Positions 1-64,000 of a stretch of DNA of 64,000 bases are shown piece by piece. The notes below the pieces were generated by a model. It saw only the letters and a program-made list of their open reading frames with translations. It had not been told where the DNA came from and made no database searches. The translations under genes were made by a program, and so were the position numbers. Source of the stretch: Ciceribacter sichuanensis (GTDB taxonomy: Bacteria; Pseudomonadota; Alphaproteobacteria; Rhizobiales; Rhizobiaceae); the NCBI RefSeq assembly GCF_024055605.1, contig NZ_JAMXLX010000008.1, positions 131,501-195,500 on the forward strand, in the 5' to 3' direction. How positions within the stretch are numbered: position 1 is the first letter of the stretch; every line of letters begins with the position of its first letter.

Positions 1-188
1 TCCAGTTCGACATTTTCCGCCAGCGGTGAACTGAAGCTGACACGAACCACACCCTTCTCCAGAGCGGCAGCCAGAAGTTCGTTGACCCGCCGGCGCGTGA
101 GATTCATGCGCTCGCCGATCTGCGCCTGGGTCAGCCCCTCCACATGGTAAAGCCACGAGGCCCGCACCATCAGTTCCTGATTTTCCAA
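1..188 (-). CDS. SorC/DeoR-type sugar-binding transcriptional regulator (5' part only)
   Basis: Only the first about 62 residues are in the window; the gene runs off the left edge. The frame opens at a TTG (188-186) five bases after a GGAGG, and the upstream in-frame stop lies at 203-201. The peptide contains MVRASWLYHVEGLTQAQIGE followed by a second helix with RRRVNELL, the winged helix-turn-helix typical of SorC-family regulators, which bind phosphorylated sugars or polyols through a C-terminal domain not seen here. It is divergent from the HAD phosphatase, so control of that gene or of the neighbouring uptake operon is a reasonable inference. Confidence 0.75.
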   Translation of the reverse strand, partial: MENQELMVRASWLYHVEGLTQAQIGERMNLTRRRVNELLAAALEKGVVRVSFSSPLAENVEL

Positions 189-217
189 AACAACCTCCGC
201 TCAAATGTCACACTGGC

Positions 218-231
218 GTAACATATGTAAC
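218..231. promoter_or_regulatory. Candidate operator of the SorC-type regulator
   Basis: GTAACATATGTAAC has a perfect ACATATGT palindromic core and lies in the divergent region between the regulator start (188) and the phosphatase start (378). A looser TGTCAC half lies just to its left. Autoregulation from such a site is usual for this family; the assignment is inference. Confidence 0.35.
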
Positions 232-377
232 CTAGAGACGCCGCATAGACGATCGCGGGTCCAGGCGCAATGTCCCGGAAACTCCCCCGATCGGCAACCA
301 CATGGCGGCGACGAGGCAGATTTTACCGATCCTGCGTCTCCGCCCCGGCAAAGCCGGACAGGACGGGCATTGGAATA

Positions 378-1097
378 GTGACAGCAGATCTCATCATCTT
401 CGATTGCGACGGCGTATTGATCGACAGCGAGCCGCTTGCCAGCCGGGTATTCTGGCAGGCCCTGCGCAACGCCGGCTCGGACATTTCCCATGCCGAGGTC
501 CACCGCCGTTTCACCGGCTACTCCGAAACGGACGCGAAACGCATCTGCGCCGAGGAACTGGGCATAGAGGATGTCGAAAGTGTCTTCGCAGAAGCCTCGG
601 CCAATCTTTACCCCGAGTTCGCCCACGCGCTGACCCCGATGCCCGGCATCGTCCCGGTCGTGCGCGCCCTGCGTCAACCGAAATGCGTCGCCTCCAACAG
701 CACGGTGGAGCGGCTGAAGAACAGTCTTGGCCTGTTCGATCTCTGGAACGAGTTTTCGCCGAACGTCTTCAGCGCCGAGATGGTCGACAGGCCGAAGCCT
801 GCGCCGGATCTCTTTCTTCTCTGCGCCGAGCGGTTCGGCGTCGAACCTTCGCGCTGCCTTGTCATCGACGATAGCGCCCACGGCATTACGGGTGCGGTCG
901 CCGCCGGCATGAGGGCTATCGGCTTCGTCGATCCCGCCGATCCGCGGGAAGGACGTCACGCAGTGCTGGCAGGCGCCGGCGCAATCTGCGTCGCCACCGG
1001 CGCGGATGAACTTTCAAGAGCTTTCGACACGGTCCTGTCCCCGCCAGCGCGCCATTCCTTTGGACGCGATGTCGCGGATCTCCCCGTGGACGCCTGA
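378..1097 (+). CDS. HAD-superfamily (subfamily IA) phosphatase
   Basis: A 239-residue protein from a GTG at 378; a longer frame to 270 exists but its extra N-terminus is arginine-rich and does not fit the family. Motif I is DCDGVLIDSE with nucleophile D9 and acid D11; motif II serine is S106 (SNST), motif III lysine K140, motif IV the acidic pair D164-D165 (IDDSAHG). These are all the catalytic elements of a phosphoglycolate-phosphatase-like sugar phosphatase with an alpha-helical cap. Its position beside a phosphodiester uptake and cleavage operon suggests it dephosphorylates the sugar-phosphate product, but the substrate cannot be read from sequence. Confidence 0.85.
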   Translation: MTADLIIFDCDGVLIDSEPLASRVFWQALRNAGSDISHAEVHRRFTGYSETDAKRICAEELGIEDVESVFAEASANLYPEFAHALTPMPGIVPVVRALRQPKCVASNSTVERLKNSLGLFDLWNEFSPNVFSAEMVDRPKPAPDLFLLCAERFGVEPSRCLVIDDSAHGITGAVAAGMRAIGFVDPADPREGRHAVLAGAGAICVATGADELSRAFDTVLSPPARHSFGRDVADLPVDA

Positions 1098-1232
1098 TCG
1101 CTGCGCGTCGCGGCCTCCGCGGCGGGCAATATCACCAAAAATTCATGGGTCCATTAACAGACGGACATCCGGAAGGCGCAAGAACACTGCTTCCGCTTTC
1201 CATGCCGTCCTCTTGCGAAAAGGAGTATCCCG

Positions 1233-2867
1233 ATGCTTCCCATCACACGACGTAACGCGCTCGGACTTATGGGCGCGACCGCCGGCAGCCTCATCCTGCC
1301 ACGCTCGGTTTTCAGCCAGGGCAAGCGCCCCTCAGTGACGATCGCCGTGCAGAAGATCACCAACAACAATACCCTCGACGTCTGGAACGAACAGTCCAAC
1401 GTCGGCGAGCGCATTTTCTTCCCGAACTTTTGGGAAGGTCTGATCCTGCGTGACTGGATGGGCAACCAGGGTCCAGTTCCCGGCCTCGCCACAGAATGGC
1501 GCCGCATCGACGACAAGACGCTTGAACTCAAGCTGCGCCAGGGCGTGAAGTTCCACAACGGCGACGAATTGACGGCGGACGACGTCGTCTTCTCCTTCTC
1601 CAAGGAGCGCGTGTTCGGCAATACCGAACCGAAGGGCGGCAAGACGATCTTCGAATCCGACAACAAGCCAACCACCGTCAAGGAACTGCCGGCAATCGTT
1701 CCCGGCATCGGCCGTCGCCTGTGGCCGGCACTCGCCGGTGTCGAAGCCGTCGACAAGTATACCGTCCGCTTCCACAACGCCACGCCGGACGTAACGCTGG
1801 AAGGCCGGCTCTATTCCGGCGGTAGCCAGATCGCCAACCGCCGCGCCTGGGATGAAGCCGCAAGCTACACCGACTGGGCCCGCAAGCCGATCACCACCGG
1901 CCCCTACATGGTCGGCGAATACAAGCCGGACGTCTCGCTAACACTTGTCGCCTTCGATGAATACTGGGGTGGCCGCCCGCCGCTCGAGGAAATCCGTTTC
2001 GTCGAGGTTCCGGAAGTCGCCTCGCGCGTCAACGGCCTGCTTTCCGGCCAGTACGACTTCGCGTGCGATCTGCCGCCGGACCAGATTGCAACGGTACAGA
2101 CAGCACCCGGCTTCGAAGTGCAGAGCTCGACCATCTGGAACCATCGCATTTCGGTGTTCAACACCCAGAACGAAATCCTCGCCAACCCGCTGGTCCGTCG
2201 CGCCATGACCCATTCGATCGACCGTCAGGCGATCGTCGAGGCCCTCTGGGGTGGCCTGACCGTCGTTCCCGCCGGTCTGCAGTTTGAATCCTTCAAGGCC
2301 ACCGACATGTTCATCGATGGCTGGGCCGCACCGGAATTCAACCCGGACCTCGCCCGGAAGCTCCTCAAGGAAGCCAACTACAAGGGCGACCCGATCCCTT
2401 ACCGCCTGCTCAACAACTACTACACCAACCAGACCGCCAACGCGCAGATCATGGTCGAGATGTGGAAGCAGGTCGGCCTCAACGTCGAGATCGAGATGAA
2501 GGAAAACTGGGCGCAGATCCACGATCCGCAGGGCGTCAAGGGCGTACGCGACTGGTCCGCTTCCAACACCATCAACGACCCGATCACCCCGATGGTGGTG
2601 CAGTTCGGCCCGAACGGCGAAATGCAGCAGAAGAAGGACTGGTCGAATGCCGAGGTCAACGAACTTTCCGTCGTTATGGAAACCTCGACAGACCGCGCGC
2701 TGCGCAAGAAGGCCATCGCCCGCATGCTGGAAATCGCCGAACGCGAAGACCCAGCCTATCAGGTCCTGCACCAGAACGCGGTCTTCACCGGCATGAAGTC
2801 CTCGCTGAAGTGGAAGGCCGCGCCGGCCTTCGCCATGGACTTCCGTTCCAACAACTGGACCATGTGA
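1233..2867 (+). CDS. ABC transporter solute-binding protein, family 5 (peptide/opine type)
   Basis: A 544-residue periplasmic binding protein. The N-terminus carries a twin-arginine-like signal (TRRNALGLMG followed by a hydrophobic stretch), cleaved near residue 28. The body has family 5 hallmarks such as LKLRQGVKFHNGDELTADDV and a C-terminal WKAAPAF region. AGGAG precedes the ATG. It is the first gene of an operon with two ATPases, two permeases, a glycerophosphodiesterase and a sugar isomerase. Family 5 proteins bind peptides but also nickel, opines and sugar phosphodiesters (AccA). The operon content makes a phosphodiester ligand more likely than a peptide; this is inference. Confidence 0.9.
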   Translation: MLPITRRNALGLMGATAGSLILPRSVFSQGKRPSVTIAVQKITNNNTLDVWNEQSNVGERIFFPNFWEGLILRDWMGNQGPVPGLATEWRRIDDKTLELKLRQGVKFHNGDELTADDVVFSFSKERVFGNTEPKGGKTIFESDNKPTTVKELPAIVPGIGRRLWPALAGVEAVDKYTVRFHNATPDVTLEGRLYSGGSQIANRRAWDEAASYTDWARKPITTGPYMVGEYKPDVSLTLVAFDEYWGGRPPLEEIRFVEVPEVASRVNGLLSGQYDFACDLPPDQIATVQTAPGFEVQSSTIWNHRISVFNTQNEILANPLVRRAMTHSIDRQAIVEALWGGLTVVPAGLQFESFKATDMFIDGWAAPEFNPDLARKLLKEANYKGDPIPYRLLNNYYTNQTANAQIMVEMWKQVGLNVEIEMKENWAQIHDPQGVKGVRDWSASNTINDPITPMVVQFGPNGEMQQKKDWSNAEVNELSVVMETSTDRALRKKAIARMLEIAEREDPAYQVLHQNAVFTGMKSSLKWKAAPAFAMDFRSNNWTM

Positions 2868-2989
2868 TCGGTCCGATGCGATCCGGCGGCCACGCGCCGC
2901 CGGATCTCTCATCCTGCAATGCCACAGGCGAGTGCCCGATTGCTCCGCATTGGCCATAAAGCCCTAACTGCCCTTGAAAGGTGATCGCC

Positions 2990-3988
2990 ATGAACACCCA
3001 TCTCGTGGAAATCCGCGACCTGAAAGTCGCCTTTAACGGCGTGCAGGTCCTGCACGGCATAAATCTCGATGTGAAACCCGGCGAAGCTCTCGGCCTTGTC
3101 GGCGAATCCGGCTGCGGAAAATCCGTCACCTGGCTTGCGGCGCTTGGGCTTCTGCCCGGCAAGGCGACCGTCAGCGGATCGGTCCGCGTCGACGGAAAGG
3201 AACTCTGCGGCGGCCCGAGATCTGCTCTGGAAGCCGTGCGCGGCGGCAAGATCGCAATGATTTTCCAGGACCCGTCGAGCTCGCTCAATCCCGTTTTGCG
3301 GATCGGCCGTCAGATCACCGAGGCACTCTCCCTCCATCGCGGCCTGCGTGGAGAGGCGGCCAAGGCCGAAGCCCTGAGATTGCTCGATATGGTCGGCATT
3401 CCCGATGCTCGCCGCCGCTTCGATCTCTATCCTCACGAATTCTCCGGCGGCCAGTGCCAGCGGTTGATGATCGCCATGGCGCTTGCCGGCGAGCCCGACC
3501 TCCTGATCGCCGACGAACCCACGACCGCGCTCGACGCGACGATCCAGGCGCAGATCCTCGATCTCCTCATCCAGATTCGCAATGAAACCGGCATGGCGAC
3601 GGTCTTTATCAGCCACGATCTCGGCGCCGTCAGCCAGGTCTGCGAGCGCGTCTGCGTCATGTATGCAGGCCGGATCGTCGAAGAAGGCGGCATCGCCCAG
3701 CTCTTCGGCGAACCTCGCCATCCCTATACCCGCGGCCTGTTCGACGCGATCCCGCGCCTCGATGGACCGCGCGAAAGACTGATCCCCATTCCCGGCACTG
3801 TGCCGAACCCGAAGCATCTTCCGACCGGTTGCGCCTTTTCCCCGCGCTGCGCCCACGCCGAAGACGATTGCCACGCCCTGCGGCCCGCGCTGGAGACGAT
3901 GAACGACGGCCGACTGCTCGCCTGCCTCAACCCCGTTCCCGTCAAGACGATCAGACGCGTCGAGACGAAGATACTGGAGAGCGTCTAA
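2990..3988 (+). CDS. ABC transporter ATP-binding protein, OppD type
   Basis: A 332-residue cytoplasmic ATPase from the ATG at 2990, preceded by GAAAGG; an upstream in-frame GTG at 2981 overlaps that ribosome site and was rejected. Walker A is GESGCGKS (about residue 38), Q-loop FQDPSSSLNP, signature FSGGQCQR, Walker B LLIADEPTTAL and the switch histidine in FISHDL. The C-terminal oligopeptide-transporter motif with PTGCAFSPRC is present. It would pair with the next ATPase and power the two permeases. It sits 122 bases after the binding protein, and its stop is immediately followed by the next gene's GTG. Confidence 0.93.
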   Translation: MNTHLVEIRDLKVAFNGVQVLHGINLDVKPGEALGLVGESGCGKSVTWLAALGLLPGKATVSGSVRVDGKELCGGPRSALEAVRGGKIAMIFQDPSSSLNPVLRIGRQITEALSLHRGLRGEAAKAEALRLLDMVGIPDARRRFDLYPHEFSGGQCQRLMIAMALAGEPDLLIADEPTTALDATIQAQILDLLIQIRNETGMATVFISHDLGAVSQVCERVCVMYAGRIVEEGGIAQLFGEPRHPYTRGLFDAIPRLDGPRERLIPIPGTVPNPKHLPTGCAFSPRCAHAEDDCHALRPALETMNDGRLLACLNPVPVKTIRRVETKILESV

Positions 3989-4975
3989 GTGTCAGAACCT
4001 CTCATCAAGGCCGAAGAACTCGTCCGCATCTACCAGATCCGCCACGGCCTGCTGGGCAGACCCACACCTGTCCGCGCTGTCGATGGCGTGTCCCTCACCG
4101 TCCAGCCCGGAGAGACGCTTGGCATCGTGGGCGAATCCGGCTCCGGCAAGTCGACGCTCGGGCGCATGCTGCTCGGTATCGACCCCGCCCAGAGCGGCGA
4201 AGTGACCTTCGAAGGACAACCCATGCCTACCTTCGGCACGCCGCAATGGCGAGCTTTGCGCGCCCGCATGCAGCTCGTCTATCAGGATCCGCTTGCAGCT
4301 CTCGACCGCCGCCTGACCATCGCTACCCAGATAGGTGAACCACTCGAGATTCACGGCCTGCTTGAAAAGAACGAACGTGCCGCCCGCGTCGAGGAACTGA
4401 TGGCCGCCGTTGGCCTGCGCCACGATCAGGCCGACCGCTATCCCCACGAACTCTCCGGCGGACAGCGCCAGCGCGCCGTCATTGCCCGGGCGCTCGCAAC
4501 CCGCCCGAAACTCATCGTCTGCGATGAACCGGTCTCGGCGCTCGACGTCTCCATCCAGGCGCAGGTCGTCAACATGCTGCGCGATCTGCAGGAGAAAAAC
4601 GATATCGCCATGGTATTCATCAGCCATGACCTCAAAGTAGTGCGCAACATCGCCGACCGTGTCGCCGTCATGTATCTCGGCCGGATCGTCGAGGAAGCCT
4701 CGTCGGACGTGATCTTTCATTCACCCCGCCATCCTTACACCAGGGCGCTGGTTTCAAGCGTACCCGTTCCGGGAAAACCGTTGACCGGCCGCATGATCCT
4801 GCAGGGGGAACCACCGAACCCGGCCAATCGTCCGGCAGGTTGCGCCTTCCACCCGCGCTGTCCGTTTGCCGGCGATATCTGCCGCAGTTCGGTTCCGGCT
4901 TTGCGCGAACTCGGCAACGGCCGCACCGCCGCCTGTCACATGATCGACGGCGACGACGCCTCGATGGCCGCCTGA
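3989..4975 (+). CDS. ABC transporter ATP-binding protein, OppF type
   Basis: A 328-residue ATPase starting at a GTG that directly follows the TAA of the preceding gene, with GGAGAG upstream, so the two are translationally coupled. Walker A GESGSGKST, Q-loop YQDPLAALDRR, signature LSGGQRQR, Walker B LIVCDEPVSAL and the C-terminal PAGCAFHPRCPF block place it with OppF/DppF. It forms the second half of the nucleotide-binding heterodimer of this importer. Nothing looks missing or damaged. Confidence 0.93.
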   Translation: MSEPLIKAEELVRIYQIRHGLLGRPTPVRAVDGVSLTVQPGETLGIVGESGSGKSTLGRMLLGIDPAQSGEVTFEGQPMPTFGTPQWRALRARMQLVYQDPLAALDRRLTIATQIGEPLEIHGLLEKNERAARVEELMAAVGLRHDQADRYPHELSGGQRQRAVIARALATRPKLIVCDEPVSALDVSIQAQVVNMLRDLQEKNDIAMVFISHDLKVVRNIADRVAVMYLGRIVEEASSDVIFHSPRHPYTRALVSSVPVPGKPLTGRMILQGEPPNPANRPAGCAFHPRCPFAGDICRSSVPALRELGNGRTAACHMIDGDDASMAA

Positions 4976-4991
4976 AGAGGAAAGGGAAATC

Positions 4992-5918
4992 ATGATCCGT
5001 TTCGTTCTCACGCGATTGTTCAGGGCACTCATCACCATTCTCGCGGTAGTCACCTTCGCCTTCATCGTGCTGCGCATGTCCGGCGACCCGGCACAGGTCA
5101 TGCTCGGCCCCGACGTGCCGCAGGAATCGATCGATGCCTTCCGCGCCGCCTGGGGCCTCGATCAGCCGCTGTGGATCCAGTACCTCGCCTATATCAAGTC
5201 GATCTTCACCGGCGATTTCGGCGTCTCGATGCGCGACAAGGCATCCGCCCTGCAACTCGTCATCGAACGCGTGCCGGCCACGCTGCAGCTTACCATTCCG
5301 GCCCTGCTGCTGAAGCTCGCCATCGGCATTCCCGCCGGCGTCTATGCCGCGCTTCACCGCCAGAGCAGCATCGACCGAGGCGTGATCCTTGCGGCGATCT
5401 TCGGCTTCACCATCCCATCCTTCGTCATGGGCCTGCTGCTGGTGCTGATCTTCTCCGTCATCCTCGGCGTGCTTCCGTCCGGTGGGCAGGACACATGGAT
5501 GCATGGCATCCTGCCGACCCTGACCATGAGCATCGGCGGCATCGGCATCCTCGCCCGCTTCTCCCGCAGCGCCATGATCGAGGTGATGGGCCAGCCCTAT
5601 ATCCGCACGGCCTCCGCCAAGGGGCTGAAATGGCCTGATGTCGTCTGGCGCCACGCCCTGCCGAACGCGGCCGTCCCGATCGTCACCATTGTCGGCTTCA
5701 TGGTCGGCTCGCTGATCGCCGGCGCGGTCGTGGTCGAGTCGATCTTCTCATGGCCCGGCATCGGCCGCCTGCTGGTGGTCTCGGTCACCAATCGCGACCT
5801 CGCGGTCGTGCAGTGTATCCTGCTGATCATCGCCGCCGCCATGGTGTTCTCAAATCTCGTTGTCGATCTGCTTTACGGCTGGCTCGACCCCAGGCTTCGC
5901 ACCCAGGCAGCCCATTGA
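4992..5918 (+). CDS. ABC transporter permease, OppB/DppB type
   Basis: A 308-residue inner-membrane protein with the OppB-type N-terminal segment MIRFVLTRLFRALITILAVV and about six membrane spans. The cytoplasmic EAA loop (RTASAKGLKWPDVVWRHALP) that contacts the ATPase is intact. A GAGGAAAGG ribosome site sits correctly before the ATG. It lies 16 bases after the ATPase gene and 13 before the partner permease, consistent with one operon. The large periplasmic loop GVSMRDKASALQLV is typical of the family. Confidence 0.93.
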   Translation: MIRFVLTRLFRALITILAVVTFAFIVLRMSGDPAQVMLGPDVPQESIDAFRAAWGLDQPLWIQYLAYIKSIFTGDFGVSMRDKASALQLVIERVPATLQLTIPALLLKLAIGIPAGVYAALHRQSSIDRGVILAAIFGFTIPSFVMGLLLVLIFSVILGVLPSGGQDTWMHGILPTLTMSIGGIGILARFSRSAMIEVMGQPYIRTASAKGLKWPDVVWRHALPNAAVPIVTIVGFMVGSLIAGAVVVESIFSWPGIGRLLVVSVTNRDLAVVQCILLIIAAAMVFSNLVVDLLYGWLDPRLRTQAAH

Positions 5919-5931
5919 AGAGGATGAAGCC

Positions 5932-6813
5932 ATGACCTCCATCGAGATCTCTCACGCTCATCCAGCCCCGCGGGGAACCATGCGCCTGATCCGCATGCTT
6001 CGCCGCAATGTGCCTCTATCCGTCGGACTGGGTATCTTCTGGCTTGCGGCAATGGTGTTCGTCGCCGTCTTCGCCGACAGCATCCGACCCTACGGCATCA
6101 CCGCCATGGACCTCAGAAGCCGTCTCGCTTTGCCCGGCCATCCCGGCCACCTGCTCGGCACCGACGAACTCGGCCGCGACGTCCTTTCGCGTCTCATCCA
6201 GTCGATCCGCGTGTCGCTCGTCATTGCCTTCGGCGCGACGATCATTTCCGCCGTCTTCGGCACCACGCTCGGTTTTCTCGCGGCAAAGTTCCGCGGCACC
6301 GTCGAGCATCTGGTGCTGGTTCTCGCCGACTTCCAGGCAGCGCTTCCCTTCCTCATCATGTCGCTCGCCGTGCTTGCCTTCTTCGGCTCGTCGATGACGC
6401 TGCTCGTCTGCCTGATGGGTTTCTACGGCTGGGAACGCTATGCCCGCATCGCCCGCGGCCTTGCGATTTCGGCAAGCGCGCAGGGCTATGCCGCCGCGGT
6501 GGTGCAGCTCGGCGCGACACCGCTCAGGGTCTACATGCGTCACATTCTGCCAAACGTCGCCTCGACCCTCATTGTCTCGATGACGTTGACCTTCCCCGAG
6601 ATCATTCTCATGGAAAGCGGACTTTCCTTCCTTGGCCTCGGCGTCCAGCCGCCCGAAACCAGCCTCGGCAACATGGTCGGCTTCGGCCGCGAATATCTCA
6701 CCCGCGCACCCTGGATCATGCTCGCGCCCGCCCTCGTCATCATGCTGACGACGCTCTCCATTTCGCTCGTCGGCGACTGGCTGCGGGACAAACTCGACCC
6801 CACCGTGCGCTGA
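5932..6813 (+). CDS. ABC transporter permease, OppC/DppC type
   Basis: A 293-residue permease from the ATG at 5932, after AGAGGATGAAG; an open extension overlapping the preceding gene was rejected. The N-terminal OppC segment is followed by the GTDELGRDVLSRLIQS block diagnostic of OppC/DppC proteins. The EAA loop and about six membrane spans are present, ending in LVGDWLRDKLDPTVR. It pairs with the OppB-type permease to form the channel. Confidence 0.93.
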   Translation: MTSIEISHAHPAPRGTMRLIRMLRRNVPLSVGLGIFWLAAMVFVAVFADSIRPYGITAMDLRSRLALPGHPGHLLGTDELGRDVLSRLIQSIRVSLVIAFGATIISAVFGTTLGFLAAKFRGTVEHLVLVLADFQAALPFLIMSLAVLAFFGSSMTLLVCLMGFYGWERYARIARGLAISASAQGYAAAVVQLGATPLRVYMRHILPNVASTLIVSMTLTFPEIILMESGLSFLGLGVQPPETSLGNMVGFGREYLTRAPWIMLAPALVIMLTTLSISLVGDWLRDKLDPTVR

Positions 6814-6845
6814 ACGTTTTCAAACTCATCGATCAGGACAGACCC

Positions 6846-7592
6846 ATGACAAAGATCACCGGCCACCGCGGCGCCCGCAATCTCTGGCCCGAAAACGGCC
6901 TCACCGGCTTCCGCAACGTGCTTGCGCTCGGCGTTGACGCCGTGGAATTCGACGTTCACCTGACGGATGCGGGAGAGCTGATCGTCATCCACGATGCAAC
7001 ACTCGACCGCACCGCCGAAGACACCGGCCCGGTTCGCGCGCTTTCGCCTGAGACCCGCAAGACGACGAAGCTGAAGGGCTCCGACGATACCATCCCGACT
7101 CTCGCCGATGTGCTTGCCGTTCTTGCCCCCTCGGGCAAGGACCTGCACATCGAGATCAAGATCGATGAAAACGGCAAGCCTTATCCGGGCATCGTCGAAA
7201 AGGTTGTCGAAGAAACAATCCGCTTCGGCGTCACGGAACGCTCGCACCTCACCTCCTTCGACACCTCGATCCTCGAAGGCTGCCGTAAAGCCGCGCCGCA
7301 GGTCGCCCGTCTCGTGTCAGTGAACAAGGACTGGGCCGACCGGCAGGGCGGACTTGCCGCCTTTCTCGACCAGGTCGATGGCCTCGTCGACATCGTCGCC
7401 ATCCATCACGAACTGATGCAGGCCGAATGGGACCTCATCACCGCACGGCTGCCGCTCGAACGCCTCTGCGTCTGGACGCTCAACGAGGAGGCACTGATCC
7501 GGCCGTGGCTCGAACGGGGCATCGGCCATCTGACCTCCGACAACCCCGACCTTGCGCTGCGCCTCCGCGCCGAGATCACCGAACACGTATGA
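6846..7592 (+). CDS. Glycerophosphodiester phosphodiesterase (GDPD)
   Basis: A 248-residue cytoplasmic enzyme with the GDPD TIM-barrel signature: HRGARNLWPENGL at residues 6-18 (catalytic His, Arg and Glu), EFDVHLT with metal-binding acids, and VIHD with the second catalytic histidine. Later strands hold HIEIKID. There is no signal peptide, so it acts after import. It hydrolyses glycerophosphodiesters or similar sugar phosphodiesters to an alcohol and a sugar phosphate. AccF of agrocinopine operons belongs to this superfamily, and the same company of genes is seen here. It lies 32 bases after the permease gene. Confidence 0.9.
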   Translation: MTKITGHRGARNLWPENGLTGFRNVLALGVDAVEFDVHLTDAGELIVIHDATLDRTAEDTGPVRALSPETRKTTKLKGSDDTIPTLADVLAVLAPSGKDLHIEIKIDENGKPYPGIVEKVVEETIRFGVTERSHLTSFDTSILEGCRKAAPQVARLVSVNKDWADRQGGLAAFLDQVDGLVDIVAIHHELMQAEWDLITARLPLERLCVWTLNEEALIRPWLERGIGHLTSDNPDLALRLRAEITEHV

Positions 7593-7620
7593 CCTTCCTC
7601 ACACCTCTCGGGAGATAACC

Positions 7621-8535
7621 ATGAGCAATATCATTGGAACCGGCTTCAACGTCGGCTCGAAAGACGGCGAATTCGCCAGCCTCGAACAGGATCTGCGCGC
7701 ACTTGCCGAAATCGGCGTCGACACGGTCGAACTCGGCATCACGAGTGTCGACCTGATCGCCGGCGGTCGCATCATCAGGGAACGGGCCGACCGCCTCATC
7801 GCGCTCACCAGCCAGTTCGACTTCCGCTACACGGTGCACGGCCTCGTATCCTCGAACTTCATGGATCCGGTGACCTGCCGCTACCAGCTTGACGCCGCCA
7901 AGGCGTTGGTCGAGATCTGCGACCGGGTTGGTGCACGCATCCTCGTCCAGCACGGCGGTTGCCTGCGCGCCGACCAGATTGCCGAACGCGCCGGAGCTGA
8001 CCTTCGCGAACGGGAGGCGCTGCTCGAACTCGCCGAGTTCTGCAAGCCGTATGGCGTGAGGATCGCGCTGGAGAACATCTTCACCACCGAGCCCGGCCAG
8101 TATCGCCAGACGCCGGCCGAGGTGGCGGCAACCGTAAAGGCCCTGAACCATCCGAACATTGTCGCGCTGATCGACTTCAGCCACGCCTATATCGAATCGA
8201 CCTATCGCGGGCTCAACTTCCGCGACCAACTCCGTGCCATGGCGCCCGTCGCCGGGCATCTGCATGTCCATGATTCCTTCGGCCGTCCGCAGGGCTTTTA
8301 TCAGGGCTACCATCCGCAGGAAAACACCGCGATGGGCATCGGCGACCTTCACATGCCGCTCGGCTGGGGCGACATCGATTGGGACGACATCTTCAGCGAG
8401 CTGGAATTCCTGCCCGGCACCGTGCTGATGATGGAAATAGGCGCCCGCTACCGTGCCGAACAGCCGGAAAGCCTTGAACGCGCCCGCAATCTCATCGCGC
8501 TGAACAGTCACAAGACTGCTGTCGCCGCCGAGTGA
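7621..8535 (+). CDS. Sugar phosphate isomerase/epimerase (AP-endonuclease family 2 TIM barrel)
   Basis: A 304-residue protein from the ATG at 7621, after CGGGAGA. The barrel carries metal-ligand motifs of the family: RIALENIF (Glu), ALIDFSHAY (Asp and His), GHLHVHDSFG (His-x-His) and a late MMEIGAR (Glu). Such proteins isomerise or epimerise free or phosphorylated sugars. As last gene of the operon, followed by a strong hairpin, it presumably processes the sugar released by the GDPD. The exact substrate is not deducible. Confidence 0.85.
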   Translation: MSNIIGTGFNVGSKDGEFASLEQDLRALAEIGVDTVELGITSVDLIAGGRIIRERADRLIALTSQFDFRYTVHGLVSSNFMDPVTCRYQLDAAKALVEICDRVGARILVQHGGCLRADQIAERAGADLREREALLELAEFCKPYGVRIALENIFTTEPGQYRQTPAEVAATVKALNHPNIVALIDFSHAYIESTYRGLNFRDQLRAMAPVAGHLHVHDSFGRPQGFYQGYHPQENTAMGIGDLHMPLGWGDIDWDDIFSELEFLPGTVLMMEIGARYRAEQPESLERARNLIALNSHKTAVAAE

Positions 8536-8542
8536 AAAGACT

Positions 8543-8575
8543 GGCTGCCGCCGAGAATATCAACCGGCGGCAGCC
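8543..8575 (+). terminator. Terminator hairpin of the peptide/opine-type ABC operon
   Basis: A perfect ten-base stem (GGCTGCCGCC / GGCGGCAGCC, loop of 13) begins seven bases after the last stop codon. The following CTCTCTTTG is only a weak T tract, so it may be Rho-assisted or serve as 3'-end protection. Confidence 0.65.
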
Positions 8576-8682
8576 GCTCTCTTTGTGACGACCTTCAAAC
8601 CAGTGTCACAACGACCCGTTATCGGATCATCGCCAGGCAGGTCCGTGGGGACCGAAGGACCCGAAACCGCGCCGAGGGCCAA

Positions 8683-9669
8683 ATGTCGACGCTTCAGGAC
8701 ATCGCATCCAAAGCCGGCTGCTCGACAGCCACCGTCAGCCGGGTCCTCAACCGCAGCGGTCCGGTGAGCGAAGGCATGGTGCGGCGCGTGCGCAAGGCGG
8801 CCTCCGACCTCGGTTATCGCCGGACGGAACGCCCCGCCCCGATGATCCGCCGCCGGTCCGCCATCGGCGTGCTGATCCCGAGCATCACCAATCCCGTCTT
8901 TGCCGCTTCGCTGCTCGGCATCCAAAACCGCATGCGCGTTTCCGGGATCGGCGTACTGATCGCACAATCGGACTACGACCCGGCGCGCGAGGCGGAAGCC
9001 ATCGAATATCTCCTTTCCGAGAAGCCAACAGGCCTGATCCTTACGGTGTGCAACCCGCTGAAGAGCGAACTGTCCCTGCCCTTTGCCATGCCGCCAACCG
9101 TGCTGCTCAACAACCTGCCAACACCACGCTTTCCTGCGGCAGTGACGACCGACAACCGGCTCGCCGGGCAGGAAATCACAGAATATCTGATCGAACATGG
9201 CCATCGGCGAATCCTTTTCGTCTCCGGCCATTTCGAGGCGTCCGACCGGGCCAAGCTGCGCTATGACGGCCATTGCGAGGCCATGGCCGCCGCCGGTCTG
9301 CCCGTGCTCGATGCGCTGCAGATCCCCTTCGTCACGGGTCATGACGAACTCGATCTTGCCGAACCTCTGAAACGCCAGCGACCAACGGCCATCATCGCTT
9401 CCAACGATCTCCTCGCGCTGGGGGTCATTGGGGCGATCAGGCGCGAAGGGCTTACAGTTCCCGGTGACATCTCCGTTGTCGGCTTCGACGGCATCGCCAT
9501 CGGCCGCCTGATCGATCCGCCGCTCACGACGGTGGAAATGCCCGATACCAGCATGGGCGCAACCGCCGCCTCGCTGTTGCTCGATATCGCCGACAACGCC
9601 GCGACCCCGCGTCACCTGATGATCGGTTACAAGCTGCATGCCGGCGGCACCGTGCGTCGGCTGAGCTGA
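8683..9669 (+). CDS. LacI-family transcriptional regulator
   Basis: A 328-residue repressor. Residues 1-55 form the LacI helix-turn-helix and hinge (LQDIASKAGCSTATVSRVLN, then VRRVRKAASDLGYRR). The remainder is a periplasmic-binding-protein-like effector domain with GVLIPSITNPVFA, NLAG-type TDNRLAGQEI and SNDLLALG, and the terminal GFDG motif. It lies between two ABC uptake operons, converging on the right-hand one and in line with the left-hand one. Either or both could be its targets; a sugar or polyol effector is typical of the family. Confidence 0.9.
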   Translation: MSTLQDIASKAGCSTATVSRVLNRSGPVSEGMVRRVRKAASDLGYRRTERPAPMIRRRSAIGVLIPSITNPVFAASLLGIQNRMRVSGIGVLIAQSDYDPAREAEAIEYLLSEKPTGLILTVCNPLKSELSLPFAMPPTVLLNNLPTPRFPAAVTTDNRLAGQEITEYLIEHGHRRILFVSGHFEASDRAKLRYDGHCEAMAAAGLPVLDALQIPFVTGHDELDLAEPLKRQRPTAIIASNDLLALGVIGAIRREGLTVPGDISVVGFDGIAIGRLIDPPLTTVEMPDTSMGATAASLLLDIADNAATPRHLMIGYKLHAGGTVRRLS

Positions 9670-9697
9670 CGCTTTCATCTTCCTCCTGCATCGACGA

Positions 9698-9723
9698 AAG
9701 CGCCGCCCATTCGGGCGGCGCTT
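9698..9723. terminator. Bidirectional terminator between the LacI gene and the Ugp-like operon
   Basis: An eleven-base perfect stem AAGCGCCGCCC / GGGCGGCGCTT with a four-base loop sits between two convergent genes. CTTCTT follows on the + strand and CTTTCG on the - strand, so it can serve both. Confidence 0.75.
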
Positions 9724-9748
9724 CTTGGCTCCTCGTGAGTGAGATGCC

Positions 9749-11014
9749 TCAACTGCGCGGCAGCAGGCTTTCGACTTCGGCAGCAGCGTCATCCAGAGCT
9801 TCCTTCGGCGAAGCCGTCTGCTCGACCACGCGCGACAGGTTCTCGACGATCGTCTGGGTGACCTTTACGCCGTTGGAACCCGGGAAGGCATACCACGGGA
9901 TCATACGCGGCATCTGCGAAAGGCCAGCGACGAAGAGCGGGTTTTCCTTATAGAAGTTGCCGAGATATTCAGGCGAAGCGGCAGCGAGTTCGTTGTTCGG
10001 CACATAGCCGGTGCCCGGCACGACGACCGAGGCGCCGAAGGGGCCAGCGGCGAACTTGATGAACTTCCATGCGGCATCCTGCTTGGCGACGTCGCGGGTC
10101 AGCATGACAGCGGCGTTACCGCCGGTCGGCAGCTTGCCGTTCACCGGATCGATCAGCGGGATCTGGGCGGTGCGCAGGTCGAACTTGTCGCCAACGTTCT
10201 TGATGGTGTTGCGCAGCGCGCCAGTGGTCTGGAAGGCAAAACCGACCTTGCCGGCAACGAAGGCCTGCTCACCGGCCTGCTTGGTGAAGACCGGCAGACC
10301 GCCTTCCTTGACCATGCGGTCGAGCAGTTCAATAGCCTTCTGACCTTCCGGACCGTTGAAGGCGACTGCGCTTTCATTGTCGTTCAGCATCTTGCCGCCG
10401 GCGCCGAACAGAAGTGCGGAGAACATCCAGTCGTCGCCCTGCCAGCGGAAGTCGATGCCTTCATTGCCGTCGCCGAGCGCCTTGATCTTGGAGGAAAGCG
10501 CAATCACTTCGTCCCAGGTCTTCGGCGGGGTATCCGGGTTGCCGCCGGCTTTGCGAACGAGGTCGGCATTGTAATACATGATAGGGTTAGACGTCGCGAA
10601 GGCGAGACCGACCTGCTTGCCCTTGACCTGGGCGAGCTTCAGGATGTTGTCCGAGAAGCCCTGCTCGGCCATGTTGCCGTCCTTGGCGATGAACGGCGCG
10701 AGATCGACCGGGATATCGCGCTCGTTGACCATGCGCAGGCGGTTGAGGCCGATGAAGGTGATGTCAGGCATTTCGGCCGTGCCGGCCTGACGCATAATGG
10801 TCTGGATGCCTTCCTCATAGGTCGCGGAAGGATTGGCAAAGGTGATCTTGATATCCGGATTTTCTTCCATGAACTTCTTCGAGATCGTGTCCATCACGTC
10901 CTTGAAGAAACCGGGCATCGGATAGTGAACATTGAGCGTCGTTTCGGCATGGGCCGGAACGATTGTCGCCAGCGTCACGGCCGCCGCGGCAATCGCCTTT
11001 TTGAAGAGAGTCAT
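9749..11014 (-). CDS. ABC transporter solute-binding protein, family 1 (UgpB-like)
   Basis: A 421-residue periplasmic protein with a Sec signal peptide (lysine-rich start, hydrophobic core, cleavage after AHA near residue 23). Family 1 features include ITFANPSATYEEGIQ, GLAFATSNPIMYYNADL and TGGNAAVMLTRD. It is closest in style to UgpB-type binding proteins for glycerol-3-phosphate or glycerophosphodiesters, but related proteins bind many sugars. It is the last gene of a five-gene leftward operon, 24 bases after a permease, which is unusual because binding proteins are often first. Confidence 0.87.
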   Translation of the reverse strand: MTLFKKAIAAAAVTLATIVPAHAETTLNVHYPMPGFFKDVMDTISKKFMEENPDIKITFANPSATYEEGIQTIMRQAGTAEMPDITFIGLNRLRMVNERDIPVDLAPFIAKDGNMAEQGFSDNILKLAQVKGKQVGLAFATSNPIMYYNADLVRKAGGNPDTPPKTWDEVIALSSKIKALGDGNEGIDFRWQGDDWMFSALLFGAGGKMLNDNESAVAFNGPEGQKAIELLDRMVKEGGLPVFTKQAGEQAFVAGKVGFAFQTTGALRNTIKNVGDKFDLRTAQIPLIDPVNGKLPTGGNAAVMLTRDVAKQDAAWKFIKFAAGPFGASVVVPGTGYVPNNELAAASPEYLGNFYKENPLFVAGLSQMPRMIPWYAFPGSNGVKVTQTIVENLSRVVEQTASPKEALDDAAAEVESLLPRS

Positions 11015-11038
11015 CGCTGTGCTCCTGGGTTGGACCGA

Positions 11039-11875
11039 TCAGCCTTTCAGACCGGTCATGGTGATACCCTCGACGAACCGCTTCTGCGCGAGCAGGAAGG
11101 CGAGGACGAGGGGAAGAGTGATGATGAGGGTCGCGGCCATCAGCGCGCCGTAGTCGTCGCCGGCTTCCGCGGCGCGGAAATAGAGAAGTCCGAGCGGCGG
11201 CGTCGCATAGGCCTGGTTGGTAACGACGATCAGCGGCCAGAACAGGTCGTTCCAGTGGGCCACCACCGAGAAGATCGAGAAGGCGGTGATCGCTGGCCAG
11301 GCATTGGGCACGATGACCCTCATCACAATGCCCGTCTCCGACATGCCGTCGAGCCGCGCCGCATGGATCAGGTCATCAGGAATGCCGCGAAAGAACTGCA
11401 GGAAGAGAAAGATGGCGAAGACGGAGATCGAAAAGGGCGCGACAAGGGCGAAGTAACTGTTCAGCACCGACATCCTGTCGAAGGCGACATAAAGCGGCAG
11501 CGCGGTCGCATGGATCGGCACCAGCAGGCCGAGCATGACCAGCGCCATCATCAGCCGCGCTGCCCGGAAGGAGAGCTTTGCCATGGCATAGGCGCAGGGA
11601 ATGGCGACCACCACCTGCACGATCAGGATCAGGCCACAGACGACCACGCCATTGAGAAGCAGGCTAACCATGGAGACGCGGCTGAGGGCTTTGGAGAAAT
11701 TCTCCACATAGAACCAGGTTTGCGGGATCAGCGAGAGCGACGACGAAAAGATATCGCTCTGCGCCTTGCCGGCCGTGGAGATCATGAAGATGTAGGGCGC
11801 GAGGAAAACGATCGCCCCGATTGTCAGAACCGAAAGTCGGAGGATGCGGCCGAGAGAAAGAGCGTCGTTCGTCAT
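11039..11875 (-). CDS. ABC transporter permease, UgpE/MalG type
   Basis: A 278-residue inner-membrane protein with six predicted spans and the carbohydrate-type EAA loop (AARLDGMSETGIVMRVIVPNAW reads through the conserved glycine). The C-terminal FVEGITMTGLKG is the standard ending of MalG/UgpE permeases. Its start overlaps the stop of the upstream permease by four bases, indicating translational coupling. It partners the next-listed permease in a Ugp-like importer. Confidence 0.92.
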   Translation of the reverse strand: MTNDALSLGRILRLSVLTIGAIVFLAPYIFMISTAGKAQSDIFSSSLSLIPQTWFYVENFSKALSRVSMVSLLLNGVVVCGLILIVQVVVAIPCAYAMAKLSFRAARLMMALVMLGLLVPIHATALPLYVAFDRMSVLNSYFALVAPFSISVFAIFLFLQFFRGIPDDLIHAARLDGMSETGIVMRVIVPNAWPAITAFSIFSVVAHWNDLFWPLIVVTNQAYATPPLGLLYFRAAEAGDDYGALMAATLIITLPLVLAFLLAQKRFVEGITMTGLKG

Positions 11876-12807
11876 GCGTAGTGCACCTTCCGGTCCATGA
11901 CGCGGTACTGGAGAAACATCAGCGACACGAGGATCGCGAGGAAGATCACCGTCATGGCCGAGGCATAGCCGACCCGCAGGTAGACGAAACCTTCCTGGTA
12001 GATGGTGAAAAGCAAAACCTCCGAAGCCTTGTTGGGGCCGCCTTCAGTCAGCGTCTTGACCGTCTCGAACACCTTGACCGCGTTGATGATGCTGATCGTG
12101 GTGACGAAGAGCGTGGTCGGCCCCAGCATCGGCCACGTCACGAGACCGAAGCGCGAGAAAGCCGAGCGCGCGCCATCGATCTCCGCCGCCTGATAGAGTT
12201 CGCGTGGGATCGCGGAGAGACCGGCCAGGAACAGCACCATGTTGAAACCGGTCGATTGCCAGATGCCGATGATCGCAAGGCTGGTCAACACGGTGCTGGA
12301 CGCGCCGAGCCAGTTCGGACCGGTGATGCCCACCAGATCGAGAAGAGCGTTGATCGGGCCGATGGTCGGGTGGAAGAGATATTGCCAGACGGTCGCCATG
12401 GCGACGAGCAGCGATGCGACCGGCAGAAAATAGGCCGTGCGGAAAAATCCCTTGCCCCAGCCTTCCGCCTCGATGAGAAGTGCGATGCCAAGGCCGAGCG
12501 CCATGGATAGAGGCGCGACGATGGCCGCGTAGACCGCGGTGTTCCACAGAGACTTGCGGAAGGTCCGGTCGCTGATCAGGTCGGCATAATTCTCGAAGCC
12601 GACGAAACGGAAGCTGCCGTAACCGAGTTCGAAATCGGTGAAGCCTAGGAAGATCACGGCAATCGTCGGCAGGATGATGAAGAGCAGCATCAGCACGAGC
12701 GCGGGTGCGGACAGAAGAAGCGCAATACGCGCCTCCCGACGGCGCGCGACCTTTGCCGGCGAATGAGCCGAACCCGCCTGCATCCCGTCGAAAGCGAGGC
12801 TAGCCAT
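11872..12807 (-). CDS. ABC transporter permease, UgpA/MalF type
   Basis: A 311-residue permease from the ATG at 12807, which lies inside the end of the ATPase gene behind a GGAGG; a longer frame further upstream has no ribosome site. The protein has an N-terminal span starting near residue 30, six core spans and the EAA loop (QAAEIDGARSAFSRFGLVTWP). It ends RVMDRKVHYA. The overlapping starts and stops across this operon indicate tightly coupled translation. Confidence 0.92.
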   Translation of the reverse strand: MASLAFDGMQAGSAHSPAKVARRREARIALLLSAPALVLMLLFIILPTIAVIFLGFTDFELGYGSFRFVGFENYADLISDRTFRKSLWNTAVYAAIVAPLSMALGLGIALLIEAEGWGKGFFRTAYFLPVASLLVAMATVWQYLFHPTIGPINALLDLVGITGPNWLGASSTVLTSLAIIGIWQSTGFNMVLFLAGLSAIPRELYQAAEIDGARSAFSRFGLVTWPMLGPTTLFVTTISIINAVKVFETVKTLTEGGPNKASEVLLFTIYQEGFVYLRVGYASAMTVIFLAILVSLMFLQYRVMDRKVHYA

Positions 12808-13969
12808 GAAGCGCCTCCACCCGATGCCCGGCGACCGAAGCGACATCCGCCGACAGTCTTGCGCCGTGTTCGTCAAAGACCATCAACGCTTCGGGAGCAA
12901 TCTTCAGGTCGACGCGCTGACCGGCCGACAGGCCGATGGCCTCGGCGGGCGATATCTTCGCGACGACGATGGTTTCCATCGCCGCCAGCCGGGTAAACAC
13001 CACGACTTCCGAACCGAGGAATTCCAGTCGCTCTACGCTCGCCGGCAGCCCACCTTCGCTGCTTGCCGCAAGCCGGACGAACTCCGGTCGGAAGGCGACG
13101 GAAACCGGTGCGCCCGCAACGAGATAGCTGCGCGTGGCAAGCCTGATGTCGCCGGCCTGCACCAGACCGCTGTCATCGACCCGGGTGGAGATCACGTTGA
13201 TGCGCGGCTGGCCCAGAAAGCGGGCGACCTCGATATGGGCGGGATCGTCATAGATGTTGCGGGGCGTATCGAGCTGCAGCATCCGGCCGCCGATCATTAC
13301 CGCCACGCGGTCAGCCATGGAAAGCGCTTCCGACTGGTCATGCGTGACGTAAAGCGTCGGCACGCCGGCCTTGCGATGCAGTTCGACGATCTCGCCGCGG
13401 GCATGAACGCGCAGGTTTGCGTCCAGATTGGAAAGCGGCTCGTCCATCAGGAAGACGTTGGGATGACGCACCATGGCGCGGGCAAGAGCCACGCGCTGGC
13501 GCTGGCCGCCGGACATCTGCCCCGGTTTGCGGTCGAGCAGGTGATCGATCTTGAGCGACGTCGCCATCTCGTTGACCTGACGCTGGATATCGGCGCGGAT
13601 CTGGCGCTGGCTGCCGATCATCCCGCCGATCACAGGCAGACGGCCGGCCGTGCTCAGCCGCCGCATGGCAAGCGGCACGGCGATATTCTGCGCGGCGGTC
13701 AGGTGCGGATAAAGCGCGTAGGACTGGAAGACCATGGCGACGTTGCGGTCTCCGGCTGCCTTGTGCGCCACATCGGTACCGCCGATGACGATCTCGCCGC
13801 AATCGGCATGGTCGAGACCGGCGACGATACGCAGAAGCGTGCTCTTGCCGCAGCCCGACGGCCCGACCAGCGCGATGAATTCACCAGCCTCGGCTTCGAG
13901 ACTGACACCCTTCAGGATGCTGTTGCCGCCATAGGATTTTTCGATGCCGCGAAGGCTGAAGGCGCTCAT
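12800..13969 (-). CDS. ABC transporter ATP-binding protein, UgpC/MalK (CUT1) type
   Basis: A 389-residue ATPase. Walker A GPSGCGKST at about residue 37, Q-loop FQSYALYPH, signature MSGGQRQR, Walker B VFLMDEPLSNLD, and the switch histidine in VTHDQSEA are intact. A C-terminal TOBE/MalK-like regulatory domain follows from about residue 240 (RPEFVRLA, ASVERLEFLGSE). It energises the two Ugp-like permeases. Its start overlaps the metallophosphoesterase stop by four bases and its end overlaps the permease start by eight. Confidence 0.93.
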   Translation of the reverse strand: MSAFSLRGIEKSYGGNSILKGVSLEAEAGEFIALVGPSGCGKSTLLRIVAGLDHADCGEIVIGGTDVAHKAAGDRNVAMVFQSYALYPHLTAAQNIAVPLAMRRLSTAGRLPVIGGMIGSQRQIRADIQRQVNEMATSLKIDHLLDRKPGQMSGGQRQRVALARAMVRHPNVFLMDEPLSNLDANLRVHARGEIVELHRKAGVPTLYVTHDQSEALSMADRVAVMIGGRMLQLDTPRNIYDDPAHIEVARFLGQPRINVISTRVDDSGLVQAGDIRLATRSYLVAGAPVSVAFRPEFVRLAASSEGGLPASVERLEFLGSEVVVFTRLAAMETIVVAKISPAEAIGLSAGQRVDLKIAPEALMVFDEHGARLSADVASVAGHRVEALHG

Positions 13970-14799
13970 TGGGCCGTCTCCACCGGAACAGCGGCAGCAC
14001 GCGGATAAACCTCATCGATGACGTCATCGAGAACGTGGGCAGTCGTCCCTTCGACAGCGAAGACCTCGCTCGTCACCTCATCGCCGAGGTAATGCACCAC
14101 GCCGCCGACAAGACGCTCGCCCGGCATCTCGCGCTCCATCTTGTCGAGAATGAAAGATGTTGGCGGCGCCCAGACGAGTTTGGTGTCGTTCAACGCACCC
14201 TGCCATGTCCAGTGCAGATGACCGCTGGCGTAGAGCGCCACGTCATGAGCCGCAATAAGATCGATCAGACGCTGGCGTTCTGCCGGCGTTGCACCCCAGT
14301 ATCCCGTATCGCCTTCAGAAGGATCATCGACGAACAGCGGCTTGTGGGCGAACATCGCCACACGGCGGCCGTCGCGGGTCTCCAGCTGTTCCGCCAGCCA
14401 GTTGAGCTGCATCGCCTCTTCGGCATGGCCGGAACCGACGAGCAGGCTGTTGATGCCGATCAGCCGCCACTCGCCCACATCCTTGGCAAAACGGTCAGGG
14501 CCGGCGAGACGCCGCCAGCGGGTAAGGCGCTCGTCATTGATCGGCTGATGAGAGCCAGGCATATGGCCGACATCGTGATTGCCGGGCACCATAAGCACCG
14601 GCACGTCGAGTTCATCGAGCAGCGCCATCGAGAAGACGATGTCGTCTTCCTTGTCGGCACCGTCGATGGTGAGGTCGCCGGTATGCACGACGAGATCGGG
14701 TTTCACTGCCTCGATCCAGCGGCGTACCGGTTCCCAGTTGCCGTTGAAATGCGGCTTGGACGGACTGAAATGCGTATCGCTGATCTGGACGATTTTCAT
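13966..14799 (-). CDS. Metallophosphoesterase (GpdQ/CpdA-like phosphodiesterase)
   Basis: A 277-residue cytoplasmic calcineurin-like enzyme. The binuclear metal site is visible in order: ISDTHF (D8, H10), HTGDLTIDG, PGNHDVGH, then FAHKPLF and ASGHLHW. This arrangement is that of class III cyclic-nucleotide or glycerophosphodiester phosphodiesterases such as GpdQ. As first gene of the Ugp-like operon it probably cleaves the imported phosphodiester; a cAMP phosphodiesterase role is the main alternative. The stop overlaps the ATPase start. Confidence 0.85.
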   Translation of the reverse strand: MKIVQISDTHFSPSKPHFNGNWEPVRRWIEAVKPDLVVHTGDLTIDGADKEDDIVFSMALLDELDVPVLMVPGNHDVGHMPGSHQPINDERLTRWRRLAGPDRFAKDVGEWRLIGINSLLVGSGHAEEAMQLNWLAEQLETRDGRRVAMFAHKPLFVDDPSEGDTGYWGATPAERQRLIDLIAAHDVALYASGHLHWTWQGALNDTKLVWAPPTSFILDKMEREMPGERLVGGVVHYLGDEVTSEVFAVEGTTAHVLDDVIDEVYPRAAAVPVETAQ

Positions 14800-14910
14800 G
14801 GGGCTGCACCTTGAAACACTGGAGGCGGGACGTTGTCCGCGCTATGTCCGATGTGTTTAGGTGCTGTCCGTGTCAGCCGCTTAACGGCCCTTTTCAGCCT
14901 TCTTCCAATT

Positions 14911-14928
14911 CCGTCATGAAACCGTCAG
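14911..14928 (+). promoter_or_regulatory. Pho-box-like direct repeat
   Basis: CCGTCAT-GAAA-CCGTCAG matches the 7-4-7 layout of a PhoB box (CTGTCAT-N4-CTGTCAT) with one C-for-T change in each half and a changed last base. It lies about 110 bases upstream of the metallophosphoesterase start, as expected if the operon is phosphate-regulated, but it points away from that gene and touches the T tract of the neighbouring terminator. Treated as a candidate only. Confidence 0.25.
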
Positions 14929-14937
14929 AAAACGATA

Positions 14938-14964
14938 CCGCGCCGGTGTCTGTGACCGGCGCGG
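14938..14964 (-). terminator. Intrinsic terminator of the monooxygenase/dehydrogenase operon
   Basis: A ten-base perfect stem CCGCGCCGGT / ACCGGCGCGG with a seven-base loop lies nine bases beyond the monooxygenase stop codon. In the leftward direction it is followed by ATCGTTTTC, a usable T tract. Confidence 0.75.
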
Positions 14965-14973
14965 CATTCTCGA

Positions 14974-16776
14974 TCATGACAGGTGATGGCGCTCCTGCAG
15001 CCCATAGACCGGCGTATCGATGCCCACCTGGCGGGCTTTCAGCTGCAGCGAGAGATACTGGGAATAATGCCGGGACTGATGCAGGTTGCCGCCGTGGAAC
15101 CACAGTGCCTCCTGCTGGGTCGGCTTCCACATGTTGCGCTGCTCGCCTTCCCACGGACCGGGGTCCTTGGGCGTGTCGGAGCCGACACCCCAGCATTTGC
15201 CGACCTTGTCGGCTACTTCACGGGAAATGAGATCGGCGGCCCAGCCGTTCATCGAACCGTAGCCGGTCGCATAGACGACGAGATCGGCCGGTAGCACCGT
15301 GCCGTCCTTCAACACCACGGCATCTTCCGTCAGCCGCTCGACATCCGAGCCGGACTTGAGCTTGATCGAACCGTCAATCACCAGATCGCAGGCCCCGACA
15401 TCGATGTAATAGCCGGAACCGCGCCGCAGATACTTCATGAACAGGCCTGAACCGTCAGCGCCCCAGTCCAGCATGAAGCCGGCCTTTTCCAGCGCGGCAT
15501 AAAAGTCCGCATCCTTCTCCCGCATCCGGTTGTAAAGCGGGATCTGGAATTCATGCATGATGCGATAAGGTAGCGAGGCGAAGATCAGATCCGCCTTGCG
15601 CGTCGTCATCCCGGCGGCCACCGCTCTTTCAGAATAGAGATCGCCAAGGCCGATTTCCATCAGCGATTCCGACCGAACGATATGGGTGGAGGAGCGCTGC
15701 ACCATGGTGACGTCGGCTCCTGCTTCCCAGAGCGCTGCGCAGATGTCGTGGGCAGAGTTGTTCGAGCCGATCACCACGACCTTCTTGCCGGCATAGGCAT
15801 CGGGTCCCGGATGCTGGGAGGAATGCTGTTGCTCGCCCTTGAAGATATCCTGTCCGGGGACCTTCGGAACATTGGGCTTGCCCGACATGCCGGTTGCCAG
15901 CACCAGCTGCTTCGGCCGCAGAACCACCTCTTCGCCGTTGCGATCGACCACCACGGTCCATTCGCCGGTGGCCTCGTCGAACGACGCAGACTTGCAGGTG
16001 GTCGAGCCCCAATAGTTGAGCTCCATCACCTTGGTGTACATTTCCAGCCAGTCGCCGACCTTGTCCTTGGGCGTGAAGACCGGCCAGTTTTCCGGGAAAG
16101 GGATGTAGGGCAGGTGGTCGTACCAGACGGGATCATGCAGGCACAGCGACTTGTAGCGCTTGCGCCAGCTGTCGCCCGGCCGCTCGTTCTTCTCGATGAT
16201 GATGGTCGGCACGCCAAGCTGGCGAAGGCGCGCGCCAAGCGCGATGCCGCCCTGCCCGCCGCCGATGATCACGACATAGGGCTGAGTATTGTAGCCGAGC
16301 TCGGCAGCTTCCTGCTCGCGCTTTTCCTTCCAGCTCTTGCGGCTCTTGTCATGGCCATGTTCGGCGCCCATCGGGCGTCGGATGCCCTTCGGCTCCTCAT
16401 GGCCCTTCAGCTCGCTCATGGTGGTGAGAAGCGTCCAGATCAGGCCGTTCTTGAGGCGAATCTGGCCGTAGCCGCGCGCGGTACCGGTTTCGAATTCGAA
16501 CCAGCCCTGGGTCACGCCGTCGTCTTCGCTTGCAGGCTCCTTCGCATCCTGCACGAAGTTTTCGGGCCTAACCGACGAAAGCTGGCTCTGCAGCATGTCG
16601 CGGATCTGCTCCCGACCTTCCAGTGTCTTGAGGTTCCAGGTGAAGGTAACGAGATCGCGCCAATGGCAATCCGCCTGGAACAGATTGACCGCGGCCTCGA
16701 CATCACCCTGTTCAAGGGCGCGGCCGAGTTTGGCGAGAACGGTATCGATTTTGGTATTGGGGCTTCCGTCAAGCAT
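14974..16776 (-). CDS. Flavin-containing monooxygenase with N-terminal SnoaL-like domain
   Basis: A 600-residue protein from the ATG at 16776, preceded by GGAGGAG. Residues 1 to about 125 form an NTF2/SnoaL-like fold (LFQADCHWRDLVTFTWN, RLKNGLIWTLLTTMSELKG). From about 165 a flavin oxidoreductase follows: FAD-binding GGGQGGIALG, then WRKRYKSLCLHDP, an FMO-like HSSQHPG segment and the NADPH-binding GSNNSAHD. It should oxygenate a small organic substrate with NADPH and O2 in the cytoplasm. It is downstream of an alcohol dehydrogenase under a sigma-54 promoter, suggesting induced use of a ketone or alcohol; the substrate is unknown. Confidence 0.87.
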   Translation of the reverse strand: MLDGSPNTKIDTVLAKLGRALEQGDVEAAVNLFQADCHWRDLVTFTWNLKTLEGREQIRDMLQSQLSSVRPENFVQDAKEPASEDDGVTQGWFEFETGTARGYGQIRLKNGLIWTLLTTMSELKGHEEPKGIRRPMGAEHGHDKSRKSWKEKREQEAAELGYNTQPYVVIIGGGQGGIALGARLRQLGVPTIIIEKNERPGDSWRKRYKSLCLHDPVWYDHLPYIPFPENWPVFTPKDKVGDWLEMYTKVMELNYWGSTTCKSASFDEATGEWTVVVDRNGEEVVLRPKQLVLATGMSGKPNVPKVPGQDIFKGEQQHSSQHPGPDAYAGKKVVVIGSNNSAHDICAALWEAGADVTMVQRSSTHIVRSESLMEIGLGDLYSERAVAAGMTTRKADLIFASLPYRIMHEFQIPLYNRMREKDADFYAALEKAGFMLDWGADGSGLFMKYLRRGSGYYIDVGACDLVIDGSIKLKSGSDVERLTEDAVVLKDGTVLPADLVVYATGYGSMNGWAADLISREVADKVGKCWGVGSDTPKDPGPWEGEQRNMWKPTQQEALWFHGGNLHQSRHYSQYLSLQLKARQVGIDTPVYGLQERHHLS

Positions 16777-16813
16777 GTCATCTCCTCCATGGTTGCTTGA
16801 AACTGCCTGATGC

Positions 16814-16888
16814 GATGCCGCGGCCTCTGCGGGCGGCATCTCAAGGGATCGCCGCAAACGCCAGCCGGGCTCCTCTTCCCGGCAGGCG
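16814..16888 (-). other. Two intergenic hairpins between the dehydrogenase and monooxygenase genes
   Basis: Stem GCCGGG / CCCGGC, extended to CGCC / GGCG across one mismatch, spans 16859-16888; stem GATGCCGC / GCGGCATC spans 16814-16840. Neither is followed by a good T tract, so they more likely adjust mRNA stability between the two genes than end transcription. Confidence 0.4.
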
Positions 16889-16902
16889 ACGCGGAAGACG
16901 CC

Positions 16903-17976
16903 TTATTTCGAAAGATCGATCAGGATCTTCAGATGCGTACCGGCCGGGTCGAGAAGGGCGTCAAAGCCTTCCTTGACCGCGGTATCCAGCGTGATGCGCT
17001 TGGTCACGACCTTCTTCGCCGGCAGCAGGCCTGAGGCGATGAGGCGAATGACGCGGGGCCAGTAATGGGTCGGATAGGCCCAGGAACCCTTCACTTCCAG
17101 ATCGCGGAAGGTCACCTGGAACCAGTCGATCGGGTTTTCATGCGGATGCAGGCCGGTCTGCACCACCACGCCCTGCTTGCGCACGGCATCGACGCAGGCC
17201 TTGAGAGCATGCTCGTTGCCGACACATTCGATAGCAACGTCACACCCGACATTGCCTTCGGTCAGCGAACGAACGACGTCGCCCACATTGTCACGCTTGG
17301 GATTGATGGTGATGACGTCAGGCAGGATGCCCTTCGCATATTCCAGACGGGCATCGTTGAGGTCCGAAACGAAGAGCTGGGCAGCTCCAGCCGCGCGCGC
17401 GGCAAGGAGCGTCAGCATGCCGATCGGGCCGGCTCCGGTGACGAGAACGCTGTTGCCGGCGGACACACCGCCGCGGTCGCAGGCATAGACGGCAACCGCC
17501 GTCGGCTCGACCAGCGCGGCTTCCTCGTCAGTCATCTCATCCGGGATTTTCTGGACGTTATATTCGTTGACGATCGCGGCTTCTGCCATGCCGCCGCCAT
17601 CCCAGCTCAGGCCCACCAGGGCTAGCTCCGTGCTGAGGTGGAAAAGCCCGCGGTCGGCGAAATAGTCGCCCGAACGCGGCATCACCAGCGGCTGGATGGA
17701 AACACGGTCGCCAACCTTTACCGAGGTAACACCCTCGCCGATCGCCTCGACCACACCACCGAATTCATGGCCGAGAACCTGCGGGCCATGCGCGCCGGTG
17801 AACGGATGCGGTTCGGTCGGAATGAAGATCGGGCCATAGCTGTATTCGTGAAGGTCGGTGCCACAGATGCCGACGAAGCGGTTGCTCACAAGAACCTGCC
17901 CCTTGCCCGGGTTCTTCGGTTCCGGAATGTCGTCGATACGCAGGTCCTTGGCTGCGTGGAAACGGAGGGCTCGCAT
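16903..17976 (-). CDS. Zinc-dependent alcohol dehydrogenase (2,3-butanediol dehydrogenase-like)
   Basis: A 357-residue medium-chain dehydrogenase. Catalytic zinc ligands are in GICGTDLHEY (Cys) and GHEFGGVVEAIGEGV (His-Glu); the NAD-binding turn is VTGAGPIGMLTLLAARAAGA. The usual four-cysteine structural-zinc lobe is not obvious; the region reads QPLVMPRSGDYFADRGLFH, lacking those cysteines. That lobe is also absent in some family members. It is the first gene behind the sigma-54 promoter and precedes the flavin monooxygenase, so the two likely act on the same alcohol/ketone pathway. AGGGAGT precedes the ATG. Confidence 0.87.
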   Translation of the reverse strand: MRALRFHAAKDLRIDDIPEPKNPGKGQVLVSNRFVGICGTDLHEYSYGPIFIPTEPHPFTGAHGPQVLGHEFGGVVEAIGEGVTSVKVGDRVSIQPLVMPRSGDYFADRGLFHLSTELALVGLSWDGGGMAEAAIVNEYNVQKIPDEMTDEEAALVEPTAVAVYACDRGGVSAGNSVLVTGAGPIGMLTLLAARAAGAAQLFVSDLNDARLEYAKGILPDVITINPKRDNVGDVVRSLTEGNVGCDVAIECVGNEHALKACVDAVRKQGVVVQTGLHPHENPIDWFQVTFRDLEVKGSWAYPTHYWPRVIRLIASGLLPAKKVVTKRITLDTAVKEGFDALLDPAGTHLKILIDLSK

Positions 17977-18014
17977 GTTTACTCCCTTTTCTGCTTTTGT
18001 AATGCAGACTAGGC

Positions 18015-18030
18015 AGCAAGGTGCGTGCCA
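18015..18030 (-). promoter_or_regulatory. Sigma-54 (-24/-12) promoter
   Basis: Read leftwards, TGGCACG-CACC-TTGCT matches the RpoN consensus TGGCACG-N4-TTGCW at every position. It ends 38 bases before the ATG of the alcohol dehydrogenase, and a gene for a sigma-54 activator lies directly upstream. Confidence 0.85.
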
Positions 18031-18114
18031 TGGTGGACCGACCCCCGGAAAAGCCGCTGTTTCCTAGATTTTCATCCGGCAAGCCAATGCTTTTCCGCCG
18101 GGAGATGCGACAAG

Positions 18115-18126
18115 TGTGGCGCCACA
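18115..18126. promoter_or_regulatory. Candidate upstream activator site for the AcoR-like protein
   Basis: TGTGGCGCCACA is a perfect 12-base palindrome about 85 bases upstream of the -24 element, a normal distance for an enhancer-bound sigma-54 activator. A degenerate partner GGTGCGGCACC adjoins it at 18127-18137. Confidence 0.5.
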
Positions 18127-18146
18127 GGTGCGGCACCATGCTCACC

Positions 18147-20033
<1,887 letters not shown>

Positions 20034-20113
20034 CGAACAATGCCGCGATCCCTCGGAAGAAAGACCGCCTCCGTTTCCCAATGTTCGAATATGCCAATCA
20101 AGAAAGGGGAATG

Positions 20114-20146
20114 TAAAGACTTTACGCCCGCCTCAGAAGCGGGCGC
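20114..20146. other. Palindrome plus GC hairpin upstream of the AcoR-like gene
   Basis: GTAAAGACTTTAC (20114-20126) is an odd-length palindrome that runs into a seven-base hairpin CGCCCGC / GCGGGCG (20126-20146). Placed 80-110 bases before the activator start, it may be an operator, or a terminator for the gene remnant to the right; no long T tract is present. Confidence 0.3.
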
Positions 20147-20208
20147 CGGATGAAAAGCCCGTGACCGCAATCTTGTTGGAAAGGAAGGGTAAGCTGTCGT
20201 CTTGCGGT

Positions 20209-20281
20209 TCAGCCGCCGTATTCGATGATTTCCAGCCCCGCATTGTAGTCGGTCGCATAGACGAGGCCGGCGGCATCTGGC
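20209..20281 (-). pseudogene. C-terminal remnant of an unidentified protein (LVIVD-repeat-like ending)
   Basis: On the minus strand a frame ends LVYATDYNAGLEIIEYGG and stop (20211-20209). The TDYNAGL pattern resembles the last repeat of LVIVD-type beta-propeller proteins. No start or larger body exists to the right, so this appears to be the surviving 3' end of a gene cut by the adjoining mobile islet. The family assignment rests on one short motif. Confidence 0.3.
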
Positions 20282-20420
20282 CTTTGCCTGCGGCCAGAAA
20301 AACCCGGCTTTCCTAGAGCAGAAGGCAGTTATCGCGGATCTGATCGCACAGACTGCGGTTTCCGAGACCCAGAAACGCAAAAAGCCCGCGGAGGGGCTCT
20401 TTGGCATCATAGGGATTTTG

Positions 20421-20439
20421 GGTTGCGGGGGCAGGATTT
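20421..20439 (-). repeat. Left attachment-site remnant: 3' end of an initiator tRNA-Met-like sequence
   Basis: GGTTGCGGGGGCAGGATTT is the reverse complement of the acceptor/T-arm 3' end of bacterial initiator tRNA-Met (AAATCCTGCCCCCGCAACC). The match breaks off after 19 bases and no tRNA body follows, as expected for an att site left by an integrating element. Upstream, about 48 bases away, an AAACGCAAAA...GCCCGC block repeats at the right end of the islet. Confidence 0.6.
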
Positions 20440-20608
20440 AATCTTAACTTGTTATCGTCGCAACCGCCCAATGACCTACTAAAAATTCTTCTTACCGGCG
20501 ACCGGAGCGGCCTATTTCGTACAGTAGCGTAACGAGCTTCACCTTGGTAAACGGGTCCAAGAATGTAAATACCATATTATGGAATGAACGATATTGGCCG
20601 AATAACTA

Positions 20609-21610
20609 TCAGATATAACCTGACGATGCTCGGCGCAGAAGCTTTCGCCTACCACGTCGTGCGCTCTTCCGCAGCCACGGGCGGACTTGGTTCTCATACG
20701 GATGGTCGGCGACAAAATCCCAGAAGTCAGACAAGGTAATTTCCTGTGTGGTGGCAATCCTTGCAAAGTCGTCGACGATCACCTCCCAAATAGGGTCGCG
20801 GACGAACGAACCGATGGAACCGTCGTCGTGATAGCGAGGTCGGCTGCGAATACGGACCGCGCGCAAGCGAATGTCTTTGGATAGAGATCCGCCCGAAACG
20901 AGAACAAGCTCAGAAGACACTCCTTCAGATGGTGGCGCAAATTCATCCTTGTCTGTCATCTTCCAACTTGAACTGTCGCCAACGCGTTCGGCTCGAGTGA
21001 AATTTGCCAATGCAGTTCCGGCCCGTGAAATGCGCATTATGGAATCAAGGTCATCGGCAGCAAAAGAGGGAGGAAAGTACACGTTCTTGTGCGCGTTCAA
21101 CCACTGAAGCTCGTTGAGTGCTACAACCTCGTCACGTCTTTTCAGTCGGATGACGTTGCCATCGGCATCCGCTCCGTAGACGTTCGGGTCATGTAAGAGC
21201 ACCGCGAAGCGAGGCGAAAGTGGCATCAACATTTGCAGACCGGCGCGAGTGAGGCCGCCCATTCGATGGGGCTCTCTGACTCGTCCGAACCAGTTTGTTT
21301 GCACAACAGGATTGTCGGCAATGATAAACGGGATAGACGTCCCGTTGATGATCAGGAACTGCTTCAAATCAAAGAGGATAGGGCACATCGCCAAGGTTGT
21401 TGCAACGTTGTGATTGGCGGCATCCTTCAGCCCGATCTTGACGGATCGGAGTGCTTCCTCGCTGACCCGACCGTGCAGCCAAAGGCGAGTCATTTTTTCA
21501 GCCGTGTTGTTGTACTCTTCCTCGGCCCGCAGTGTTCGCGCCTTCTGAAGTGCAAGCATCTGTACGATGCTCCAGCCATCGCTGTCCTCGATCGAACGAC
21601 TCTCGATCAT
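20609..21610 (-). pseudogene. DUF4238 protein, 5'-truncated at an IS3 insertion
   Basis: The 333-residue frame matches the middle and C-terminus of DUF4238 proteins (ISFIIADNPVV-like PFIIADNPVVQTN, then MLMPLSPRFAVLLHD and NELQWLNAHKNVYF). The family's N-terminal HHY-P segment is absent, and the first ATG lies exactly at the edge of the IS element (21611). The codons upstream belong to the IS terminal repeat. The function of DUF4238 is not established; these genes are often found in mobile islands. Sequence right of the IS does not supply a matching N-terminus in frame. Confidence 0.7.
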
Positions 21611-21669
21611 TGAATAGCCCCTAGATTTGTAGACGCCTTCTTCCCTAAGACTGAGGCAAGGAGGCCTAC

Positions 21670-21939
21670 ATGGGCAAAGCCAATTTCACGGAAGAGTTCA
21701 AACGCGACGCGGTGCATCAGATCACCGAGCGGGGCTATCCGGTAGCGGAGGTCTCTCAGCGGCTGGGGGTCAGCCAGCATTCGCTCTACGAGTGGAAGAA
21801 GAAGTTCGGCACGTCGAACGGCAAGGGCAGCGATGAGGCCGAGGAGATCAGACGGCTCAAGCGAGAACTGGCTCGCGTGACCGAGGAACGCGACATCTTA
21901 AAAAAAGCGGCCGCGTACTTCGCCAGGGATGCAAAGTGA
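21670..21939 (+). CDS. IS3-family transposase OrfA
   Basis: An 89-residue protein with an N-terminal helix-turn-helix (FKRDAVHQITERGYPVAEVS) that binds the terminal repeats, and a leucine-zipper-like C-terminus (EIRRLKRELARVTEERDILK) for multimerisation. Its 3' part holds a seven-A run at 21900-21906 where ribosomes can slip into the orfB frame. AGGCAAGGAGG precedes the ATG. Confidence 0.9.
   Translation: MGKANFTEEFKRDAVHQITERGYPVAEVSQRLGVSQHSLYEWKKKFGTSNGKGSDEAEEIRRLKRELARVTEERDILKKAAAYFARDAK
21900..21907 (+). other. Programmed -1 frameshift site of the IS3 transposase
   Basis: AAAAAAAG lies in orfA read as TTA AAA AAA GCG. The -1 frame is open from here to the orfB coding region (no stop between 21900 and 21936), so slippage would give the OrfAB fusion transposase usual for IS3 elements. 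Confidence 0.7.
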
Positions 21940-22796
21940 AGTACGCGTTCATTGCCCCGCATCGCCTGCGGTTCTCGGTGCGGGCGATGTGTCGGCTTCT
22001 TCATGTTCACCCGAGCGGATTCTATGCCTGGCTGAAGAACCCGTTGAGCAAACGGGCCAGCAAAGACAAACGACAGACCGATCTACTGTTTCAGGCTTGG
22101 CAGGAGAGCGGTAAGGTCTATGGCTATCGCAAGCTTCATGACGATCTGCTTGATCAGGGAGAGATGTGCTGCCCGAACCGCGTCGCACGTCTGACACGGC
22201 TTGCCGGGATCAAAGCTGAGATCGGCTACAAGCGCCGTCCCGGCATATATGGCGGCCGACCCTCTGTCGTTGTCGACAATGCGCTCGACCGGCAGTTCGA
22301 CGTCGGAGCTGCGGACAAAGCGTGGGTCACAGACATCACCTATATCCGCACCTGCGAGGGCTTCGCCTACCTTGCTGTCGTCATCGATCTCTATTCCCGC
22401 CGGGTGATCGGCTGGGCAATGCAGAGCCGTCAAACCACGGACATCGTGCTGCAAGCCTTGCTCATGGCGGTTTGGCGACGCAAGCCGAAGAACGAGGTTC
22501 TGGTCCATTCGGATCAGGGCTCGCAGTTCACCAGCATGGACTGGGCTTCGTTCTTGAAGCACCACAATCTGGTTCATTCAATGAGCCGTCGTGGAAACTG
22601 CCACGACAACGCGGTCGCCGAAAGCTTCTTCAACCTTCTCAAGCGTGAACGCATACGCCGCAGGGTCTATCGCTCACGAGACGAAGTCCGCCAGGACGTG
22701 TTCGATTACATCGAAATGTTCTACAACCCGAAACGCAAGCACGTCAGAAACGGAATGCTGTCGTCGGTCGAGTTCGAGCGCCAACAGAAAACGTAG
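21936..22796 (+). CDS. IS3-family transposase OrfB (DDE catalytic subunit)
   Basis: A 286-residue frame starting at a GTG that overlaps the orfA stop, lying in the -1 frame. The N-terminal HTH_21-like segment (GYRKLHDDL, NRVARLTRLAGI) precedes an rve integrase core. The catalytic triad is present: first Asp in WVTDITYI, second Asp in VHSDQGSQF, and Glu in NAVAESFFNLLK. The ending VEFERQQK is normal, so the element appears intact apart from the missing target duplication. Confidence 0.92.
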   Translation: MKYAFIAPHRLRFSVRAMCRLLHVHPSGFYAWLKNPLSKRASKDKRQTDLLFQAWQESGKVYGYRKLHDDLLDQGEMCCPNRVARLTRLAGIKAEIGYKRRPGIYGGRPSVVVDNALDRQFDVGAADKAWVTDITYIRTCEGFAYLAVVIDLYSRRVIGWAMQSRQTTDIVLQALLMAVWRRKPKNEVLVHSDQGSQFTSMDWASFLKHHNLVHSMSRRGNCHDNAVAESFFNLLKRERIRRRVYRSRDEVRQDVFDYIEMFYNPKRKHVRNGMLSSVEFERQQKT

Positions 22797-22955
22797 CCCG
22801 AGGGTGTCTACGAAACTCGGGGCTATTCAGTTCTATGTCGCGGAGAGCTTTCCGATACTCAGAATATTGTGAAACGAGAATGTCGTCTTCGTGGTCCATT
22901 ATCAAATGCTTCGTTATGCCTTTTGCCCAATTGCCTGGCTTGGGAAAACTTCAGA

Positions 22956-23480
22956 TTATTTGCCCTGCCCTTGCGACCGCGCCTCCGTCAGCGATGCGGC
23001 GATTGCGGCGATGGAGCGAAACAGGACGAGCGGATCGTCCTTCGAGGGCATGAAACCTCGGCGCTGCCAAAACTGAGCCGCTTCGTGATCGACGGCGTTG
23101 ACCATCAACGCCCGCCCGCCGATCAGAGCGGCGGCCTGGACGCATCGCTCAAGGGCATGTTTCACCAGAGCTGTACCGATGCCTCTCCCCGCCCATTCCG
23201 TGTCCGTGGCAAGCTGGCCGAGGAGAAGACAGGGAACCGGATCGGGCGGCTGCCCGGTGCGGATCGAGCGCGGCAGGATCGCAGGAACGACAGCGGTCGG
23301 CGCCAAGCCGTAATACCCGACGACGCGCCAGGCCTCGTGAACGACGAGAACCGCAGTGAAACCTTTCTCCTGATTGGAAAGCGCGCGCGTCTTCAGCCAA
23401 TGATCGAGCGTCGGTTTACTGCAGGAAAACTCGGAAACATCATGCGCCGCCGTGAGCGGTTCTGGAGCCGATAAAGCCAC
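22956..23480 (-). CDS. GNAT-family acetyltransferase toxin (TacT/AtaT type)
   Basis: A 174-residue acetyltransferase. The opening PLTAAHDVSEFSCSKPTLDHWL and VVGYYGLAP are characteristic of GNAT toxins that acetylate charged tRNA and stop translation. The acetyl-CoA loop is WAGRGIGTALV. The C-terminus is slightly extended past the usual end and the tyrosine near LFRS is replaced, which may lower activity. The start follows the antitoxin stop by three bases, so the two are one operon. It lies in the islet, where such a pair would promote retention. Confidence 0.85.
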   Translation of the reverse strand: MALSAPEPLTAAHDVSEFSCSKPTLDHWLKTRALSNQEKGFTAVLVVHEAWRVVGYYGLAPTAVVPAILPRSIRTGQPPDPVPCLLLGQLATDTEWAGRGIGTALVKHALERCVQAAALIGGRALMVNAVDHEAAQFWQRRGFMPSKDDPLVLFRSIAAIAASLTEARSQGQGK

Positions 23481-23483
23481 GGC

Positions 23484-23783
23484 TTATCGCTTCGGCTCGT
23501 AACCGGCTTCCCATGGCGCAGGCCGCCTGGCCAGTTCCACCATCTCGGGAACAGGAGCGGCCGGTAGGGACAAGACACCCATAAAATCAGCGAAGCCTTC
23601 CGGGCTCATGCGGATGAGCCCCTGCTCCATAACAACTTCTTCTGCGGCGCGCACAGCGGCCTCCCGCACGAAATCGGTTCGTGAGCGGCCGCGCAGGCTT
23701 GCCGCACGATCGATCATTGCGACGTCTGCTTCAGGCAAGCGCATTGAGATCGGGTATTCCTTGCGTTCGACAGTGGCGACCAT
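23484..23783 (-). CDS. DUF1778 ribbon-helix-helix antitoxin
   Basis: A 99-residue antitoxin. Residues 8-45 form the ribbon-helix-helix (YPISMRLPEADVAMIDRAAS, then RSRTDFVREAAV) that binds the operon operator; the C-terminal half wraps the acetyltransferase toxin. AAGGAGAT precedes the ATG. It is the first gene of the pair and would autoregulate from the promoter at 23804-23832. Confidence 0.87.
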   Translation of the reverse strand: MVATVERKEYPISMRLPEADVAMIDRAASLRGRSRTDFVREAAVRAAEEVVMEQGLIRMSPEGFADFMGVLSLPAAPVPEMVELARRPAPWEAGYEPKR

Positions 23784-23803
23784 AACTTATCTCCTTTACG
23801 GGG

Positions 23804-23832
23804 AAAATAGCGACTTGTAGCGCGAAATGCAA
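23804..23832 (-). promoter_or_regulatory. Putative promoter of the toxin-antitoxin operon
   Basis: Read leftwards, TTGCAT and TATTTT are separated by exactly 17 bases and end about 20 bases before the antitoxin start. This region is AT-richer than its surroundings. The adjacent GTATCGTATTG could hold the antitoxin operator, but no clean repeat was seen. Confidence 0.45.
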
Positions 23833-24080
23833 TACGATACTATCAATCTCGTTCACGATCTGCCTTGCCATTATGGAATTAGCGCGGGAGGATGGTCACC
23901 GAGAAGTTTATATGCGCCACGGATCGGTTTCACGGAGTTTTCGTAGGTCATTTCACTATGCCAGCATACGATATGCTTCGCTGGACTGCTCCGTGACGCG
24001 CGCATCCGCCCCGACCATCGCCGCCTGCTCACCTTTGAATTCAGTTGTTTATCAGGGTTTTAGCGTGAATTTTGCGGGGC

Positions 24081-24296
24081 ATGAGCCAGAAAGCACGCCC
24101 ATCAGGGACTGGGGTATCGGAAAGCGAGCGCGAAGAGCTGCTCGCAGCGATGCTTCTGGACGCGCCAGAACTGGCACTTACCCCGCGCGGCAATCCAGAT
24201 CCCCGTCTCGTGCAACTCGCCCGGTTGCTCGGCAGGCAGATGGCTCGTCAGAATTTCGAGGCGCAGTCGAACAAACGGGGTTCGGACGGCTCCTGA
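24081..24296 (+). CDS. Small hypothetical protein upstream of the recombinase
   Basis: A 71-residue frame from the ATG at 24081, ending 16 bases before the recombinase start. The sequence is charged and helical (ESEREELLAAMLLDAPEL, then DPRLVQLARLLGRQMARQNF) with no membrane segment. Its position suggests co-transcription with the recombinase, perhaps as an accessory factor, but no family was recognised. Confidence 0.5.
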   Translation: MSQKARPSGTGVSESEREELLAAMLLDAPELALTPRGNPDPRLVQLARLLGRQMARQNFEAQSNKRGSDGS

Positions 24297-24312
24297 AGAC
24301 GGGAGACCCCAA

Positions 24313-25940
24313 TTGAAAGTCGCCATTTACGCCCGCTATTCCTCCGACAATCAACGCGATGCTTCCATCGCGGACCAGCTCCGCATGTGCCGGCTTCACG
24401 CGGAGAAGCAAGGTTGGCACATCGTAGAGGAATACACCGATCACGCGATCTCGGGCGCTTCCCTTCTTCGACCCGGCATTCAGGCGCTGATCTCGGATGC
24501 CACGCGCGGTCGTTTCGATCTGATCCTGGCCGAGGCGATGGATCGCCTGTCGCGCGATCAGGAAGACATCGCCGGCTTGTTCAAGCGGATGTCCTATTCG
24601 GGCGTAAAGATCTTCACACTGTCCGAAGGTGAAGTTTCGCATCTTCATATTGGCCTCAAGGGCACAATGAACGCCCTGTTTCTCAAGGATCTGACCGACA
24701 AGACGCGCCGCGGTTAGCGCGGGCGGGTCGAGGCCGGCAAATCGGGCGGCGGGAACGCCTACGGCTACGATGTCGTCAAAAAGCTGGACGGCAATGGCGA
24801 GCCTATTCGCGGTGACCGCACCATCAACGAGGCCCAGGCCAGGGTCGTAGAACGGATATTCCGTGACTACGCGGCCGGAAAGTCTGCCAAGACCATCGCG
24901 TTCGCGCTCAACAAGGAGGGAATACCGGCCCCTTCCGGGGGCGACTGGGGCTTCAGCACGATCAACGGCAACCCGAAACGCGGGAACGGCATCCTCACAA
25001 CGAGATGTATATCGGCGAGATTGTCTGGAACCGTCAGCGCTTCGTCAAGGATCCCGATACGGGCAAGCGCCAAGCGCGGCCCAACCCGGAGTCAGAATGG
25101 GTCGTTCAGGAGGCGCCTGAACTGCGCATCATCGGCGACGAACTGTGGCAGACAGTAAAGGTCCGTCAAGGAGAGAACAGGATCGAGCCCGGCGCAACCG
25201 GCCACGCCGATGTCGCCGTCATCAACACGCGCCGTCGACCCAAGTACCTCTTCTCAGGGCTTACCAAATGCGCCTACTGCGGAGGCGGCTATTCGGCGAT
25301 CTCGGTAAATCTGATCGGCTGCTCGACCGCGCGGAACAAGGACACCTGCGACAACCGTGTCAACATTCGCCGCGACGAGTTGGAATCGCGCGTGCTCAAC
25401 GCGCTCCGAAACCGGATGCTTGATCCAGCGATCTTTGCGGAGTTCTGCGACGCCTATACACAGGAGACAAATCGTCTGCGCATGGAAAGCCGCGCGAATA
25501 TCGATGCGGCTCAAGCTGAGATTGAGAAGATCAGCCGGGAGGAAGGCCGGTTGATGGACCTCTATCTTAAAGAGGCCATCTCCATCGAAGCCGTGAAGGA
25601 ACGTGGCGATCTGTTGAAGCTCCGCAAGGCCGAGCTCAGCGCATTCCTCACGACCGCGGACGAGCCGCCTCCCCTTCTGCATCCTGCAATGGCGCAGCAA
25701 TATCGTAAGCGAGTTCAGCAACTCTACGAAACGCTCCAGGACGACTCCGAGGAGAAGCGTATTGAAGCGGCGAACGTAATCCGTTCACTTGTCGAGGACA
25801 TCATCCTGACGCCCGTCAAAGGCAAACTCGAGATCGACGTTCGCGGTGATCTCGCTGGAATCCTGACGCTATCGGTAAAAACGCAAAAGCCCGCCGAAGG
25901 GGCGGGCAAGTCGCAAGTAAAGATGGTTGCGGGGGCCTGA
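24313..25940 (+). pseudogene. Large serine recombinase, disrupted by a stop codon and a frameshift
   Basis: The resolvase domain is clear: VAIYARYSSDNQRDASIADQ with the catalytic serine near residue 9 and DRLSRDQEDIA. The frame is cut by TAG at 24715-24717 inside the conserved TRRG-x-RGRVEAG stretch, where related proteins have leucine (TTG). The same frame then continues (GGGNAYGYDVVKKLDG) until about 24997, where one base appears deleted before NNEMYIGE-like sequence; the rest continues at 25005. The C-terminal zinc ribbon (CAYCGGGY, later C and C), coiled coil and VEDIILTP are intact. It ends KMVAGA over the att core. It should be inactive. Confidence 0.85.
25925..25936. repeat. Right attachment-site core repeat
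   Basis: GGTTGCGGGGGC duplicates the core at 20421-20432 and encodes the last residues of the recombinase. Just upstream, GCCCGCC / GGCGGGC (25888-25908) forms a hairpin inside the recombinase 3' end. Confidence 0.55.
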
Positions 25941-26405
25941 TTGCACCTAGACTTGTACGAAGTCTCACTTGTGCAGCGACGAACTGGGCTTTTTGCCAGA
26001 TAAGATGTGTTATGGAATTTCTCCGTACTTTCCAAGCTGTCCAGCACGGTGAGGTGTGTTGCGGAGATCGGCCCATTCGCGTTCAGTTGCCCCTGCCACA
26101 GACGCCGAATGCCCTCTTCGCCGGCCGAAGAACATATAGATCAAGCCGCAGGTTCCTACGGACTGGGGGCATTCATAGACGCTGAAAGGGCGCTACGCTT
26201 CGGCGCCAATTACGCATGCTGGTGCTTTTTGTTCTCCGTAGCCGAAGCTTTGCTGGCGGCGTTCGCTGCGCTTGTGTCCGCAATGGCGACGTCGACAGTG
26301 CTGGCGGCCAGAGCGAAAGCGATGAAGCTGCGACGATTGGTGTCTTCGAGTGCATTGGTCATGGCAGCGCCACTGCAATTCCCGACTGTGGCATTTTCCA
26401 AAGTC
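25941..26405. other. Non-coding or degenerate stretch between the islet and the pirin locus
   Basis: 465 bases follow the islet edge with no gene I can support. A leftward frame of 63 codons (26401-26210) contains NRRSFIAFALAAS, which resembles the start of a twin-arginine signal, but it has no good ribosome site and ends at once, so it may be a fragment. Confidence 0.4.
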
Positions 26406-27320
26406 CTAACCAGCCGCTATTGGATCATCAATATCTTGGCTCTGGAAATGGTCGATCAAGAAGCGGGCGGCCGGTCCTGGAGGTGTGTCCGTTCGGTAAA
26501 CAGCCTGAAGGCGATAAGGACCGCCCTTGCAGTCAGGGAGATCAAGGTGCACCAGACGCCCTGCCTGTATATCATCTCTCACCATTGGTTCGGGCATGTT
26601 GCCCCAGCCAATGCCTTCCTTTAGCAGCATGTGCTTGGCGCCAAGATCAGCGAGGCGCCACGTATGGTTCCCGACAACAGCAAACTCGTGCCCTTGGGTA
26701 AGAGGTGATCTGTCTGTCAAGACCAGCTGGATATGACCTCGGGCCGCGCCCGGAGGATGAGAACCACCCGCCAAGGGATGATCCGGCGAGGCGACGGGGA
26801 TCAGCTTTACGAAGCCCACCCCGATGCGCTCCAGGCCCGCGATTTCGACATCAAGTGGGCCACTGATGCCGATCGCGGCGGTTCGATTGAGCACAATCTG
26901 CGTCACGGCGCCCAAGGCTTCGACATAAAGCCGAAGAGATACGCTGGGAAACTCTTTTCGAAAAGCTTTCAAGGCGTCCATGACGCGGGCGGCAGGTAGC
27001 ATGACGTCCAGCGCGAGGTGCACCTCCGGCTCCACGCCGCGGAGCATACTTTTAACTTTAGCCCGGAGATTGTCGATGCCATGGGCGACGCCCTTAGCTT
27101 CAGCGAGGACCGTCCTCCCCTCCAACGTCAGCTGCGGCTTCTTCGTTGAGAGCCGGTCGAAGAGCGTGACACCCAACTGCGTTTCGAGGTTGGCAATCGT
27201 GTAGCTGATCACAGAAGTAGCACGGTTGAGCTTCCTGGACGCGGCCGCAAAGCTGCCTGTCTCGACGACCGTGATGAAAACTCTGAGCTGATCCAGCGTC
27301 GGCTGGCCGGGGTCTGACAT
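26406..27320 (-). CDS. LysR-family transcriptional regulator
   Basis: A 304-residue regulator from the ATG at 27320, preceded by GAGGA. The N-terminal winged helix (LDQLRVFITVVETGSFAAAS, then NLETQLGVTLFDRL) is followed by a LysR substrate domain (HLALDVMLPAARVMDALKAF). It is divergent from the pirin gene with 99 bases between starts, the classic arrangement for a LysR protein that controls the neighbouring operon. Confidence 0.9.
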   Translation of the reverse strand: MSDPGQPTLDQLRVFITVVETGSFAAASRKLNRATSVISYTIANLETQLGVTLFDRLSTKKPQLTLEGRTVLAEAKGVAHGIDNLRAKVKSMLRGVEPEVHLALDVMLPAARVMDALKAFRKEFPSVSLRLYVEALGAVTQIVLNRTAAIGISGPLDVEIAGLERIGVGFVKLIPVASPDHPLAGGSHPPGAARGHIQLVLTDRSPLTQGHEFAVVGNHTWRLADLGAKHMLLKEGIGWGNMPEPMVRDDIQAGRLVHLDLPDCKGGPYRLQAVYRTDTPPGPAARFLIDHFQSQDIDDPIAAG

Positions 27321-27334
27321 TTCCAATTCCTCGA

Positions 27335-27371
27335 ACGTTTTCGTCAAAATTATCTCAGTTTTCCGAAACGT
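27335..27371. promoter_or_regulatory. Divergent LysR/pirin control region
   Basis: An interrupted inverted repeat, ACGTTTTCG at 27335 and CGAAACGT at 27364, flanks ATTATCTCAGTTTT (27349-27362). Related ATTAT-CAG-TTTT sequences occur before wrbA (29029) and before the DoxX gene (31913). Confidence 0.4.
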
Positions 27372-27419
27372 CTAGTGGGCCTACCTTCAATCCATCGAAT
27401 TCAACCGCCGGAGCTGACA

Positions 27420-28316
27420 ATGTCTTATTTGTCGAACGCTGACATAGCGCAGGTTATCCTGCCCTCGACCCGTGACCTCGGAGGCTTCTCCGTCCGCCGG
27501 GCCCTGCCCGCAGCCATGCGCCAGATGGTCGGGCCGTTCATATTTCTCGACAGTTTCGGACCTGTGCGGTTCGGTGCTGGAGAAGGGATTGATACCCGCC
27601 CTCACCCACATATCGGCCTTTCAACACTCACTTACCTTCTAGAAGGTGAGCTGCTGCATCGTGACAGCGAAAGCTACGTGCAGGCGATCAACCCCGGGGA
27701 AGTCAATCTGATGGTCGCCGGTTCCGGCATTGTCCACTCGGAGAGGACGCCGGAACATATCCGCAAGGACGGCGGCAAACTCACGGGCCTGCAGAGCTGG
27801 ATCGCTCTCCCTAAACAATCGGAAGAGATTGGGCCGCTCTTTCAGCACCTTGGCACCCATGAACTGCCAACGATCAATGGCGAGGGCATCGATATGAAGC
27901 TTCTCGCCGGCAACCTGCACGGACGGCGCTCACTTGCCAGAACCTTCTCTGACCTCTTCTCTGCAGAGATCCAACTTCAGGCTGGAGCCCGCTACAGGAT
28001 CGACGGAGAGCATATCGAGCGAGCGATCTTCGTCGTCACCGGTACAATCGAGATCATCGGGCAAGACGGTACATATGGTCCGGATCGTCTCATCGTGTTC
28101 AAGCCGGGCGCCGAGATCGTGGTGAAAGCGAACCATCCAGCCCGGTTTCTTGCCTTCGGAGGCGAGCCGCTTCCTGAAAAGCGGTTCATCCGCTGGAATT
28201 TCGTGGCCACGGACCAGGAGCGCATTCGCCATGCTGCCGACCAGTGGCGCGAACGACAATTCCCCGGCGTGCCCGGCGACGACGAGTTCATTCCCCTCCC
28301 CGACAACTTCACCTGA
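27420..28316 (+). CDS. Pirin family protein
   Basis: A 298-residue bicupin from the ATG at 27420, after CCGGAG. The N-terminal cupin has FSVRRALPAAMRQMVGPFIFLDSFGP, then GIDTRPHPHIGLSTLTYLLEGEL with the metal-binding histidines and NLMVAGSGIVHSERTPE. The C-terminal cupin is complete. Bacterial pirins act as quercetinase-like dioxygenases or redox-sensing regulators. Its neighbours are an NADP reductase-like protein and WrbA, pointing to quinone or oxidative stress. Confidence 0.9.
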   Translation: MSYLSNADIAQVILPSTRDLGGFSVRRALPAAMRQMVGPFIFLDSFGPVRFGAGEGIDTRPHPHIGLSTLTYLLEGELLHRDSESYVQAINPGEVNLMVAGSGIVHSERTPEHIRKDGGKLTGLQSWIALPKQSEEIGPLFQHLGTHELPTINGEGIDMKLLAGNLHGRRSLARTFSDLFSAEIQLQAGARYRIDGEHIERAIFVVTGTIEIIGQDGTYGPDRLIVFKPGAEIVVKANHPARFLAFGGEPLPEKRFIRWNFVATDQERIRHAADQWRERQFPGVPGDDEFIPLPDNFT

Positions 28317-28343
28317 AATCAAATACAACCAAGGAGAAATACC

Positions 28344-28940
28344 ATGACGACCTATGCAATCATCGGTTCCGGTGCGATCGGCTCTGCACTGGCCGAACGT
28401 TTTCATGCAGCAGGCGTGTATGCCGTTATCGCCAATACCCGCGGTCCGGCTTCGCTTCAGTCAATCACCGAGAAGTTCGATACCAAGGTGGAGGCGGTCG
28501 AACTCGATCAGGCTCTTCAGTCGGACGTCCTTATTCTGGCCGTGCCTTACGACGCCGTGCCGGACGTCGCCCGCAGAAAGACTGCCTGGGATGGCCGCAC
28601 GATCGTCGATGCGACAAATGCAATTGACTTTCCCGCCTTCAAACCGCGCGACCTCGGTGGCCGACTATCATCGGAGATCGTCGCAGAGCTTTTTCCCGGC
28701 GCCCAGCTTGTCAAGGCGTTCAACACCCTCCCGGCCGCCGTTCTGGCTGCCGATCCGGAGAAAACGAGTGGAAAGCGCGTTCTCTTCCTATCAGGTAACT
28801 ATCCGGAGGCCAGCAAGAAGGTAGCAGACCTCATTGCTCGTCTGGGTTTCGCTCCGTCTGATCTAGGCAGTTTCAAAGCCTCCGGGTCCCTTCAGCATTT
28901 CGGGCAGCCGCTGGTCGCGCTCAACCTGCTGAAGGACTGA
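28344..28940 (+). CDS. NADPH-dependent F420 reductase-like oxidoreductase
   Basis: A 198-residue Rossmann protein. The nucleotide site is IIGSGAIGSALAERF (GxGxxG) near residues 5-19, followed by NTRGPASL, a Rossmann strand turn compatible with NADPH. Conserved DLGGRLSSEIVAELFPGAQLVKAFNTLP and LFLSGNYPEA match the F420-dependent NADP reductase family, whose bacterial members without F420 probably use flavins or other acceptors. AAGGAG precedes the ATG 27 bases after pirin, so they form an operon. Confidence 0.85.
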   Translation: MTTYAIIGSGAIGSALAERFHAAGVYAVIANTRGPASLQSITEKFDTKVEAVELDQALQSDVLILAVPYDAVPDVARRKTAWDGRTIVDATNAIDFPAFKPRDLGGRLSSEIVAELFPGAQLVKAFNTLPAAVLAADPEKTSGKRVLFLSGNYPEASKKVADLIARLGFAPSDLGSFKASGSLQHFGQPLVALNLLKD

Positions 28941-29028
28941 AATCGTTCCATAGAGAGCGATTACAGGGAAGGCAATTTTGGATCTCTGGCGCCACATACA
29001 GTCGATTAAATCGAACGCTATGGATCAA

Positions 29029-29050
29029 ATTATGCAGCTTTTATCGAACG
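29029..29050 (+). promoter_or_regulatory. Regulatory-type repeat upstream of wrbA
   Basis: ATTATGCAGCTTTTATCG continues to AACG at 29050, closely matching 31913-31933 and more loosely 27349-27370. The intergenic region (28941-29105) also holds ATCGAACG twice. Confidence 0.4.
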
Positions 29051-29105
29051 ATGAAAAAACAGATGTTGCTTTCATCGACACCAACATACCCACGGAGTTA
29101 CAGAA

Positions 29106-29714
29106 ATGACCAAGGTTCTCGTTCTCTACTACTCGTCCTACGGCCACATCGAGACAATGGCGGGCTCAATCGCTGAAGGCGCACGAAGCACCGGCGCCGA
29201 TGTGACGATCAAGCGCGTCCCGGAAACTGTCCCGCTCGAAATTGCCGAAAAGGCTCATTTCAAGATCAACCAGGACGCACCGATTGCGACGGTAGCGGAA
29301 CTCGCCGACTATGACGCGATCATCGTCGGTACCGGAACACGCTTCGGGCGGATGTCGTCGCAGATGGCGGCCTTCCTCGACCAGGCCGGTGGCCTGTGGG
29401 CACGGGGAGCTCTCAACGGCAAGGTGGGCGCAGCGTTCGCATCGACCGGCACCCAGCATGGCGGACAGGAAACCACCCTGTTCTCGATCATCACCAACCT
29501 CATGCACTTTGGCATGATCATCGTCGGCCTGCCCTATAGCCACCAGGGCCAGATGAGCACTGAAGAAATTGTTGGTGGCGCTCCTTACGGGGCAACGACA
29601 GTTGCCGGTGGCGACGGGTCGCGCCAGCCTTCGCAGATCGATCTCGCGGGTGCCTTCCACCAGGGCGAGATCGTCGCCCGCACTGCAGCTGCTCTTGTCG
29701 CTGCCCGCAACTAA
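29106..29714 (+). CDS. wrbA: NAD(P)H:quinone oxidoreductase WrbA
   Basis: A 202-residue flavodoxin-fold protein of usual WrbA length. FMN phosphate loop is [14 protein letters not shown]; further WrbA signatures are [19 protein letters not shown] and [17 protein letters not shown], plus PYSHQGQM and GGSPYGATT-like [17 protein letters not shown]. It reduces quinones by two electrons using NAD(P)H, preventing semiquinone formation. It stands alone between the F420-like gene and an SDR operon. Confidence 0.95.
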
Positions 29715-29787
29715 ACCCGCCTAAATCAATCTTAAAATTCAGCTCCAACCAGACCAGCCGATTGCGATCGGCTGGTAAGGAGAAGTC

Positions 29788-30561
29788 ATGTCCTCGCTTT
29801 TCTCAAACAAGGTTGTCGCGGTCACCGGTGCAGGCTCTGGGATCGGTCGGGCGATAGCACTTGGGCTCGCTCGCGACGGCGCAACAGTACATCTGGCTGA
29901 TCGCGATGCCGCCGCGCTCACCCAAACTGCAGAGCTCATCCGAGCCGAAGATGGCAGGGTGTTCACAACCGAACTTGACGTAGCAAGCGAACTCCAGGTC
30001 GTCGGATGGATCGAGCAGATCGGTTCTACATCCGGCTGTCTCCATGCGGCCTTCAACAATGCGGGTATAACCGGCCCTGCGAAGCGCATCGAAGACTATG
30101 CTCTTGAGGATTTTCAACGGGTGATCGCCGTCAATCTGCAAAGTGTTTTTCTCGGGATGAAGTACCAGATCCCGTTGATCAAGCGCAGTGGCGGTGGCTC
30201 GATCGTAAACACAGCTTCGGTCGCTGCTTTGACGGGACTAGGAGGCATGAGTGCCTACGCTGCTTCAAAGCATGGCGTGCAAGGGCTGACCCGGGTTGTC
30301 GCGATGGAAAATGCGGCGCACGGCATCCGCGTCAACGCGATTGCGCCCGGCTGGACTGAAACGCCAATGGTTGTGGCAAACAGCCAACAAAACCCCGCCT
30401 TTGCCGCACTCGCTCAAAACGCCATTCCTGCCAAACGCGGCGGCAGGCCGGAGGAAATCGCGGCCGCGGCAATCTGGCTTGCCTCCGAAGCCACCTCCTA
30501 TGTCACCGGACACATGCTGACCGTCGATGGCGGCATGACGATTGGTGGCTTCGAACTTTGA
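29788..30561 (+). CDS. Short-chain dehydrogenase/reductase (SDR)
   Basis: A 257-residue classical SDR. Cofactor motif TGAGSGIG at about residue 14, acidic DRD after strand 2 favouring NAD(H), NNAG, catalytic S and YAASK, and the late APGWTETPM. The C-terminal TSYVTGHMLTVDGGMTIGGFEL is typical. AAGGAG precedes the ATG. It is followed 25 bases on by a SnoaL-like gene and another SDR, forming a three-gene unit. The substrate is unknown. Confidence 0.9.
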   Translation: MSSLFSNKVVAVTGAGSGIGRAIALGLARDGATVHLADRDAAALTQTAELIRAEDGRVFTTELDVASELQVVGWIEQIGSTSGCLHAAFNNAGITGPAKRIEDYALEDFQRVIAVNLQSVFLGMKYQIPLIKRSGGGSIVNTASVAALTGLGGMSAYAASKHGVQGLTRVVAMENAAHGIRVNAIAPGWTETPMVVANSQQNPAFAALAQNAIPAKRGGRPEEIAAAAIWLASEATSYVTGHMLTVDGGMTIGGFEL

Positions 30562-30586
30562 CGCTCAATCTTGAAAGGAACATCCC

Positions 30587-31033
30587 ATGTCTGACCAAAA
30601 CGAAGCATTGAAAGCAGTCGTCCGCCGTAACACACTCGAGGTGCAGTCCGGCGGTAATTTCGAGCTCTTTGACCAGCTTTTCGCCGAAGACTTTCTGGAC
30701 CACACACCGCAGCCTGGGGGGACGCCAGACAAGGAAGGAGCCCGCCGCCTTTACCATGCTCTGCGCGAAGCCTTCCCGGACTTCCACGCCGAAATTCACT
30801 GGCAAGCGGTCGACGGCGACATCGTGACGACTTTCAAGACCTATCACGGCACGCATCAGGGCGTCGTCCTTGGGATCGCGCCAACGGGCCGCCAGATCAA
30901 GTTCGAAACCGTCGACGCCATGCGCATTCGCGACGGCCAGATCGTCGAACACTGGGGCGTGGCCAACCTCTATTATCTTCTGCAACAACTCGACGCCCTG
31001 CCCTCCTCGGCTCCCAAAGTGCCGGAACATTAA
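30587..31033 (+). CDS. SnoaL-like ester cyclase/NTF2-fold protein
   Basis: A 148-residue protein with the SnoaL polyketide-cyclase fold: DQLFAEDFLDHTPQPGG, DFHAEIHWQAVDGDIVTTFKTYHGTHQG and the terminal IVEHWGVANLYYLLQQL. In rhizobial genomes such proteins accompany SDRs and may be isomerases or hydrolases of small carbonyl compounds. It lies between two SDR genes with short gaps (25 and 11 bases). Confidence 0.85.
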   Translation: MSDQNEALKAVVRRNTLEVQSGGNFELFDQLFAEDFLDHTPQPGGTPDKEGARRLYHALREAFPDFHAEIHWQAVDGDIVTTFKTYHGTHQGVVLGIAPTGRQIKFETVDAMRIRDGQIVEHWGVANLYYLLQQLDALPSSAPKVPEH

Positions 31034-31044
31034 GGATCACCACA

Positions 31045-31821
31045 ATGAGCAACAGCAACATTCTCGACGGCAAGGTCGTCATCGTAACCGGCGCATCAAG
31101 CGGCATTGGCCGTGCGATCGCCATCCGGGCTGCCGAACATGGCGCCAAAGCAGTTATCGTCTCTGACGTCGTGGAAGCACCGCGCGAAGGCGGTGAACCG
31201 ACTGCCTCCGAGATCAGAAAACTGGGGGCAAAATCCGTCTTCGTGAAAGCAGACGTCAGCCGCAAGGCTGACAACGACGCCCTCGTTGCGGCGGCAGAAG
31301 AATTCGGCGGCGTCGATGTCATGGTCGCAAATGCAGGCATTACGCTGAAGACAGACGGGGCGGAGGTTCCGGAAGACGATTACCGCCGCCTGATGTCTGT
31401 CAATCTCGATGGCCCGCTATTTGGAGCGCAGGCAGCTGCGCGTCAGATGAAAGCACTCAACAAGCAGGGCAGCATTGTCCTCATGGCAAGCATGGGCGGG
31501 ATCTCTGGCGCCGGCATCACCGTCGCCTACTCGACCAGCAAGGGCGGCGTTGTGCTGATGGCCAAATCATTGGCCGACGCTCTTGGCCCTGACGGAATCC
31601 GCGTCAATGCAGTCGCACCCGGCACCATCGACACCGAGCTTCTTCGCACCAGCCCCGGCATCGCACAGGCCTCCGAGGGCTTTCGCCAGAGGACGCCGCT
31701 TCGCCGGCTTGGCAAACCGGCAGAAGTCGGAGATGCTGTCGCCTTCCTTGGCTCGGACCTATCGAGCTATGTGTCTGGTACCACGCTCCTCGTGGATGGA
31801 GGGCTGCTCTCCGTTATCTGA
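31045..31821 (+). CDS. Short-chain dehydrogenase/reductase (SDR)
   Basis: A 258-residue classical SDR with TGASSGIG at about residue 15, ANAG, a catalytic serine in LMASMGG, YSTSKGG and APGTIDTELL. The SDVVEAP after strand 2 suggests NAD preference. It ends SSYVSGTTLLVDGGLLSVI and is directly followed by an intrinsic terminator. It is third in the SDR-SnoaL-SDR unit. Confidence 0.9.
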   Translation: MSNSNILDGKVVIVTGASSGIGRAIAIRAAEHGAKAVIVSDVVEAPREGGEPTASEIRKLGAKSVFVKADVSRKADNDALVAAAEEFGGVDVMVANAGITLKTDGAEVPEDDYRRLMSVNLDGPLFGAQAAARQMKALNKQGSIVLMASMGGISGAGITVAYSTSKGGVVLMAKSLADALGPDGIRVNAVAPGTIDTELLRTSPGIAQASEGFRQRTPLRRLGKPAEVGDAVAFLGSDLSSYVSGTTLLVDGGLLSVI

Positions 31822-31841
31822 TTTCTCGACCCTCCAGTCGG

Positions 31842-31870
31842 ACCCGCGCCCTCAAAAAGCGCGGGTTTTT
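31842..31870 (+). terminator. Intrinsic terminator of the SDR-SnoaL-SDR unit
   Basis: Stem ACCCGCGC / GCGCGGGT with a nine-base loop is followed by TTTTTCTTTG, a textbook T tract, 20 bases after the last stop. Confidence 0.88.
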
Positions 31871-31912
31871 CTTTGCTTCCATCATTCGATTTTCTCGACG
31901 ATAATCGGCGAT

Positions 31913-31933
31913 ATTATCCAGCTTTTTCGTTCG
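31913..31933 (+). promoter_or_regulatory. Regulatory-type repeat upstream of the DoxX gene
   Basis: ATTATCCAGCTTTTTCG, continuing to TTCG, matches the sequence upstream of wrbA (29029-29050) over about 18 of 21 positions. It lies 70 bases before the DoxX start. Confidence 0.4.
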
Positions 31934-32003
31934 CTTGGATGATGGCAATTTCTCCCCACGACGCAGCCACGGTGGCTACGCCCCAAACTTAAGGAGAACG
32001 TCC

Positions 32004-32438
32004 ATGTCTTATTCCGAAGCAATCGCCCAGCGCGTTGAAACTCTCTCCCATTCGGCCCTCATCAACGGCGTCACGCCTCTCACCGGCCGCGTCCTGCTGG
32101 CGGCAATCTTCCTTCTGTCCGGAATCAGTAAGATCTCTGATCCAGCTGGGACGATCGGCTATATCAATATGGTCGGCCTGCCCTTCCCGCCGCTGTCCTA
32201 CGGTGCAGCGGTCGTGACTGAGCTCCTGGGCAGCATTGCCCTGATCCTCGGCTTCCAGACCCGCATCGTCGCTCTGATCCTTGCCCTGTTCAGCGTTGCC
32301 ACGGCACTGACGTTCCACAACAACCTCAGCGACCTGAACCAGTTCATCCACTTCTTCAAGAACATCGCAATGGCCGGCGGCCTGCTCCAGGTCGTGGCGT
32401 TCGGCGCAGGCCGTTTCAGCCTCGACGCCCGCCGCTAA
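32004..32438 (+). CDS. DoxX family membrane protein
   Basis: A 144-residue protein from the ATG at 32004, after AAGGAG; an open upstream extension was rejected. Four hydrophobic segments are evident, beginning GRVLLAAIFLLSGISKISDP, the DoxX hallmark, then GAAVVTELLGSIALILGF and two more. DoxX proteins are linked to quinone redox and sulfur or disulfide stress in the inner membrane. The hairpin after its stop ends the transcript. Confidence 0.9.
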   Translation: MSYSEAIAQRVETLSHSALINGVTPLTGRVLLAAIFLLSGISKISDPAGTIGYINMVGLPFPPLSYGAAVVTELLGSIALILGFQTRIVALILALFSVATALTFHNNLSDLNQFIHFFKNIAMAGGLLQVVAFGAGRFSLDARR

Positions 32439-32460
32439 GCGAAGCACCCGATCAAAAGAA

Positions 32461-32484
32461 AAGCCCGGACGATGGTCCGGGCTT
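32461..32484. terminator. Bidirectional terminator between the DoxX and SDR genes
   Basis: A ten-base perfect stem AAGCCCGGAC / GTCCGGGCTT with a GATG loop sits between convergent genes; TCTCGTGCTTTTT follows on the + strand and CTTTT on the - strand. Confidence 0.85.
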
Positions 32485-32494
32485 CTCGTGCTTT

Positions 32495-33265
32495 TTACTT
32501 GCCCCATTCCGGGCCGCCATCGGTGCAGGTCTGGCCCCCATCGACAGGCAGGACAATTCCGGTGATCCAGGCCGCTTCATCACTGGCAAGAAAAGCAACC
32601 GCCGAGGCAATCTCTTCAGGTTGGCCTGCCCGTCGCAACGGAATCCGGTCCCACGCCTTATCGAGAAGCGCGTCGTCATCCATGATAGCATCCACCATTC
32701 CCGTGACAGTAAGCCCGGGCGCCACTGTATTGGCTCTGACACCGAACTTGCCGAGGTCACAGGCTGCTGAGCGGGTCAAATTCGCAACCCCACCCTTTGC
32801 AGCATTATAGGCCGCATGGCTCCAGCCGCCACCAAGGGATGACACGGAGCCGATGTTGACGATCGAACCCTTGGTCTCCTTCAGATGCGGGACCGCTGCA
32901 CGGCTCATGTAGAAGACACCGGAGAGGTCAGAGGCAATGCACTCGTCCCAATCCTGATCGCTCGTCTCTTCGATGGTGCCGACGAGATTCATGCCGGCGG
33001 CATTGACGACAGTGTCGATCCGGCCGAAGCGCTCCACGGTCGCGGCAACAAGGGCGTCGCAGTCCGGCCGTGAAGAAACATTCGCGACAAAGGTGCCACT
33101 GCGGTCGGCCGGCATCTTGGAGGCAACGTCCGACAACCGCTTCTCCGTCCTGCCGGAGATCATCACGGACGCTCCTTCTTCAAGAAGCCGGTTAGCAATG
33201 GCGGCGCCGATACCGGAACCACCGCCCGTTACGATTGCTACCTTTCCATCAAATCGCTTTGACAT
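32495..33265 (-). CDS. Short-chain dehydrogenase/reductase (SDR)
   Basis: A 256-residue SDR from the ATG at 33265, after GAAGGAG; 40 further open codons upstream overlap the end of the next SDR gene and were not used. Motifs: TGGGSGIG, NAAG in place of NNAG, catalytic S in GSVSSLGGG, YNAAKGG, and the end AAWITGIVLPVDGGQTCTDGG. It is the last gene of a leftward ABM-SDR-SDR unit. Confidence 0.9.
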   Translation of the reverse strand: MSKRFDGKVAIVTGGGSGIGAAIANRLLEEGASVMISGRTEKRLSDVASKMPADRSGTFVANVSSRPDCDALVAATVERFGRIDTVVNAAGMNLVGTIEETSDQDWDECIASDLSGVFYMSRAAVPHLKETKGSIVNIGSVSSLGGGWSHAAYNAAKGGVANLTRSAACDLGKFGVRANTVAPGLTVTGMVDAIMDDDALLDKAWDRIPLRRAGQPEEIASAVAFLASDEAAWITGIVLPVDGGQTCTDGGPEWGK

Positions 33266-33338
33266 GACACACTCCTTCATTCTCCGTGGCGAAGGCCGCG
33301 GCAGTGTTGGTTTCGTGTTTGGGTTTAACTGGATTGGT

Positions 33339-34178
33339 TCAGTTTGTCGGGAAGTCGGCGGAACGAGACAAAGCTTCCCAGGCAAGGACGTTCGCCTTGA
33401 GGTCTTCAGCCTTCTTCAGGGCTGCGTCCGCGGCGTCATTGCCGAGCGGAAGGTGATGCGGAGGCTGTTGCGCCAGCACGGCTTTCCGGATCGCCTTTGC
33501 TGCGCGCGCGGGATCACCGGCCTGCTTTCCGACCGATGCGTGGTAAGCACGACGTGCCTCGCCCGCTGTCGCCTCGTAATCCTCAATGGACGCGGAGACC
33601 TCGTTCGACGAGCCTGCCCATTCCGTCCGGAACGCGCTTGGCTCGACGGTCATGACGTTGATCCCGAGTGGGACGACTTCTTTCCGGAGCGTATCCGACA
33701 GGCCTTCCACGGCAAATTTGGTCGCGCAGTAATAGCCTACGCCGGTGTAGCCAACCAGGCCGCCGATTGATGTCAGATTGACGATCGTACCACCGCGGCG
33801 GGCTCGCATATGCGGAAGCACCGAATGGATCGTGTTGGCGACACCAAAGAAATTGACATCAAACAGGCGGCGGGCGTCGGCTTCGGCGGTTTCTTCAATA
33901 GCACCGAAGAAACCGATCCCGGCGTTGTTGATCAGAACGTCGATGCGTCCGAAGTGCGCTTCTGCAGCGTCAACAACCTTTTGGCACTGATCCCGATCGA
34001 TGACGTCGAGCGGGAGGATCAGGGCATCGCCCTTCTGCTCAAGATCCGCGATCTTGTCGGTTTTGCGAGCCGTCACCACGACTTTTTCACCGGCTTCCAG
34101 CAGGTGTTCCGCGATATAGCGACCGAAGCCTGTAGAGCATCCGGTTACGAGCCAGACTTTAGGGTTTTGCGTCCTCAT
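33339..34178 (-). CDS. Short-chain dehydrogenase/reductase, retinol-dehydrogenase-like
   Basis: A 279-residue SDR. The cofactor motif is TGCSTGFG, with TARKTDK after strand 2 implying NADPH. NNAGIGFFG, YCATKFAVEG and VEPSAFRTEWAG place it among the RDH-like SDRs, which are longer at the C-terminus and lack the GG ending. AAGGAG precedes the ATG, 20 bases after the monooxygenase-like gene. Confidence 0.9.
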   Translation of the reverse strand: MRTQNPKVWLVTGCSTGFGRYIAEHLLEAGEKVVVTARKTDKIADLEQKGDALILPLDVIDRDQCQKVVDAAEAHFGRIDVLINNAGIGFFGAIEETAEADARRLFDVNFFGVANTIHSVLPHMRARRGGTIVNLTSIGGLVGYTGVGYYCATKFAVEGLSDTLRKEVVPLGINVMTVEPSAFRTEWAGSSNEVSASIEDYEATAGEARRAYHASVGKQAGDPARAAKAIRKAVLAQQPPHHLPLGNDAADAALKKAEDLKANVLAWEALSRSADFPTN

Positions 34179-34198
34179 TTCATATACTCCTTTCTGTT

Positions 34199-34501
34199 TC
34201 AGACCTGCGGCGACCGTTGCTGGTAGCCGCAGATTTCAACGTCTTCGACGCAAAGGTCCGGGACCTTCGCCATGAAGACCTCGACGTAAGGTGTGCTCAT
34301 ATGCAGTTTGAAGTCGGAGGCGTGCCGCCAGTCTTCGAGCACCATCCACACGTCGGGAACGTCATTGGACTGGTGGATCTCGTAGCGGAGGCAGCCTTCC
34401 TCGTTTCGGGACGGAGCGACGAGCTGAAGCAGTTCGTCACCCAGATCTCCTGAGCGGCCCGGCTTTGCGGTGAAGTAGGCCACATCGGTGAGGTCAGCCA
34501 T
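34199..34501 (-). CDS. Putative quinol monooxygenase (ABM domain)
   Basis: A 100-residue protein of the YgiN/ABM ferredoxin-like dimeric alpha-beta barrel: YFTAKPGRSGDLGDELLQLV, EEGCLRYEIHQS, WMVLEDWRHASDFKLHM and STPYVEVF. Members oxidise quinols or act as cofactor-free monooxygenases. It is the first gene of the leftward ABM-SDR-SDR unit and is preceded by an AraC-type direct repeat. Confidence 0.88.
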   Translation of the reverse strand: MADLTDVAYFTAKPGRSGDLGDELLQLVAPSRNEEGCLRYEIHQSNDVPDVWMVLEDWRHASDFKLHMSTPYVEVFMAKVPDLCVEDVEICGYQQRSPQV

Positions 34502-34569
34502 TTCAGGTCTCCTTCTCGGTTAGGGCAACACCCGCATAGTGACGGCATGCCTGGAAAAGATCTGCCGCG

Positions 34570-34599
34570 TCTTTGCGGGAGCTGTCGTGATCTTGCTCC
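34570..34599 (-). promoter_or_regulatory. AraC-type direct repeat upstream of the ABM-SDR-SDR unit
   Basis: CTGTCGTGATCTTGCTC (34582-34598) agrees at 16 of 17 positions with CTGTCGCGATCTTGCTC at 36403-36419. A weaker half TCTTTGC lies 21 bases to its left. Two helical turns is normal spacing for AraC-family half-sites. Confidence 0.5.
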
Positions 34600-34601
34600 T
34601 T

Positions 34602-34886
34602 TCAGACGCCGTTGATCGCGATGATGCGCGATGCGGCCGCAGCCTGCCGCTGAGCGGCCAAGGGCGCGTATTCGGGGGATGCGAAGAGCTGGCGGATCGC
34701 ATCCTTGTCCGGAAATTCGATGATAAGCATGTTGGTGGCGGTCCAGCCCTCCAGCTCCAGTGGTGTTTCGTCGATTGCGATGAGCTTGCCGCCGGCTTTG
34801 GCGACGAGCGGCAATGCCTTTGACCTGTAATCTTCGATAGACTTCATGTCGTGAATGTCGAGGTCAACGACGAGGTACGCAGTCAT
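34602..34886 (-). CDS. DUF1330 family protein
   Basis: A 94-residue ferredoxin-like barrel protein: YLVVDLDIHDMKSIEDYRSK, then GGKLIAIDETPLELEGW and MLIIEFPDKDAIRQLFASPEY, the DUF1330 signature. Related to ABM proteins in fold; function unknown. It is the last gene of the SDR-flavin reductase-DUF1330 unit. Confidence 0.9.
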   Translation of the reverse strand: MTAYLVVDLDIHDMKSIEDYRSKALPLVAKAGGKLIAIDETPLELEGWTATNMLIIEFPDKDAIRQLFASPEYAPLAAQRQAAAASRIIAINGV

Positions 34887-34940
34887 GGTTGTCTTCCTTT
34901 CGTAATGGGTTGCAGGTGATTTTTTTGGGCCCGGCGCCTC

Positions 34941-35489
34941 TCAGGGGAGATGGCGCCATTTGACCATGCGTTCTTTGAGATCGAGCATGCCACCATCGAC
35001 GGTGAACGTGCCGTCGCCGCGGTGATGCATCATTCGACGCTCTTTTCGGGTCTCGTTGATCCAGATCCTCGTCGCTTCAAGGATGAAGAGGTTGTAGGGA
35101 TCCGAAAGCCTGGTATCGACGACCCGGCATTCTATGTTGGCCAGGCAGTCTGAGAGGAGCGGGGCTGATACGTCCTTGGCAGGTCGCGTTTTGAGACCAT
35201 ACCTCTGGAATTTATCTACCCGATCGCCCGAACAATTGCCGACGTCGACAACCGTTTCGGCGAGATCCAGACCGGGGACTGCGATGACACATTCTCCGGT
35301 TTTTCGGAGAGCCTGATAGCTGTGATCCCACGGCCCGATGACACAACCGATCAGCGGCGGGTCATGCTGGATCATCATATGGAAGCCCATTGTCATCACA
35401 TTGGGCTTGCCGTTATCGCTCGTTGAGACCATGACGATTGGGCCAGGTTCCAGAACGCGATATGCTTGAGATGCGGGTAATTCCTTCAT
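34941..35489 (-). CDS. Flavin reductase family protein (FMN-binding)
   Basis: A 182-residue protein of the flavin-reductase-like split-barrel. GPIVMVSTSDNGKPNVMTMGFHM and PPLIGCVIGPWDHSYQALRKTGECVIAVP are the FMN-binding core. Family members reduce free FMN/FAD for partner monooxygenases or bind FMN as electron carriers. No dedicated oxygenase is next door, although ABM-type proteins are. It lies between an SDR and a DUF1330 gene. Confidence 0.88.
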   Translation of the reverse strand: MKELPASQAYRVLEPGPIVMVSTSDNGKPNVMTMGFHMMIQHDPPLIGCVIGPWDHSYQALRKTGECVIAVPGLDLAETVVDVGNCSGDRVDKFQRYGLKTRPAKDVSAPLLSDCLANIECRVVDTRLSDPYNLFILEATRIWINETRKERRMMHHRGDGTFTVDGGMLDLKERMVKWRHLP

Positions 35490-35506
35490 GACAATCTCCC
35501 TTGAGA

Positions 35507-35530
35507 GGTCCCTGCATCTAGGCAGGGACC
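35507..35530 (-). other. Intercistronic hairpin between the SDR and flavin reductase genes
   Basis: Perfect nine-base stem GGTCCCTGC / GCAGGGACC with a six-base loop, 16 bases past the SDR stop, without a T tract in the direction of transcription. Likely a processing or partial attenuation site. Confidence 0.5.
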
Positions 35531-35546
35531 CTTCAGGGCCGGTCTG

Positions 35547-36296
35547 TTACCAACCCTGTTCTACTGGCAGAACGAACAGCTCGGCGACGTCCACATGAGC
35601 CGGGGCCTGGGCGGCGAAGACGATGGTGTCGCCGATATCCTCGCCCTGGAGGAAGGTCATCTGGCTCGCCAGCTCGTCCATCTGCTTGCGGTAGCCCGGA
35701 TCGGTGATGTGATCGTAGAGCTCGGTGGCAACGGCGCCGGGCTGGATGCAGGTCACGCGGATGCCGTGTTTCTGGCCGACTTCCATACGCAGGCCATCAG
35801 AGAAAGCCGTGACCGCATGCTTTGTCGCGCAGTAGACCGACAGACCCTTGAACACCTTGCGGCCAGCGATCGAGGACATGTTGAAGACATGGCCTGAATG
35901 CTGCTTGATCATCTGGGGCAAAACGGCTGCCGTCGTGTTGAGCAGGCCCTTCACATTAACGTCCACCATTCGCTGCCACTCGTCGACCTTGAACTGGTCG
36001 ATATCGGAGAGCGGCATCAGGCCAGCATTGTTGACGAGGATGTCGATCGAACCATAGGCATCGATCAGCTTCTTCACGCCCGCATCGACCGAGTTCGTGT
36101 CAACCACGTCCATTTCGATCACAAGAGCTTCGCCGCCCTTGGCTTCAATCTGGTTCTTGAGATCTTCGAGCTTGTCGGTGCGCCGTGCAGCGATACCGAC
36201 CTTTGCACCGGCTTCAGCAAGCTTCGCAGCAGTCGCGGCTCCAATGCCACTCGATGCTCCGGTCACCAGTGCGATCTTTCCATTGAGGTTGGTCAT
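35547..36296 (-). CDS. Short-chain dehydrogenase/reductase (SDR)
   Basis: A 249-residue SDR from the ATG at 36296, nine bases after AAGGA. Motifs TGASSGIG, AARRTDKLEDL (NADPH-type basic residues), NNAGLMPLS, MSSIAGRK, YCATKHAVT and QPGAVATEL. The ending DIGDTIVFAAQAPAHVDVAE with no GG motif resembles YdfG-like enzymes acting on hydroxy acids or small carbonyls. First gene of its unit, behind a tandem AraC-type repeat. Confidence 0.9.
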   Translation of the reverse strand: MTNLNGKIALVTGASSGIGAATAAKLAEAGAKVGIAARRTDKLEDLKNQIEAKGGEALVIEMDVVDTNSVDAGVKKLIDAYGSIDILVNNAGLMPLSDIDQFKVDEWQRMVDVNVKGLLNTTAAVLPQMIKQHSGHVFNMSSIAGRKVFKGLSVYCATKHAVTAFSDGLRMEVGQKHGIRVTCIQPGAVATELYDHITDPGYRKQMDELASQMTFLQGEDIGDTIVFAAQAPAHVDVAELFVLPVEQGW

Positions 36297-36317
36297 TGTC
36301 TTCATTCCTTGTCTGAA

Positions 36318-36420
36318 GCCCACCACCGCGGTGGGCGTTTCGTTTTAACAAGGAGGAATTTAAGCCGTTCATCAGCGCCCTTCTCACGGGCTCTTGCTCG
36401 ACCTGTCGCGATCTTGCTCG
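36318..36420 (-). promoter_or_regulatory. Control region with tandem AraC-type sites and leader hairpin
   Basis: TCTTGCTCG occurs twice in direct orientation at 36392-36400 and 36412-36420, exactly 20 bases apart, upstream of the SDR. A leader hairpin GCCCACC / GGTGGGC lies at 36318-36336. The same half-site recurs at 34591 and 38134, and an AraC gene lies 1.8 kb away. Confidence 0.55.
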
Positions 36421-36727
36421 AAACGTAAGATGTTAAAAACTAGCCTCGGCGATGGTGACTGGGGCGGCAGGCCAGTTTAACGACGGACTAGCCAGACCAA
36501 CTGAAAGTCTTCGTCGATTTCGACGTAAACGAGCATGCGGCCGCAGCCACGCGCGCTATTGCGTTTGCTGAGCCGATCAAAGTATCAGGTAGGGGGCCCA
36601 TTATCCGCTTCCCGAAATCAGGGCATGTTTAGGGAGACGAGACACACTACAGGTGAGGCCACTCGTCTGGAGCTGATGCTGCTGATGCAAGCGTGCCAAC
36701 GGCGCTTGATGGAGCAAAAACTCTCTT
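36421..36727. other. Intergenic stretch without recognised genes
   Basis: About 300 bases between the AraC-type sites and the 3' end of the cyclase gene. Short frames exist but none has both a ribosome site and family features. Confidence 0.5.
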
Positions 36728-37948
36728 TCAGCCGACGGCATGATGGGGAGTATCAAGCGTGTAAAGCATTTGCGCGCCTTCTACGCCCTTGAGTGCGAAC
36801 CGGCCTACGCATGCAAGACGCTGGCGATTACGCCCCTCCATACAGTCTGCGAAGTTTGAAGAGGTTAGCAGGTTTACATCCAGCGACCGACACAATGAAA
36901 CGATGCGACTTACCTCGTTTACGGCGGGACCTATCACAGTGAAATCGAGCCGGTCCTCGCTTCCGATATTCCCGTAGAAGACATCACCGATATGTAGCCC
37001 GAGACAGACTTCCGTTGTGGGACGGCCTTCCGATGTCCTCCGGGTATTAAGGGATCTCAGCCTCAGGCGGAGGAGGTTTTCGGCCTGCAGCGCGGCGTCA
37101 CAAGCATCAATCTGTCGATCCGCCCTGAAAATTGCCAGGATACCATCTCCGATTAATTTCAGGACCGTCCCGCCAGCCTCATGGACTGCTGAGATGACCG
37201 CATCACTGTAATCATTCAGGAGAGGAATGATCTCCTCAGGCGACACTGAGGCAGAAATTCTTGTATAGTTTGCAAGGTCCGAGAACCACAGGGCCGCGGA
37301 TATCCGTTCCGACGCGCCCCGGTTGATTTTACCTTCGAAAACTTTTCGTGCTGCGTCGTGCCCAAGATAGACTTCGGCAATCGTCCTTGCGATCCGCGCA
37401 AGCGCAGTGCTTTTAATCGCCAATGCAAGAACCGGCAAAAGTTTGCGAAGGTTTTGAAGATCGACATCAGAGAAACCACTGGGGTCGCGAGTCGCGAAGT
37501 GAGAGAAGAAGCAGTCCATCTCTCCAATGGTCCCTTGCTTCTCAAATCGATGGATGAAGGCCACAAAGTCTATAACCCCGGAGTTACGCATGTCGTCGAG
37601 CATCGCGAAATCGGTCGGGTCTCCTCGTCCGATACGACGTCGGACATCGGACTCCTTCCCAGCCCAGAGATAGTAGAAGGCTGAGCGCTTCCAATTTTCA
37701 AAGGCGTCTCCAGAACTGCTAGGACCATACTCAAACTCTGTCTCCACGACTTGCTGACTGTCCCATCGAAAGGCGCGCCCCTCGTGAACCGGGTGCAGCG
37801 TGTCAATAAGTGCAAGACTGCGGTCAAGCGGTAAACCGGCGTCACGACATGCTGCACAAAAGCCGCCGAGCAACACGGACTCGCTTGCTCCGTGAAGCCC
37901 TTGCTGTGCTACCCAAGCGGAAATCCTCTCAATGTCTTCGTTAGTCAT
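36728..37948 (-). CDS. Adenylate/guanylate cyclase (class III)
   Basis: A 406-residue protein. Residues 1 to about 205 are an uncharacterised region with no membrane span; the class III catalytic domain follows from about 212. Metal-binding aspartates D224 (FSDLANYT) and D268 (LIGDGILAIF), base-selecting D335 (LDFTVIG) and transition-state N344 and R348 (VNEVSRI) are all present, so it should make cAMP. Rhizobia carry many such soluble cyclases with varied sensory N-termini. Its promoter region contains one AraC-type half-site at 38134. Confidence 0.88.
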   Translation of the reverse strand: MTNEDIERISAWVAQQGLHGASESVLLGGFCAACRDAGLPLDRSLALIDTLHPVHEGRAFRWDSQQVVETEFEYGPSSSGDAFENWKRSAFYYLWAGKESDVRRRIGRGDPTDFAMLDDMRNSGVIDFVAFIHRFEKQGTIGEMDCFFSHFATRDPSGFSDVDLQNLRKLLPVLALAIKSTALARIARTIAEVYLGHDAARKVFEGKINRGASERISAALWFSDLANYTRISASVSPEEIIPLLNDYSDAVISAVHEAGGTVLKLIGDGILAIFRADRQIDACDAALQAENLLRLRLRSLNTRRTSEGRPTTEVCLGLHIGDVFYGNIGSEDRLDFTVIGPAVNEVSRIVSLCRSLDVNLLTSSNFADCMEGRNRQRLACVGRFALKGVEGAQMLYTLDTPHHAVG

Positions 37949-38133
37949 ACCACTTAGAATTTCCGCGCAAAATTGTCAGTGACTTACTGTGCGGGTTGAG
38001 TTTCACCGAAACAAGAGCCTTTAGCTTCTAATCACACCAATGCTGCAGTTCCCGACCGTTGTTCATCGCTGCCTCCCGGGTATTTACGGAACACCCGGAA
38101 ACGATCTTTCGCACCTTTGGGAGCCTGGCGCGC

Positions 38134-38142
38134 TCTTGCTCG
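38134..38142 (-). promoter_or_regulatory. Further TCTTGCTCG half-site
   Basis: The nine-base half-site of the tandem repeat at 36392/36412 recurs here in the same orientation, between the AraC gene end and the cyclase start, followed by AAATCGCGACA. Confidence 0.35.
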
Positions 38143-38164
38143 AAATCGCGACAAGGCAAAAAAA

Positions 38165-39169
38165 TCAGCCCCGCCGGTAGTGGCTCGGCGGCAGGCCGGT
38201 TTCCCGACGGAAGACCTGGGCGAAGTGACTTGGGCTCGAATAGCCGACGGACATGCCAATCTCGATGATGCTCGTATCCGTCTCCTGCAGAAGAAGCTGT
38301 GCCCGGGCAACGCGCTGGCGAATGAAGTAGCGCGAGGGCGAGAGCCCGGTCGCCTTCTTGAACAAACGGCTGAAATGGAATTCACTCATGCCGACTGTCT
38401 CGGCAATCTGTGCGAGATTGAACGGCTCGGCTAAATTTTCCTCAAGATATGCGACGGCTCGACGAAGCTTGAAGCCTGGAAGTGCATTCTGACGATCATC
38501 CGCGGCTTCACTCGCGGCATAATTTCGGATCAGATGCACGGCTAGTGTCTGGGCAAGACCCTGAATGAACAGCTGACTTCCTTTCCTCTCAGACGTGAGT
38601 TCTTGGTGGATCACGGAAAGAAGGAGTGACAGCTGCGTGTCCTTACCCCCTGAAATATCGCGGAGTGCGGGAGGAGCGGCGCAGCCCAGCACATCATAGG
38701 CGACGCGCTCGAACAGCGGAACGGAGAGATAAAGGTGCATGACCTGGAAAGGTGCGTCGCCGATGGCGCGCCAGCGCATCTCGTATGGGGTGGGGGAGCG
38801 GGTCAGGAAAAAATCACCAACTGTGACCGTGTTGGCGACCCAGTCCCCGTCAAGGTCGCGTTCCTCAACGACAGCTTCGCCTGACATCACCCAAACGATC
38901 AATGGTTCTGCAACAGCAGGAACAAGAAATGGCTCCTGCTTGTTGAGACGGGAATAGACCTGCACGAACATGTCGTTCCACGCCGGACTATCGCCACTAA
39001 CAAGCGTGCGACCGGCAATATACTGTTCAAGCCCGACCGGGGACGTCCGCTCGGGCCTCGCAATGACCTCTTCCAGTTCGGGCACGAGTGCCGCTGGATA
39101 AATGGGATTTCCGGTAACGGCCGGGATTGGGGGCAAAACGTTTTGGCGGGATGGTTCGATGGTTTCCAA
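38165..39169 (-). CDS. AraC-family transcriptional regulator with cupin-type sensor domain
   Basis: A 334-residue regulator starting at a TTG (39169) seven bases after GAGAGG. The N-terminal cupin-like domain (about 55-190: WVMSGEAVVEERDLDGDW, MRWRAIGDAPFQVMHLYLSVP) senses a ligand. The C-terminal double helix-turn-helix is complete: FNLAQIAETVGMSEFHFSRL and SIIEIGMSVGYSSPSHFAQV, ending PPSHYRRG. It is the likely reader of the TCTTGCTCG repeats upstream of two nearby SDR-containing operons. Confidence 0.9.
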   Translation of the reverse strand: METIEPSRQNVLPPIPAVTGNPIYPAALVPELEEVIARPERTSPVGLEQYIAGRTLVSGDSPAWNDMFVQVYSRLNKQEPFLVPAVAEPLIVWVMSGEAVVEERDLDGDWVANTVTVGDFFLTRSPTPYEMRWRAIGDAPFQVMHLYLSVPLFERVAYDVLGCAAPPALRDISGGKDTQLSLLLSVIHQELTSERKGSQLFIQGLAQTLAVHLIRNYAASEAADDRQNALPGFKLRRAVAYLEENLAEPFNLAQIAETVGMSEFHFSRLFKKATGLSPSRYFIRQRVARAQLLLQETDTSIIEIGMSVGYSSPSHFAQVFRRETGLPPSHYRRG

Positions 39170-39219
39170 TGCGGACCCTCTCTTAAAACGAGCATAGCTT
39201 GTGTAGGTTGCCTAAGGGT

Positions 39220-39669
39220 TCAATGGAACATATCCCGGTTCACATCTCCGCCCACAACCACCATCAATGATGCAATGCAGCATTTGGTTTCGTCCGATGA
39301 GAAAATAAATCCGGTCTCAACGCACTCTTTGGGGCAAACGAAATCCACATCAACGTCACATGTAAATATTTCCGGCTCCGTAGCACCCTTCGGGAAACCT
39401 CCATTGACCTCTTTCTCAAGAAGCAACCGCCCGGCGGCACGCTCCCCTCGCATCGCTCGAATGAAAGTGGCTGCTGCACCGCCCAACATGATCCACTCCA
39501 TCGTTCGTAGGTTTGGGCTAGCATCGCCCGTGACGATCAAGGATCGGTAGAACGAAGCTCCAATGAGATTGTCTGATCGCGCCAATGTGGATGCTGGCAT
39601 CTGCCGCATGGAGATTTGAGCGCTCGTGAAACTGCCAAGGGGTCGGAACCCCAGCGCCTCAGTCATCAC
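39220..39669 (-). CDS. Hypothetical protein coupled to the CMD gene
   Basis: A 149-residue frame whose start overlaps the stop of the CMD-domain gene (39666-39669), suggesting translational coupling. No clear family. The last third (GFIFSSDETKCCIASLMVVVGGD) resembles the end of short-chain dehydrogenases (SDE...VTG...VVDGG), but the Rossmann and YxxxK motifs are absent, so it may be a decayed SDR fragment or an unrelated protein. AGCGCTCAAATC lies upstream and no separate promoter is evident. Confidence 0.45.
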   Translation of the reverse strand: MMTEALGFRPLGSFTSAQISMRQMPASTLARSDNLIGASFYRSLIVTGDASPNLRTMEWIMLGGAAATFIRAMRGERAAGRLLLEKEVNGGFPKGATEPEIFTCDVDVDFVCPKECVETGFIFSSDETKCCIASLMVVVGGDVNRDMFH

Positions 39670-40892
39670 GAAGCGGAGTCAGCAGCCTGCTTTTCGTTGA
39701 ATAACGAGATACGATCATCGGCAATCAGCAGAGCTTTTTCGATCAATGGATAGCCAGCATAGGGAATGACGTTGAAGAGGGTCTCGATAATCTCTTCCCG
39801 GGTGGCCCCGAGATTGAGAGCTGCATCGACATGGACGCCCAGCGGCTTTTCCGCCGCGATAGTTCCCTGGGCGGCGAGAGCAGAGATTGCACCCAGCTCG
39901 CGTCCCTTGGGGTCAAGCGCTGAGCGTGAAAAGATATCGCCGTAGCAATGCGCAACAATAAGCCTACCCAGACCAGGAGCAATATCTTTGAAGCTGTCGA
40001 CCACATCAGCGCCGGATCCTCCTGATGTTGCGGCAAGTGTTGCGGCCCCGCTCATGAAGCGCTTCTCATCATCTTTGGTGGTCTGGACTCTTTTCTGGGT
40101 ATTCGCTTGTGGTCGTTCGGAAGCCACCAGGACATTGTTCGCTCTGCCAGCAGCGTTGAGCGCTGCAGGGAACCCGGAATAGACGCTCAGTTGGATAACC
40201 ATTTCGACAATGTCGCTGTGGGTTGCGCCCGTAGCCAAAGCCGAAGCGATGTGGGCGTCGAAGCTCGCCCCCACCTTCCCCCTCGCCCCGAGCATTGCAG
40301 CGGACGCGAGATGGGCCAGCCTCGGCTCCAGGTGCACGGCGCAGAAGATCTCTTCGTCAAGGACCTGTTCGCGCCACTTCAGGAACTCGGGCGCAACTCG
40401 ATCAAGGACAGCGAGACGGTCGGAGGAGATATCCGGGATGGCAGGTGATGCCTGAGCCTCCGTGGCATTACTGGTTTCGCCCCGCTCGGCGAGAATATCG
40501 CGGACGATGGGAACGGCGTTGATCGCCGTCGGAAACCCAACAAGACCCGCGGAAATAAACAACAGGTCGACAACATCATCGGGGGTTCCCCCGGCATTCA
40601 ATAATCCGTTGAGGTGAAAAGACAGTTGAGATTGCGCCGATCCGTGGGCCAGCAACGTGGCCGTGGTCAGAATCTGGCGTGTTCGCAGATCAAGACCATC
40701 CCGCGACAACACATCGCCATAGGGATATTGAATAGTGAACCGCGCCAGATCTTCCGAGAAGCGCGCAAGCTGGCTTACCGGCCCTCCAAAATTCTCACCT
40801 CCGATCTGTTTGAGAACGGCAAGACCACGAAGGTGTTTTTGTCTGTCTTCTGGCGAGGCCAAATTCTCGAGCTGCTCTTCGATTTTACTCAT
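39666..40892 (-). CDS. Carboxymuconolactone decarboxylase-like protein with three CMD repeats
   Basis: A 408-residue protein from the ATG at 40892. Three CMD-type modules are visible at about 45-130, 165-250 and 300-390, each with a conserved motif such as GGTPDDVVDLLFISAGLVGF, GATHSDIVEMVIQLSVYSGF and GATREEIIETLFNVIPYAGY. None has the CxxC of peroxidase (AhpD) members, so a decarboxylase or lactonase-like role is more likely than peroxide reduction. CMD proteins are usually one module of 100-130 residues; doublets are known and triplets are uncommon. Confidence 0.88.
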   Translation of the reverse strand: MSKIEEQLENLASPEDRQKHLRGLAVLKQIGGENFGGPVSQLARFSEDLARFTIQYPYGDVLSRDGLDLRTRQILTTATLLAHGSAQSQLSFHLNGLLNAGGTPDDVVDLLFISAGLVGFPTAINAVPIVRDILAERGETSNATEAQASPAIPDISSDRLAVLDRVAPEFLKWREQVLDEEIFCAVHLEPRLAHLASAAMLGARGKVGASFDAHIASALATGATHSDIVEMVIQLSVYSGFPAALNAAGRANNVLVASERPQANTQKRVQTTKDDEKRFMSGAATLAATSGGSGADVVDSFKDIAPGLGRLIVAHCYGDIFSRSALDPKGRELGAISALAAQGTIAAEKPLGVHVDAALNLGATREEIIETLFNVIPYAGYPLIEKALLIADDRISLFNEKQAADSAS

Positions 40893-40991
40893 TATCATCG
40901 CTTTCTTTTGATCTGTTTTTCACGGACGCAGATGTTCCCATCGAGTGAAAGAATTGGACACGCCGGCATTGGCTATGCCGGCGTGTCCAGA

Positions 40992-41243
40992 CTACTGATT
41001 GCGATAGAGAACCATTCCCGCGTGGTACAGGACGCCATCGACGAAATCGCCGTCGGCAGTAAAGCCGGTGTCGTCCCAGTACTCGATGTGATCTCCCGAC
41101 ACCTCGTATCGTCCTTGATAGGCACTTTCGCGTCGGCCACGGGCCTCGTCGTAGCGGCCATTCGGAAGCAACTGGTGCCGGATGCGGCCGTCTGCGGTCA
41201 CCCACATGCCGACATAAGGGTGTGAAGGCGTTGCGGTCGTCAT
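40992..41243 (-). CDS. Atu4866-family small protein
   Basis: An 83-residue protein matching the Atu4866 domain first seen in Agrobacterium: HPYVGMWVTADGRIRHQLLP, GRYDEARG, YQGRYEVSGDHIEYWDDTGFTADGDF and GVLYHAGMVLYR. The fold is a small beta barrel of unknown function. Its ATG overlaps the stop of the upstream secreted protein (ATGA), so the two are co-translated; the longer open frame was rejected. Confidence 0.85.
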   Translation of the reverse strand: MTTATPSHPYVGMWVTADGRIRHQLLPNGRYDEARGRRESAYQGRYEVSGDHIEYWDDTGFTADGDFVDGVLYHAGMVLYRNQ

Positions 41244-41806
41244 TGTGCCGCCTCCGTCTTGCCCAGGAAAGACTGAATGGTCTCGGGTTCGACGACCCAG
41301 GCGTAGTTCAGTTCGTGCCGGATCTTCCATTTGCCACCAGTGCATTCCCAGCCCAGCTGCGAGCGGCCATCAAAAGCGATCACCTTGCCGTCAAGACGAT
41401 CAATGCGGCCAACGAAGCCAAGAGTCGTCGAAGCAACTGTGTCGCCGACGATTGCGTCATGGCCTCCGGTCAATCCGTGGCGAACGGATCGGGCGGCGTT
41501 CTGCAATGCCTCCCAGTTGGCGCCGTAGCGAGCCGAATTGTCAAAGAGCTGTGTGCTACCAGGCGCAAAATTGTCGTAGAAAACCCCCTTGGTGTTTTCC
41601 AGGTCGTAATATTTGTTCAGCTTTTCTGCGAACACGAATTTACCATCGCCTTCATGACGCTCCCAGCCCTTCATGATCCAGTCGGCATGGAGCGCGAGAG
41701 GAGCCTCGGCGCCTTCCCGGGGGCACGTGCTATCCTGTGCAGCGACAGGTCCGGCGCAGATCCCCAGAACCAATGCTGCTGCGAGCGTGATCTTGATGTT
41801 CGTCAT
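41240..41806 (-). CDS. Secreted NTF2/SnoaL-like protein
   Basis: A 188-residue protein with a Sec signal peptide (MTNIKITLAAALVLGICAGP, cleavage near AAQ at 23-24). The mature part has SnoaL/NTF2-like features: DWIMKGWERHEGDGKFVFAEKL, FYDNFAPGSTQLFDN and RSQLGWECTGGKWKIRHELNYAW. Periplasmic members are mostly uncharacterised. It is divergent from a LysR gene and heads a two-gene unit with the Atu4866-like protein. Confidence 0.8.
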   Translation of the reverse strand: MTNIKITLAAALVLGICAGPVAAQDSTCPREGAEAPLALHADWIMKGWERHEGDGKFVFAEKLNKYYDLENTKGVFYDNFAPGSTQLFDNSARYGANWEALQNAARSVRHGLTGGHDAIVGDTVASTTLGFVGRIDRLDGKVIAFDGRSQLGWECTGGKWKIRHELNYAWVVEPETIQSFLGKTEAAQ

Positions 41807-41919
41807 TGGAATATCTCCTTCGATGATCGTTGTTTGTTGCCTGCCGTGCTGTGCGAGATACGTTTGTCGGCCACGAGCAATAGGTAGACAAATTTGATTG
41901 TCGCTTGTATTCCCTTTCC

Positions 41920-41938
41920 GCTAACGTGATTGGTTAGC
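41920..41938. promoter_or_regulatory. Candidate LysR operator
   Basis: GCTAAC and GTTAGC flank a seven-base spacer just before the LysR start at 41950. A longer-spaced pair, TTTGTC at 41863 and GACAAA at 41887, lies between the divergent starts. Confidence 0.4.
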
Positions 41939-41949
41939 AGGATGCGACA

Positions 41950-42849
41950 ATGACAATTGACCTAAACTTGGTGCCAGTGTTTCTGGCGGTCGCCGAAGAG
42001 GGGAACTTCAGGGCCGCGGCCGACCGGCTGGGGGTTACACGCTCGGCCGTAAGCCAGGGCATCCGCCGACTCGAGGATATCTGCGGCATCGCGCTCGTTA
42101 GCCGCACGACCCGTAGTGTGCGGCTGACCGAGGCGGGCAACCGCTTCCGCGAAACACTGTCCCAACCAATGGCAGAGGTCAGATCTGCGTTCGAGAATGT
42201 AGCGGGTGACGCAAGACCGAGCGGCTTGCTGCGGATCGCGGTGACATCGATTGCCGAACAGTTTTTGTCCGGCCCGCTGATCGCGTCCTTCGCTGAAGCC
42301 CATCCCCGCATCACGATCGACGTCACGGTGACCGACGACGTCTTTGACATCGTAGCTGCCGGCTTCGATGCGGGGGTCCGGCTGGGTGATGTGATCGAGC
42401 AGGACATGGTCGCGGTGCCACTGACGAAAGAAGAGCGAGAAGTGGTCGTCGCGACGCCGCGATATTTCGAGGTCCATGGAACGCCTCGCCATCCTCGGGA
42501 CCTTGTGCGTCATCGCTGTATCGGTTGGCGTCCGTCTCCAAGTGCTGCGCCTTACCGATGGGAGTTCGAGGAGGATGGAATTTCTATCGACGTTGCCGTT
42601 GAGCCGCAAATCACCACAAACGATCTGTATCTAATGATACGGACCGCACTCGCTGGTGGCGGCATTACATTTGCGTTGGAGGAGACGTTTCGTTCATACA
42701 TCGATCGCGGCGAGTTGATCACGGTGTTGGACGATTATCTGCCGCCATTTCCAGGCTTCTTCCTTTACTTCCCCAATCGCCGGAATATGGCGCCCAAGCT
42801 GCGAGCGCTCATTGACCACGTTCGTGCATACAAACCGACGTCATCCTAG
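41950..42849 (+). CDS. LysR-family transcriptional regulator
   Basis: A 299-residue regulator. Winged helix: LNLVPVFLAVAEEGNFRAAA, VTRSAVSQGIRRLEDICGI, RTTRSVRLTEAG; then a complete substrate domain with GDARPSGLLRIAV and FDAGVRLGDVIEQDMVAVPL. This GxxR-LGD pattern groups it with LysR proteins that control oxidoreductase operons. It is divergent from the secreted NTF2-like/Atu4866 pair, its likely target. Confidence 0.92.
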   Translation: MTIDLNLVPVFLAVAEEGNFRAAADRLGVTRSAVSQGIRRLEDICGIALVSRTTRSVRLTEAGNRFRETLSQPMAEVRSAFENVAGDARPSGLLRIAVTSIAEQFLSGPLIASFAEAHPRITIDVTVTDDVFDIVAAGFDAGVRLGDVIEQDMVAVPLTKEEREVVVATPRYFEVHGTPRHPRDLVRHRCIGWRPSPSAAPYRWEFEEDGISIDVAVEPQITTNDLYLMIRTALAGGGITFALEETFRSYIDRGELITVLDDYLPPFPGFFLYFPNRRNMAPKLRALIDHVRAYKPTSS

Positions 42850-43102
42850 CTGTCAGTCGCCAGGGCACACGGGGTTTTGTGCGTGGGATCGGACACGTAT
42901 AATGCCCAGCTATTCGCTAATTCGGCCGGCCCGAACCAGGCCAAGGTGGCGCAGATTGGTGAGAATGGACACGCGGCTCCAGAAGGTCGAAAGCGGCAAG
43001 GCCCGCAGCGAAAACGACGTTCGTCACTATGGAAGAAGAGGCTGGTGTGCAGCCTCTTCACGGATCCGCATGTTTCGCCTTGTTAGAGCCGGCTGTCAGA
43101 CC

Positions 43103-44062
43103 TTAAGCGTAGTTGATGGGCAGCCAGTCATAATTCGTGCTGTCTTTGCGGACATGGCCAATACCCGGAAAGGCGAGATGCGCGCCTGCCACCAGATATT
43201 TGCCCGCCACCGCCTGCTTGAACGCAGCGTCGCGTGCAGCCACAGCGGCTTTCTGATCGATATCGAATTCGATGGCGACGCCGGGTTCATCGAATTGCAG
43301 GATATCGCCATGGGTGATGTCACCCCAGAATACGATCTTCTGGCCTTCACTTTCCAGCGTGATGGCACTGTGGCCCGGCGTATGTCCCGCATAAAGAATG
43401 GAACCAAGACCGGGAACAGGCGCTGCGTTATCCGCGAAGGTTTCGAATTTTCCGGCTTCCACGTATGGCGTCACGCACTGATCCGCCTCGCCGAAATGCT
43501 GCTTTACTATGCCTGTCGCCGCCTTGGCGTTTGCCGCATTCAGCCAGAATTTTGCCTCTCGTTCATTGACCCGCAAGGTGGCGTTCGAGAAGGTGCGTTT
43601 GCCTTTGCTCATCAACCCGCCGGAGTGATCGGTATGAATATGGGTGAGAACGACGTCGTCGATCTCATCCAGCTTGTAACCGGATGCCTCAATGTTCGAA
43701 GCGAGCCTGCCGAGTGAGGGGCCCAGATAGGTACCGGTGCCCGCGTCAATCAGCACCAGTCTTTCGCCGGTGTTGACCAGGAACGCGTTGACGGAAGTTG
43801 GTACCATTTCGGGCAGAAAGGCATCATTCAAAGCGCCCTGCGCGTGTCGTTCGCTCGTGTTGGTGTAGAGCTTGGCGAGCGGCAGGGCGATGGTGCCGTC
43901 CGACAGGGCAGTGACCTCTACGGAGCCGATCTTAAGCCGGTAGAAACCCGGTGCCTGAACAGCGGCATAAGGCGCCTTGGCGAAGACGATTGATGGAGCG
44001 ACGAAGGGTGCTGTGACGAAGCCGGTCAGAGCGCTTTTGAGAATGGAACGACGGGATGGCAT
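43103..44062 (-). CDS. MBL-fold metallo-hydrolase, methyl-parathion-hydrolase-like
   Basis: A 319-residue protein from the ATG at 44062, after AAGGAG. A twin-arginine signal (SRRSILKSALTGFVTAPFVA) indicates export. The binuclear zinc ligands are all present: H141, H143, D145, H146 (THIHTDH), H227 (AGHTPGH), D248 (WGDITH) and H295 (GAHLAFPGIGH). The SVNAFLVNTGERLVLIDAG segment and the AHLAFPGIGHVR ending are those of the methyl parathion hydrolase subfamily. Organophosphate, ester or lactone hydrolysis are all possible. It is divergent from a LysR gene. Confidence 0.87.
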   Translation of the reverse strand: MPSRRSILKSALTGFVTAPFVAPSIVFAKAPYAAVQAPGFYRLKIGSVEVTALSDGTIALPLAKLYTNTSERHAQGALNDAFLPEMVPTSVNAFLVNTGERLVLIDAGTGTYLGPSLGRLASNIEASGYKLDEIDDVVLTHIHTDHSGGLMSKGKRTFSNATLRVNEREAKFWLNAANAKAATGIVKQHFGEADQCVTPYVEAGKFETFADNAAPVPGLGSILYAGHTPGHSAITLESEGQKIVFWGDITHGDILQFDEPGVAIEFDIDQKAAVAARDAAFKQAVAGKYLVAGAHLAFPGIGHVRKDSTNYDWLPINYA

Positions 44063-44155
44063 GGATTTGCTCCTTACGTGAGGGTGCGGAACGGCTTGCA
44101 AGTTCCTGCCCATCAGCTAAGGATGCTTCGGTCAGCAATCAAATCGATACCGCTC

Positions 44156-45109
44156 ATGCACGTCATCGATCATTTCAATCTTCGTTCCTTTGATCTCAAT
44201 CTTCTCGTCGCTTTCGATGCGATGATGGAAGAGATGAGCGTCACCCGGGCAGCCCAGCGGCTTAAAATTCAGCAGCCTGCGATGAGCCACAACATAGCGA
44301 CCCTGCGCACGCTGTTTCAGGATGAGCTTTTCATCCGTGTCGGTCAGGTGATGAAGCCAACCGCACGGGCGCTCAATTTGTCCGGCCCGGTACGGCAGGC
44401 TCTGCGGCAGGCGCAGGCGGCCGTGTTGATGGCGGATGCATTCGATCCAGCCACCGAGCAACGCACATTCAGGCTGGGGCTTTCCAGCGAGGTGGAACTG
44501 CTATTGCTGCCCGATCTGACGGCGCGGTTGCGGGATATCGCGCCGGGCATCCGTATTCTCGCCCGCGGTGGTGATGCGCAGGAGGTCGACGCGATGCTGG
44601 ATGCGGGTGTCATCGATTTGTCTGTGGGGTGCAGTTATCTGCCCGACTCACGGCACCATAGCGAGCCCCTGTATCAGTCCAGCGTATTGTGCTGTTTCAA
44701 CCCGCAGCTACTGAACCTTTCCAACCCAGTGAGCCGCAATGACTATATGGCCGCACAGCACGCGGTGATCTCACAAACCGACAGCCTTCATGGCTGCGTT
44801 AAGGATGCGCTGGAACATGCAGGTGCAGACCTGGAAGTCGTGGCGGCAGCTCCCGATTTCATGTCGATATTGGCCACCGCGCGTTCATCTGCAGTGATTG
44901 CCACCGTATCTTCGCGCATCGCGCTTCGTTATGGGCCGCTATTGGGGCTCGAGGTCAGTCCGCTGCCACTGGCACTTTCTTTCCCACCGGTGGCAATGGT
45001 TTGGCCGCTCCACATGCACACCGATCTGGGCTGCGCATGGTTGCGGCAGCAAATCCGTGAGGCGATGCTGAGGACGAACGAGAGCAAAGTTGCGGATATT
45101 GCAGCGTGA
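44156..45109 (+). CDS. LysR-family transcriptional regulator (NodD/NahR-like)
   Basis: A 317-residue regulator from the ATG at 44156 (MHVIDHFNLRSFDLNLLVAF); an open extension overlaps the divergent gene and lacks a clear site, as does this start. The DLNLLVAFDAMMEEMSVTRAA and QQPAMSHNIATLRTLFQDELFIR helices are like those of the NodD/NahR/LinR branch, which respond to aromatic inducers. It faces the metallo-hydrolase gene across 93 bases and probably controls it. Confidence 0.88.
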   Translation: MHVIDHFNLRSFDLNLLVAFDAMMEEMSVTRAAQRLKIQQPAMSHNIATLRTLFQDELFIRVGQVMKPTARALNLSGPVRQALRQAQAAVLMADAFDPATEQRTFRLGLSSEVELLLLPDLTARLRDIAPGIRILARGGDAQEVDAMLDAGVIDLSVGCSYLPDSRHHSEPLYQSSVLCCFNPQLLNLSNPVSRNDYMAAQHAVISQTDSLHGCVKDALEHAGADLEVVAAAPDFMSILATARSSAVIATVSSRIALRYGPLLGLEVSPLPLALSFPPVAMVWPLHMHTDLGCAWLRQQIREAMLRTNESKVADIAA

Positions 45110-45411
45110 TGTTGCATAAAGATCAGTATGTCTTTGATGTCCTCACCCTGAAGGGACATGAACCGACGACCCGCCATAACTTCGGATCCAAGCCGGCAGA
45201 AAAGCGAGCCAGATCATGCATCTGGTTCATTTGGAATGTCCGAAGGGGGCCGATAACGGACTGTCCGATGATGGGGTGCCGGACGGCGAAACCGGACCTG
45301 CCCGCCTCCGCATCGACCGCACGCTGCGAGAGTTCGCTGGTGGCCCAAATCGTCGCGTCGTCGAAATGCCTGGCGCACCGCGGCGCGCGGCGCGGAATCG
45401 CACGAGAAGGC
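45110..45411. other. Gap without a supported gene; contains one copy of a 22-base repeat
   Basis: About 300 bases between a rightward and a leftward LysR gene. Frames in both directions overlap one another and none has recognisable features. TGAAGGGACATGAACCGACG and two further bases (45149-45170) recur with two changes at 58087-58108. Confidence 0.45.
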
Positions 45412-46323
45412 TCAAGGCCACACGAGCCGTCCGGCGGCGAAGTCGCGCGCGAGCGCGATAAAGGCCTGGAAAGCCGCGGAGGAATTTCGTCGATTATAAT
45501 AATATAGGCACAGCGGCACGAGCGGCGGCGTCCAGTCTTCGAGAATGCGCACAAGCCGTCCCGCAGCGATGTCTTCGCGGACATCGGTCTCCATGAAGTA
45601 GCCGATCCCCACGCCGTTCGTTACTGCGATCCGGGCAAGGGAGGCTTCGTCGAGAGTGATCGGTCCTTCGACGTCGAGCTGCAGCTCATGGCCGTCCCTC
45701 TCGAACCGCCATCGGAGCAATGAACCATCGGGAAGCCGTCCGCGAATACAGGGGTAAGAAAGCAGATCCTGCGGCATTTTGGGGATGGTGCGGTTCTCGA
45801 AAAACGCGGGCGATGCGGCAACCGCCATGCGTCGCATCTTACCCAGCGGTATGGCGATTGCGTCGCTTGGTACCAGATCCGCGCTACGCAATCCCAGATC
45901 AAAGCCCGCCGCTACGACGTCAACGAGCCGCCCTTCGGTGACGATGTCGATATGAACCTGCGGGCAACGCTTCAGATAGCCCAGGACCAGCGGCGCCATG
46001 ATCTCGCGCGCCGCCGTCGCGAAGGCATTGATGCGCAAGATGCCGGACGGCGTCTCCTGCTGGGAGCGCGCCGTGTTCATCGCTTTTTGGATGCCCTCAA
46101 GCGATGGCTTGATCTGTGCGACGAAGATCCGCCCCGCATAGGTGAGCGAGACGCTGCGCGTGGTGCGATTGAACAATCGCACGTCAAGCTGACGCTCGAG
46201 TTTGCCCACCGCGTTGCTGATGGCCGTGGTCGACATGCCGAGATCGAGCGCCGCCGCTCGAAACGAGCCGCACCGAACGATAGCGAGAACCGCCTCAAGC
46301 TCGATCAATGAATGGCGCGTCAT
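45412..46323 (-). CDS. LysR-family transcriptional regulator
   Basis: A 303-residue regulator from the ATG at 46323 ([20 protein letters not shown]); 20 further codons are open upstream. The helix-turn-helix [20 protein letters not shown] and [12 protein letters not shown] precede a typical effector domain ([20 protein letters not shown]). It is divergent from the SnoaL-SDR-quinone oxidoreductase unit and is its probable regulator. Confidence 0.9.
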
Positions 46324-46419
46324 TGTCCCGTTTTCCGTGATGCCCCATGCTGGTTTGTCACGCTTATCGGGCGAAAAGTCCATCGCTAAATTGGCCTCGT
46401 CACGATCAAGGAGATGGAC

Positions 46420-46746
46420 ATGACCAACCTACCCAAACCAATCGCCGACTACATTGAGGCAAATGCCCGTCTCGATATCGACGGCATGATGAGGCCTTTC
46501 TCGAATGACGCCGTCTTCATCGACAACGGCAAGCGTTACGAAGGCCTGGCTGAGATCCGCAGGTTACTGAAGGACGAAGCGATCGCGGTCAAGGCGATCT
46601 TCACGCCTGACACTGTGCGGGAAGAAGACGGCGATGTCGTGCTCGAAGGTCCCGCTCATGGAGACTTCCCGGGCAGCCCGATCCGTTTCACCTATCGCGT
46701 AACGCTTTCGAACGACGCCATCAAGAGCATGGAGACCACGGTATGA
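46420..46746 (+). CDS. SnoaL-like NTF2-fold protein
   Basis: A 108-residue protein from the ATG at 46420, six bases after AAGGAG. It has the compact SnoaL_2 pattern: [62 protein letters not shown]. The function of such small members is unknown; many are isomerases or binding proteins. It overlaps the following SDR by four bases (ATGA). Confidence 0.87.
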
Positions 46747-47531
46747 GCATCCAGGCAGATCCAAACGAGTTCGCTGGCAAGCGCGTGCTCGTCAGCGGCG
46801 GCACCAAGGGTCTGGGCCGCGCCACGGTCGAGCGCTTTCTCGCCGGCGGAGCCCGTGTTATCACCGCCGCCCGCACGATCAAGGATCCTATCGATGGCGT
46901 TGAATACGTCCAGGCGGACCTGACCACTGCGGAGGGTGGTGAAGCGCTCGCCAAGGCAGCGGTTGAGCGGCTGGGCGGCATCGACATCCTTGCCCATGTC
47001 ATCGGTGGCTCGGCTTCGCCGGCGGGTGGCTTCGCCGCGCTGACGGACGACCACTGGCTCGCCGAGCTGAACCTTAATCTACTGGCGACGGTTAGGCTCG
47101 ATCGCCTGTTGATCCCGCAGATGCTGGAGCGGGGCAAGGGCACCATGGTGCACATCACCTCAATTCAGTCCGTCCTGCCGCTGCCCGAATCCACCACAGG
47201 CTATGCCGCTGCGAAAGCCGCCCTGAGGACCTACAGCAAGTCAATTTCCAAAGAACTCGGTCCCAAAGGCGTGCGGGTCAACTCCGTCTCTCCCGGCTGG
47301 ATCATGACTGAGGCCACTGGAGACTTTCTCGAAATGCTTCGGACTGCCAATGGCGGCACGATCGAGGACGCGCGTCAGTCCGTGCTCGATGCGCTGGGCG
47401 GGATCTCCATTGGGCGCGGAGCTGAACCTGAGGAGGTAGCCGACCTTATCGCCTACCTCGCCTCTGACCGTGCTGCTGCCATCCACGGCGCCGAGTTTGT
47501 CATCGATGGCGGTACGATAAGGACGGTATGA
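46743..47531 (+). CDS. Short-chain dehydrogenase/reductase (SDR)
   Basis: A 262-residue SDR. Cofactor motif SGGTKGLG; AARTIKDP after strand 2; the NNAG position reads HVIGGS, which is unusual; catalytic HITSIQS, YAAAKAAL and SPGWIMTEAT are intact. The end AAAIHGAEFVIDGGTIRTV is normal. Start overlaps the SnoaL-like gene, so translation is coupled. A quinone-oxidoreductase-like gene follows after 124 bases. Confidence 0.9.
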   Translation: MSIQADPNEFAGKRVLVSGGTKGLGRATVERFLAGGARVITAARTIKDPIDGVEYVQADLTTAEGGEALAKAAVERLGGIDILAHVIGGSASPAGGFAALTDDHWLAELNLNLLATVRLDRLLIPQMLERGKGTMVHITSIQSVLPLPESTTGYAAAKAALRTYSKSISKELGPKGVRVNSVSPGWIMTEATGDFLEMLRTANGGTIEDARQSVLDALGGISIGRGAEPEEVADLIAYLASDRAAAIHGAEFVIDGGTIRTV

Positions 47532-47655
47532 GCGAGGGTCCCGGCGTTCGCGGAAGTGAGGACGCCGGGAGCCCTCCAGCCTTGGCCGAAGGATGAAGCC
47601 GTCAGGGAGCCTCGGTCGCACCGCATCAAGATTCAACCACCTGAATGGAACGACA

Positions 47656-48627
47656 ATGTTTGCCGTCTACGCGAAAGAAGCCAATTTCAACGATCCACTC
47701 GCCTCCCTCGTCGTCGGAGAACGTCCGGATCCGATCGTGAGAGAGGGCTGGGTCAGAGTGAAAGTGACACATGCCAGCCTGAACCGGCACGACATTTTCA
47801 CACTTCGCGGGATGACCTCGCAAGAAGAGCCGATCCCATTCCCAATGATCTTGGGCAATGATGCCGCAGGGTTGCTCGAAGATGGGACGCCCGTGGTGCT
47901 CTACCCCGTAATGGGAACGGAAGACTGGAAGGGCGACGAGACGATTGACCCTCACTGGCATGTTCTCAGCGAGCTTGTGCCGGGAACGCTGGCTGACTAT
48001 GTCGCTGTCCCCAGGCGCAACGCTGTGCCTATTCCTGAAGGTTTGTCCCCGCTCAATGCATCACTGCTCGGCACGGCCTGGCTGACGGCTTATCGCTCGC
48101 TCTTTACCAAATCCCGACTGATCCCCGGCCAGACCCTTCTCGTGCAGGGGGCGTCCGGCGGCATGTCGACGGCCCTCATCCAGATGGGTCGGGCTGCTGG
48201 CTTCGAAGTTTGGGTCACGACGCGAAACGACGAAGGGGCAGCGATCGCCGAGCGTCTTGGCGCCAACCGGATATTCCGGCATGGCGACGCCCTACCGCGC
48301 CGCGTTGACGCGGTCGTTGACAATATCGGAGCTGCGACATGGGCAGACAGCCTGAAAGCTGTCAAAAGGGGTGGCGTTTTGGTGATCAACGGCATCACGA
48401 CAGGCCACACCGCCGAGACCGATCTGCTGCGTATCTTCGTGGAACAGATCGACATCCGCGGCACCATTATGGGCACATTCGAAGAAATGAAGGCCATGAT
48501 GCAATTCGTCATCAGCAACAATATCACGCCCGAGATAGGTGCCGTGGTGCCGATGACGGAAGCCCGCGAAGCGATCCGCAACATGATCGAGGGCCGCACG
48601 CGCGGAAAGACCGTCTTCACGCGATAA
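47656..48627 (+). CDS. Zinc-free alcohol dehydrogenase/quinone oxidoreductase (MDR family)
   Basis: A 323-residue medium-chain reductase from the ATG at 47656. It has the GroES-like start (VREGWVRVKVTHASLNRHDI), ILGNDAAG, and a Rossmann turn GASGGMSTALIQMGRAAGF with TTRNDE suggesting NADPH. Zinc-ligand cysteines are lacking, as in quinone oxidoreductases. It ends NMIEGRTRGKTVFTR. It follows the SnoaL-SDR pair and may share their regulation by the divergent LysR protein. Confidence 0.9.
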   Translation: MFAVYAKEANFNDPLASLVVGERPDPIVREGWVRVKVTHASLNRHDIFTLRGMTSQEEPIPFPMILGNDAAGLLEDGTPVVLYPVMGTEDWKGDETIDPHWHVLSELVPGTLADYVAVPRRNAVPIPEGLSPLNASLLGTAWLTAYRSLFTKSRLIPGQTLLVQGASGGMSTALIQMGRAAGFEVWVTTRNDEGAAIAERLGANRIFRHGDALPRRVDAVVDNIGAATWADSLKAVKRGGVLVINGITTGHTAETDLLRIFVEQIDIRGTIMGTFEEMKAMMQFVISNNITPEIGAVVPMTEAREAIRNMIEGRTRGKTVFTR

Positions 48628-48762
48628 CCGACGGCGCAATGAGGGCAGGATGACAAACGATTTCCGCTCAATTCTCCCGCCGGTTGTTAGATCATCATTA
48701 CTGCCTTCATTTTGGCCGTGGGGATCTCTTGAACCGGCCGGGCCGGGCGTTCGAGATGATTT

Positions 48763-49065
48763 TCAGTCGAGCAAACCCCGTTCGTTCGAAGCATCAAACT
48801 TTCGCACATCGCCCCGCATGCGTCCCTGCCATCGCGCAACGAAAGCTTTCGTCTGCTGGGCATCAAGATGAGCAATAAGCGCCTCCTGATTGGCCCAGCG
48901 TTCCACGATCAACAACCTACCCGCTGCGGGATCATCAACTGCGGCATCATAGGAGATGTTTCCAGAACGCTGTCTTGTCATGGCCGCAAGATCCTTCAGT
49001 TCCGCAAGAAATTGCGGAACCCCCTGGGGATCGACGTGTATATATCCTGTTACTATCAGCATCAT
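48763..49065 (-). CDS. Putative quinol monooxygenase (ABM domain)
   Basis: A 100-residue YgiN-like protein: MLIVTGYIHVDPQGVPQFLA, RQRSGNISYDAAVDDPAAGRLLIVERWANQEALIAHL. The ATG at 49065 follows AAGG; an alternative start coupled to the upstream stop (TGATG at 49127-49123) would add 20 residues unlike the family. It is downstream of, and probably co-transcribed with, the quinone oxidoreductase-like gene at 49125. Confidence 0.87.
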   Translation of the reverse strand: MMLIVTGYIHVDPQGVPQFLAELKDLAAMTRQRSGNISYDAAVDDPAAGRLLIVERWANQEALIAHLDAQQTKAFVARWQGRMRGDVRKFDASNERGLLD

Positions 49066-49124
49066 GCTTGCCTTAGTTGTAGCGCCTTCGGGGGGAGTGA
49101 CCGCACTCGTGTGATCTGGTGTCA

Positions 49125-50141
49125 TCAAACCGCCCTCAGTACGATCTTGCCTTGAATGCTGCCTTGCGAAGCTCGCTGATGGGCAGCAGATGCTTCCGCC
49201 AATGGAAACTCGCTGTCGATGACGACTCGAATTGTGCCGTCGTCGAGCAATCGACCGATTTCAGCCAGTTGCGCGCCATGTGATCGGACCTGGGTGGATG
49301 AGACGGTAATCCCACGCCTGGCGGCGTCCTCGTGGCCGGAAAAGCCCAAGGGATTGACGAGGAAGAGAGCCCCACCCGGCTTGATGACGCTCAAGAAGCG
49401 TTCAATGTTCGGCCCCCCAACGGCATCCATCACCAGATCGAAATCCTGTCCGGCTGCATCGACGGACGTCTTGGTGTAGTCGACGAACTGGCTTGCGCCG
49501 AGTTCACGAAGAAGCGTCTCATGCTTCCCAGAGGCGACCGCAGTGACATCAGCACCCTTCCATTTCGCAACCTGAACTGCCAGATGGCCGACGCCCCCTC
49601 CCGCGCCATTGATCAGGACACGTTTGCCCTCAAGCGGAATTGGGGCATGCGGAAAGGACTGAAAGGGATTGGGTGCATCATGGCCTAGCTCCACGAGAAA
49701 CTGCCAGACTGTCAGAGCCGACATCGGCGCGCCGGCCGCGTGGAGGTGATCTATTCCCGACGGCTTCTTCGCCAGTTCCGATGCGGGCACGCTGACGTAT
49801 TCGGCGTAAGCACCACTGCCTTTCATTAGATCCTCGGGGAAGCGGACCATGGCATAGACTTCGTCCCCAACACTGAATTGCGAAACTTGTTCGCCCGTTG
49901 CTGCGACGACACCTGAGACGTCGGTGCCAAGGATCAGCGGAAAGGTAGCGTTGGGTCGCCATTCGGGAGGCAACGCTCGATAACCGTCACGCAAATAAAG
50001 ATCCGGTGGATTGAGGCTCGCCGCATGGACACGAACCAGCACTTCGTCACTCGCTGGCACGGGCCGAGCAGCGTCCTCATAAACCAAAACGTCGGGGCCA
50101 CCGAATTCGTGCAGTCGGACTGCTTGCATCATCTGGGTCAT
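49125..50141 (-). CDS. NADP-dependent quinone oxidoreductase-like protein (MDR family)
   Basis: A 338-residue zinc-free medium-chain reductase: AVRLHEFGGPDVLVYEDAAR, VHAASLNPPDLYLRDGY, ILGTDVSGVV, and NADPH-binding INGAGGGVGHLAVQVAKWKGA with VASGKHE. The usual QOR ending with GKIVLRAV is present. GAGG precedes the ATG. It is divergent from a LysR gene and pairs with an ABM-type gene, a common quinone-defence arrangement. Confidence 0.92.
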   Translation of the reverse strand: MTQMMQAVRLHEFGGPDVLVYEDAARPVPASDEVLVRVHAASLNPPDLYLRDGYRALPPEWRPNATFPLILGTDVSGVVAATGEQVSQFSVGDEVYAMVRFPEDLMKGSGAYAEYVSVPASELAKKPSGIDHLHAAGAPMSALTVWQFLVELGHDAPNPFQSFPHAPIPLEGKRVLINGAGGGVGHLAVQVAKWKGADVTAVASGKHETLLRELGASQFVDYTKTSVDAAGQDFDLVMDAVGGPNIERFLSVIKPGGALFLVNPLGFSGHEDAARRGITVSSTQVRSHGAQLAEIGRLLDDGTIRVVIDSEFPLAEASAAHQRASQGSIQGKIVLRAV

Positions 50142-50235
50142 TGTAACCTCATCTCTCTGAAATTCTGTTGTCTCTCAGCAAATAAGGTGTCGTTTTGACA
50201 TTGATAATCGCGCTGTAATTCACTTTAATAATTCC

Positions 50236-51138
50236 ATGACGGAACAAATCGCCTTGGACAGATTGACCGGCCTCATCGCCTTCACGAAAGCGGGATCTTT
50301 GGGAAGCTACACGGCCGCGGCCCTATCGCTATCCATTTCCCCCTCGGCCGTCAGCAAGAGCGTTCAGCGACTTGAACAACGTCTCGGGGTCTCGCTTTTC
50401 ACCCGCACGACACGCTCGTTGACGCTGACCACTGAGGGGCGAGAACTGCATGAGCGGGCGCTTCGCCTACTTCGCGACGCGGAAGAAATCGAGCAAGTGG
50501 CCAAGGCCGCCCGCGCCGCACCCTCCGGCAACTTAAAAATTGCGGCGTCGCTTCCCATCGGTCTGCATGTCATCGCTCCAATACTTGCGGAATTCAGGAA
50601 GCGGTACCCGACCGTCACGATTGACTTGCGTCTCAGTGATCAGATGATCGACCTGATCGCTGAGGGCGTTGATCTGGCTATTCGCATCGGAGAACTTGAC
50701 GACTCGCGTCTCCTATCACGGCGTCTGTCGCCCCATCGACTTTGCTGCTACGCATCGCCAGAATATTTGGCTAAACATGGCACCCCGAGACATCCTGACG
50801 AATTGGCGGAGCATGAGACGGTCAATTTGCGGTACAAAAGCACGGGCCAGCTTTTTCGATGGCCGTTCCGTATCAGGGAACGTGAGGTCGAAATCGTTCC
50901 GTCATCGGGTATCGTTGTCGATGCAAGCGAAGGCGTCATGACCGCAGTCGCGGCCGGCGCCGGAATTGGAATGGCCACAAGTTTTGCCGCGACCGCCTGG
51001 GTCAAGCGGGCGCAATTGACGCCGATCCTCTCAGAATTTGCCGTCGAACGACACAACGTCACTGTGGTTTGGCCCCAAAGCCGCCGTACCAACCCGGCTG
51101 TTCGTGCCTTTATCGAAATGTTGATCGACGCGGCCTAG
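50236..51138 (+). CDS. LysR-family transcriptional regulator
   Basis: A 300-residue regulator: [52 protein letters not shown], then [21 protein letters not shown]. It is divergent from the quinone oxidoreductase-ABM pair across 94 bases, in which a TTTTGACATTGATAATC-type AT-rich segment would hold the promoter and operator. It probably activates that pair in response to a quinone-like inducer. Confidence 0.92.
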
Positions 51139-51279
51139 CCCAAGTGCTGGTCTCCACGGCATGTGGTGCGGCCCTGAGTTCAGACAACGGGAGGCCACAT
51201 AATCGGGCCTGTCGTCGATGATTAGATAAAGGCGGCGGGAGGAAATCTCCGTCATACGGCGGCAAAAAAATGATCTATC

Positions 51280-51681
51280 TTATGCAGGAGATCTAAAAAG
51301 ATGGCCGCTTGGTCGTAAGCGTGCCGCCAGAACCAAGGCGATGATCGCGACGACAATCGCATTGAGCCACAGTACCGAAAACTCTTGTCGAGAGACATGA
51401 AAGGCGATCGCTGCAAATTGGAGCAGGAGCAATCCCGCGACTGCAGCGGTCGTCAGCCAAGGAAGTATGCCGAGTGCGGCAGGTAAAATGAGGCCTATCG
51501 CGCCCAAGCTCTCCGCAGAGCCGATCAGTGTAATCAGCCAAGTCGGAACTTCCAGGGTCCAATTCCAACCCATCGCCGCCATGGCCTCCGGAGGCTGCGT
51601 CAGCTTCGTCCAGCCGGCGTAGCCGAAAAACGCAGCCAGCAGGATTTGCCCAGTCCAGGCGAAAGTCGTCGTTTTGCTCAT
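51280..51681 (-). CDS. DoxX-like membrane protein
   Basis: A 133-residue protein with four hydrophobic segments: WTGQILLAAFFGYAGWTKLT, WLITLIGSAESLGAIGLILP, WLTTAAVAGLLLLQFAAIAF and LWLNAIVVAIIALVLAARL. The AGWTKL at the end of helix 1 is the DoxX_2 signature. It is divergent from a TetR gene with a palindromic operator between them, so TetR-type repression is likely. Confidence 0.88.
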   Translation of the reverse strand: MSKTTTFAWTGQILLAAFFGYAGWTKLTQPPEAMAAMGWNWTLEVPTWLITLIGSAESLGAIGLILPAALGILPWLTTAAVAGLLLLQFAAIAFHVSRQEFSVLWLNAIVVAIIALVLAARLRPSGHLFRSPA

Positions 51682-51734
51682 GCAGACTCCAGGGGCGATG
51701 TGTTAAACCGCGCGGTATTGAACACTGCGCTATT

Positions 51735-51752
51735 TGATAGTCCTGACTATCA
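51735..51752. promoter_or_regulatory. Palindromic TetR operator between DoxX and TetR genes
   Basis: TGATAGT-CCTG-ACTATCA is a perfect 7-4-7 inverted repeat, 16 bases before the TetR start and about 55 before the DoxX start. Such sites in divergent regions usually bind the adjacent TetR protein. Confidence 0.7.
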
Positions 51753-51767
51753 TATGGAGTCAACAGC

Positions 51768-52388
51768 ATGCGTGAGTGGCCGGAAAGTCACCCCAAGGCC
51801 AGGGCAATGGCGCGGCGAAGGAGCGAGATCATCGATGCGGCCAAGCGCTGTTTCATCAGAACCGGTTATGCCGGCACCACGATGGAAACAGTCGCTGAGG
51901 CGGCCGGTATTTCGCTCATGACGCTGTACAGGTTCGCAGAAAGCAAGGAGGACCTCTTTGCGGCAACGGTCACGGACGCTTGCCGCGCCCGCGATGAAAA
52001 TGAGCGGCAATACTATGAAAATCTTGTGAACCTGCCGGTCCGGGAGATGCTGATAACCAGCGGGATCGAGATGCGTCTCAAGATTCTGCATCCTGACAGC
52101 ATTGCGCTCATGCGTCTTGTTATCGCTGAGGCTGGTTCTTTTCCGGCTCTGTTGCCACTCGCCTATGGCGCGTTCATAGAACACTTCGAAGAACTGGCAT
52201 TGCAAGTCATCCGGATCGGGTTTCCTCATTTCTCCGGAGATGCCGATATCCTGTCTCGCAGGTACGTGGACTGTCTTCTTGGTGCCGACGTTCTCCGCAT
52301 ATTGCTCGGCTGCGACCCATCGGGAGACAGCCAAGATGTTTCAAAAGCGAAACTGGCTGCCGAATTGGTATTAGGATCAACAGGGTGA
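51768..52388 (+). CDS. TetR-family transcriptional regulator
   Basis: A 206-residue repressor. The DNA-binding part is IIDAAKRCFIRTGYAGTTMETVAEAAGISLMTLYRFAESK; the C-terminal ligand domain is of the TetR_C_14/AefR-like type (EMLITSGIEMRLKILHPDSIALMRLVIAEA). It likely represses itself and the DoxX-like gene through the palindrome at 51735-51752. Confidence 0.92.
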   Translation: MREWPESHPKARAMARRRSEIIDAAKRCFIRTGYAGTTMETVAEAAGISLMTLYRFAESKEDLFAATVTDACRARDENERQYYENLVNLPVREMLITSGIEMRLKILHPDSIALMRLVIAEAGSFPALLPLAYGAFIEHFEELALQVIRIGFPHFSGDADILSRRYVDCLLGADVLRILLGCDPSGDSQDVSKAKLAAELVLGSTG

Positions 52389-52615
52389 AACCAATGGCGA
52401 TGTGGGCCGCCAGCAAGACAACAAACATGGATTCATATTGTCGTCTGCTATCCGGGTGCTGGTGCCTCGCGGAACTCAGCCAATTTCGACTGAGTTCCGC
52501 AAGGTGTGGGAGATAAAAAACATCGGACCCAGCCACTTCTGCGGGACCGGTGACTTCGGAGAAGTCCCTCCGTGGCAGTCAACGCTTCAAGTAACTGTCA
52601 GGTCATTTAACCCTT

Positions 52616-52939
52616 TCAATTCGCAGGTCGAAACGGCTCAAGAAAGCGAATTCCCGCTTCGATCGTGCCGTCCATCATTTCAAGCAACTGCGGTACGAGT
52701 TCCGCCATGCGGGGCGCATGGAGATGTGCCTCAAGAGCTTCTCGACTGACCCAACGTTCGTAAATGACGAACTTGCCGGGCTGTCCGGCCACTTCATGGG
52801 CTTCATAGTCGATGCAACCTTCATCATGTCGCGAGGCCGTGACGGCCTTGCTCATGAATGCTTTCATGTCGGCTTCCCTGCCGGGCTTGGCGCTTGCCTC
52901 CCAGAGCAGGACAGTGAGGGTATTGTGGCCGTCGGACAT
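52616..52939 (-). CDS. Putative quinol monooxygenase (ABM domain)
   Basis: A 107-residue YgiN-like protein: LTVLLWEASAKPGREADMKA, HDEGCIDYEAHEVAGQPGKFVIYERWVSREALEAHL, PRMAELVPQLLEMMDGTI. AAGAGG precedes the ATG. It is the third ABM-type gene in 18 kb. It lies next to a decayed aldo/keto reductase gene and may once have shared its operon and TetR control. Confidence 0.88.
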   Translation of the reverse strand: MSDGHNTLTVLLWEASAKPGREADMKAFMSKAVTASRHDEGCIDYEAHEVAGQPGKFVIYERWVSREALEAHLHAPRMAELVPQLLEMMDGTIEAGIRFLEPFRPAN

Positions 52940-53066
52940 TTGGTTCCTCTTGGTTCAATGTTGCGTTTCAGGGAAAGGGTGTACTGGATGCGCGACAGAG
53001 CGCTTTTTGAGACAAGAGCATCCGTCAAAGGCGTCCATGACTGGGCCAGAGCAGGCCCCAGGTCCG

Positions 53067-53305
53067 TCAAGCCTTGGAGGCCGTGACGCCGTTAAGGGCG
53101 GCTATCGCCTGCTCCGGCAATTCGAGCTTCTCGGCGGCCCCGCAGATGACAACTAAGGACTGCTTCACGCTGCTGGGAGGGCGCTTGCACGATCTCTTGG
53201 CGGGCCGAAGACGTCGTTGCCGACAAGCTGCATGCCTCCATAGCCGACCCGCCTCATGTCACGAGTACGCAGCTTAAAAGCCGCTATCCAATCGTCGTTG
53301 CTCAT
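53067..53305 (-). pseudogene. Aldo/keto reductase remnant with large internal deletion
   Basis: From the ATG at 53305 the frame reads FKLRTRDMRRVGYGGMQLVG and FGPPRDR, the start of an aldo/keto reductase, then stops after about 50 codons. Downstream, GAAEKLELPEQAIAALNGVT and stop (53069-53067) match the C-terminus of the same family in another frame. Roughly 200 central codons, including the catalytic Asp-Tyr-Lys-His, are missing. CCAGGAGA precedes the start. The divergent TetR gene was probably its regulator. Confidence 0.75.
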
Positions 53306-53376
53306 GACAAATCTCCTGGCGTTGATGTCTTTTTGGAATTATGGGAAGGAATATTTGGTTTTGGAATTCGCGTTTC

Positions 53377-54003
53377 ATGAGCGTAGTCAAAGAGGCTCTA
53401 AGGCCAAGAAAATCACCGGTCCAGAGCCGATCAACGGCCACTATCGATGCGCTGCAAGCCGCTGCCATTCAGGTTTTGGCGCGGTACGGCTTGAGCGGAA
53501 CGACGACGACACGGATCGCCGAGCGCGCAGGGACATCGATCGGGAGCCTTTACCAATACTATCCGAACCGTGATGCCCTGATCGCAGCCGTCCTCGAGAG
53601 ACACCTCAACGCAATGGCTGACGCCATCGATGAGGCCTGCCGCCAACAGAAGGGCATGCGGGTTGCCGAAATGGCTTCCTCTCTCGTTTCTGCGTTTCTC
53701 GCAGTGAAGCTCAGTGATCCAGTGCAGGCAAAAGCCTTATACGCGGTCGCATCGGAAAGGGGTGGGCCTGAACTTGTTGCACGCGTATATTCGCGGACGG
53801 TGGAGGCCATTGCATCCATGATCGCAAGCGCCTCGGACGCGTCTTTTGCCGATCCATCCTTGAGCGCAGCGATCGCGTTCGATGCAATGGCAGGGCCCGT
53901 TCGCTCGGTGTTAGAAGGCTACACGGCCAATGGAGTTCAAGACAGCCTACACCTCCATCTGGTCCGCCTCGTCACTGCATATCTTCAGACCTTTCGGGTG
54001 TAA
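53377..54003 (+). CDS. TetR-family transcriptional regulator
   Basis: A 208-residue regulator from the ATG at 53377 (MSVVKEALRPRKSPVQSRST); an upstream ATG at 53341 gives a hydrophobic, unlikely extension. The helix-turn-helix is AAAIQVLARYGLSGTTTTRIAERAGTSIGSLYQYYPNRDAL. It faces the aldo/keto reductase remnant, so its original target is probably dead. TTTGGAATT occurs twice (53333, 53358) in the intervening region. Confidence 0.88.
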   Translation: MSVVKEALRPRKSPVQSRSTATIDALQAAAIQVLARYGLSGTTTTRIAERAGTSIGSLYQYYPNRDALIAAVLERHLNAMADAIDEACRQQKGMRVAEMASSLVSAFLAVKLSDPVQAKALYAVASERGGPELVARVYSRTVEAIASMIASASDASFADPSLSAAIAFDAMAGPVRSVLEGYTANGVQDSLHLHLVRLVTAYLQTFRV

Positions 54004-54236
54004 TTTCTGTTTGAGGGGCACTATCGGCAAGTGCGGGCGGCCTCTGAACCAGAGCCTGCCTCGCAAGCCCCTAGGATCTCTGTCCGCGCAGCTCAGCCAC
54101 CTGTGGTTGTGGGCCGTCATTGGACATTGGCGAAATCGTCCTCGAACTGCGCCTTGGTCTTGCAAGCCTTCCGCCAAGAGCGAGCCGACGTTTTCCCCAG
54201 ATCGGCCCAGTGAAGACATTGGCAACACGGTTACAC

Positions 54237-55370
54237 CTACTTGCCCGAGATGCCGCCGAAGAGCGCGACCACGCTGCCAGGGGCATCGTCGCCAAAAAAA
54301 CGACTTAGGTTTTGCGCTGTCTGATTTGCAACTTCGGTGCTTCTGGGGAAAAGGCTTTTCTCATAGTTCGCAAGCGCTGCTTCCACATCGTTGGGTGACG
54401 ATACGAGGGCTATTGCGAGTTCCGTGCCGTCATAGAGGGCAAGGTTTGCACCTTCGCCCGCAAACGGCGACATCAGATGCGCGGCATCTCCGAGCAATGT
54501 CACGCCCGGCACTCGTCGCCATTGGTGTCCGACTGGCAAGGCATGGATCGGACGAAGCACAGGATCGGTCTCGCCATCTGTAATGAGGGCGGTGAGCGCG
54601 GGAGCCCATCCTTCGAATTGCACTGCGATTTGAGCCAGGCCCGCTTTGGGGTCGGTGAAGTCTATGGACTTCGTCCATTCCTCCGGCTTGGTCAAAGCCA
54701 CATAGGTATGCAGCGTTCCGTTCGCATAACGGTGTGCGAGGATGCCCCGACCCGGAGCGATGGCCATCAATGTACCGCTGCCAATCGCCTCCGCGCTCGC
54801 ATTATGGCGCGTATCGCCATCGAAAAGCAGCGTTTCTATGAACGAGATGCCGGAGTAGACAGGCTTGGCATCAGACAGGAGCGGACGAACTTTCGACCAA
54901 GCGCCATCGGCACCCACGAGCAGGTCGGTGGTAACGGTGGAGCCATTGACGAAAGCGACCTCATGGCGGCCGGTGCCGAGCGGGGTTATCAACTTGACCT
55001 TGTGGTCCCATTTGATCGTTTCCGGAGGAATGGAGTCGATCAGCATGTTCCGAAGATCGCCCCGGTCGATTTCAGGGCGATGGGTGCTATGATCTCCGGG
55101 ACTGTCGAACAGAACATGTCCATTCCTGTCGACGACACGTTTTGCATCCTCGCCGGGGCGAACGAGCTCGAGAAAGGTCTCGTAGAGCCCCGCAGCCCTC
55201 AGGGCAATCTGACCGTTATAGTCGTGGATATCGAGGAGGCCGCCTTGTGGTCTCGCGTTTGCGGAGGCTTCGGCCTCGTAGATGATTGTGGGGATGCCAT
55301 GAAGGTGAAGGACACGTGCGAGTGTCAGGCCACCAAGACCGGCACCAATAATCGTAATCGGGGTTTGCAC
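54237..55370 (-). CDS. FAD-dependent monooxygenase, TetX-like
   Basis: A 377-residue class A flavoprotein monooxygenase from a GTG at 55370 after AGGAG. FAD motifs: [15 protein letters not shown] (residues 7-21), the DG motif [11 protein letters not shown] (about 153-162) and [19 protein letters not shown] (about 294-312). [10 protein letters not shown] near residue 40 and the PFAGEG ending are as in TetX-type enzymes that hydroxylate tetracyclines, but the family also oxidises other polyketides and aromatics. Substrate unproven. It stands alone. Confidence 0.88.
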
Positions 55371-55500
55371 TAAGCGCTCCTATTGAACATAGGCACCGAA
55401 CGCCCCAAGGCGCTGATGACTATTTTCGCCCAATCATGTCGGGCGGCTGTTTCGGGAGACGCTGGCCAGCAAGAGCATGAGGCCCGGTTGGCGTGTGCGC

Positions 55501-55527
55501 GGCCGCCACACTGTGGCGGCCGTTTTT
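55501..55527 (+). terminator. Orphan intrinsic terminator
   Basis: GGCCGCCA / TGGCGGCC with a short loop followed by GTTTTTCG. No intact rightward gene precedes it, so it probably outlived a deleted gene. Confidence 0.6.
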
Positions 55528-55592
55528 CGCGACGAAAGGTCACTATAGGAGAAGGTCAAAAAATGCAATGCCACACTTGGTCTTGGCCGTTT

Positions 55593-55742
55593 TCAGACTT
55601 GGCGGCCAGTGACCGCATATGGCGGATGTCCTTGTCGTGTCGGCTCGCGCACCGGCGGCCCACCCCGCTCTGTCCAGGTAAGAGAGAAGTCACCTGGACC
55701 GTTGGCGTCAATCGCCCAGACAAGCGTACCGTGCCCATGCGG
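55593..55742 (-). pseudogene. Fragment of an HWE-type histidine kinase ATPase domain
   Basis: The minus-strand frame contains GTLVWAIDANGPGDFSLTWT followed by ERGGPPVREPTRQG, matching the last strands of HWE-family sensor kinases (WxE-GGPPV-PPTRRGFGS). The sequence then departs from the family and stops. Nothing corresponding to the dimerisation or sensor domains is nearby. Confidence 0.55.
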
Positions 55743-55749
55743 TTGTAAA

Positions 55750-55947
55750 ACCGGACAGACGCCCACCAAGGCCATCGAGCAGATGCACCCTGGGGCCGTT
55801 CGCCTGATGATCGAGGAGACCCGTCATCCCATGGGCCAGATTGCGCGGGAAAGTGGTTTCGACGATCTTCAGCGTATGCGCGATGCGTTGATGCGCTAGT
55901 ATGGACAACCGCGCCAGACGATCCGGCGGCTTGCGAGAGCCGCCTGA
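55750..55947 (+). pseudogene. C-terminal fragment of a GlxA-type AraC regulator
   Basis: The frame TPTKAIEQMHPGAVRLMIEE, TRHPMGQIARESGFDDLQRM, RDALMR is interrupted by TAG (55897-55899) and continues YGQPRQTIRRLARAA to TGA at 55945-55947. This is the second helix-turn-helix of GlxA-like AraC proteins; the rest of the gene is missing. Confidence 0.65.
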
Positions 55948-56328
55948 GGCATCAGCCCGCCTACGGCGGAACGATAGTAGATGCCGATGTTCATACCGTG
56001 GACGAATCGTCCTTAGTGGTTGATCCCCCTACGGGTTAACCCAATACCTGAGCTATAACCTCAGCGAAAAGGCCTTTAAGCGGGGCACGGCCTCAGGCGT
56101 CAATTTTTTTGGTGAAGATCACTGCCTCTTCTGATTGCCGAGTCCGAATTCTCCTCCCACCTGCTTACAATCCAACTGCCAAACAACAGCACTATTGATG
56201 TGCTGCAGAAGCAGATCGCTTGGTTGGAGAAACGAAAGGCCGCATCGGATGCAGCCCTGTCAATCTTGCGGGCAAGGTGGACTGGATCAAGGCGGGCAAG
56301 CCTGACGACGCATCCGCCTTGAAGACTA

Positions 56329-57354
56329 TCAGTGCTGAAGCGCATGTAGTTCGGCCAGCCCTTCCTCCCTTGATATTACCGGTTCGTATCCGAGTTCGCG
56401 CCTGGCCTTGCCGATATCCAACGAGACTTCCACCGCAGAGGTGGCATAGGCCTGCCTTGTCAGTGGTGGAACAATCCTACCGACGGAGATTGCCGCAAGA
56501 ATGTCACCGATGATGGCCACGGTACGGACGACGGCGCGCGGCACGCTCTTATCCGGAATTTGAAGCCCTTGCGTATCAAGGAGCCCCGACACGATTGTGC
56601 GGAAGGCGACCGGCGCGCCATCCGAAACGAAATAGACTTCTCCACCCCGTCCATGGGCAAGCGCGAGTTCAACGGCGTTGCAAAGATTGCCGATATGGGT
56701 AGTCGAGGTGAGATAGGTGCCGCCGCTGATCCAGGCAAATTTGCCGGATTTTACCGCTTCGGTGATTGCTGGAAGTGCCGTCGTGTCATCCCGCCCCCAG
56801 ACGAAACGCGGGCGCAGGACGACGACGGCAAAATTGTCTGCATTGGCGGCAAGCGCGATGCGCTCGGCTGCCGCTTTCGTGCGCGAATAACCGCCGGCCG
56901 GTTTCAGCGGCAATGGCGTGCTCTCATCCACGTTGACGAGCGCCCTGCCGGTGGCGAGAACGGATTCGGTGCTCAGATGAATGACCTTGCGAATACCGGC
57001 GCGGTGAGCCGCCTCCATGACCGCACGGGTGCCATCTTCATTGACGCGCCGCTGCCTATCCGTGGCGGGTCCGTGGTCGGTGTCTGCCGCCGCATGGATC
57101 AGCGCATCGCAGCCGGCCATGGCCTCAGAAAGCGCATCGTCGAACAGTTCGCCACGGACCTGAGTGGCTCCCAGAGAACGCACCAGTTCCGCTGACTTGT
57201 CACTGCGCGCAAGAGCCTTGATTGCGACCCCGCAGGCGGCAAAATGCCGGATCAGATTACGGCCGACATAGCCGCTGCCTCCGGTCAGAAAGATCTGTTG
57301 AAACGGAACGAGTTTATCCGTGGCCGCGGCCTGTGCGGCATTGCTCTTAGTCAT
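56329..57354 (-). CDS. NAD-dependent epimerase/dehydratase family protein
   Basis: A 341-residue extended SDR from the ATG at 57354. Motifs: LTGGSGYVGRNLIRHF, LIHAAADTDHGPATD, HLSTESVLATG and the catalytic YSRTKAAAERI. The arrangement resembles 3-beta-hydroxysteroid-dehydrogenase-like or dihydroflavonol-reductase-like members that act on lipids or aromatics. It lies 28 bases downstream of a TetR gene in the same direction, so it is probably under that repressor. Confidence 0.88.
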   Translation of the reverse strand: MTKSNAAQAAATDKLVPFQQIFLTGGSGYVGRNLIRHFAACGVAIKALARSDKSAELVRSLGATQVRGELFDDALSEAMAGCDALIHAAADTDHGPATDRQRRVNEDGTRAVMEAAHRAGIRKVIHLSTESVLATGRALVNVDESTPLPLKPAGGYSRTKAAAERIALAANADNFAVVVLRPRFVWGRDDTTALPAITEAVKSGKFAWISGGTYLTSTTHIGNLCNAVELALAHGRGGEVYFVSDGAPVAFRTIVSGLLDTQGLQIPDKSVPRAVVRTVAIIGDILAAISVGRIVPPLTRQAYATSAVEVSLDIGKARRELGYEPVISREEGLAELHALQH

Positions 57355-57382
57355 GTCATTCACCTGATGTCTTTTGGGAGGA

Positions 57383-57967
57383 TCAGTCCGCCGCGATATC
57401 GGGAAGATCGCTCTCTCCCGGTTGCGTCGTCACGAGCCAGTTGATTTCGCGTAGAAGCCTGTCGCGCTCCTCACGGGGAAAGTGATGGAAATCGAGATGC
57501 TCGAGGAATTTCAGTCCCTCAAGCGCCAGATAGGCGAGAAGCGCGCCCCGCGCAGAAGCGGATGTCTCCATTATGCGCGCTATGGTGCGGGCCTGGTTCT
57601 CCTGCATCTTCAAGCGCAGCGTGGCATCGAGCGCGAGGGCCGCACTCAGGTTAAGCGCGACGGCTCTGAATTCTTCCGGCGGCGGCGCTGCGGCAGCAAG
57701 GATACGACCACGGATTGCCCTGTCGTCAGGATCGGCGAGCTGTTCCTCGATCCCGAAATGATGGGCATTGTCTCGTTCAAACGCGCGGTCCACGACGGCC
57801 TCGAGCAGAGCCTGCTTCGACTTGTGATCATAGAGCACGCTTGCCTTGTTGATGCCCGCTTCCTTGGCAACGGCATCGATGGTCAGGTTGGCCGCGCCAT
57901 CCCGCCCGACAACCCGTTCAGCGGCATCAAGCACCGCCTGCTGGTCGATAACACGTTTCCTGCCCAC
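57383..57967 (-). CDS. TetR-family transcriptional regulator
   Basis: A 194-residue regulator from the GTG at 57967 (GRKRVIDQQAVLDAAERVVG); the longer frame would start inside the operator. The helix-turn-helix is LTIDAVAKEAGINKASVLYDHKSKQALL. The C-terminal domain (TetR_C-like, RAVALNLSAALALDATLRL) is complete. It heads a two-gene unit with the epimerase-like gene and should be autoregulated through the adjoining palindrome. Confidence 0.9.
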   Translation of the reverse strand: MGRKRVIDQQAVLDAAERVVGRDGAANLTIDAVAKEAGINKASVLYDHKSKQALLEAVVDRAFERDNAHHFGIEEQLADPDDRAIRGRILAAAAPPPEEFRAVALNLSAALALDATLRLKMQENQARTIARIMETSASARGALLAYLALEGLKFLEHLDFHHFPREERDRLLREINWLVTTQPGESDLPDIAAD

Positions 57968-57979
57968 TGTGCGCCATCT

Positions 57980-58011
57980 GATTATTTCCAACCAGATGGT
58001 TATAAATAATC
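57980..58011. promoter_or_regulatory. Long palindromic operator of the TetR-epimerase unit
   Basis: A 32-base imperfect palindrome with outer arms GATTATTT / AAATAATC and inner core AACCAGATGGTT; 26 of 32 positions are symmetric. It ends 13 bases before the TetR start. Confidence 0.7.
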
Positions 58012-58086
58012 AGCGGCTGTAATGTCAAGCCGACGAACAGGCATTGAAAGCCCGCACTTGGCGCCACGCTGCCGTGGCCTCCGCCT

Positions 58087-58108
58087 TGAAGGGATATGAA
58101 CCGGCGAC
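58087..58108. repeat. Second copy of a 22-base dispersed repeat
   Basis: TGAAGGGATATGAACCGGCG plus two bases differs at two positions from 45149-45170. Both copies lie in gene-poor gaps next to regulators or remnants. Its nature is unknown. Confidence 0.4.
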
Positions 58109-58130
58109 GCCCCACCGCACTGCGCGCGCT

Positions 58131-58252
58131 CTAAACTCCTAGCCTTACTCCATCTTTCGAAGGCGACAGGTTGATCCGCGGAGCATATTCGAGGCTGAAC
58201 TGAATTGGACTTTCATAGCCTGCATCGAATGCTGTGGGCGTGCCACTGCTTC
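58131..58252 (-). pseudogene. C-terminal fragment of an AraC regulator
   Basis: The minus-strand frame reads TAFDAGYESPIQFSLEYAPR and ends at TAG (58133-58131). FDAGYESP-QFS-EY is the second recognition helix of AraC_N-type regulators. No N-terminal part exists upstream towards iolB's end. Confidence 0.6.
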
Positions 58253-58292
58253 AACGTAAAAAGATTTGTCATCCCCGTACCACCTGGCTCAA

Positions 58293-59090
58293 TTACTTCA
58301 TCAACCACTCATGATCCGCATCGGCCTGGAAGCGCCATGCACGGCGCGGCCCTGCCATCACGTTGAGATAATACATCTCGTATCCGTAGGGCGCCCCACA
58401 GGGATGATGACCACGAGGAACAAGCACGACATCGTGGTTTTTCACTGCCATCGTCTCATCAAGAGACCCGTCTTCCGTGTACACCCGCTGGACGCCGAAG
58501 CCCTGGGGTGGATTGAGGCGATGATAATAGGTCTCCTCAAGATAAGTGATGCGAGGAAAATCGTCCTCGTCGTGTCTGTGGCTGGGATAGGACGACCAAT
58601 GACCTGTGGGCGTGAATACTTCCGTCACCAGCAGGCTGTCGCAGTAGTCCTCGGCCTCCATGGCGATGTTGTTGATATAGCGTGCATTCGAACATTCGCC
58701 GCGCTGGGTAAGGCTAATACCATCAGGGCCGATGCGGCGGGCGGCACGGCCGCCCCTTCCTGGTGCCAGGCACACAGCGGTCGTGCAGTCGGTCGTCGCT
58801 TTCGCCTCCCACTGCGTTCCGTTCGGAACGTAAAGGCAATGAGGCGGCGTCTTCTCGAACACGTCCATGCGATCGCCAAGCTTGCCCCAGTCCTTATCCG
58901 CAGCGGTAAAGATCGCTTTTCCCTCCACCATCACCAGGATCGCTTCCATCGCTCCGGTGGACTCGGTGGCGCTCTCCCCGGCCCGCAGACGGTAGAGCGA
59001 GAAGCCGACATAGCGCCATCCTGCCCCGGCCGGCGTGATCTCATGGATCTTCCCATGGTCACCGAAAGGCTTGCGAATGAGATTTGCCAT
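58293..59090 (-). CDS. iolB: 5-deoxy-glucuronate isomerase IolB
   Basis: A 265-residue bicupin enzyme converting 5-deoxy-D-glucuronate to 5-dehydro-2-deoxy-D-gluconate in myo-inositol catabolism. Diagnostic segments are PPHCLYVPNGTQWEAKATTD, VTEVFTPTGHWSSYPSHRHDEDD with the metal-binding histidines and glutamate, EETYYHRLNPPQGFGVQRVY and VPRGHHPCGAPYGYEMYYLN. It is the last gene of the operon, 20 bases after iolD. Confidence 0.95.
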   Translation of the reverse strand: MANLIRKPFGDHGKIHEITPAGAGWRYVGFSLYRLRAGESATESTGAMEAILVMVEGKAIFTAADKDWGKLGDRMDVFEKTPPHCLYVPNGTQWEAKATTDCTTAVCLAPGRGGRAARRIGPDGISLTQRGECSNARYINNIAMEAEDYCDSLLVTEVFTPTGHWSSYPSHRHDEDDFPRITYLEETYYHRLNPPQGFGVQRVYTEDGSLDETMAVKNHDVVLVPRGHHPCGAPYGYEMYYLNVMAGPRRAWRFQADADHEWLMK

Positions 59091-59110
59091 GGACTACCCT
59101 TTCCCTGTCG

Positions 59111-60952
59111 TCAGTTCATCAGACGCTGGAGCGCACGATTGGTGTTGTAGCGGGCACGGGCCTTTTCGAGGCGCTCCGGCCCACCCACCTGCGGCACCGC
59201 AACGTCCCACCAGTACCCGCCCGCGCCCGTGCCGCTCACGGCCTCGGTGTCGATCACGATGACGGTCGGTTTGGTGCGCCCCCGTGCCGCGACGATGCGC
59301 GCTTCGAGATCGGCAATGCCTAATGCCTTTTCGGCGTGGGCGCCCATCGATGCGGCGTGTGCGACGAAATCGATCTCCGGCTGCTCCTCGATATTCGAGT
59401 CCTTGTACATATTGTTGAATTCGGCGCCGCCACATTCCTGTTGCAGCCGGTTGATGCACCCGTAGCCGCGGTTGTCGGTCAGCACGACCGTGAAGGGCAC
59501 GCGCATCATGACGGCGGTGACGAGTTCGGAATTAGCCATCATATAACTGCCGTCGCCGACGAAGCAGATAACCTCCTTGGACGAGTCGGCCAAGCGGATC
59601 CCCATCGCGCCCGCCACTTCATAGCCCATGCAGCTATAGCCGTATTCCATATGGTAGCCATTGCGGGCGGATTGCCATAGAACCTGGAGCGCACCGGGCA
59701 TTGTGCCGGCGGCACACATCGCCACCGTGTCGTCCGTTGCCATGCGTTGCACCGCGCCGATGACCTGCGCATCGCTTGGCAGCATGTCCCCCTGCTCGTC
59801 CGCAGGGGCAGCGGTTACGGATTTCACCGTTTCCAACCAAGTGGCCCGGCTGCCTTTGTCAGGGGCGGGCGCGCGATAATCGCCAAGCCCGCTAGAAATG
59901 CGTTCGAGCGTCAGCTTGGCGTCACCGACCACACCGATAGCGCCATGTTTGACGGCATCGTAGCCATGCAGATTGATGCTGAGGAGACGGCAACTGTCGT
60001 TGCCGAACAGCGTCCACGACCCCGTGGTGAAATCCTGGAAGCGCGTGCCGACGCCGATGACCAGATCGGCCTTGCCGCACAGCCGGTTGGCGCAATCCGA
60101 ACCAGTGACGCCGGGAGAGCCGAAGTTCAGGTCGTCGCTCGCCGGGTTGGCGCCCTTGCCGGCCTGCGTTTCCACGAAGGCGATGTCATGTCTGCGTGCG
60201 AAGTCGGCGAGCACCTGTTCGGCGCCGGAATAGAGCACACCGCCGCCGGATACAATCACGGGCGCCTTCGCCGCGCGGATCATGCGGATCGCATCTTCGA
60301 CCTCGCTTGCGTCGGCTTCCGGGCGGCGGATGCGCCAAATCCGGGGTTCAAAAAAGGCGACCGGCCAGTCCCAGGCCTCGGACTGAACGTCCTGGCAGAA
60401 GGCCAGCGTCACCGGGCCGCAATTGGCCGGATCGGTCATCACGCGCAAGGCGCGTGGAAGAGCCGTCAGAAGATGTTCCGGCCGCATGATCCGGTCGAAG
60501 TACCGGCTGACGGGACGGAAGCAGTCATTGGCGCTGACTGTGCCGTCGTCGAAATCCTCGATCTGCTGAAGCACGGGATCGGGACGGCGGTTTGCGAAAA
60601 TGTCGCCGGGGATAAGCAGCACCGGCAGGCGGTTGACATGCGCCAAAGCAGCCGCCGTCACCATATTGGTCGCGCCCGGACCGATTGAAGAGGTGACGGC
60701 CATGGCTTTCCGGCGGCGCTTCTGCTTGGCATAGGCTATCGCAGCATGCGCCATCGTTTGTTCGTTCTGGCCGCGCCAGGTCGGCAGCTTTTCGCCGATA
60801 CCGTGCAGGGCCTCTCCCATGCCTGCGACATTACCATGGCCGAAGATAGCCCAGACACCCTCGATGAACCGCTCCCCGTCCTCGTTCATCTGAACCGAAA
60901 GCCAGCGGACCATGGCCTGCGCTGCCGTCAGGCGAGTAGTTTGTCTCGTCAT
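59111..60952 (-). CDS. iolD: 3D-(3,5/4)-trihydroxycyclohexane-1,2-dione hydrolase IolD
   Basis: A 613-residue thiamine-diphosphate enzyme that opens the ring of the inositol-derived dione to 5-deoxy-glucuronate. The start is the ATG at 60952, eight bases after GAGGAG at the end of iolC. Visible features: MAHAAIAYAKQKRRRKAMAV (PYR domain), SSIGPGATNMVTAAALAHVN, and the ThDP motif CFVGDGSYMMANSELVTA. Length and motifs are those of IolD. Only two bases separate it from iolC. Confidence 0.95.
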   Translation of the reverse strand: MTRQTTRLTAAQAMVRWLSVQMNEDGERFIEGVWAIFGHGNVAGMGEALHGIGEKLPTWRGQNEQTMAHAAIAYAKQKRRRKAMAVTSSIGPGATNMVTAAALAHVNRLPVLLIPGDIFANRRPDPVLQQIEDFDDGTVSANDCFRPVSRYFDRIMRPEHLLTALPRALRVMTDPANCGPVTLAFCQDVQSEAWDWPVAFFEPRIWRIRRPEADASEVEDAIRMIRAAKAPVIVSGGGVLYSGAEQVLADFARRHDIAFVETQAGKGANPASDDLNFGSPGVTGSDCANRLCGKADLVIGVGTRFQDFTTGSWTLFGNDSCRLLSINLHGYDAVKHGAIGVVGDAKLTLERISSGLGDYRAPAPDKGSRATWLETVKSVTAAPADEQGDMLPSDAQVIGAVQRMATDDTVAMCAAGTMPGALQVLWQSARNGYHMEYGYSCMGYEVAGAMGIRLADSSKEVICFVGDGSYMMANSELVTAVMMRVPFTVVLTDNRGYGCINRLQQECGGAEFNNMYKDSNIEEQPEIDFVAHAASMGAHAEKALGIADLEARIVAARGRTKPTVIVIDTEAVSGTGAGGYWWDVAVPQVGGPERLEKARARYNTNRALQRLMN

Positions 60953-60954
60953 GT

Positions 60955-62895
60955 TCAAAACTCCTCTTCGGCGCTGCGACTTTTGCGTTGTCCGGTTCCT
61001 ACCGCTTCTCGCGCCTCATCCCATATGTCGCAAAGACGTCGATAGCGCCTCTCCATAGCGATCACCGCCGCGTCGTCATCGATCTTGCCAACGAACCAAT
61101 TGCGTGCAACCTCGCCAAAAATCGTCCTGCCAACTGCAAATCCCTTGACGAGATCATAACCCGCCGCCACTCGGAAACTCTCAGCGAGCACGTCTTCCGG
61201 TGCGTCGAGACCCAACACGACGATGCCGCGCACGTGGGGGTCGTGATCGTGAATGGCCTGGCAGGTTTGGCTCCACGCTTCATGCGTGGCCATCGGCTCC
61301 AGTTTCCACCAGTCGGGATAAATGCCGATCTCATAGAACCGTCTGATCAAGGCTGCGGTAGTCGTGTCATCCACCGGACCGACCTTCGACGGGATGATTT
61401 CCAGCAGGAATTCGAGTCGACTGCGCCTAGCTGCATGGAACAGCCGCGTGACGACAGCCTCCTGCTTCTCACGCATTTCCAACGTGTCGGTCGGGTGGCA
61501 GAAGCAAAGGACCTTAACGACGTTTTCAAGCGGCCATTCCGCGAGCGCGCCATAGTCGGGACCAAGTTCCGGTTCCAGCACCAGTGGGCGGGATGCCGGC
61601 CACTCCACCGGGCGTCCGATCCACAACCTCGAACCAGATGCCGCGTGCAGAGCATTACGCCCGAGGCGGTTGTCGCATAGAATACCGTAGCCGGGTTGGC
61701 CATCCTGCACCTTCAACGCAGCCTTTAGGCAAAGTTCCTTGAATTCACCTATCCGTTCAGGCGTAGCACCTTCGATGGCTTCCAGTTGAATGCGGTGATC
61801 GAAGGCGAACACCCGCATGACCGGCCAATCGCCTCGCCGGTTGGTGGACCAATGCAACTGCTCCAGAACCTTGTCATGACGCAGGGCCTTTTCGACCACG
61901 CCACGATTGAGGAAGAAGTTCAATTCCTCCAGCGAGGGATAGGCGGGGGTGCAGCCGTGGCGACTGACGGCGAAAGCGCCGCAAGCGTTGGCATATTCGA
62001 GGGCCTTCGGCCATTGTTCGTCGTCGAGCCAGCCCTTCAACAGGCCGGCCATGAAGCCGTCACCGGCGCCCAGAACGTTGAACACTTCAATAGGGAATCC
62101 CCGACCGCTAATCGCCTCGTCCAGGGAGTCCGGAACGGGACCGGCAATGGCAACTGCACCTGCCGCACCGCGCTTGCAGATCAGGACGGCAGGCGTCCTT
62201 TCGCGAACGACCCGCAAGGCTTCGATCGTGTCAGCCGAGCCACCGGCAATGTGGAATTCCTCTTCCGTTCCGACGATTAGGTCGAACAACGGCAGGTGGC
62301 TCTGCAATTTGGCGGTGACGGCCGCACTTTCAATATAGCGGCTCTCACCGTCTCCGTGACCGGCCAAGCCCCAGAGATTGGGACGATAATCGATGTCGAG
62401 ACCGGTGCGGGCGCCACTCCTGCGGGCTACGGCCAACGCCTTCAGCATGGCAGCCTCCGTTCGGGGATGGCTTAGATGCGTACCCGTCGCGACTACGGCG
62501 CGGGCTTCGGCGATAAAATCCTCGTCCATGTCGTCTTCCGAAAGCGCCATGTCGGCACAGTTCTCACGGTAGAAGATCAGCGGAAAATGATCCTCGTCGC
62601 GGATGCCCAGCAACACCAGCGCCGTCAGCCGCTCCGGATCGGTCACCACGCCACGGGTATCGACACCTTCGCGCTGGAGTTCCTCGCGAATGAACCGGCC
62701 CATATGCTCATTGCCGACACGCGTGATCAGTGCCGATTTGAGCCCGAGGCGCGCAGCACCGGCCGCGATGTTTGTCGGCGAACCTCCGAGATATTTCTGG
62801 AAGGACGCCATATCCTCCAGCCGGCCTCCGACCTGTGCTCCGTAGAGGTCAACCGAGGAACGTCCGATTGTGATAAGATCGAGAGACTTTTTCAT
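60955..62895 (-). CDS. iolC: Bifunctional 5-dehydro-2-deoxygluconokinase/DUF2090 protein IolC
   Basis: A 646-residue fusion. Residues 1 to about 325 are a PfkB-type kinase (ITIGRSSVDLYG, GGSPTNIAAGAARLG and the catalytic GAGDGFMAGLLKGWL) that phosphorylates 5-dehydro-2-deoxygluconate. Residues about 330-640 are a DUF2090 aldolase-like barrel (VFAFDHRIQLE, GILCDNRLGRNAL, KVLCFCHPTDT), which probably does the work of IolJ. This fused form is normal in proteobacteria. GGAG precedes the ATG. Confidence 0.95.
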   Translation of the reverse strand: MKKSLDLITIGRSSVDLYGAQVGGRLEDMASFQKYLGGSPTNIAAGAARLGLKSALITRVGNEHMGRFIREELQREGVDTRGVVTDPERLTALVLLGIRDEDHFPLIFYRENCADMALSEDDMDEDFIAEARAVVATGTHLSHPRTEAAMLKALAVARRSGARTGLDIDYRPNLWGLAGHGDGESRYIESAAVTAKLQSHLPLFDLIVGTEEEFHIAGGSADTIEALRVVRERTPAVLICKRGAAGAVAIAGPVPDSLDEAISGRGFPIEVFNVLGAGDGFMAGLLKGWLDDEQWPKALEYANACGAFAVSRHGCTPAYPSLEELNFFLNRGVVEKALRHDKVLEQLHWSTNRRGDWPVMRVFAFDHRIQLEAIEGATPERIGEFKELCLKAALKVQDGQPGYGILCDNRLGRNALHAASGSRLWIGRPVEWPASRPLVLEPELGPDYGALAEWPLENVVKVLCFCHPTDTLEMREKQEAVVTRLFHAARRSRLEFLLEIIPSKVGPVDDTTTAALIRRFYEIGIYPDWWKLEPMATHEAWSQTCQAIHDHDPHVRGIVVLGLDAPEDVLAESFRVAAGYDLVKGFAVGRTIFGEVARNWFVGKIDDDAAVIAMERRYRRLCDIWDEAREAVGTGQRKSRSAEEEF

Positions 62896-63025
62896 TTCGT
62901 TCTCCGTAAACGCCGTAGCGCGGTCGACGGTCTAAGCAGGACACAGCTTCCCCACCGGGCGACAGGGTCACGCCGTTGATCTTGCGTTGGCATTGGCCTG
63001 AGATGCGCTGCAGGCGGCTCCTGAC

Positions 63026-63928
63026 TTATTTCGGCCAGTATTTTTCGATGTAGCGATTCATCTCCGCCAGCATGAACTTGCCGGAGTGATCCGCCTTATC
63101 TTCCCAAGCAAAAACACAGGCGGTCATGATGCCGTCAAAACCGATTTCCCCCAGCGTCCCGAAGAAGTCATCCCAGGGAACCTCGCCTTGGCCGATGTTG
63201 AGGTGCTGATGCACACGAGCCTGCGTACCGGGCGGGTTGAGGATGTATCGCAGTCCCGAGCTTGCCTTGTGATTGAACGTATCGCCTACATGGACGTGGG
63301 CGAGAACGTCTTTTGCTTCGCGCAGCATGGCCTTGGTGTCATCACCGAAGTAGAAGGTATGCGGCGCGCAGTAGAGGAACTTGACGTTCTTCGAATTGAC
63401 GGTGCGGATGATGTCGAGCGCTGGCTGCAGTGTCTCGCACCAGTCTTCCGGATGGGGCTCGATGTTGAGCTGGATGTTTTCCCTTTCGAAGACCGGAACG
63501 AGCTCTTCCATGGATCTCCACCAGGCGTCCTCGCAGGCCTCGATCATCGAGCCGGTATGGCAGCAGTAGCAGCCGCCTTTGTCGGGGTGCGGACCGCGGC
63601 CAAATTCGGAATTCATTGTATCGATTTCCATTTCGACGGCGATTTCGATGGCGCGCTTCCAGTGTTTTACCGCCGCCTGTCGTTCGCTCTCGTCGTTAGA
63701 AGCCCAACGATACATTGGCAGTAGCGAGGCGATTTTCACATTCTCCGCCGCCAGCGCTTTCTTGAATTCTTTCATCCGCTGCGGGAAGACGCGGGGCGCC
63801 TTGAACCATTCGAGAAAATCGGCGCGCGGGCTCATCTCGATCCAGTTATAGCCAAGCTCGCGTACCTTGCGCGGCAGCTCCTCAAGGCTGAGGTGACGGT
63901 GCATGAACGGGTCTATTGCGATGCGCAT
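63026..63928 (-). CDS. iolH: IolH-like sugar phosphate isomerase/epimerase
   Basis: A 300-residue TIM-barrel protein from the ATG at 63928, after CGGAGGC; the open extension upstream was rejected. MRIAIDPFMHRHLSLEELPR, SLLPMYRWAS, MNSEFGRGPHPDKGGC and HVHVGDTFNH are like those of IolH proteins found in inositol clusters. Its biochemical role in the pathway is not settled. An extra CYCCHTG stretch near residue 130 is notable. It is the first iol gene seen here, 130 bases upstream of iolC, probably in the same operon. Confidence 0.8.
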   Translation of the reverse strand: MRIAIDPFMHRHLSLEELPRKVRELGYNWIEMSPRADFLEWFKAPRVFPQRMKEFKKALAAENVKIASLLPMYRWASNDESERQAAVKHWKRAIEIAVEMEIDTMNSEFGRGPHPDKGGCYCCHTGSMIEACEDAWWRSMEELVPVFERENIQLNIEPHPEDWCETLQPALDIIRTVNSKNVKFLYCAPHTFYFGDDTKAMLREAKDVLAHVHVGDTFNHKASSGLRYILNPPGTQARVHQHLNIGQGEVPWDDFFGTLGEIGFDGIMTACVFAWEDKADHSGKFMLAEMNRYIEKYWPK

Positions 63929-64000
63929 TTCTGCCTCCGGGCGGAGTTGTGTTGACATTGTGTTGGACGGCACTGTTTGGGGCTGCGGGCCAGGGAGGGA

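Follow-up and report, generated by a model that had tools for sequence, protein, structure and literature searches.

Whether the AraC-type regulator encoded in this locus governs the leftward enzyme genes beside it, and through which DNA sites, is the question that the locus raises. A preliminary description of the window, meaning the whole stretch of 64,000 nucleotides analysed, had proposed that an AraC-type direct repeat defines a local regulon here. The genes concerned are given below.

32495..33265, minus strand, SDR3, unit 2 (Pfam adh_short_C2, 1.7e-65)
33339..34178, minus strand, SDR2, unit 2 (Pfam adh_short, 3e-53)
34199..34501, minus strand, ABM, putative quinol monooxygenase, first in unit 2 (Pfam ABM, 6.4e-19)
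34602..34886, minus strand, DUF1330, unit 1 (Pfam, 4.7e-24)
34941..35489, minus strand, flavin reductase, unit 1 (Pfam Flavin_Reduct, 9.4e-30)
35547..36296, minus strand, SDR1, short-chain dehydrogenase/reductase, first in unit 1 (Pfam adh_short, 2.7e-61; orthologs compared)
36728..37948, minus strand, adenylate/guanylate cyclase-domain gene between araC and SDR1 (Pfam Guanylate_cyc, 7.7e-14)
38165..39169, minus strand, araC, gene for an AraC-type regulator (cupin-like N-terminal part, double helix-turn-helix in the C-terminal part)

The araC gene (38165-39169, minus strand) adjoins the sites, as had been described, and the cyclase-domain gene separates it from SDR1 in 11/41 loci. Its product matches HTH_18 (2.4e-25) and HTH_AraC (1e-23), the double helix-turn-helix (HTH_18/HTH_AraC) scoring 89.1 bits vs a cut-off of 33.6, and HTH_18 is matched by 25/25 aligned orthologs. 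Cupin_6 matches at E 0.00018 and 21.8 bits, below its 26.7 cut-off; among the orthologs, AraC_binding and Cupin_6 are found at E up to 0.01 in 23/25 and 21/25 respectively. The structure model displays an N-terminal half of beta-strands and matches ToxT/Rns over the full length with low query-normalised TM-scores (0.28-0.35). A redox-cysteine sensor, considered as well, is unsupported, the sole cysteine of the window's AraC being kept in half of 44 orthologs.

The 9-mer TCTTGCTCG was located on the plus strand at 36392-36400, 36412-36420 and 38134-38142, the first two copies lying 20 bp apart before the SDR1 unit exactly as had been reported. The bare 9-mer occurs three times in the window vs 0.96 expected, a count reached by 7/100 shuffles, and 35 times genome-wide vs 61 for the reversed pattern, so that there is no enrichment; as evidence for a regulon, TCTTGCTCG alone was dropped. 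In the genome, CTTGCTC-N13-CTTGCTC occurs once (reversed control 0), a loose tandem pattern with at most 2 mismatches 334 times vs 293 for the reversed control, and a half-site pattern with at most 3 mismatches 123 times vs 35. This last excess may possibly come from composition; among the 123 matches, 0 or 1 mismatch was found only at two window sites. The bare 9-mer is at background frequency; the tandem is the part that departs from chance.

Before SDR1, the operator is a 40-bp tandem on the leftward strand, GAGCAAGATCsCGACAG then GCAAGgnCCCGAGAG with a period of 20 bp, followed 17 bp downstream by a -10 of the form TAnnTT.

36400..36419, minus strand, distal half-site of the SDR1 operator, GAGCAAGATCGCGACAGgtc (tandem alignment, PWM, genome model)
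36380..36399, minus strand, proximal half-site of the SDR1 operator, GAGCAAGAGCCCGTGAGaag, 3' end at the -35 position (alignment, PWM, genome model)
36357..36362, minus strand, -10 element TAAATT, 17 bp past the operator (exact distance conserved)

The tandem operator is present upstream of SDR1 in 41/41 loci with both araC and SDR1. A gap-free search recovered 30-40 of 41 letters in 40/41 regions before SDR1, with the -10 in register each time; in the 41st (L032) araC overlaps the site and the simple aligner failed, and there the model recovered the operator. The upstream alignment is without L034 (whose sequence stops 93 bases past araC), L046, L047 and L050, which were treated apart, and L053-L064 were unused. 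At the exact distance, the 40 aligned loci have the first T of the -10 in 39, and the A and the last T in all 40. In 15 selected loci, mean pairwise identity reaches 0.90 and 0.79 in the half-site cores vs 0.33-0.41 in the upstream, linker and spacer segments, and at offset 20 the two halves share 8-13 of 15 positions, vs at most 7 of 15 at the other offsets from 15 to 25. Conservation islands are confined to the half-sites, the -10 and the leader arm discussed below. The period of 20 is that of AraC/XylS direct repeats, which are spaced by roughly two turns of the helix, and a proximal half-site at -35 with a fixed -10 distance was found, by sequence, in 40/41 aligned regions; the predicted geometry of the SDR1 promoter is that of class II AraC/XylS promoters. 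Neither the SDR1 nor the ABM promoter was listed by a scan for the sigma-70 consensus, a method that depends on a good -35.

The preliminary description had also seen an extended-site match before the ABM unit, and CTGTCGTGATCTTGCTC does lie at 34582-34598. This site proved to be a full tandem as well, its other half, CCGCAAAGACGCGGCAG, following at a distance of exactly 20 bp, and motif orientation is identical at all sites, each being upstream of leftward genes as had been stated.

34579..34598, minus strand, distal half-site of the ABM operator, GAGCAAGATCACGACAGctc (PWM, genome model, comparison)
34559..34578, minus strand, proximal half-site of the ABM operator, ccGCAAAGACGCGGCAGatc, period 20 (PWM; the model aligns only down to 34572)
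34536..34541, minus strand, -10-like CACTAT, distance as in the SDR1 promoter (comparison)

The model covers positions 1-27 only at the ABM site, and its -10 is poor (CACTAT); the ABM operator is present in 15/20 DUF1330-ABM gaps.

With a PWM built without the window and without its nearest relative (L020), the two tandems scored 58.8 bits (36380-36419) and 26.4 bits (34559-34598), vs a maximum of 5.4 bits for the same PWM over 50 simulated versions of the window (first-order Markov). In the 5.48-Mb genome, the operator model matches 36380-36419 at E 3e-12 and 34572-34598 at E 8e-5, and its next best match is at E 0.23. The genome-wide motif scan that had been proposed thus yields two good sites, adjacent and both in this locus. 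No third convincing operator was found among the 150 of 6224 first-look genome candidates that were scored, a proportion because of which weak genomic sites may be missed.

The remaining copy of the 9-mer, described earlier as a half-site before the cyclase, falls in the following feature.

38102..38141, minus strand, putative decayed third operator in the araC-cyclase gap, one good half-site (PWM -8.9)

The 9-mer is indeed there (plus strand, 38134-38142), but the PWM score of -8.9 is within the simulated maxima and the site does not rise above chance, so that it was rejected as a proven third operator; taken alone, it may possibly be explained by chance. The corresponding place in a related locus (L026) scores better (26.1 bits, PWM 7.8), which makes decay the likelier reading, and at best the site would be a decayed third operator. 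The upstream region of araC itself is without an operator within the window.

Across genomes, the motif travels with this AraC. An ortholog at E 1e-60 or better is present in 7/297 genomes of the order, and the motif reaches at least 25 bits in 6/297, all among these seven and 3/6 outside training; model matches with E no higher than 0.01 were seen in 17/297 genomes without an ortholog, all at 22.5 bits or below. In 6/6 untrained genomes with an ortholog (47-68% identity), divergent and SDR-araC arrangements included, the best genomic operator match lies at most 0.9 kb from araC, a proximity that links the motif with this AraC. The operator stands beside araC in an SDR-araC run (G580), in an aldo-keto reductase-cupin-araC run (L050) and next to a divergent SDR (G939, G844), and the genes behind untrained sites are an SDR, an aldo-keto reductase or DUF1330-SDR. 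Seven loci outside training provide eight operators, and the -10 at the exact distance has its A and final T in 8/8 of these and reads TAnnnT in 6/8; at the L050, L194 and L195 sites the model aligns only to positions 27-29. The operator is absent beside an AraC relative of 63% identity without SDR1 (L046), and in L047 the relative's second helix-turn-helix and the operator are both lost. Judging from these sequences, AraC relatives in other proteobacteria keep such putative sites nearby, even with different controlled genes, and the targets of these relatives, SDR and aldo-keto reductase genes again, should be readable from sequence.

The sequence and geometry of the operator, its conservation, its rarity in the genome and the fact that it accompanies AraC are direct observations, and with class II geometry, two good genome sites and a site that follows the ortholog, the proposal of a local regulon is well borne out at the level of sequence. 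Very probably, the neighbouring AraC binds the two tandem operators and turns on units 1 and 2 as a dedicated local regulator. We infer that it would sit as a dimer on the direct repeats, each half-site of about 15 bp offering a box GCAA(G) and a box CGAnAG with a period of 20 bp, and that the proximal half of each operator would occupy the -35 position. Once its N-terminal domain is occupied by a signal, AraC would recruit RNA polymerase, activating rather than repressing, and unit 1 (SDR1-flavin reductase-DUF1330) and unit 2 (ABM-SDR2-SDR3) would each be transcribed as an operon, presumably for carbonyl/redox detoxification. An AraC-type family found on many rhizobial and agrobacterial plasmids thereby gains a precise putative operator, and the two-promoter regulon is testable at once with two reporter fragments.

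Canonical AraC forms loops, and two operators lie 1.8 kb apart in the window, so that a repressor, or a repression/activation switch by operator looping as in E. coli AraC, was weighed; it appears improbable, since a proximal half-site at -35, a -10 at exactly 17 bp and a poor -35 are typical of activation, the SDR1 promoter is without an adjoining second site and many relatives have a single tandem only. Even less likely is a different regulator binding the motif, with AraC a bystander kept by synteny: araC does adjoin SDR1 in most loci and LysR-family genes are nearby in annotated relatives, but the motif stays with AraC as targets and orientation change (G580, L050, G939, G844), and its direct-repeat form suits AraC/XylS. 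An effect of chance or of GC-rich composition, which the 9-mer alone and the commonness of the loose half-site pattern would allow, can hardly be entertained for tandems at E 3e-12 and 8e-5, far beyond the simulated maximum and conserved across genera.

The proposed activation by AraC from tandem operators has relatives among known systems. The repeats of Pm have a period of 21, vs 20 here, and here two units lie beside a linked regulator. The available part of the XylS/Pm source describes a pair of homologous 15-bp direct repeats that carry a box A and a box B each, and an activator that contacts RNA polymerase; the paired repeats with two boxes each are alike, whereas the boxes are TGCA-N6-GGTA in Pm and GCAAG...CGAnAG here (PMC5481539). 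AggR promoters, in the portion of the report at hand, have a site 21 or 22 bp from the -10 that overlaps the -35, and share with this locus a regulator site at a fixed -10 distance; theirs is a single site such as TTTTTATTATC, whereas a GC-rich tandem is found here (PMC6392122).

The SDR1 leader adds a further element, a 9-nt arm complementary to the SDR1 Shine-Dalgarno sequence at a fixed distance from the -10.

36347..36355, minus strand, anti-Shine-Dalgarno arm CTCCTTGTT at nt 2-10 of the leader, across the predicted transcription start (folding, comparison)
36305..36313, minus strand, Shine-Dalgarno arm GACAAGGAA (folding, comparison)

Transcription canonically starts near nt 7-9 after the -10, and the arm, at nt 2-10, would overlap this predicted start. 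Arm and Shine-Dalgarno pair at 90.4% vs 43-57% in slid controls, and by folding only the probability of an unpaired Shine-Dalgarno is below 0.3 in 40/40 leaders (median 0.01); one pair count is biased towards pairing, since it used whichever 3' arm fitted best within the final 32 nt, and outside training the arm was anchored on the Shine-Dalgarno sequence. Stem covariation gave no support, its score being reached by 127/500 shuffles and its paired cells by 183/500. Where araC is upstream and co-directional outside training, the arm is found in 2/3 cases (L189 and L190, 8/9 pairs), L191 with 4/9 pairs being a counter-example; five operators without a co-directional upstream araC (L188, L050, the second site of L189, L194, L195) do not have it (0-4 of 9). 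For this distribution, the descent of the SDR1 gene is a confounding factor.

In T4 gene e and I-TevI, as far as the available parts of the sources go, transcripts started upstream form a hairpin that masks the ribosome site, and a promoter near that site yields transcripts without the 5' half (PMC3014915, PMC2988022). Provided that transcription starts where predicted, the SDR1 leader would be arranged likewise, except that the phage genes are timed by early and late promoters and that here a cellular operon lies downstream of the gene for its regulator. A T4 gene e-type read-through gate is a tentative and somewhat doubtful reading, given that covariation fails and that one locus is without the arm. 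Read-through mRNA from araC or the cyclase would have its ribosome site hidden and be translationally silent, and because the arm straddles the start, mRNA from the AraC-activated promoter alone would expose the SDR1 ribosome site. If true, one short DNA stretch would enforce signal control twice, a simple way to stop the regulator's transcript leaking into its target. Read-through gating is not mentioned in the accessible portions of PMC5006887 and PMC8450116, and open-licence PMC literature gave nothing on this locus, subscription papers being outside the scope.

Rfam returned for the window one sub-threshold match (MicC, E 0.11), away from the SDR1 leader, and none for the leader itself. 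The terminator scan gave fewer terminators than shuffled sequences did, and its single minus-strand match in the araC-SDR1 interval is weak and falls within the cyclase gene. As a separate observation, a palindrome lies 3' of araC in a close group of loci.

The locus lies on a 207.5-kb contig within a 5.48-Mb genome, and for the 31-41 kb part of the window there are 66 matching plasmid records. Sinorhizobium and Agrobacterium supply most of these, and identity is 80-95% in 59. The features of the locus, in gene order and followed by two further elements, are:

38165-39169, minus strand: araC
36728-37948, minus strand: cyclase-domain gene
36296-34602, minus strand: SDR1-flavin reductase-DUF1330 unit
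34501-32495, minus strand: ABM-SDR2-SDR3 unit
36297-36356: SDR1 leader, with a conserved anti-Shine-Dalgarno arm beginning 2 nt after the -10
38126-38160 in part (about 7008-7042 of comparison locus L023): palindrome after araC

An ORF at 39220-39669, located between araC and a carboxymuconolactone decarboxylase-like gene, gave zero Pfam matches up to E 1.

Every word cited in the preliminary description was found at its position, but the 9-mer proposed there as an AraC-type repeat occurs, as a stand-alone signal, at chance level in both window and genome. The true unit, on the leftward strand, consists of two half-sites in tandem with a 20-bp period. At ABM the extended-site match holds, the second half (GCAAAGACGCGGCAG) having been overlooked, while the half-site before the cyclase is present but reaches only -8.9 with the PWM, against a maximum of 5.4 in simulations. 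The suggested genome-wide scan, done with a sequence-only tandem model built from 26 distinct operators, returned two good sites, both in the window, at 36380-36419 (49.3 bits, E 3e-12) and 34572-34598 (25.6 bits, E 8e-5); the third genomic match had an E of 0.23 among 150 scored of 6224 first-look candidates. A PWM trained with both the window and the relative closest to it excluded gave 58.8 and 26.4 bits at the SDR1 and ABM operators, with 50 simulations peaking at 5.4. The initial observation is confirmed and strengthened, and the proposed local regulon is supported by sequence as two predicted operators plus one doubtful remnant.

Conservation was followed in 11 plasmid loci, chosen by the authors from hit lists, and in 33 (L020-L052) of 45 loci with AraC relatives fetched from species genomes, the other 12 (L053-L064), remote matches in the HTH part, being left out. 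AraC and SDR1 were both present in 41 of the 44 loci plus window, and a gap-free search found the tandem before SDR1 in 40 of these 41 (scores 30-40 of 41), the operator of L032 being recovered by the model instead. G3, C4, A5, A6, A8, C12, A14, A16 and G17 of half 1, G23, C24, A25, C32, G35, G37 and A38 of half 2, and in the -10 the A and last T, were invariant in 40/40, in related sequences whose effective number is 11.7 at an 85% threshold. Across 15 author-selected loci, mean pairwise identity was 0.90 and 0.79 for the half-site cores, 0.86 for the anti-Shine-Dalgarno arm and 0.69 for the -10, against a background of 0.41 (linker), 0.34 (spacer) and 0.33 (upstream). Of 20 DUF1330-ABM gaps, 15 retain the ABM operator; the remaining five are only 32-42 bases long.

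An AraC ortholog (E 1e-60 or better) was detected in 7 of 297 genomes of the order, and the motif at 25 bits or more in six, each among these seven; in the seventh holder, G194, a match of 19.1 bits lies 12 bases from araC. Weak matches in ortholog-free genomes (17/297) were all at or below 22.5 bits. A set of 398 genomes of the phylum yielded two more orthologs (G939, G844). Three of the nine ortholog genomes (G000, G585, G539) carry training sequences; in all six others the top whole-genome match lies at most 0.9 kb from araC (E 2.7e-6 to 0.01). Gene arrangement varies, with an SDR preceding araC in G580, an SDR divergent from araC in G939 and G844, and an aldo-keto reductase-cupin-araC run in the remote locus L050. 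In G128 one operator precedes SDR1 and another DUF1330-SDR. Although excluded from the model, the -10 shows its A and final T in exact register in 8/8 operators outside training, and TAnnnT in 6/8. No operator site was found in L046, which has an AraC relative, and L034 stops too early to be judged. In L047 the operator and the second HTH of the araC relative are both lost, for which one deletion may account; at 6001-6930 of L047 this HTH is replaced by other sequence, and an SDR-like fragment follows.

Taken together, the local AraC-type protein very probably regulates the two units through both predicted operators, a confidence lowered only marginally because the genome scan has limits. The predicted operator/promoter geometry matches the class II AraC/XylS activator pattern: direct repeats with box A and box B, a proximal half at the -35, a poor -35, and a fixed 17 bp from operator to -10. 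For XylS, two repeats of 15 bp are described, each bearing two boxes (PMC5481539), and AggR sites lie over the -35 with a constant spacing to the -10 (PMC6392122). The protein has a double HTH and a predicted beta-rich N-terminal half (mean pLDDT 77.4), and its full-length structural matches are ToxT/Rns-like with low TM-scores. The kinds of enzyme encoded hint at carbonyl, quinone or aromatic redox chemistry; among its relatives with solved structures, SDR1 scores best against clavulanic acid/clavaldehyde dehydrogenase (2jah). The system appears ordinary in kind, an AraC regulon, and well defined, with one leader possibly unusual.

In the SDR1 leader, the stretch CTCCTTGTT at nt 2-10 past the -10 is complementary at 8/9 positions to GACAAGGAA, the Shine-Dalgarno arm, and 33 of 40 leaders (37 distinct plus loci L189-L191) form 8 or 9 of 9 pairs when the best-placed Shine-Dalgarno arm is counted; the inner hairpin varies in sequence from lineage to lineage. 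Folding gave a 7-bp stem in L045 and a bulged one in L048. Among 115 genes with a good Shine-Dalgarno in part of the fetched DNA, 9/9 occurred in six, five of which are by position SDR1 itself, and 8/9 in 12. The Shine-Dalgarno was hidden in 40/40 leaders folded with 100 upstream bases (P unpaired <0.3) and exposed (P unpaired >0.5) in 33/40 folded from nt 8; since arm removal necessarily frees it, the informative features are the conserved complementarity and the fixed register to the -10. Stem covariation was not above shuffles, which counts against the stem, although both of its sides are changed in L190 (CTCCTCGT/ACGAGGAG) and in L019. A gate silencing read-through mRNA, as proposed, would share the layout of T4 gene e and I-TevI, where a ribosome site is hidden in upstream-started transcripts (PMC3014915, PMC2988022). 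Such a gate is nevertheless rather unlikely here, and slightly more so because L191, lacking the arm and pairing at 4/9, counts against it. Start-site data exist for S. meliloti (PMC3616915).

Only 11 of 41 loci have the cyclase-domain gene between araC and SDR1. In L026 the araC-cyclase gap has a good operator (26.1 bits) and that of the window a degraded one; this gap is read here as a putative third promoter, decayed in the window to a doubtful remnant. By eye, the L026 operator region before the cyclase looks like the ABM promoter. Several close relatives carry, past the araC stop, the palindrome ACCTGTCGCGA-N12-TCGCGACAGGT, which shares bases with half-site 1 and has no T-run after it. 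In L020, about 3.9 kb (7006-10857) separate araC from the region that matches the cyclase (residues 135-406), and this interval, a putative insertion, holds ORFs of 687 and 239 aa.
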